Made by a program: the position numbers and the translations under genes
Notes under the pieces: generated by a model
Told to the model about the DNA's origin: nothing
Databases searched by the model: none
Seen by the model: the letters and a program-made list of their open reading frames with translations, nothing else
Shown here: positions 1 to 32,115 of the stretch, in pieces
How the letters are laid out: the number at the start of each line of letters is the position of its first letter
How positions within the stretch are numbered: the first letter of the stretch is position 1
From: Peptococcaceae bacterium
GTDB taxonomy: Bacteria > Bacillota > Peptococcia > DRI-13
Reading direction: 5' to 3'
DNA: 32,115 nt
Assembly: GCA_020054815.1 (NCBI GenBank)
Contig: JAIHAN010000015.1
Coordinates: 1-32,115, forward strand

Positions 1-140
1 AATTGTAGACATACGCGAAGTTATCCACAAGTGTTTCAAAGCCTTGACCCGCCTGGGATGGCGGCGATTTTTGTGCCTACGCATTGTTGAAAGCGAGCTT
101 TACTAATTGACATTGAGGGGATTTTTGATTTTTACCCCAT

Positions 141-425
141 TTGGCAGCGTTATTCTTCTTAGTACCTTTTCTCGTGAGTACATTAGGAGGCAGCATCCTC
201 GCTTATTTAATCCTTAAACAGTTAGCGGCTCACGCTGCTGATCTGGTCAATGGTGTCAAAGGAGCCAGGGAGTGGGACCTGGAAATGGCCAAGGCCCGGA
301 AAAAACTAGATTTTTATAGAGTTGCCAGTAATAAATCTCAAGGAATGAGAAATCAAATCCAGGTGGATGCTGAGATACGTGAAAAAGCGGTAACAGCTTT
401 AAAAAAGATGTTGGACTTTTCCTGA
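141..425 (+). CDS. Hypothetical small protein with N-terminal transmembrane segment and charged C-terminal half
   Basis: ORF track, TTG start; hydrophobic N-terminus FFLVPFLVSTLGGSILAYLIL followed by a Lys/Arg-rich helical region; no clear family. Confidence 0.45.
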   Translation: MAALFFLVPFLVSTLGGSILAYLILKQLAAHAADLVNGVKGAREWDLEMAKARKKLDFYRVASNKSQGMRNQIQVDAEIREKAVTALKKMLDFS

Positions 426-704
426 GATTTTCTAATAATGGAGGCGGATAAATATGAGTTGGTATAAATCCAGTAGTAATCCTCCAACAACACATTCCAA
501 GCCAGTGCGTGTTCTTTGATATATTTACCACGGCGGCCAGAGTGATTGACAGAAACGATAAAACCCTTAGTTAAACAAAAATAAAAGGAAAAAAATATAA
601 GCCAAGTACAGCATAAGTCATGAAAAATACAGTGGTTTTAAGCTTAAAGTAAGCTGATAGCACATCCCATATGATATAGAATATACAAGTATTGAGGTGA
701 TTAT

Positions 705-1364
705 ATGACAAAAGTAATTCCGCTTAAATATCCCCGCATCTCCCAGGAATATGGGCGCAAGAGTGCCAGCTACAATAAGGGATACCATACAGGCATTGAC
801 TTGGTAGCCGGAGGAACGGATAAGGGCGTGTATAACACTGTTGCTGGTACTGTAGTTCGGGCCAGGTTCTTCCCCGGAGCAAAAGGGGCTGATGCCCAGG
901 GCTGGGGGAATTATGTTATTATACGACAGGAAGACGGGCATGATGTGCTCTATGCACATTTAGCCCAGATCGCCGTAGTTCAGGGGCAAAAAGTTTCCCC
1001 AGGTGATAAAGTGGGCCTACAGGGTAGTACAGGAAACGCCACTGGACCCCATCTTCACTTTGAGGTATGGGCCGGATCCTGGGAGAACAGAAACGATATT
1101 AATTCGGCCGACTACCTGGGCATAAAAAATGCTGTGGGCCCCGTGGAATATCTTAAAGAGGATATGGTTGAAGAGGTTAAAGTAGTAGAGAAAGGGGTAT
1201 TCTACGGAGCTATTCGTTATAATGGAAAGACATACGTGGAGCTAAGAGCTTATGCCAGTCAGGACGGCAAAAAAGTGGACTGGGATGAAGCCACTAAAAC
1301 GGCCACTGTCACCGGTGGAAAACTGGAAGAGATAAAAGTGATATTACAAAAATTACAAAAATAA
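705..1364 (+). CDS. M23 (LytM-type) peptidoglycan endopeptidase with short C-terminal stalk-like (copper amine oxidase N-like) segment; no signal peptide visible
   Basis: Motifs HTGIDLVA, YAHL, GxTGxxTGPHLHFEV; C-terminus GAIRYNGKTYVELRAYASQDGKKVDWDEATKTATVTGG resembles stalk-domain repeats; RBS-like GAGGTGAT upstream. Confidence 0.9.
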   Translation: MTKVIPLKYPRISQEYGRKSASYNKGYHTGIDLVAGGTDKGVYNTVAGTVVRARFFPGAKGADAQGWGNYVIIRQEDGHDVLYAHLAQIAVVQGQKVSPGDKVGLQGSTGNATGPHLHFEVWAGSWENRNDINSADYLGIKNAVGPVEYLKEDMVEEVKVVEKGVFYGAIRYNGKTYVELRAYASQDGKKVDWDEATKTATVTGGKLEEIKVILQKLQK

Positions 1365-1391
1365 GCAGCCGTGTGAGCTGCTTTTTATTTT
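1364..1391 (+). terminator. Rho-independent terminator after the M23 gene
   Basis: AGCAGC-CGTGTGA-GCTGCT followed by TTTTATTTT. Confidence 0.75.
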
Positions 1392-1587
1392 GTAATCCTA
1401 CCTTTTGTATATTATTAGGTATGACCACAATTGGTCACTATTTGCATAAAAAAACAGTCCTGGCCAGGACGTGAGGATTTTGTCGGTATGTAAGGGGCTA
1501 TTTATTTTTAGTCGAGCAATCACCTTATAGGTCAACGTTTCATATATTACACTAGAGACGACATCTCAATATGAAAGGAGAATTGTT

Positions 1588-1722
1588 ATGGCTAATGTAA
1601 ATGCACCTGATCCTGGTTATGGTTACTTCCCATTCTTTGGAGGACGTGGATTTGCTATTCTCTTCCTGGTAATTCTCATCCTCTTATTATTCCCCGGATT
1701 CTGGGGTGGAGTCGGCTATTAA
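1588..1722 (+). CDS. 44-aa hydrophobic small protein (MANVNAPDPGYGYFPFFGGRGFAILFLVILILLLFPGFWGGVGY), YjcZ/sporulation-like small membrane protein
   Basis: My own reading; below the ORF-track size cutoff. RBS AAAGGAG 8 nt upstream; Gly/Tyr-rich N-terminus plus one TM helix; followed by a strong terminator. Confidence 0.7.
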   Translation: MANVNAPDPGYGYFPFFGGRGFAILFLVILILLLFPGFWGGVGY

Positions 1723-1751
1723 GCCATTAATCTAAGTAGGAACCTCCTTCT

Positions 1752-1777
1752 GAAAACCCCCTTTCACGGGGGTTTTC
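1752..1777 (+). terminator. Rho-independent terminator
   Basis: GAAAACCCCC TTTCAC GGGGGTTTTC perfect inverted repeat. Confidence 0.85.
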
Positions 1778-1967
1778 TCATATATTTAGGGGACATTCCT
1801 GTCTTCACAGAACTACCCAAACTTCAGCAGGTGTGTCCCCTTACCTTTACTAAAAAGTATATCTTTAGGGTTTAACATAAATATAACTTGTCACCAATGT
1901 CCTACAGCTTCATAAAATATAACAGATAGGTATCCAGTCTATATTTTAAGAAAGGAAGGAGTTTACT

Positions 1968-2282
1968 ATGACCGATACCAATATGATGCCTCAATGCCCT
2001 TTATACCCGCAAGAACATCTGGAGGCAATGTATCCTGACATTTATCATAGAGTTTATCCTATGATTAGGCAATGCTGTGAGATTTACGATGTACCGACTA
2101 ACCCCGGTTTTTATCCATATCCCACAAGAGCTGCAGTAGAACAAATGGCGGACTATATCCACCAAAGGGTAATGGCAGACCCTGCTTCTCCTGCTGAAAG
2201 GCAATTTGGAGGTGGACTCCTGAGAGCATTAATACTGATCTTATTAATCAGAGAATTATTAAGAAGAAGACGTTCCATCTAG
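1968..2282 (+). CDS. Hypothetical protein, Pro/Tyr/Met-rich N-terminal region and hydrophobic C-terminus ending in RRRR
   Basis: ORF with RBS AAAGGAAGGAG; sequence ...LLRALILILLIRELLRRRRSI. Confidence 0.65.
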   Translation: MTDTNMMPQCPLYPQEHLEAMYPDIYHRVYPMIRQCCEIYDVPTNPGFYPYPTRAAVEQMADYIHQRVMADPASPAERQFGGGLLRALILILLIRELLRRRRSI

Positions 2283-2363
2283 CAACAATGAATTCTCTTA
2301 TATGAGGTTGGAAGACTATTTCAAATATTTCAAGTTAAGCACGGAGGCTTGAAAGGAAAGAGT

Positions 2364-2412
2364 AAAAAAAGAGGCTTGCATGGTGTAAACCATGCCAATC
2401 CTCTTTTTTTTT
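2364..2412. terminator. Bidirectional terminator between convergent genes
   Basis: AAAAAAAGAGG..GCATGG-TGTAAA-CCATGC..CCTCTTTTTTTT. Confidence 0.8.
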
Positions 2413-2428
2413 GGTTACTATTTAGATA

Positions 2429-4171
2429 TTATCTTTTCTGAAGCATAAACCTGTTTACTTCCCGGCTCAGTTCCTCTGCCATATGGGCCAGATTTTGGCT
2501 GGTAGCCGAAAGTTCTTCCATAGTGGCTGCCTGCTCCTGAGTGGCTGCCGAAACAGTCTGGGTGCCGCCTGCTATTTCTTTGCTAATACTATCGATATTG
2601 CGGATGGCGTTTACTATTTGTTCACTGCCGCTGGCCATCTGCTGGGTGGAGGCCGTTATCTCCTGAAGCTGGGTAATAACTTGCTGGATAGAATCCAAAA
2701 TGGTGTTAAAGGTCTTTCCGGCATTGTTGCTGACCTCGGTACCGATTTTGATAACCTGTATACTGCTCTTCATAGACTGCACGGCGTTTTCGGTATCCTT
2801 CTGTATTTCGCTGATAAGTAAAGCAATTTTTTTCGTAGCTTCCTGGGACTGCTCGGCCAGTTTGCGTACTTCCTCAGCTACTACGGCAAAACCTCTGCCA
2901 TGTTCACCTGCCCGGGCTGATTCAATGGCCGCATTGAGAGCCAGGAGATTAGTCTGCTCAGCGATGCTGGAGATGGTTGTGACGATTTGGCCTATTTCTT
3001 TAGAGCTTTCGCCCAGCCTGTAAACTACCTCAGCTACTGAGGAGGAAGTTGTCTCAATGGTGCTCATCTGTTTGCTTACTTCATCTATCACTTTTCCGCC
3101 ATTTTTGGCCAATTCAGAGGTTTTTTGGGATACATTAGATAACTCGCCGGCACTGGCTGCCACCTGGTCAATGGCGGCTGACATCTCTTCGATAACTGAC
3201 ACAGTATCATCTATGGAGCTTGACTGTTTTTCAGCGCCTTTGGCCACAGCAGTAATTGTTTCGGCCACCTGGTTGGCAGCCTGGGAGGTTTGTTCAGCTG
3301 CCGAAGCTGCGTGCTGGGATAGGGTTGTAATAGCATTGGAACTATCTTTTATTTTCCAGAGAACATCTAAGAAATTATCCTGGATTTTATTTATGGCATT
3401 GGCTAAGATACCAATTTCATCAGAACTGCTTTTCGTCTTTTCACTGATTTCGTCTCTCAGGTCTCCTTCGGCATATTGATTTGCTACGTTGGCCATCTCC
3501 AGGATAGGATTGCGAATAATTTTTGTTAAAAAGAAACTCAGAATACCTCCTATAACTACCGCTATTCCGGTCATGAGTAAAGCTGTAAATATAACTCTAT
3601 TAGTTTCCGAGCGTGATTTTTCTAATTGGGTTAGAATAAGCTTCTCATTTTCGTGGAGTAATTCCTCAATAGACGCTGATAACTTGTTTGTTATAGGAAT
3701 CAGGGTATTAGCAATAACGAGGGTCTTTTCTTTTAATAACTTTGCATCCTCCAACTTACCTTCGGCTAATGCTTGATGATGCTGCCTGGCAATGGGGGCA
3801 AGATCTTTTAGTAAACCGTCTTTGTAGGAAGTAGTGACTTTGATAAGGTCCTGTACATGCTCTTTTCTTTCGGGTTTCGCTATTTTAAGGAGTTCATCCT
3901 CCAGTTTTAAGGTGTTGTTCATGGCCGTTTCAACTTGTTGGTAATACTTCTCGTCGCCATAGGCGATAAAGGCCCGGATAGCTGCTACCCCGCTTTTAAA
4001 TTCACTCTCAATTTCTGCTTCCAGTACCAACCGCCGGTTGGACAGCTCAACATCCTTTATTAATTCTTTTGTATCTTTGAGGTTTATATAGGAATAACCT
4101 CCGAGAATACCTATCAGCAAGAGCATGATTAGGAAACCGCCGCTGATTTTTTTGCCGATGCTAATTTTCAT
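2429..4171 (-). CDS. Methyl-accepting chemotaxis protein (two TM, 4HB-like sensor region, HAMP, MA signalling domain)
   Basis: Hairpin-tip signature EISSIAEQTNLLALNAAIESARAGEHGRGFAVVAEEVRKLAEQS; HAMP-like RNPILEMANVANQYAEGDL. The track start at 4198 is probably too early: the RBS AAAGAGGTG precedes MKISIGKK at 4171. Confidence 0.93.
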   Translation of the reverse strand: MKISIGKKISGGFLIMLLLIGILGGYSYINLKDTKELIKDVELSNRRLVLEAEIESEFKSGVAAIRAFIAYGDEKYYQQVETAMNNTLKLEDELLKIAKPERKEHVQDLIKVTTSYKDGLLKDLAPIARQHHQALAEGKLEDAKLLKEKTLVIANTLIPITNKLSASIEELLHENEKLILTQLEKSRSETNRVIFTALLMTGIAVVIGGILSFFLTKIIRNPILEMANVANQYAEGDLRDEISEKTKSSSDEIGILANAINKIQDNFLDVLWKIKDSSNAITTLSQHAASAAEQTSQAANQVAETITAVAKGAEKQSSSIDDTVSVIEEMSAAIDQVAASAGELSNVSQKTSELAKNGGKVIDEVSKQMSTIETTSSSVAEVVYRLGESSKEIGQIVTTISSIAEQTNLLALNAAIESARAGEHGRGFAVVAEEVRKLAEQSQEATKKIALLISEIQKDTENAVQSMKSSIQVIKIGTEVSNNAGKTFNTILDSIQQVITQLQEITASTQQMASGSEQIVNAIRNIDSISKEIAGGTQTVSAATQEQAATMEELSATSQNLAHMAEELSREVNRFMLQKR

Positions 4172-4299
4172 GAGCAGCACCTCTTTCTCATCCGACATAA
4201 ATCTGCTGTATATGCTAAATTATACTATATTCTGGTATAAATATCTAATTATCTAGAATGTAATAAAACTGTATACTTTTTCATCACCTTTCGTTTTTT

Positions 4300-4440
4300 C
4301 CCAAATAAAGTAGTAGCGTAGGCGTCCCATGGCAAAAAATGTCGCTAATCCCTTGAATTCCACTGTTAAGGGGATTATAATAAGATGAAGCCACCATGCA
4401 AGTAACCTCTCGTTCCCTGAGGGATGAGAGGTTTTCACAC
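4300..4440 (+). promoter_or_regulatory. Structured leader upstream of leuS, possible degenerate T-box element
   Basis: Stems TAGCG..CGCTA, AATCCCTT..AAGGGGATT and AACCTCTCGTTCCCTGAGGGATGAGAGGTTTT; AAGTAACCTCTCG plus a terminator-like hairpin resembles the 3' end of T-box leaders, but canonical UGGNACCGCG is not intact. Confidence 0.35.
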
Positions 4441-4511
4441 ATTTTCCATACATATATTCAAACACATAGTTGATATAATTTGTATTTATATAGCCTAGGG
4501 AGGTATTATTC

Positions 4512-6980
4512 GTGCAGGAACGCTATAATTTTTCTGAAATTGAAGAGAAGTGGCAAAAAAAATGGGCCGGCAGTAACATGTACAAAGTGGACGAGGATCC
4601 AGGCAAAGTGAAGTACTATTGTCTGGAAATGTTCCCTTATCCTTCAGGGAACCTCCATATGGGCCATGTACGGAACTATTCTATAGGTGATGTAGTAGCC
4701 CGTTTTAAAACTATGCGCGGCTATAATGTCCTGCATCCCATGGGTTGGGACGCTTTTGGTCTGCCTGCGGAAAACGCAGCTATCAAACACGGCATTCCAC
4801 CAGCCAAATGGACTCTGGACAATATTAATAACATGCGCCGTCAATTAAAATCTATGGGTATTAGTTACGACTGGGACAGGGAGGTAACTACCTGCCTGCC
4901 CGATTATTATAAATGGACCCAGTGGCTTTTCCTGCAGTTCTACAAAAATGGCCTGGCCTATAAGAAGAAGGCCCATGTGAACTGGTGCCCCAGTTGTGCT
5001 ACTGTTCTCGCCAATGAGCAGGTAGTGGATGGAGCATGTGAACGCTGCGATACAGTAGTGGAGAAAAAGGCCCTGGAGCAGTGGTTCTTCCGGATTACCG
5101 ACTATGCCCAGGAACTCTTGGACAGTCTGGCTGATTTACCTGGCTGGCCCGAAAAAGTAAAGACCATGCAGGAAAACTGGATCGGTCGCAGTGAAGGTGC
5201 AGAAATTCACTTTACTGTGGAAAAAACCGGAGAAAAAATACCGGTTTATACAACACGGCAGGATACTGTCTTTGGTGTTACCTACCTGGTCTTAGCTCCC
5301 GAACACCCCATGGTGGAAAAGCTTATTGCGGGAACCGAATATGAACAGCCTGTTAAGAGTTTCGTGGAAAGTGTACAGCAGATGACGGAAATTGCCCGTA
5401 CCTCCACGGAAACGGAAAAGGAAGGTATGTTTATCGGCGCCTATGTTATAAATCCCCTTAATGAAGAAAGAGTACCTATCTGGGTCGCCAATTATGTCCT
5501 CTTAGATTACGGGACAGGGGCAGTAATGGGTGTGCCAGCCCATGACGAGAGAGACTTCGCTTTTGCTAAGAAGTACAATTTGCCCATTCGCATTGTTATT
5601 GAACCTGTAGGTCAAGAATTAAAACTGGAAGAAATGACTACGGCTTATACTGATGACGGGATAATGGTTAACTCCGGAGAATTTACAGGCCTGCCCAATA
5701 AAGAGGGGTTGGTTAGGATGGCCAACCATTTGGAGGAAAGAGGGAAAGGTAAGAGAAAAATCAACTACCGCCTGAGGGACTGGCTTATTTCCCGCCAGCG
5801 CTACTGGGGTGCCCCTATTCCTATCATATACTGTGAAAAATGCGGTACCGTTCCCGTACCCGACAAAGATTTGCCTGTGTATTTACCTTTAGATGTGGAA
5901 TTCCGCCCTACAGGCGAGTCCCCGCTAAACCATATTCCCGAATTCCTCCATACCACCTGTCCTGAGTGCGGCGGCCCAGCTACACGGGAAACGGATACCA
6001 TGGATACCTTTGTCTGCTCCTCCTGGTACTTCTTGCGCTATACTGATCCCAAAAACACGGAGGAGGCTTTTGGTAAAGAAAAAGTTGACTACTGGATGAA
6101 CGTCGACCAGTATATCGGCGGGGTGGAACACGCTATATTACACCTGCTGTATGCTCGTTTTTTCACCAAGGCTCTGAGTAATTTTGGTTTGGTAAGTGCC
6201 CGGGAACCCTTTAAGAACCTGTTGACTCAGGGTATGGTTCTTAAAGATGGTTCCAAGATGTCCAAGTCTAAGGGCAATGTGGTCAGCCCAGAAGAAATCA
6301 TCAAGAAATTCGGTGCTGATACGGCACGGCTCTTTATCCTTTTTGCCGCTCCTCCCGAACGTGATCTGGAGTGGAGTGACCAGGGCGTCGAAGGTTCTTA
6401 CCGCTTCTTAAACCGGGTTTGGCGGCTGGTCTATCATTATCAAAAGGAATTACAAGAGATTAAGCCCCAGGACATCCTTCCCCCTGAAGATAAGGACCTG
6501 CGCCGTCTGGTTCACGGGACCATTAAAAAGGTAACGGAAGATATTGAACAGCGCTTTAATTTCAATACGGCCATCAGTGCCATTATGGAACTGGTAAATG
6601 GTCTCTACCAGTACAAGGAAAGGCCTAATCAGAATTTATCCCTGGTAAAAGAGGCCATCGATGCACTGTTACTTCTCCTGGCACCTTTTGCTCCCCATAT
6701 TACAGAAGAATTGTGGGAAGCCGTCGGCCACAAGGACAGCGTCCATAAGCAGTCCTGGCCCGTTTACAGCGAAGAGGCTCTAATTGCAGATGAAGTGGAA
6801 GTAGTTTTGCAAATTAACGGCAAAGTCCGTGATCGGCTTGTGGTACCCGCCCAATTAGATAGGGCTGAACTTGAGAAAGCCGTTCTGGCCATGGATAAAG
6901 CTAAAGCAGCCATTGAAGGGAAGGAGATCGTTAAAATAATCACTGTACCGGGTAAGCTGGTTAATATAGTTGTGAAATAG
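4512..6980 (+). CDS. leuS: Leucyl-tRNA synthetase
   Basis: [20 protein letters not shown] (HIGH-type), [16 protein letters not shown] (KMSKS), editing domain [20 protein letters not shown]; 822 aa; GTG start with RBS GGGAGGT. Confidence 0.98.
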
Positions 6981-7100
6981 TAGTTGTAGGGTGTAATGAG
7001 ATATGACAAACTGGTACTATAATTCGTATAAATAAAAATGAAATGATGGGTCTTGGCAGGGACAATAATTAGTTGGGGCCTTAAAAGGTGGATGAAATCT

Positions 7101-7150
7101 AACCAAAAACAGGGGAAGAGCACTTAATGCTCCTCCCCTATTTTTGGTTT
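7101..7150 (+). terminator. Strong terminator downstream of leuS
   Basis: AACCAAAAACAGGGGAAGAGCA-CTTA-ATGCTCCTCCCCTATTTTTGGTT long inverted repeat. Confidence 0.85.
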
Positions 7151-7254
7151 AACTTCGTTCCTTCTGTCAGGATGGTTAAGAAAAGCGATTATCCTGCCTG
7201 TTCTTCCTTAATGTACAACATATCAATTGGTTTTCCCCTAATGAATTTAGGCCC

Positions 7255-8156
7255 GTGCTAAAAGCCGCCGCTGAAACCACTTATATCAATGACATCTTGC
7301 CGGACGGCAAAGGGACGGTCTTAATCAGTTTAGGTGATACACAGGGTCTGTTCTGGTATAAAAACGGCAAATTACTTGAATATCCAAATGTAAAGTTTTA
7401 TTATGTATCACCCCAACAAAAAAAGCTGATTTTTTTCTATGGTACTCATCAGGTGCGGCCTTACATAATGAATTTAGCCACCATGGCAGTACAGAGACTG
7501 CCTGGAAAACTGGATCATGGCTGGCTTGTCTATACCGTAGGACTCTCCTTTTCGCCAAGTGAAAATCAATTGCTTTATGAAGATTGGGAACAAGGCACCC
7601 TAGGTATCTATGACCTTGAGAGCCAGAAAGAAGCTTACCGCTTGCAGGAAAAGGGGCATGACCTGATAGAAGGCTCCTGGTCTCCCGGGGGAAAGATAAT
7701 AGCTTATCTTAAGCAAGATAAAAAAGAGCCGCCCATAGATCTGGGTGGTGATGGAAGGGCCGGTATGGGACATCAATTAGCGGTTTATGATCTGGAAAAG
7801 CCACAGGTCATTAAGGAATGGACAGGTAAGAAGTTATTTAACTCCCGACCAATTTGGTCACCCAATGGGGAATATCTTTTATGTAATATTGTAGAATCGC
7901 TTGAGGATAACACAGAGCTAAAAGAAGAACCTTATCTGATAAACATTAAGACCGGTGAAGTCAGAAAAATAACTAGCGAAACTTACAGGAAAAGAAATTG
8001 GGCACTGAGATTTTTGAGCTTATTAACCTGGATTCAGCTATCCTAGAGCAGTATAAAGAAAAAGAACGTCTGCTGGTATCACCGGGTGGAAAGTATGTGT
8101 TATTTACAGTGCAAGAGAATGGGAAGCAGTACTTGAAAGTCTTACCATTGAGCTAG
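7255..8156 (+). pseudogene. Beta-propeller/TolB-like protein, frameshifted (continues in another frame near 7988-8000) and with disrupted N-terminus
   Basis: Propeller-like repeats (LSFSPSENQLLYEDWEQGTLGIYDLES, GSWSPGGKIIAYLK, PIWSPNGEYLLCNI). The 263-aa ORF ends out of frame; the alternative frame from 8001 reads GTEIFELINLDSAILEQYKEKERLLVSPGGKYVLFTVQENGKQYLKVLPLS*. Confidence 0.65.
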
Positions 8157-8170
8157 GGAATAATACATCC

Positions 8171-8374
8171 GTGAGATTCGCTAAGATTAATGCATATTAT
8201 TACTATACCATGGAGTACTGGGAAAAGGATGGCAAGATTAAATATGCCAAGAGATTAAACAAAGACGGTTCTATCCTTGATACTCTTTATTATCAGGTAG
8301 CTGTTAGGAATACCCTTAGGTATTGTTTTCGGGATTATTTTTATTACCCGCAGTATAAAAAGATGTCTAACTAA
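8171..8374 (+). CDS. Hypothetical ORF, possibly a gene remnant
   Basis: 67-aa ORF, GTG start, no convincing RBS. Confidence 0.25.
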   Translation: MRFAKINAYYYYTMEYWEKDGKIKYAKRLNKDGSILDTLYYQVAVRNTLRYCFRDYFYYPQYKKMSN

Positions 8375-8405
8375 CTTATAAACATAAACATAAGGGAGGG
8401 TTAAC

Positions 8406-8693
8406 ATGTATTATAGCAAAGAAGAGCTTGAAAGGACCAGAATAGAAGGTGAAGAACGATTAAAAAAGATGAAGGAGGAAGAAAAGGGCTATAAATACGA
8501 ATCGTCAAATGGCATTAAAGTTATCTGTATTCACTGTAAACATGAGTACTTTCATAAGGGGAGTGCCCTGTTAAATACGAGAGGTCTGACATTTTTTGAT
8601 TTAGATTGGTTAAATGAAGCTGCCACTACGCTAATTTGTGGCCGTTGTGGATATATCCATTGGTTTGGGAAAGAAGTAAAGCAAATGGAATAA
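8406..8693 (+). CDS. Hypothetical zinc-ribbon protein
   Basis: CIHCKHEYFHKGSALLNTRGLTFFDLDWLNEAATTLICGRCGYIHWF: two CxxC knuckles; RBS GGGAGGG before ATG. Confidence 0.65.
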   Translation: MYYSKEELERTRIEGEERLKKMKEEEKGYKYESSNGIKVICIHCKHEYFHKGSALLNTRGLTFFDLDWLNEAATTLICGRCGYIHWFGKEVKQME

Positions 8694-8778
8694 ACACTTT
8701 AACATTTAAATGGCTACTTTGTATTTTCGTACGTTAGGCTTAATGTTTATTTAACCTACTCAAGCTGGGGGGAGCAGA

Positions 8779-9190
8779 ATGAAAAAAAGCTTTAATAACG
8801 GCAATGGTATTTGGCATATTATTATATCTGTTGCTTACACAAGAATTGTACATAAATGAATTTGAGTGGTTTTTTATCTTGGTTTCCAGCTTTGCCTTAT
8901 CTTATGTTGCTGGGGATGCTCTTATTAAGAGGGGGCTTAAGGTTTCATATCGGGACCTTGCGACGATAGCATTTATGATATATATTGCCCTAATACTATT
9001 CGATGTAGTGGGTGATTACTTTATTGTGACTTATAATATAAATCCGACCAATTTGGATGGGGCATTGCCGTCATTTGGGGAAGTATTCAGAGAAACCTAC
9101 GACGATTTCTTTTTCCTGAATTTAATTGCTCCCGCCCTCATGGGATGTTTAGCAGCGTTCCTTACTAAATTTAAAAGAAAAACAGTCTAA
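8779..9190 (+). pseudogene. Small multi-TM membrane protein whose natural ATG (8779) is out of frame with the body because of an A7 tract
   Basis: RBS GGGGGGAG and ATG at 8779; with A6 instead of A7 it would read MKKALITAMVFGILLYLLLTQ.... The intact ORF in the track starts only at 8804. Confidence 0.5.
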
Positions 9191-9222
9191 GAACCAGAAA
9201 AAATATACTCACAATCAAATAG

Positions 9223-9265
9223 TTAGCAGGTTCAATAGGAATGTCAATTGACCTGCTATTTTTTG
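9223..9265 (+). terminator. Rho-independent terminator
   Basis: TAGCAGGTTCAAT..AATTGACCTGCTA followed by TTTTTTG. Confidence 0.75.
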
Positions 9266-9357
9266 TTGCCATTATTTTTTAAAAAATGTTTGTATACTTT
9301 TTTACTGTTCAATAATTGATAAACACCATTCTGTAAAACAGAAAAAAGGTGGTTCTA

Positions 9358-9579
9358 GTGGTAGTACAATTCCTAGAGAGTATTCAAGAGTTTAGTAGTT
9401 TGGGACTTTATCTTTCCATGTTGCTAGAAGGTTCTTCACTACCTTTTCCGGGGATGGTAGTTATATTGGCTATTGGAAACTTAATGTCTCCAGGTTTTAA
9501 TAGAAACTTTAAGGGGGAAGAACCAACCCAAAGCAACTGGTTTTATCCCAAAAACATCTTTAAAGTTGTTTATATATAA
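9358..9579 (+). pseudogene. Truncated DedA-like membrane protein fragment
   Basis: LGLYLSMLLEGSSLPFPGMVVILAIGNLMSPG resembles the N-terminus of DedA/SNARE-associated family proteins, then an unrelated tail and stop; RBS AAAAAGGTGG before GTG 9358. Confidence 0.45.
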
Positions 9580-9997
9580 AGAAAGAGAGGAACATTGTTA
9601 TTTCAACGCTTCTCTATTTTAGTACAGATAACAAAATGTGGCCTCATTGTTATTATAATATGGGCATAGCTTTTGAGATATACTCGAAGATTCTTTTTAA
9701 AGGGTACATATTGTCACCTTAGCCTGATGTTCTATGGGGTTAAGGTGATTAAATTTTGCTTTTAAAATTTTGAAATGTATAAGGAACAATTAATATTCCC
9801 AGATTTATGGTATTATTGAAACGTAACTACCAATATCGATATAATACATATTACAGTGTCCCTGGACTCCGTCTACAAGCAAATGCTTTCCTACAGGGGA
9901 AGCTGTCATAATGGAATAAAAAGATGGATTTGTGATTGCCGGTAAGTTAATTTCTTGTATAAACTACGAAATATTGTAAAGAAGGAAGCACGGATAA

Positions 9998-10390
9998 ATG
10001 AAGACATTTTATCAAGGATTGCTCTTAGCCCTCCAGATCGCTCTATTATTCTTGGTCAACCTTATAGGTGTATATATAGAACAAAAGACACACATTCCTG
10101 TACCGGGTAATGTTATAGGTATGATGTTGCTATTTTTATTACTGGAAAAAGGAATACTACCTGTTGCCTTTGTTAAGAAAGGAGCCGATTTTTTACTGAA
10201 ACATCTTACCTTTTTATTTATTCCGGTGGTTGTGGGATTTATGCCCTGGGGAAAGTTATTTCTTAACCAGGGTATACCTATTATGACAGCCATCCTTGTC
10301 AGTGTTTTTGTTGCTCTTGCCGTAACAGGGATGATAGTGGAGCATTTTGCTAAGACCAATAGAAAGAAGGAAAACGATGCTTATAATTAG
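9998..10390 (+). CDS. CidA/LrgA family holin-like protein
   Basis: QIALLFLVNLIGVYIEQKTHIPVPGNVIGMMLLFLLL...FVKKGADFLLKHLTFLFIPVVVGFM is typical of the family; followed by an LrgB gene. Confidence 0.9.
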   Translation: MKTFYQGLLLALQIALLFLVNLIGVYIEQKTHIPVPGNVIGMMLLFLLLEKGILPVAFVKKGADFLLKHLTFLFIPVVVGFMPWGKLFLNQGIPIMTAILVSVFVALAVTGMIVEHFAKTNRKKENDAYN

Positions 10391-11051
10391 TATTCTAATA
10401 ACACTTGGAGCCTATTATATTGGTCGTCTTGTTTTTAATTATGTAAGACATCCGGCGGCTAACCCCGTTATTGTTGGCGGCACTTTAGTTATCTTATTTC
10501 TAGTGTATTCCGGTCAGGGTTATACCAGTTATGAAGATGCCAAGAATGTGATAACCGGTTTTTTAGGTCCTGCAACTGTAGCTTTAGCCGTACCGCTCTA
10601 TCAGAATAAAAAACTCCTGGTAAGGTATTTCAGAATCATTATGCTATCTGTTTTCCTTGGGACCTTAACCACTACAGTGGCAGTTGTTTGGGTAGCCCAG
10701 CTTGTTGGTCTGGAACACTTTATAGTAGTTTCCCTGGCGCCAAAGTCGGTTACAGCTCCTATCGCTATAGAAGTGGCCAGGATGGTGGGAGGAGACCCGG
10801 CTTTGGCCGCGGCCTTTGTTGTAGGTACGGGTACATCAGGGGCGGTTTTAGGACCAATGATACTAACCTGGTTAGGTGTCAAATTACCATTAGCCAGGGG
10901 TTTAGCCTTGGGAACTGCGGCCCACGGTCAAGGAACAGCCATGGCTTTAGAAGAAGGCGAACTCCAAGGGGCCATGGGTGGTTTAGCTATGGGTTTGGCG
11001 GGTATCATGACGGCTCTCATTTTACCCTGGCTTTTACCATTATTGTTATAG
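10377..11051 (+). CDS. LrgB/CidB family protein (overlaps the LrgA-like gene)
   Basis: FLGPATVALAVPLYQNKK, LAPKSVTAPIAIEVARMVGGDPALAAAFVVGTGTSGAVLG, GTAAHGQGTAMALEEGELQGAMGGLAMGLAG; RBS AGAAAGAAGG favours ATG 10377 over the track start. Confidence 0.93.
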   Translation: MLIISILITLGAYYIGRLVFNYVRHPAANPVIVGGTLVILFLVYSGQGYTSYEDAKNVITGFLGPATVALAVPLYQNKKLLVRYFRIIMLSVFLGTLTTTVAVVWVAQLVGLEHFIVVSLAPKSVTAPIAIEVARMVGGDPALAAAFVVGTGTSGAVLGPMILTWLGVKLPLARGLALGTAAHGQGTAMALEEGELQGAMGGLAMGLAGIMTALILPWLLPLLL

Positions 11052-11085
11052 TTTTATCTAAACTTTGTCAAAGAAGGAGATAGAG

Positions 11086-12063
11086 ATGCAAAAATATATT
11101 GGTATGCTTGCTCTCACGGGTGCCGCCAGTATCTGGGGCGGCATGTATGTGGTCAGCAAATATGTACTGGATTTTGTACCGCCATTTACGCTTTTGTGGC
11201 TGAGATATGTGGTTGGTTTTATTGTCCTGGTCGGAACCATGATTTATCGTAAAACACCTCCCGCAGCTAAAGAAAAACTGCCCAGTCTGCTTTGGCTGGG
11301 GTTTATCGGGTATTTTGTTTCCGTGGGTGCCCAGTTTTTAGGAACCTGGTTGTCTTCTGCCCATATGGGTTCTTTGCTCACGTCTGCAGCGCCGGCCTTT
11401 ATTGTTATCCTTGCCTGGCCCATATTGGGGGAACGGATTGATTTAGGCAAGATAATTTCCCTGGTTATTGCTACTTTAGGTGTCATCGTGGTGGTGGGAT
11501 TCGAGGGAGACAAGGGTAATAGCCTGGGTAATGCCTTTTTGATCTTTGCTGCTCTCACCTGGGCTCTCCTTTCCGTCTATGCCAAGAAGTCAGCCCAGGA
11601 GCTGCCGGTTCTAACCATAACCACCTACGCCATCTTTTTTGCCATTCTTTTTACTACTCCCGTCATGATCTGGGAAAGTCTAAGTAAAGGCTTTAACTTT
11701 AAAATTATCCTTAATCCTGTACTTAGCTCAGGTGTTCTTTATTTAGGGATTGTTTCAACCGCTATCGCCTTTTTCCTCTGGAACAAAGGTATGGAACTAA
11801 TGGAAGCGGGGATAGGGGCCTTGTTTTTCTTTTTCCAGCCTGTGGTTGGCAGTTTTTTGGGGTGGTTGATTCTCAAAGAAAGCTTAACCTGGAACTTTTT
11901 CCTGGGAGGCCTGCTGATATTGCTGGGAGTGGCTATGGTATCACTTCGTGAGCGTAGGGATTCACGACGAGAGAATAACTGTATAAAAAAACCTCAACTG
12001 GTTCACAGTAGTACAGAGGCGACTACGGAAGGGGGAAAGGTAATTGCAGGAAAAAACGCTTAA
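11086..12063 (+). CDS. EamA/DMT superfamily transporter
   Basis: About ten TM segments, two EamA-like repeats (GAASIWGGMYVVSKYVLDFVPPFTLLWLRY...; FFFQPVVGSFLGWLILKE); RBS AAGGAGA before ATG 11086. Confidence 0.9.
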   Translation: MQKYIGMLALTGAASIWGGMYVVSKYVLDFVPPFTLLWLRYVVGFIVLVGTMIYRKTPPAAKEKLPSLLWLGFIGYFVSVGAQFLGTWLSSAHMGSLLTSAAPAFIVILAWPILGERIDLGKIISLVIATLGVIVVVGFEGDKGNSLGNAFLIFAALTWALLSVYAKKSAQELPVLTITTYAIFFAILFTTPVMIWESLSKGFNFKIILNPVLSSGVLYLGIVSTAIAFFLWNKGMELMEAGIGALFFFFQPVVGSFLGWLILKESLTWNFFLGGLLILLGVAMVSLRERRDSRRENNCIKKPQLVHSSTEATTEGGKVIAGKNA

Positions 12064-12640
12064 CCTGGGTGGTAGAAAAGTTTTTTACCGGGAGATAGAG
12101 GGGACGAAAACCCCTGTCCTTTTTCTACATGGTAAACGGTTTACCTCCCAGGACTGGTTAGGGCAGAAGGTAATTGACAAACTTGCCGCTCTGGGTCACC
12201 GGGTTATAGCCCTGGACCTTCCGGGATACGGTCAATCCGATGAACTGAATGGACTCTCATTTTCCGACTTTTTTACAGAAGTGGAGACAAAACTCAACCT
12301 GGACAACTTCTATCTAGTGGGGCCTTCCTTTGGGGGTAAGATTGCCCTGGAGAGGGCTATTAAGGGTGATCATAAACTGTCGGGGTTGGTTGTTATTGCA
12401 CCGGCTGAAGTGGACAATTATCTCCATGTTATACATAAGGTGCATATTCCCGTATTAATCGTCTGGGGTGAGGAGGATAAGGTTGTACCTGTTGAGTATG
12501 CGAGTCGCCTTGCAGCAGTTTTACCCCAGCGTGAAGTTCATATCATAAGGAGCAGGGGTCATACCTGTTATTTTGAGGAACCCGAGTTATTTGCCGATAT
12601 TGTAATCAATTTTCTCCATAAAAATATGCAGAACAAATGA
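12044..12640 (+). CDS. Alpha/beta hydrolase
   Basis: VLFLHGKRFTSQDWLG, LDLPGYGQSD, VGPSFGGKIALE (nucleophile elbow), VWGEEDKVVP, SRGHTCYFEEPE; TTG start overlapping the previous CDS. Confidence 0.9.
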   Translation: MQEKTLNLGGRKVFYREIEGTKTPVLFLHGKRFTSQDWLGQKVIDKLAALGHRVIALDLPGYGQSDELNGLSFSDFFTEVETKLNLDNFYLVGPSFGGKIALERAIKGDHKLSGLVVIAPAEVDNYLHVIHKVHIPVLIVWGEEDKVVPVEYASRLAAVLPQREVHIIRSRGHTCYFEEPELFADIVINFLHKNMQNK

Positions 12641-12668
12641 AGGGTTTGGAGTCAGTAAAAGGTAGAAA

Positions 12669-12698
12669 AAATCTCGTGTGTTAAAGGACACGAGATTT
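12669..12698 (+). terminator. Rho-independent terminator
   Basis: AAATCTCGTGT-GTTAAAGG-ACACGAGATTT then T-rich sequence. Confidence 0.8.
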
Positions 12699-12801
12699 CC
12701 TGTTTTTATATTAAATAACTTTATCCCGACAGCTTGCAGGAAAATACCGGACCATGGCGAAAACTGGTAATTGTTACATATATTTGTCGAGGTGTTAAGT
12801 C

Positions 12802-13389
12802 ATGTTGGATAGTCTTTCTAAAAAAGCCCAGGTACTAATCTTACTGGCTCTTGGGGTGATGATTTTCTTTGCCGGCGTAAAATATCAGGAAAACCGCCTG
12901 ACTTCAGTGATGATGGAGAAATCAGCGCTGCAGGTGGAACAAAAGTCTGTCGTACAGGCTCCTAAAACCTTAACGGTGCATGTGGTAGGGGCTGTAGCCA
13001 AGCCCGGGGTCTACACCCTGGAGGAAGGAAAACGGATTCATGACCTTATCCAGTTGGCCTCTCTTTTACCGGAGGCTGATACTACTTTAATAAATTTAGC
13101 AGCGCCGCTCCAGGACGGTAAGCAGGTATATGTGCCCTTTAAAGGAGAAGCAACCGCCGGCGGCACACCTCAAAAAACAGGTGCCCCGGGTGACGGCCTC
13201 ATCAATATTAATACAGCAGGGATAAAGGAACTGGATTCCTTACCGGGCATTGGCCCTGCCTTGGCCCAGCGCATTATCGACTACCGCGAGAATCACGGTA
13301 ATTTTGCTGCGGTGGAAGATATTACCAAGGTATCCGGCATTGGCCCCTCTACACTGCAAAAATTCAAACACCTCATTACGGTAAAATAA
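12802..13389 (+). CDS. comEA: Competence protein ComEA (SLBB plus helix-hairpin-helix)
   Basis: N-terminal TM; VHVVGAVAKPGVYTLEEGKRIHDLI (SLBB); ININTAGIKELDSLPGIGPALAQRIIDYRENHGNF...VSGIGPSTLQKFK (HhH). Confidence 0.96.
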   Translation: MLDSLSKKAQVLILLALGVMIFFAGVKYQENRLTSVMMEKSALQVEQKSVVQAPKTLTVHVVGAVAKPGVYTLEEGKRIHDLIQLASLLPEADTTLINLAAPLQDGKQVYVPFKGEATAGGTPQKTGAPGDGLININTAGIKELDSLPGIGPALAQRIIDYRENHGNFAAVEDITKVSGIGPSTLQKFKHLITVK

Positions 13390-13392
13390 GCT

Positions 13393-15729
13393 ATGACTGG
13401 CAGCAGTTTGCACATAAGACAGCGTCCCCTCCTTGCACTGACGTGTTTTTACGGCCTGGGGATCATCTTTGGCTTTTACTTTAAAGGAAGTTTGTGGTGG
13501 CTAATCTTAGGCGGGTTAACCTTTCTGGTAAATGTCGTCTACTTTATTAGGAAAGGAAAGCTCCAAAGCACTCTTTTTCTTTTGTGTTTCGTTTTTTTCG
13601 GGGCACTATGGTATAACCTTCATTGTCTGCCTCCCGATTCTTACCGGCATTGGCTTGATGAAGTTGTAGAGGGCCAGGGAACGGTGATTTCTTATCCGAG
13701 GCCCGGAGCCGCAGGTCTCTCTTTCGTGGTGGACCTCCACAGGTTATCCCGGGGTGAGCAGGAACTGCCCGGGGGGATCAGTGTTTTACTCAGGACAAAG
13801 GGAGAAGCTCAGGTTCTACCCGGTACAGTGGTGGCTGTTCGTGGAAAACTTTCTTTACCCCGCCAGGCCCGTAATCCCGGTGAATTCGATTACCGTCAAT
13901 ACCTGGCCAACGGCCAGATCTTTTACCAGCTGACTACCCAAGATAACGGTTTAACGGTAATCAGTGAAGGTCAGGGAATAAGGACTTGGCTGGCCCGGGA
14001 GCGGGAGAAAATTGCTTCTCATTTGGCCCAAATCATTCCTCGAAAAGAGCGGGGACTTCTATTAGGGGTATTATTTGGTGATAAAAGCGGCATCCCCGAC
14101 ACAGATTATGAGGCTTATCAAAGGGCAGGCGTGGTCCACCTCTTTGCCGTGTCGGGCCTGCATGTGGGGTTTGTTTTGGGCCTGGTCTGGGCCTTGCTCT
14201 CCTTTTGGGAGGTACGGCCCCTTTTTCGCCTGCTGCTAGGGGCAGGATGTTTAACCGTTTATTTTTTCCTGGTAGGCTGGACAGCCTCCATCGTGAGGGC
14301 CATCATCATGGCCCTGGTTGGCTTAGTGGCTTTGACAATGGGCAAGAAACAGGATCTTTATACTACCTTAGCCCTGGCTGCCCTGATTATTCTGATGATA
14401 AACCCGGGGGAACTGTTGCAGACGGGTTTTCAACTCTCCTTTGTAACGACGGCAGGCCTCATCTACATGACTCCCTGGCTGGAGAATTTGGGACTGGGAA
14501 AAATCCTGGCCCCTGCAGTAGCAGCCCAATTGGCAGGTATCCCCTTGGGGGCATATTATTTTAACCAGATATCCCTGGTGGCTCCCTTTCTGAATATTAT
14601 TGCCGTAGGTGCCAGCGGGATCATTGTAGGTCTGGCCATGATAGGAAGTATCCTCTACTTTGTCTGGCCTCCTTTAGGGGATCCCTTTTTCTTAGGGGCC
14701 GGCGGCCTGCTCTATGCTCTAAGTGAATTCATTCTCTGGTGGGGCCGGCAGGAATGGACGGGTCTTATTGTACCTACTCCTCCCCTTGCACTCATTGTTA
14801 TTCTTTATGCCTTCCTTTTCCTTGCTCCTCATCTGTATAACTTCATCCCTTACTGGCGGAGCTTTTTGCGGCCAGTTTACCGGCAAAGAATCCTTACTGC
14901 TTTTATCATTATAGGCATGACCTGTTTCCTGTGGCCCCATATGGGCAAAACCCAGGTAGTTTTTTTGGATGTGGGGCAGGGGGACAGCATCTTTATTAAA
15001 ACACCCGGTGGTAAAACCATTCTGCTGGATGGCGGCGGAACTCCCGGTTCTGATTACTCCATCGGTAAGCAGGTTTTAAAACCTTTTTTAAGAAGGCAGG
15101 GGTTACGGAAGATTGACCTGGTCATCATGTCCCATTCCGATACCGACCACAGCGAAGGGCTCCTGGAGGTTATACCCTATTTTACTGTGGGCCAAATTAT
15201 CGTACCGCCCCTGGAGCAGGGGGACAAAGTGGAGGAGGCCCTTCTTCAAGTGGCCAGGAAACGTAATATTCCCTTAAATTCTGTCACAGCCGGTCAGTAT
15301 ATACAGGTTGATGACCAGGTGCGTTTAGAAGTGTTACATCCTGATGGAGAAAGGATATGGCACGGGAACAATAAATCCCTGGTTTTAAAGTTGATTTATC
15401 AAGAAGCGGAGTGGCTCTTAACCGGGGACATAGAAAATGAAGCCATAGCTTATCTCCTGGACCAAAAAGAGGACTTGCGGGCTGATATTCTGAAACTCCC
15501 CCATCATGGGAGTATTTCTTCATACAGTGAAGAATTCTATCGCCAGGTAGGACCCTGGGCGGTGATTGTCTCAGCAGGCATCAATAAGTTTAACCATCCC
15601 CACCCCAGGGTGAGGGGCTATTTTTCAGAACGGGGAATCCCTTTTTACCTCACCAGGGATAACGGTGCTATCATTACCTGGAGTAAGGGAAGGAAGATAG
15701 AGGTAAGGCCTTTTATACCCTGCCTCTAA
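13393..15729 (+). CDS. comEC: DNA internalization protein ComEC/Rec2
   Basis: Competence domain (GVLFGDKSGIPDTDYEAYQRAGVVHLFAVSGLHVGFV) and metallo-beta-lactamase domain (VFLDVGQGDSIFIKTPGGKTILLDGG...SHSDTDHSEG...LTGDIE...LPHHGS). Confidence 0.97.
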   Translation: MTGSSLHIRQRPLLALTCFYGLGIIFGFYFKGSLWWLILGGLTFLVNVVYFIRKGKLQSTLFLLCFVFFGALWYNLHCLPPDSYRHWLDEVVEGQGTVISYPRPGAAGLSFVVDLHRLSRGEQELPGGISVLLRTKGEAQVLPGTVVAVRGKLSLPRQARNPGEFDYRQYLANGQIFYQLTTQDNGLTVISEGQGIRTWLAREREKIASHLAQIIPRKERGLLLGVLFGDKSGIPDTDYEAYQRAGVVHLFAVSGLHVGFVLGLVWALLSFWEVRPLFRLLLGAGCLTVYFFLVGWTASIVRAIIMALVGLVALTMGKKQDLYTTLALAALIILMINPGELLQTGFQLSFVTTAGLIYMTPWLENLGLGKILAPAVAAQLAGIPLGAYYFNQISLVAPFLNIIAVGASGIIVGLAMIGSILYFVWPPLGDPFFLGAGGLLYALSEFILWWGRQEWTGLIVPTPPLALIVILYAFLFLAPHLYNFIPYWRSFLRPVYRQRILTAFIIIGMTCFLWPHMGKTQVVFLDVGQGDSIFIKTPGGKTILLDGGGTPGSDYSIGKQVLKPFLRRQGLRKIDLVIMSHSDTDHSEGLLEVIPYFTVGQIIVPPLEQGDKVEEALLQVARKRNIPLNSVTAGQYIQVDDQVRLEVLHPDGERIWHGNNKSLVLKLIYQEAEWLLTGDIENEAIAYLLDQKEDLRADILKLPHHGSISSYSEEFYRQVGPWAVIVSAGINKFNHPHPRVRGYFSERGIPFYLTRDNGAIITWSKGRKIEVRPFIPCL

Positions 15730-15823
15730 TGCTGGCTGGCATTTCCTTTTTCTATCTAGTCGGTTAAAGTGACAACTTGTGGTATAATAGGGAAAGCACT
15801 ATTTAAGAAAAGGTGGTTACATA

Positions 15824-17023
15824 ATGCAGAAGACAGGATTCTTTTTAGTGCTTTGCCTTTTATTACTACTGGCCATGCCGGTGGCAGCCGCTCCCCAGGT
15901 AACAGGCAAGAGTGCCGTTCTTATCGATGCTCAAAGCGGCCAGGTCCTTTATGATATGGCCAAAGATGAAAAGCTCCCCCCTGCCAGCACCACAAAAATA
16001 CTTACCGCCATCATCGCTATTGAAAGCGGTAAACTGGATGAAATGGTAACTGTGGGTCCCAATCCGCCTCTGGTTGAAGGGACTAAGGTTTATCTGGAAG
16101 CCGGGGAAAAGGTAAAGCTCCGCGATTTGGTATTAGCCGCTCTCGTCCATTCAGCCAACGATGCTGCCCTGGCTGTCGGAGAATATCTGGCCGGGTCTGC
16201 CCCGGAATTTGCCAAGATGATGAATGCAAAAGCTCAGGCCTTGGGTGCGGTGAACAGTAATTTTGTCAATCCTCACGGCTTGTCTGAAGACAATCACTAT
16301 ACTACCGCTTACGACCTGGCGCTGATAGGACGTTATGCCATGACCAATGAGACTTTTCGCAGTATGGTCAAAACCAAGGTGTTAGACTGGAATGGCAAGG
16401 CTTGGCAGACAAGGCTGATTAATATTAATAAACTGTTATGGTCTTATGATGGCGCTGATGGTGTTAAAACAGGGTACACCACAGAGGCCAAATCTACCAT
16501 TGTGGCCTCTGCCACCCGTAATGGACAAACTTTAATCGCCGTGGTCTTAGGTTCGAGCGGCAATAATATCTGGCAGGATGCCGAAAGACTCCTGGACTAC
16601 GGTTTCGCAAATTTTCAAGGAATCGAACTGGCTCATCCCGAAAAAGTAGTGGCTACCGTGGATATTACTCCTAAAGAAAAGTTACAGTTGGTTCCGAAAG
16701 AAGCGGTACAGTTGGCTTTACCCCAGGAAGGAAATAAAAAGATTGACACCAAAGTTGTTTTAGAGCCCCTGCAGGTCCCCATTGCCCAGGGGCAAACGGT
16801 GGGGAGCCTGGTCTTCTTCCTGGATGGCAAAGAAATCAGCCGGGTAGAGCTTTTGGCTAAAAATGCAGTGTCCCGTCATATTGGCTTTACCAATATCATG
16901 TTATATATTGGGGCGGGGCTTTTCTTCCTGCAAGTGTTGTGGAGGAGTTTTCTCCTTTATAAAAGAAGTAGAAGAAGTCGATACGGTTATAACTCCTCTT
17001 ACCGGGATTATCGTTCATACTAG
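15824..17023 (+). CDS. dacF: D-alanyl-D-alanine carboxypeptidase (DacF-type)
   Basis: Signal peptide; PPASTTKILTA (SxxK), SANDAALA (SxN), DGVKTGYT (KTG). Confidence 0.93.
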   Translation: MQKTGFFLVLCLLLLLAMPVAAAPQVTGKSAVLIDAQSGQVLYDMAKDEKLPPASTTKILTAIIAIESGKLDEMVTVGPNPPLVEGTKVYLEAGEKVKLRDLVLAALVHSANDAALAVGEYLAGSAPEFAKMMNAKAQALGAVNSNFVNPHGLSEDNHYTTAYDLALIGRYAMTNETFRSMVKTKVLDWNGKAWQTRLININKLLWSYDGADGVKTGYTTEAKSTIVASATRNGQTLIAVVLGSSGNNIWQDAERLLDYGFANFQGIELAHPEKVVATVDITPKEKLQLVPKEAVQLALPQEGNKKIDTKVVLEPLQVPIAQGQTVGSLVFFLDGKEISRVELLAKNAVSRHIGFTNIMLYIGAGLFFLQVLWRSFLLYKRSRRSRYGYNSSYRDYRSY

Positions 17024-17031
17024 GAGGTTTC

Positions 17032-18057
17032 ATGCTGTTTCAGAGTGTTATTAATAGTATTAAACGTGGTATGGTCTCTCCTGTTTATCTCCTGCACGGT
17101 GAAGAAGAGTACCTGCAGGAGTTGATTATTAAGGCTTTAAAGGAACATCTTTTAACGCCGGAAACAGGGGATTTCAATTATGACGAGCTTGACGGTGAGA
17201 ATGTCTCACCCGGGCAAATTGTGGCCAGTGCCAATACCCTGCCCGTCTTTGCCGAAAAAAGACTGGTGATTGTCAAACGGCCTTCTCTCTATTTTTTGAG
17301 CAAGAAAAAGGAAGGGGAGGATACCGGCGGCGATGATAAGTGCCTGATAGAATACATCTCGGAACCTTTATCTTCCACCTGCCTGGTTTTCTGGTTAAAG
17401 GAAACAGCGGATAAACGTAAAAAGTTATACAAGACAATAGAGAAAAAGGGCCAGGTTGTAGAGGTCACTCCCTTAAAGGGGACGGAACTCAGCAACTGGC
17501 TGCAGGAACAGGCCGGGGCCCTGGGAAAGGTTCTCGAACCCAATGCGCTGGAGTATATTGTCTTTCACGCCAGTCATGACCTGCGCTCTCTTAAAAATGA
17601 ACTGGATAAACTGGCCCTTTTTACCGGAGAGGAGCGGACTATTTCCCTGCCGGTAGTGGAAAAGCTTTTAACCAAAAGCATTGAGGCCAATATTTTTGAC
17701 CTGGTGGATAGTCTGGGCTTAAAAAAAACAGAGGAGGCCCTTCATGAGTTAAGGAACCTCCTGGTAATGGGTGAACCGGCCATCCGTATTCTTTTTATGA
17801 TCGCCCGACAGTTTCGTCTTATCCTAATGGTGAAGGACCTGGAACAGAGAGGGTTTTCCGAAAAACAGATTACGGCGGAACTATCCCTTCATCCTTATGT
17901 TACCGGGAAAATCCTGCGCCAGGCCAGAAATTTCACCTTCCCAGAACTTGAGCGCAGCCTGGAGATCATCCTGGAAACCGATTTTGCCTTAAAAAACGGT
18001 TCTCCTGTCCAGGCTGCGCTGGAAAACCTGATACTGAAGCTAGCAACTAGTTCGTAG
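17032..18057 (+). CDS. holA: DNA polymerase III delta subunit
   Basis: VYLLHGEEEYLQELIIKALKEHL...; FNYDELDGENVSPGQIVASANTLPVFAEKRLVIVKR; conserved position before rpsT. Confidence 0.93.
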   Translation: MLFQSVINSIKRGMVSPVYLLHGEEEYLQELIIKALKEHLLTPETGDFNYDELDGENVSPGQIVASANTLPVFAEKRLVIVKRPSLYFLSKKKEGEDTGGDDKCLIEYISEPLSSTCLVFWLKETADKRKKLYKTIEKKGQVVEVTPLKGTELSNWLQEQAGALGKVLEPNALEYIVFHASHDLRSLKNELDKLALFTGEERTISLPVVEKLLTKSIEANIFDLVDSLGLKKTEEALHELRNLLVMGEPAIRILFMIARQFRLILMVKDLEQRGFSEKQITAELSLHPYVTGKILRQARNFTFPELERSLEIILETDFALKNGSPVQAALENLILKLATSS

Positions 18058-18076
18058 TTCGCGGTTGGCAGCGAAG

Positions 18077-18215
18077 TAGTTACTAGTAATTAGTTACTAG
18101 CGGTGACCGGTAACCTGTGGTCTGTTATTATTAACCGGTCACTGGACACCGGGCTCTGGTCACTAATTCAGACTTCGGAAATCGGATATCGGATTTGGAG
18201 GAATAGCCGGAAATC
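18077..18215. repeat. Mosaic intergenic element (copy A): CTAG-rich arm, GGTGACCGG arm, CCGGTCACTGGACACC unit, ATCGGATATCGG unit
   Basis: Same order of blocks as 30607-30763; 28-nt core CCGGTCACTGGACACCGGGCTCTGGTCA (18135-18162) is about 23/28 identical to the core in copy B. Confidence 0.7.
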
Positions 18216-18217
18216 GT

Positions 18218-18252
18218 AAAAAATAAGCGTCATATCATGACGCTTATTTTTT
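18218..18252. terminator. Terminator of rpsT (bidirectional hairpin)
   Basis: AAAAAATAAGCGTCA-TATCA-TGACGCTTATTTTTT perfect arms. Confidence 0.9.
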
Positions 18253-18517
18253 AGCTTGCAGTTTTATTTAATCTCCGTGTTAAGCGGGATTTTTTCCGGG
18301 CCGCCATATTTTTATGGATAATACCCTTGGCAGCAAGTTTGTCGATAACACGAATAGCTCTTACCAGAGTATCCTTGGCTGCTTCAAGGTCGGCTCCCTT
18401 AAGGGCGTTTTCAAAACGGCGAACTGCAGTTTTCATCATTGATTTATAGGCAGCATTCCTGACAGTACGAATGCGGGCTATTTTTGCTCTTTTTAATGCA
18501 GATTTGATGTTGGCCAT
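18251..18517 (-). CDS. rpsT: 30S ribosomal protein S20
   Basis: MANIKSALKRAKIARIRTVRNAAYKSMMKTAVRRFENAL...AAKGIIHKNMAARKKSRLTRRLNK; RBS AAAGGAGGTG. Confidence 0.98.
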   Translation of the reverse strand: MANIKSALKRAKIARIRTVRNAAYKSMMKTAVRRFENALKGADLEAAKDTLVRAIRVIDKLAAKGIIHKNMAARKKSRLTRRLNKTAS

Positions 18518-18669
18518 ATCCAGTTCACCTCCTTTAAGGGTTGCTTTCGCAATAAAAAATTCACGAACTACATTTTATCATTCTTGCCTGGAAAAGGCAA
18601 GAAGATCTTGACACAGTTAGTATAAGTTTATAGCGATTCGTTTAAGCTAGTAAAAAAGGAGGTGAAAAA

Positions 18670-18999
18670 ATGCTAGGTGCCATCGTTCGCTTTATCGTTT
18701 CGGCCCTTGTTTTACTTATTGTAAGCTGGCTATTGCCCGGTATCTCGGTAGCCGGCTTTACCGGAGCCCTGTTAGCGGCAATTGTCATTGCCGTGCTGGG
18801 GTGGGTGGCGGAAAGACTCATGGGTAAACGTGTTTCACCTCAGGCCCGCGGTTTTGTGGGTTTTCTCACTGCTGCCGTAGTGATTTATCTCACCCAATTT
18901 ATCCTGCCAGGAATGATGAGTGTATCCATAATCGGTGCATTACTGGCTTCTCTGGTCATCGGGCTTGTAGATGCTATCGTACCAACTGAATTACGTTAA
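18670..18999 (+). CDS. Phage-holin-family (YvlD-like, four-TM) membrane protein
   Basis: Four hydrophobic segments, LPGISVAGFTGALLAAIVIAVLGW..., ILPGMMSVSIIGALLASLVIGLVDAIVP; RBS AAAAGGAGGTG. Confidence 0.8.
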   Translation: MLGAIVRFIVSALVLLIVSWLLPGISVAGFTGALLAAIVIAVLGWVAERLMGKRVSPQARGFVGFLTAAVVIYLTQFILPGMMSVSIIGALLASLVIGLVDAIVPTELR

Positions 19000-19050
19000 G
19001 GCATATTCTTTCTTCCCCATTCATATAGTCTAAGGAAAGGATGGGGAAGT

Positions 19051-20190
19051 ATGTTTTTTTTCAGGCGCAAATCACCCTTTTCCCGGCATTGGTTATGGAG
19101 GGTCAAGCCTCTAAAATTCAGAAGGGGCTTTGTCTTACTAGGATTAATTATAATACTGACTGTTTTGTTCATCTCCCACAGAGAACCGTTGAGTGTGCCT
19201 GTTTCCACAGGTGCAAAGCCCGTATCGCAGGATATTTTGCAAAAAATCTATCATGTTATAGGCTTAGAGAATTTGGATCACCGGAAAATATTACATGAAG
19301 GTTTGCCGGTGGGGTCACTGGCTATGCAAAACTCAGATTTCTTAGGGGAATGGGACAACTTCTTTCACCATATTATGCTGGCCATCACAGGGGTAGACTC
19401 CCGTAATCCGGCTTTAATTATGGGGAGAGAATTGAGTTTTTCTTCCCTTCCGGGTAATGCAGCAGTAACGGCTTTAGATACCACTATGGATGAGAATGGT
19501 GAAGAAGACTTTTACCTGCCGGGCCAGGATGACAATCTGGATGATTGGGTACCCATTCCCGATACGGAGTTTCCGCCTGTTCAGCTGAACGGTGAACCCA
19601 TGATTCTCATCTATAATACCCACAATGCCGAATCTTATCGTCCTTCCGAAGGCCTCTCCAGGCAGGAGGGGAAAAACGGCGGCGTGGTGACCGTTAGCAA
19701 AACCCTGGCCCAGGCTATTGAGAGTAAACATAAAATTAAGACTCTCACCACTGATATCATCCATGATTATCCCGACTGGACCAAATCCTATATTAATTCT
19801 ATGCGGACGGTCCAGGCCCTTCTGAAACAAAATTCCAAAATTCAGACGGTTATCGATATTCACCGTGATGCGGGACTGCAATCCCGTTCCAGTACTTTGA
19901 CCCGTATCAACAAGAAAGATTGTGCCAAGGTACTTATTGTGGTGGGAACGGAGCACCCCCGCTGGAAGGAAAATTTAGCCTTCGCCGAAAAGATAGAGAA
20001 AAAAGCCAATGAAATGTATCCGGATTTAATAAAAGGTATACGCCTGGCAAAAGGCCGGCGCTACAACCAGCACCTGCATCCCCGGGCCTTGTTATTAGAA
20101 TTTGGCAGTGACCTCAATACCTTGGATGATGCCAAGAACTCGGCCAAGTTAATGGCGGATGTGATTGCTGAGGTGCTCAAAAAGCGCTGA
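19051..20190 (+). CDS. spoIIP: Stage II sporulation protein P
   Basis: ILIYNTHNAESYRPSEG, YINSMRTVQALLKQNSKIQTVIDIHRDAG, LLLEFGSDLNTLDDAKNSA; N-terminal TM. Confidence 0.95.
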   Translation: MFFFRRKSPFSRHWLWRVKPLKFRRGFVLLGLIIILTVLFISHREPLSVPVSTGAKPVSQDILQKIYHVIGLENLDHRKILHEGLPVGSLAMQNSDFLGEWDNFFHHIMLAITGVDSRNPALIMGRELSFSSLPGNAAVTALDTTMDENGEEDFYLPGQDDNLDDWVPIPDTEFPPVQLNGEPMILIYNTHNAESYRPSEGLSRQEGKNGGVVTVSKTLAQAIESKHKIKTLTTDIIHDYPDWTKSYINSMRTVQALLKQNSKIQTVIDIHRDAGLQSRSSTLTRINKKDCAKVLIVVGTEHPRWKENLAFAEKIEKKANEMYPDLIKGIRLAKGRRYNQHLHPRALLLEFGSDLNTLDDAKNSAKLMADVIAEVLKKR

Positions 20191-20191
20191 C

Positions 20192-20275
20192 CGATACCCG
20201 CTACCCGTGACCCGTAAATAATCGCATTCCCACTTTCGGGAATCGGTAAACGGGAGACGGGTGGCGGATTTTTGT
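20192..20275 (+). terminator. Long compound hairpin downstream of spoIIP (terminator-like, repeat-derived)
   Basis: CCGCTACCCGTGACCCGT (20198-20215) pairs imperfectly with ACGGGAGACGGGTGGCGG (20250-20267); inner ATTCCC..GGGAAT; followed by ATTTTTGTTT. Confidence 0.7.
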
Positions 20276-20322
20276 TTAAGAAATGATTAAACCGGGAAGT
20301 GTATGAAGAGAGGAGGAATGTC

Positions 20323-20676
20323 ATGCTTTCTTACAGGAAACAAATGATGTTAATATCCTTGTTTGTCCTTATCTTTATGAGCCTGGGGCTTTTCACAACT
20401 TTTCACAGCATGAAAAGAATTACCCAGTGGCCTGTGGAAGATATGCTCTCCTTTCAGTATGAAGCGGGAACAATTCAGTTGAAAATAGTTGGCCTGGATG
20501 TTGCCGTAGAAAATATTACATTCCCCCGACTGCCGGTTCAAGACAAACTAAAAGCCGCACCCGGTGCGGCTGCCGATAGCCTGATTAAGTTATACCAGGA
20601 TACCAAACACTTTAGCTTAAAGGGTTGTGCTGCCCTTAAGGAAATTGTTGTAGACAAGCTTAGGCAGTTTCGATAG
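20323..20676 (+). CDS. Hypothetical membrane-anchored protein
   Basis: RBS AGGAGGAAT before ATG 20323; N-terminal TM; no recognised family. Confidence 0.65.
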   Translation: MLSYRKQMMLISLFVLIFMSLGLFTTFHSMKRITQWPVEDMLSFQYEAGTIQLKIVGLDVAVENITFPRLPVQDKLKAAPGAAADSLIKLYQDTKHFSLKGCAALKEIVVDKLRQFR

Positions 20677-20715
20677 AATTATTTAGCGTAAAACGAGATT
20701 AGAAGGTGTTTCTCA

Positions 20716-22278
20716 ATGTCGACAGGTACAAAGGTAGCCAAGGCTGCCGGGATCATCATGGTGGCCATGGTCCTTTCCCGGATTATTGGATATGTGCGGG
20801 ATATGGTCATTTTAGCCCGCTTCGGCCAGAACAAATTCACCGATGCCTACAACGCAGCCTTTTCTATTCCGGATTTTCTATATTATTTACTGGTGGGGGG
20901 AGCCTTAAGTTCTGCCTTTATCCCTGTATTCTCCAGTTATATTGCCACCCAGAAAGAAGAGGACGGCTGGCGTGTTGCCAGTACAATTTTTAATATTGTC
21001 ATCATTCTGATGCTGGTGGGAATCACCATCGGTTTTATTTTTGCGCCTGCCTTAATTTATATCCTCGTTCCCGGCTTTTCCTCCGACAATTTGGACCTGA
21101 CGGTGAAAATGACCCGTATCATGTTTTTACAAACTTTCTTTATGGCTTTAAACGGCATCTCTATGGGGATTCTTAATTCCTACCAGCATTTCCTGGCGCC
21201 TGCCGTAGGCTCGGTGATGTATAACCTGGGGATCATTGTGATAGGTTTACTGCTGGCTCCATCCTTTGGCATAGTAGGTTTTGCCATTGGTGTGGTGGTA
21301 GGGGCCGCTTTAAATTTTGCCGTACAGCTGCCGGCTCTCTTAAAGCTGGGTTTACGGTACCGTCCAATTATGGACTTGAGCCACCCCGGTGTCAAAAAGA
21401 TCGGCACCTTAATCTTACCCGTGTTAATCGGACTTTCGGTAACCCACTTTAACCTTTTTGTTAACCAAAACCTTGGTTCCAGTCTACCCGAAGGTATGAT
21501 TACTGCCTTAAGAAATGCCCAGCGTATTATGCAGCTGCCCATAGGTGTTTTCGCCATCGCCATTGCTGTAGCCGTCTTTCCGACTTTAACCGGACACGCC
21601 GCCCGGGGAGAAAAAGAAGAATTCAAAAAGACCATGTCTTTGGGTGTCCGCACCATTATTTTTGTCACTTTGCCCGCTGCCGTGGGGTTAATTGCCTTGA
21701 AGACTCCTGTGGTGCGTCTTCTCTTTCAACAAGGAAAGTTTACCGTAGAGGATACCCGGGCTACAGCCTATGCCCTCTTGTTTTACAGCATCGGCTTGTT
21801 TGCTTATTCTGTCATCCAGCTCTTAAACAGGGTATTTTACTCCCTTCAAGATACCAGGACGCCCGTTACCGTAGGAATTGGCACTATTCTGGTGAATATT
21901 GCTTTGAACTTTCTCTTGATAAAACCCCTGGGCCACGGCGGTTTGGCCCTGGCCTATTCTATTGCGGGGATTGTGAACCTGCTTGGACTGCTTATTATCT
22001 TAAGGCAGAAAATCGGAGGGATTGACGGAAAAAGAATCCTGGCTTCCTTTAGCAAGACTCTGCTTGTCTCCCTGGTCATGGGTGTTTTAGCCTATTTAGG
22101 GGCCTGGTTTACAGAAATTTTAGTGGGGACAACAACCAAATTCGGCCAGCTGCTGCAGGTGGGGGTTGGGGTCAGCATCGGTGTTCTTGTCTTTACTGCT
22201 CTGGTACTGCTCCTGAAAATGGAAGAAGGAGAACTGGCCAAATCCTTATTCCTCAGGCGTTTCCAGAAGCGGCGCTAG
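20716..22278 (+). CDS. murJ: Lipid II flippase MurJ (MviN)
   Basis: ILARFGQNKFTDAYNAAFSIPDFLYYLLVGGALSSAFIPVFSSY; multi-TM MATE/MviN architecture. Confidence 0.96.
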   Translation: MSTGTKVAKAAGIIMVAMVLSRIIGYVRDMVILARFGQNKFTDAYNAAFSIPDFLYYLLVGGALSSAFIPVFSSYIATQKEEDGWRVASTIFNIVIILMLVGITIGFIFAPALIYILVPGFSSDNLDLTVKMTRIMFLQTFFMALNGISMGILNSYQHFLAPAVGSVMYNLGIIVIGLLLAPSFGIVGFAIGVVVGAALNFAVQLPALLKLGLRYRPIMDLSHPGVKKIGTLILPVLIGLSVTHFNLFVNQNLGSSLPEGMITALRNAQRIMQLPIGVFAIAIAVAVFPTLTGHAARGEKEEFKKTMSLGVRTIIFVTLPAAVGLIALKTPVVRLLFQQGKFTVEDTRATAYALLFYSIGLFAYSVIQLLNRVFYSLQDTRTPVTVGIGTILVNIALNFLLIKPLGHGGLALAYSIAGIVNLLGLLIILRQKIGGIDGKRILASFSKTLLVSLVMGVLAYLGAWFTEILVGTTTKFGQLLQVGVGVSIGVLVFTALVLLLKMEEGELAKSLFLRRFQKRR

Positions 22279-22341
22279 TTGCTACCCTATAGGATAATTG
22301 CTATAATATTTTGAGTATCTTTTTGCGAAGCGAACTTTCCC

Positions 22342-22376
22342 ACTAGTAACTAATAACTAGTAACTAGTAACTAACT
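22342..22376. repeat. ACTAGTAACTA tandem repeat directly upstream of the lepA RBS
   Basis: ACTAGTAACTAATAACTAGTAACTAGTAACTAACT; reverse complement nearly matches 18077-18100. Confidence 0.75.
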
Positions 22377-22389
22377 GTAAGGAGGAAAC

Positions 22390-24192
22390 ATGAGTCAGGA
22401 GCATATACGCAATTTTTGTATCATTGCCCATATTGACCACGGCAAGTCGACCCTGGCTGATCGGCTCTTAGAATATACAGGTGCTCTTAGCGCCCGGGAA
22501 ATGACGGATCAGGTACTGGACCAGATGGAGCTGGAGCGGGAAAGGGGCATTACCATAAAACTCCAGGCCGTACGCATGAAATATGTGGGTTCTGATGGCA
22601 AGGAATACCTCTTAAACCTCATTGATACTCCGGGCCATGTGGACTTTACTTACGAAGTCTCCCGCAGTTTGGCCGCCTGCGAAGGGGCTATCCTGGTGGT
22701 GGATGCGGCCCAGGGTATTGAGGCCCAGACCCTGGCCAATGTGTATTTGGCCCTGGAACATGACCTGGAAATCATCCCGGTCATTAATAAGATAGATTTA
22801 CCCAGTGCCGAACCGGAACGGGTAAAAAAGGAAATCGAAGAAATCATCGGTCTTGACTGCAGCGAAGCCATCCTGGCCTCGGCCAAAGAGGGAATCGGCA
22901 TACCTGAAATTTTAGAGGCGGTAATAAAAAAAGTTCCACCTCCCAGTGGTAATCCCCAGGCTCCTTTAAAGGCTCTGATTTTTGACTCCCACTTCGATCC
23001 CTATAAGGGAGCTATTTCCTATTTACGGGTTGTGGACGGCTCCATTAAAAAGGGTATGAAGATCAAAATGATGTCTACAGGGAAAGAGTTCGAAGTGACG
23101 GAGGTTGGTGTCTTTACGCCGGCCATGCGCATGGTGGATGAATTGACTACCGGTACTGTCGGTTTTATGGCGGCCAGTATCAAAAACGTGAAAGACACCA
23201 GGGTGGGTGACACCATCACCGATGGGGAAAAGCCGGCTGCAGAACCATTGCCGGGCTACCGCAAGGTAACACCCATGGTTTTCTGCGGCCTCTATCCTAT
23301 TGATACCGGTGATTACGAAAATCTCCGTGATGCCTTGGAAAAGTTAAAGCTCAATGATGCTTCCTTAATATATGAACCGGAAACATCAGTCGCTTTAGGT
23401 TTTGGTTTTCGCTGTGGTTTCTTAGGTCTTCTGCATATGGAAATTATCCAGGAACGGCTGGAGCGGGAATATAACTTAAACCTCTTAACCACAGCCCCCA
23501 GTGTTATCTACAGGATTCTTAAAACCAACGGCGAGTTAATCGAAATTGATAATCCGACGAAACTGCCGCCTGTCCAGCAAATCGAATCCATCTCCGAACC
23601 TTATGTAACGGCTACCATTATGGTGCCGACCGATTATGTAGGTCCGGTCATGGAACTGGCCCAGGAGAAGAGGGGAACCTTCCTGACTATGGATTATCTC
23701 TCGGCTAGCCGGGTCATGCTGAAGTATGATCTGCCTTTAAGTGAAATCGTTTATGATTTCTTTGACCAGTTGAAGTCCCGTACCCGGGGCTATGCCTCTC
23801 TGGATTATGAAGTAACCGGCTATAAGGAGTCGGATCTGGTTAAACTGGATGTCCTGGTAAACGGGGAAATTGTCGACGCCCTCTCCTTTATCGTGCACCG
23901 TGACCGGGCTTACACCCGGGGGCGGGCTTTAACGGAGAAACTGCGGGATATTATTCCCCGGCAGATGTTTGAAGTTCCTATCCAGGCTGCCATTGGCAAT
24001 AAGATTATCGCCAGGGAAACCATTAAAGCTATGCGTAAAAACGTGCTTGATAAGTGTTATGGCGGGGATATTACCCGAAAACGCAAACTCCTGGAAAAGC
24101 AAAAAGAAGGTAAGCGGCGTATGAAGCAGGTGGGCAGCGTGGAAATTCCCCAGGAAGCCTTCATGGCCGTCTTAAGCCTTGATGATAAGTAG
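22390..24192 (+). CDS. lepA: Elongation factor 4 (LepA)
   Basis: [50 protein letters not shown]-terminal [17 protein letters not shown]-like motif; 600 aa. Confidence 0.98.
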
Positions 24193-24200
24193 GTGGGCAG

Positions 24201-25337
24201 ATGGAACGCGCCCTTTATGTACACATCCCTTTCTGTGAAGCTAAATGCTGGTATTGTGACTTTACCTCTTACCCCGGCAGGGGGGAAGGAGAGAAGGAGA
24301 CCTACCTGCAGGCCTTGTGTAAAGAAGCTAAATATTATGGGAGCTTGTTTCCGGAAGAAAAGTTTAAAAGTCTTTATATCGGAGGAGGAACGCCTACCTG
24401 TTTGTCCGGCAGGCAGCTAAGCCTTCTCTTTTCCTTTTTGCACGCCTCTTTTACTTTTGGGGATAATATGGAGTGTACCGTAGAGGGCAACCCCGGCACT
24501 ATAAATAAGGAGAAAATCCTGGCCCTCCTGGAGAGTGGGTGTAACCGCCTCTCCCTGGGGGTACAGAGCTTTTTAGAAGATGATTTAAAAAGGCTGGGGC
24601 GTATACACACCCCGCAAGAAGTGTATAATACTTACAGTCTGGCCAGGGAGGCAGGATTTGCTAATATTAATCTGGATCTGATGTACGGCCTGCCGGGGCA
24701 ATCACTGGCGGGGTGGCAAGAGAACCTGCGCAAGGTGACAGCATTAAGACCGGAACATATTTCCCTGTACCAGCTCCATGTGGAAGAAGGAACCCCTTTT
24801 TATACCATGCTCTGGCGCGGAGAAATACAGGAGTTTGATAATGAACTGGCCTTAGCCATGTACGAGGAGGCCATTCATTTTCTGACCGGTGCCGGTTATC
24901 ATCACTACGAAATAAGTAATTTTGCTTTACCCGGGAAAGAAAGTGTCCATAACCAGGTTTACTGGCGTAATGAAGAATATATCGGCCTGGGTGCAGGTGC
25001 ATCGGGGTATCTTCAGGGGATACGTTATAGAAACCATTCTGCCCTTAAAGAGTATGTGGGGGCAGTTCATTCCGGTAAAAAGCTCAGAGCGGAAGAGGAA
25101 GTAATTACGGAGGAGATGAAAAGAAGCGAGACTATGTTTCTAGGATTAAGGCTCTTAAAGGGTGTGGAAAAGGAACGCTTTTTAGCCAGGCATCATATAA
25201 CAATGGAAGAGTGTTTCGGAAATACACTCGATAAATTGGTTAAACGGGGATACCTGGTGAATACCGCATCTCATGTGGCTTTAACCCGGCAGGGTTTGTA
25301 TCTTGCCAATGAGGTTTTTCAGGAATTTCTACCTTAA
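24201..25337 (+). CDS. hemW: HemW-type radical SAM protein (heme chaperone; often annotated oxygen-independent coproporphyrinogen III oxidase)
   Basis: HIPFCEAKCWYCDF (CxxxCxxC), YIGGGTPTCLS, SLGVQSF; upstream of hrcA as in many Firmicutes. Confidence 0.94.
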   Translation: MERALYVHIPFCEAKCWYCDFTSYPGRGEGEKETYLQALCKEAKYYGSLFPEEKFKSLYIGGGTPTCLSGRQLSLLFSFLHASFTFGDNMECTVEGNPGTINKEKILALLESGCNRLSLGVQSFLEDDLKRLGRIHTPQEVYNTYSLAREAGFANINLDLMYGLPGQSLAGWQENLRKVTALRPEHISLYQLHVEEGTPFYTMLWRGEIQEFDNELALAMYEEAIHFLTGAGYHHYEISNFALPGKESVHNQVYWRNEEYIGLGAGASGYLQGIRYRNHSALKEYVGAVHSGKKLRAEEEVITEEMKRSETMFLGLRLLKGVEKERFLARHHITMEECFGNTLDKLVKRGYLVNTASHVALTRQGLYLANEVFQEFLP

Positions 25338-25356
25338 CCATGGAGACAAGCCGGCG

Positions 25357-25390
25357 TTGACAAAAAAAAAGGCAAGTGGTATGTTAAAAT
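25357..25390 (+). promoter_or_regulatory. Sigma-A type promoter for the heat-shock operon
   Basis: TTGACA (25357-25362), 17-nt spacer, TATGTT / nearby TAAAAT, immediately upstream of CIRCE. Confidence 0.6.
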
Positions 25391-25398
25391 AGAAAACT

Positions 25399-25425
25399 TT
25401 AGCACTCGATAGAGGGGAGTGCTAA
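25399..25425 (+). promoter_or_regulatory. CIRCE operator (HrcA binding site)
   Basis: TTAGCACTC-N9-GAGTGCTAA, perfect consensus. Confidence 0.98.
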
Positions 25426-25442
25426 CAAGGGGGTGGTACAGC

Positions 25443-26468
25443 ATGAAAATGGATGAAAGAAAACAAAAAGTTTTACAGGCTATCATCCTGGATTACATTG
25501 CTACCGCGGAACCTGTTGGCTCTCGTACTATTTCCCGTAAATATAACCTGGGTGTAAGCCCGGCTACCGTAAGAAATGAAATGGCCGACCTGGAAGAATT
25601 GGGTTTGATTGAACAGCCCCATACTTCTGCCGGAAGGATACCTTCCCAGTCAGGTTACAGATATTATGTGGACTGTCTGATGGAAAAAGAGCCTTTGGAT
25701 AGAGATATCAAAGACATGATCAGCAAGGCCATGATGGTGAGAATCCGGGAAACGGAGGCGCTGATTCAGGTTTCCAGCAAACTGTTATCCCAACTGACTA
25801 ATTACACGGCCCTTGTCCTGGCTCCTGCCTTGGGCAGGAATGCCCTGAGGCACCTGCAGATCTTACCTATTGATGACAGTAAGGCTGTGGTGGTGATGGT
25901 GCTTGATAACGGCCACGTGGAACATAAGGTAATTGATGTTCCCGGAGGCTTAAATCATGAAGACTTCACCGCCATTTCCCGGGTGCTCAATGAACGGCTG
26001 TATGGTCTCTCCGTTGAACAATGGCGTCCTACCATCCTGCAAACCATCTATCATGAACTGCTCTACCAGAAAAAACTGCTGAACAGTGTGATTGAGCTGG
26101 TAGAAAACGCCATTAGCCTGGAAGAGGAGAATAAAGTTTACCTGGGAGGAACCTTAAACATCCTGAACCAGCCCGAATTTAAAGACATTGAAAAGGTAAA
26201 AGGGCTCCTGGAACTCCTGGAGCAGGAAGCGGCTATAAAAGAGGTATTGCATCCCGCCCCGGAGGCCGGGATTACGGTAAAGATCGGCTCGGAGAATATC
26301 CATCAGAGCATGAAAAACTGCAGCCTGATTACAGCCACTTACCACCTGAACGGGCGGGTGATCGGCACTTTAGGAGTATTAGGGCCTACCCGTATGGAAT
26401 ATTCTAAAGCTGTGAGTATTCTGGAATATATAACAGAAGCCTTATCCAAAGCCATTACAAGGCTATAA
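25443..26468 (+). CDS. hrcA: Heat-inducible transcription repressor HrcA
   Basis: MDERKQKVLQAIILDYIATAEPVGSRTISRKYNLGVSPATVRNEMADLEELGLIEQPHTSAGRIPSQSGYRYYVD; the ATG at 25443 is preferable to the track start inside CIRCE. Confidence 0.97.
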   Translation: MKMDERKQKVLQAIILDYIATAEPVGSRTISRKYNLGVSPATVRNEMADLEELGLIEQPHTSAGRIPSQSGYRYYVDCLMEKEPLDRDIKDMISKAMMVRIRETEALIQVSSKLLSQLTNYTALVLAPALGRNALRHLQILPIDDSKAVVVMVLDNGHVEHKVIDVPGGLNHEDFTAISRVLNERLYGLSVEQWRPTILQTIYHELLYQKKLLNSVIELVENAISLEEENKVYLGGTLNILNQPEFKDIEKVKGLLELLEQEAAIKEVLHPAPEAGITVKIGSENIHQSMKNCSLITATYHLNGRVIGTLGVLGPTRMEYSKAVSILEYITEALSKAITRL

Positions 26469-26489
26469 GTATTACCGGAGGTTCCCTGA

Positions 26490-28061
26490 ATGAGTGTAAA
26501 ACAACAAGTCACGCAGAACTCTGAGGTGGATGAAAGACTGGCGGCCCTGATGACCAATGCCAATGCCATCAGGGCCATTGCCCAGGCCGTAGAAGGGACC
26601 ATTGGACCCAAAGGCCTGGATACCATGCTGGTAGACCAGTTTGGTGATGTGGTCATTACCAATGACGGTGTAACGATCCTGGATATGATGGATGTCAATC
26701 ACCCGGCGGCCAGGATGCTCATTAAGATCGCCAAGGCTCAGCAGGAGGAAATCGGCGACGGCACCACCACGGCTACCATTATGGCGGGGGCTCTGGTCAG
26801 CGAGGGTGTGGCTCAGGTTTTAAAGGGCGTACCTGTGGCCAAAGTCATCGAGGGGTTACGTATTGGGGTCAAGAGAGCCCTCTCTGTCCTGGAGGCTAAG
26901 ACCATCCAGATAAAGGACATCCGGGACCCTCTATTGAAGCAGGTAGCCCTGGTGGCAGGCCGGGAGAACGAGGATATTGCCGAACTGGTGGTGCAGGCTG
27001 CCATTTTGATGGGCGAGGAAAAGCTTCGCGATCCTTCCTTTAAATTGGCGGAAATCATCCGCGCTGAGGAAGGTGCGGAGAACCAGGTGGTACCCGGGGT
27101 GATCATCAACAAAGAGCCCATGAATTCGGAAATGCCAAAGAAACTGGGGCCTGTAAAGGTCCTGGTTATTGATGATGCCCTGGAACCTGAGGAGGTTGAG
27201 GATGAAGCCCTGGCTACGGAGGCCGGTTTTACGCGTTATCTGGCCCTGCAGGAAGAATTCAGGAACAACATCAAAAAAATTATAGAAGCCGGTGTTAACC
27301 TGATCCTGGTTGACCGGGGAGTAGATGCTGCTGCGGAAGAGTTTCTGACCGACCATCAGGTCATGGTGCTGCAGCGGGTTTCCAATCGAGAACTGCGCCG
27401 GGCCGGCGAACATACCGGAGCCAGGCTGTTAAAAAGAACCGGTTTAAAAAAAGAATTAGCTGAGCTGGAAAAATATACCGGCAGTGCCCGGGAGGCCTTC
27501 CTGGATGAAAAATTAGAGCATGTGCGCCTGCTGGGGGGTGCAGGTAAAGCCGAGGCGACTATCCTCGTAGGTGCTTCCACAGAAGAGGTTGTGGGCGAGC
27601 GGGAACGTATCGCCAAAGATGCCGCTTCCGCCATACAGGCTGCAGTCAGAGGCGGTATTGTCCCGGGAGGAGGGTCTATAGAACTGGCCATCGCCCGGCA
27701 CATCGAGGAGGCCCGTAAAGATGTCCGGGGCATGGCAGCCTATGGCCTGGATTGTGTGATTGCGGCCCTCAAGAAGCCTTTCTCGCAAATTGTCCTCAAT
27801 GCCGGTTTTAATCCCCTGGAGAAACTGGGAGATGTTATGGCAGCCCAGGCCGAAAGCGGTCTCGACTCTTTAGGTATCGACTGTGATACCGGGGAAGTAA
27901 AGGACATGGGCCAACTCGGTGTATTTGACCCTGCCCTGGTTAAAAAGCATGCCCTTAAGGCTGCGGGGGAGGTAGCGGAAGCTATTCTACGCATTGATAC
28001 AATTATCAAAAAGAAAGAAACAAAGCCGCACAATGATGTGAAAGGCGAAGATTTTGTCTAG
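26490..28061 (+). CDS. Thermosome/CCT-like chaperonin, matches bacterial Group III chaperonin (Carboxydothermus Ch-CPN type)
   Basis: AVEGTIGPKGLDTMLVDQFGDVVITNDGVTILDMMDVNHPAARMLIKIAKAQQEEIGDGTTTATIMAG; VPGGGSIELAIA; GVFDPALVKKHALKAAGEVAEAILRIDTIIKKK; retains a segment at the position of the helical-protrusion lid; no GroEL GGM tail. Confidence 0.95.
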   Translation: MSVKQQVTQNSEVDERLAALMTNANAIRAIAQAVEGTIGPKGLDTMLVDQFGDVVITNDGVTILDMMDVNHPAARMLIKIAKAQQEEIGDGTTTATIMAGALVSEGVAQVLKGVPVAKVIEGLRIGVKRALSVLEAKTIQIKDIRDPLLKQVALVAGRENEDIAELVVQAAILMGEEKLRDPSFKLAEIIRAEEGAENQVVPGVIINKEPMNSEMPKKLGPVKVLVIDDALEPEEVEDEALATEAGFTRYLALQEEFRNNIKKIIEAGVNLILVDRGVDAAAEEFLTDHQVMVLQRVSNRELRRAGEHTGARLLKRTGLKKELAELEKYTGSAREAFLDEKLEHVRLLGGAGKAEATILVGASTEEVVGERERIAKDAASAIQAAVRGGIVPGGGSIELAIARHIEEARKDVRGMAAYGLDCVIAALKKPFSQIVLNAGFNPLEKLGDVMAAQAESGLDSLGIDCDTGEVKDMGQLGVFDPALVKKHALKAAGEVAEAILRIDTIIKKKETKPHNDVKGEDFV

Positions 28062-28071
28062 GTGGTGACAA

Positions 28072-28665
28072 GTGATGGAAAAAGACAGGCCGAATCCTCA
28101 GGAAACAGCCGGCACCGAAAGGGAACCGGCGGAAGAGATGAACATGAATCCCGATGAAGAAAACATGGGGATGGAATCTGAGGAAAAACCGGGTAATGAA
28201 TTAGAAATGCAGCTGGCCCAAAAAAACGCAGAGGTGGAAGAATTAAAGGAGAGAATTCTCAGGCTGCATGCGGACTTTGACAACTACCGCAAGCGTACCA
28301 ATAAGGAAAAAGAAGAGTGGTTCCAATATGCTTCGCAAGGTGTGGTGATAAATCTCCTGCCTGTCCTTGACAACCTGGAACGAGCCCTGGGTTCTATGGA
28401 ACAACAGGTGGAAGACAAACAGGGTCTGATGGCAGGTGTCAATATGATTTACCGGCAGCTCATGGATGTGCTCCAGCGGGAAGGCTTACAGCCTATCGAG
28501 GCTTTAGGCCGGCTTTTTGATCCCCTGCTCCATGAAGCCATTATGCAGGTACCTGTCGAAGAGGGTCAGGAGGACAATTTAATTGTGGAAGAACTGCGCA
28601 AAGGCTATCGTTTTAAAGATAAAGTAATCAGACCAACTATGGTTAAAGTTGCAAAAAACATGTAA
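28072..28665 (+). CDS. grpE: Nucleotide exchange factor GrpE
   Basis: ILRLHADFDNYRKRTNKEKEEW, LPVLDNLERAL, LHEAIMQVP...; between chaperonin and dnaK. Confidence 0.96.
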   Translation: MMEKDRPNPQETAGTEREPAEEMNMNPDEENMGMESEEKPGNELEMQLAQKNAEVEELKERILRLHADFDNYRKRTNKEKEEWFQYASQGVVINLLPVLDNLERALGSMEQQVEDKQGLMAGVNMIYRQLMDVLQREGLQPIEALGRLFDPLLHEAIMQVPVEEGQEDNLIVEELRKGYRFKDKVIRPTMVKVAKNM

Positions 28666-28686
28666 CTTTAAAGGAGGAAGAAAAGC

Positions 28687-30516
28687 ATGAGCAAAGTGAT
28701 AGGCATTGACTTAGGTACTACTAACTCCTGTGTAGCATTTATGGAAGGTGGAGAAGCTGTTGTCATCCCTAATGCTGAAGGAAACAGGACCACTCCTTCT
28801 GTGGTAGCTTTCTCCAAGTCGGGAGAGCGGCTGGTGGGCCAGGTGGCCAAACGCCAGGCCATTACCAACCCTGACCGTACCATCATCTCCATTAAACGTC
28901 ATATGGGTACTGATCACAAAGTCCGTATTGATGATAAGGAATATACACCCCAGGAAATCTCCGCCATGATCCTGCAAAAGCTGAAAGCTGATGCGGAAAG
29001 TTACCTGGGAACTAAAGTCACCCAGGCCGTTATTACTGTACCTGCTTACTTTACCGACAGCCAGCGCCAGGCTACCCGTGATGCCGGTCGTATTGCCGGT
29101 TTGGAGGTCTTACGTATTATCAACGAGCCTACCGCCGCTGCCCTGGCTTATGGTCTCGACAAGGAAGAAGACCAGACCATCCTGGTCTATGACTTAGGGG
29201 GGGGAACTTTCGACGTTTCCATCCTGGAACTGGGTGACGGTGTTTTTGAAGTAAAAGCCACCAGCGGCAATAACCGCCTGGGCGGTGATGACTTTGACGA
29301 GCGCATCATCAACTGGATGGTAGAGGAATTTAAGAAACAGACGGGTATCGACCTCAAGTCTGACAGAATGGCCTTACAGCGCCTCAAGGAAGCCGCTGAG
29401 AAAGCCAAGCATGAATTATCCTCCGTGCTCACTACAAATATTAACCTTCCTTTTATTACGGCAACGGCAGAGGGGCCGCAGCACCTGGATTTAACCCTGA
29501 CCAGGGCTAAATTTAATGAACTCACCGCTGACCTGGTGGAAATGACCATGGGTCCCACCCGCCAGGCTTTAAGAGATGCCGGGCTGGATGTCAAGGATAT
29601 TGATAAGATCCTCCTGGTAGGCGGTTCCACCAGGATCCCAGCCGTACAGGATGCCATCAGGAATCTTTTGGGCAAGGAGCCCTTCAAGGGCATCAACCCC
29701 GATGAATGTGTGGCCATCGGTGCTGCTATCCAGGCAGGGGTACTGGCCGGAGAAGTAAAAGATGTTCTGCTTTTGGACGTTACACCTCTTTCCCTGGGTA
29801 TTGAGACCCTGGGCGGGGTATTTACCCGCCTGATTGAGCGCAATACCACCATTCCTACTTCCAAGAGCCAGATTTTCTCTACAGCTGCCGATAACCAGAC
29901 AACAGTAGAAATTCATGTGCTGCAGGGTGAACGGGAAATGGCTGCCTACAACAAGACCCTGGGCCGTTTCCAGCTTACCGGTATTCCTCCTGCCCCCAGG
30001 GGTGTGCCTCAGATTGAAGTCAAGTTCGACATTGATGCCAACGGTATCGTCAACGTATCGGCGAAGGACCTGGGAACAGGTAAAGAACAGAAAATTACCA
30101 TTACCGCTTCCACGGGGCTTTCCAAAGATGAGATCGAAAGAATGGTAAAAGAAGCGGAAAAGAACGCTGCTGAAGATAAGAAACGTAAAGAAGAGGCGGA
30201 AATCAGGAACCAGGCTGACAACCTCATCTATCAGACGGAAAAAACCCTGAAAGAGGCGGGGGATAAGGCCGACAAAGGGGAAGTAGACAAGATTAATGAG
30301 GCCAAGGAAGCCTTGAAGAACGCCATGCAGAGTAACAATGTGGAAGAAATCAAGGCTAAGTCGGAAGCCCTTACCAATGTCCTGTATCAGCTCACTGCCA
30401 AAATGTACCAGAATGCCGGTGCCGGGGCCCCCGGTGGGGAAGGGCCCAAGGAGGGAGCCGGCAAGAGCCAGGATAATGTGGTTGACGCCGATTATGAAAT
30501 TAAGGAAGATAAATAA
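28687..30516 (+). CDS. dnaK: Chaperone DnaK (Hsp70)
   Basis: [73 protein letters not shown]; 609 aa. Confidence 0.99.
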
Positions 30517-30518
30517 TT

Positions 30519-30568
30519 AAGAAAAGGCTCCCGCCAAGGTGAGGACTTTGGCGTGAGCCCTCTTTCTT
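30519..30568 (+). terminator. Hairpin between dnaK and dnaJ (attenuator/terminator-like)
   Basis: AAGAAAAGGCTCCCGCCAA-loop-TTGGCGTGAGCCCTCTTTCTT; U-tract is not continuous. Confidence 0.6.
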
Positions 30569-30606
30569 GATAACCTTTTCGGTGAACAGTGACCTGTAAC
30601 CCGAAG

Positions 30607-30763
30607 CGGTGACCGGTGACCAGGATCAGTGATCGGTGACCAGTGACCAGTTAATAAACCGGACTCCGGACACTGGGCTCCGGTCATTTACACAGGTGCC
30701 GGACTCCGGACACTGGACTCCGGTCACTGAATTCGGATATCGGATGTCGGTAAGCGGAAATCG
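30607..30763. repeat. Mosaic intergenic element (copy B) with internal 28-nt duplication
   Basis: CCGGACTCCGGACACTGGGCTCCGGTCA (30659-30686) repeated with one mismatch at 30699-30726; flanked by GTGACCGGTGACC heptamer-like arrays and TTCGGATATCGGATGTCGG. Confidence 0.8.
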
Positions 30764-30789
30764 TTTAAAAGAGTGAGGAGGTGACACCG

Positions 30790-31932
30790 GTGGCCAAAAG
30801 AGACTATTATGAGGTATTAGGTGTAGAACGAAATGCCTCAGAGACAGAAATAAAGAAAGCATACAGGAAGTTGGCCCGGCAGTATCACCCTGATGTAAAC
30901 CCAGGCGACAAAACTGCTGAGGAAAGATTCAAGGAAATCAATGAAGCCTATGAAGTTCTAAGTGACCCCGATAAGCGGGCACGCTATGATCAGTTTGGTC
31001 ATGCCGGTACCGATCCCAACGGTTTTGGCGGCTTTGGAGGCTTTGGCGGAGCCGGTGACTTTACCGGATTTGGCGATATTTTTGATATGTTCTTTGGGGG
31101 AGCCGCCCAAAGAGCCAACCGGGGACCGCAAGTCGGTTCCGATTTACGCCTCGATCTGGAATTAACCTTTGAAGAGGCTGCCTTTGGTGTGGAAAAGGAT
31201 ATTGAATTACCCAGGTTAGAAAACTGTCCTACCTGTGAAGGCACCGGCGCCAAACCGGGAACCCGTCCCGCTGCCTGTCCCAAGTGCCAGGGTACAGGTC
31301 AGGTGCGCTATACGCAAAAAACGATGCTCGGCCATTTCCAGACCATCAAGACCTGTCCGGAATGCGGCGGTGAAGGCAAAGTCATTACCACACCCTGTCC
31401 TGAATGTCACGGTAAAGGTAAGATACGTAAGACCCGTAAACTCCACATCAAGATTCCTGCCGGTGTGGATACAGGTTCACGCATTCGCTTAGCAGGAGAA
31501 GGTGAGGCCGGCCTCAGAGGCGGGCCGCCCGGAGACCTCTATGTCTATATTGAAGTAAGACCCCATAAAATCTTTGAAAGACATGGGGACGATATATATT
31601 TGGAAATGCCTATTACTTTCGTACAGGCAGCCCTGGGAGACGAAATTAAAGTGCCTACCCTGGAGGGGAAGGCTGCTTTAAGAATTCCCGAAGGGACCCA
31701 GACAGGTACTGTTTTCCGCCTCCGCGGTCAGGGTATACCCCATCTGAAGGGGAGTGGCCGGGGAGACCAGCACGTGAAAGTGGTCGTGGTTACTCCCACC
31801 AAGCTTTCGGAAGAACAGAAAAAATTATTGCGGGACTTTGCGAAAGTAAGCGGTGAAGAAAATTACAGGCCCCAGGAAAAGGGGAAGGAAAAAGGGATCT
31901 TTGAGCGGCTTTGGGATTCTCTGAAGGGTTAG
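30790..31932 (+). CDS. dnaJ: Chaperone DnaJ (Hsp40)
   Basis: [38 protein letters not shown]-rich region, four CxxCxGxG zinc motifs; GTG 30790 follows GGAGG. Confidence 0.98.
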
Positions 31933-31942
31933 GAGGATATCA

Positions 31943-32115
31943 ATGGAGTGGCAAGAAATCAGTATTAGTACTGTGCCTGAGGCAGTGGAGGCTATTTCAG
32001 ATATTTTTTATGAACTTGGGTCCGGCGGTGTTGTCATCGAAGATCCGGAGCTGGTGAAGGCCATGGCCGGAAGCGGTCAATGGGATGCCTATGAGCTGCC
32101 GGAAGACCTCTTAAA
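31943..32115 (+). CDS. prmA: Ribosomal protein L11 methyltransferase, N-terminal part (runs off window)
   Basis: [41 protein letters not shown]...; RBS AGGAGG; conserved position after dnaJ. Confidence 0.85.

Follow-up and report, generated by a model that had tools for sequence, protein, structure and literature searches.

The stretch of DNA considered here (the window) comprises 32,115 nucleotides of contig JAIHAN010000015.1 from a Peptococcaceae bacterium, and it carries a heat shock operon in which a gene for a thermosome-like chaperonin lies between hrcA and grpE. The features of the locus are listed below, where Ch-CPN denotes the chaperonin of Carboxydothermus hydrogenoformans.

25357 to 25385, forward strand: sigma-A-like promoter, TTGACA-17-TATGTT, 5' of CIRCE; 10 of 12 consensus positions, with TG before the -10 element (a consensus match only).
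25399 to 25425, forward strand: CIRCE operator, TTAGCACTC-N9-GAGTGCTAA, without mismatches; predicted HrcA binding site.
25443 to 26468, forward strand: hrcA, heat-inducible transcription repressor (TIGR00331, 364 bits against a cut-off of 197).
26490 to 28061, forward strand: Group III (thermosome-like) chaperonin gene, 523 amino acids; ATG start, with a ribosome-binding-like GGAGG just upstream.
26961 to 26963, forward strand: R158, the γ-phosphate arginine (equivalent to R155 of Ch-CPN), beside which a six-residue nucleotide-sensing loop is missing; from alignment.
27174 to 27278, forward strand: built-in lid, residues 229 to 263, two helices with L241, F247, Y250 and F257; from alignment to the Ch-CPN lid and predicted helices.
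28072 to 28665, forward strand: grpE, DnaK nucleotide exchange factor (PF01025, E 2.5e-50); the start is probably ATG 28075.
28687 to 30516, forward strand: dnaK (Hsp70; PRK00290, 1011 bits).
30781 to 31932, forward strand: dnaJ (Hsp40; TIGR02349, 495 bits).

The chaperonin reading frame is intact, without an internal stop, and is separated by 21 bases from hrcA and, beyond its stop codon, by 10–13 bp from grpE. The hrcA-grpE-dnaK-dnaJ context claimed in a preliminary description of this DNA was verified by family models for every neighbor. CIRCE is expected by chance at only 0.01 matches even with 3 mismatches allowed, and the ATG at 25443 is favored as the hrcA start because a start at GTG 25419 would overlap the operator. 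Co-transcription of the chaperonin gene with hrcA, grpE, and dnaK from a single CIRCE-controlled promoter is predicted from this arrangement, and expression of dnaJ may be partly separate from that of the rest of the operon. The 264 bases between dnaK and dnaJ (30517–30780) contain a hairpin-like stretch right after dnaK, at about 30526–30559, and imperfect direct repeats of the GTGACC and CCGGACTCCGGACACTGG types; an Rfam search of the window found no family. That HrcA controls both types of chaperonin in Firmicutes, and that a Group III gene resides in the dnaK operon, has already been reported (PMC5904260).

The Pfam Cpn60_TCP1 model matches the chaperonin along its full length (E 6.4e-112, residues 30–509). 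Inspection of the sequence located all of the motifs that had been quoted for it, namely GTIGPKGLD, ITNDGVTIL, HPAA, GDGTTT, VPGGGSIE, ILRIDTIIKKK, and the lid segment. GPKG, GDGTTT, and TNDG are also present in GroEL and hence do not discriminate; discrimination comes from R158, the lid, and the lack of a nucleotide-sensing loop. The GGM tail is absent. The initial characterization of the product as thermosome/CCT-like rather than GroEL-like is upheld by the family models, in that it scores 303 bits against archaeal thermosome models (under the NCBIfam cut-offs of 400 to 671) and at most 173 bits against GroEL models. The founding paper on the Group III chaperonins is reportedly that of Techtmann and Robb from 2010.

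An et al. set Group III apart by three features: an arginine at the γ-phosphate, the lack of a nucleotide-sensing loop, and a two-helix lid of reduced length in which Leu, Phe, Tyr, and Phe residues are conserved (PMC5635000). The residue at the position of R158 is Arg throughout the 88 Group III sequences, Thr in all eight of Group II and never Arg in Group I, and the stretch of the nucleotide-sensing loop spans 6 residues in the window protein where Group II has 12. Every Group III lid (88 of 88) measures 35 residues, compared with 39–41 in Group II, and L241, F247, Y250, and F257 of the window protein correspond to L237, F243, Y246, and F253 of the Ch-CPN lid. All catalytic residues of the ATP site are kept (D59, D90, T92, T94, R158, and D377, together with the GDGTTT loop), including both catalytic aspartates, D59 and D377, and the inter-ring contact residues M415, Y418, L443, K112, and E105 agree with those of Ch-CPN. 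An AlphaFold2 model of one subunit, built from an input alignment of 36 sequences (pLDDT 86.5, pTM 0.80), contains an apical protrusion formed by helices 238–242 and 244–266; its absence would have spoken against the first description. Retention of a built-in lid, as proposed there, is therefore borne out by the alignment and the predicted helices. The closest folds in the PDB are the two Ch-CPN structures, 5x9v (E 8e-52, TMq 0.88) and 5x9u (E 3e-48, TMq 0.89), followed by archaeal thermosomes, the next at E 9e-37.

Sequence searches lead to the same proteins. The best PDB matches are 9rwq, the reconstructed Group III ancestor ACIII, at 690 bits and 5x9u at 520 bits, with the best natural archaeal thermosome at 238 bits; a 63-residue apical/lid piece used alone as query again retrieved 9rwq (4.7e-20) and 5x9u (9e-16), the next match being at 0.03. 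In the PDB, the 9rwq chain bears the name “Ancestral Group II Chaperonin (ACII)”, although both the entry title and the paper identify it as ACIII, a Group III ancestor. In a tree of 100 chaperonins, all 88 Group III sequences, ACIII and Ch-CPN included, form one clade (support 0.999), outside of which fall Group II (eight sequences) and Group I (four, both GroELs of the same genome among them); with reference sets this small, the tree says little about how the groups are related at depth. The window copy clusters with 13 sequences from its own order (support 1.0) inside the Group III clade. On average it is 63% identical to the Group III sequences, 30% to those of Group II, and 28% to those of Group I. 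Clade, signature residues, and fold matches thus all agree on the Group III assignment. The protein lacks the extended nucleotide-sensing loop of Group II and is excluded from that clade; it likewise lies outside the GroEL clade, has its own lid, and has no adjoining groES partner.

These data also bear on the notion that the gene encodes a divergent GroEL (Group I) that has shed its GroES partner. The GPKG, TNDG, and GDGTTT motifs common to both types of protein would be compatible with such an origin. However, identity to GroELs, the two of the same genome included, is only 28–29%, the protein possesses an apical lid and no GGM tail, its scores with GroEL models stay far below their cut-offs of at least 352 bits, and it belongs to a separate clade. 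The idea is refuted by phylogeny and predicted fold, and we give it next to no weight; the placement within GroEL that might have overturned the preliminary description was not observed. Taken as a whole, the evidence makes it very probable that the gene product is the subunit of a Group III chaperonin, a GroES-free folding chamber with a built-in lid, expressed from a CIRCE-controlled dnaK operon.

By analogy with the solved structure of Ch-CPN, sixteen identical subunits would assemble into two stacked eight-membered rings, and ATP binding would shut each ring by means of lids formed from the subunits' own apical helical protrusions, such that unfolded protein could be enclosed to refold without a need for GroES. 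The 16-mer, its closure on ATP, the folding activity, and the independence of GroES are all inferred from that relative. Co-transcription and heat induction are likewise putative: upon heat stress, release of HrcA from CIRCE would raise the level of the chaperonin together with DnaK and GrpE, and would also raise two GroEL-GroES systems through their own CIRCE sites. It is only plausible that DnaK hands clients over to the chaperonin. Because bacteria lack prefoldin, such a hand-over has been proposed in the literature (PMC5220055; PMC5635000); what bears on it here is the fixed gene order only.

The genome from which the window derives (2.7 Mb, 81% complete) contains two further chaperonins, both GroELs and each beside a GroES (loci L002–L005, on contigs C176 and C162 of genome G000). 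The search for a separate groESL that had been suggested at the outset thus yielded two pairs, with a perfect CIRCE 5' of both groES genes, and HrcA is predicted to control all three chaperonins, since each has a perfect CIRCE upstream. The Group III chaperonin is an addition to GroESL and not its replacement; a GroEL-replacement role is ruled out by these two pairs and by the presence of GroES in 79 of the 80 Group III carriers searched. As the genome keeps two groESL pairs, GroES independence applies to the chaperonin protein and not to the cell. The sole carrier in which GroES was not found, G036, is a 260-contig draft that is 96% complete; the missing gene is probably an assembly gap, although a Group III carrier truly devoid of GroES is possible.

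The most unusual thing that we met lies outside the window. In at least eight Group III relatives (L082, L092, L095, and L206–L210, from the three families f29, f41, and f133), Ala replaces the catalytic aspartate equivalent to D59, giving TNAGVTIL in place of TNDGVTIL. These proteins keep D90, R158, and D377, and at least two changes are needed on the tree to account for them. They may hydrolyze ATP slowly or have a holdase role.

Could the window protein itself be a Group III chaperonin that no longer folds by way of an ATP cycle and acts mainly as a holdase platform, or in some other task? The two complete groESL pairs could bear the general folding load, and the loss of the catalytic aspartate from several relatives is in keeping with such a change of function. 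Against this, the catalytic residues of the window copy are all intact and Ch-CPN hydrolyzes ATP (PMC5635000), so that we consider it very improbable and retain the reading of an ATP-driven folding chamber.

The preliminary description held the family to be known but sparsely distributed, of which the first part stands and the second does not hold for the phylum. At a threshold of E 1e-60 or better, 127 of the 399 genomes sampled from the phylum, or 85 of 268 genera, contain a relative, and at 1e-30 so do 33 of the 60 nearest genomes; a single-protein scan of genome contigs had returned two close relatives only, and the distribution rests instead on the genome search. Of the Group III loci fetched, 88 show both flanks (the window is one of them, and L007 and L018 probably represent a single contig); in all 88, the gene has hrcA on one side and grpE on the other. 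A perfect CIRCE is found in 85 of the 88, and in the other three (L039, L051, and L060) hrcA is cut by the contig end. In the operons of relatives without the chaperonin gene, hrcA is followed directly by grpE. At one locus (L061, positions 2863–4402, in the one-contig genome G059), the Group III reading frame is broken into two overlapping parts within an otherwise intact operon, reflecting either gene decay or an error in sequencing.

Across 79 loci, 31 of the 38 strongly supported splits of the chaperonin tree recur in the hrcA-grpE-dnaK tree, with two in strong conflict, and the Mantel correlation between the two is 0.70, compared with 0.25 or less in 999 shuffles. This agreement with the operon neighbors argues for joint vertical inheritance, although transfer of the whole operon would produce the same result. 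A count of gains and losses on an HrcA+DnaK tree favored ancestral presence with 14 losses, a weak result in that the shuffled mean is close by, at 16.7, and the 18 gene-less operons were hand-picked for diversity.

If this lineage had recently acquired a thermosome (Group II) gene from an archaeon by horizontal transfer and taken it up into its dnaK operon, the thermosome-like fold and profile matches would be accounted for, and thermosome genes are known on haloarchaeal plasmids. Such an event is nevertheless exceedingly improbable given that identity to the Group II set is 27–39% compared with 45–99% to Group III, that the window copy groups with its own order inside the Group III clade, that the operon slot is the same in 88 loci, and that the chaperonin tree agrees with that of its neighbors. 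The tree refutes it, and the single-gene import that might have undone the original interpretation was not observed, the mean identities being 30% to Group II and 63% to Group III. A mobile or viral origin was similarly rejected: 108 phage and 1,340 plasmid records gave none at 60% identity or above, the best listed being at most 31% identical and, where annotated, GroELs or haloarchaeal thermosomes, and a scan of viral contigs gave 24–28% identity among the matches listed. We lean slightly towards the view that an early ancestor of the phylum already had the Group III gene in its CIRCE-hrcA-grpE-dnaK operon and that the gene was vertically inherited and lost many times, making it an old member of the heat shock regulon alongside GroESL and DnaK, with an altered catalytic aspartate in some lineages, and not a scattered oddity. 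Group III itself may go back to an ancient transfer; Group III-like genes have been reported from thaumarchaea (PMC5635000).

Of the known systems, Ch-CPN (5x9u, 5x9v; PMC5635000) shares with the window protein the domain plan, the R155 equivalent, the absent nucleotide-sensing loop, the short two-helix lid with its L/F/Y/F tip, the inter-ring contacts, and the location in the dnaK operon. The two are 51% identical in structural alignment and differ in the ATP pocket, where I152, M430, and F461 of Ch-CPN become V155, I434, and C465; moreover, Ch-CPN has been solved and assayed, whereas the window protein is known from sequence and model. ACIII is the nearest solved sequence and bears the same signatures, but is a reconstruction and not a natural protein, and its apical domains are unmodelled in 9rwq (PMC12696368). 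The Group II chaperonins (archaeal thermosome and eukaryotic CCT) have the overall fold and the built-in lid in common with it but differ in sequence, in a nucleotide-sensing loop six residues longer, in a lid longer by at least four, and in the Thr at the position of R158. The two GroEL-GroES pairs encoded in this genome share the chaperonin fold, the ATP site, and a CIRCE in front of each, but form a separate clade, without a built-in lid and with a groES partner.

The literature already covers the fold, the family, the place in the operon, and the regulation, and the window gene alone is one more sequence in a described family; the survey is the more useful result. The gene occurs in about one-third of the genomes sampled from the phylum, and its operon slot never varies, which lends weight to the published idea of a working link with DnaK; this constancy, together with the wide spread, speaks against the gene having been taken from archaea repeatedly in recent times. 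In tractable carriers, the role of a third chaperonin beside GroEL could be addressed by deletion.
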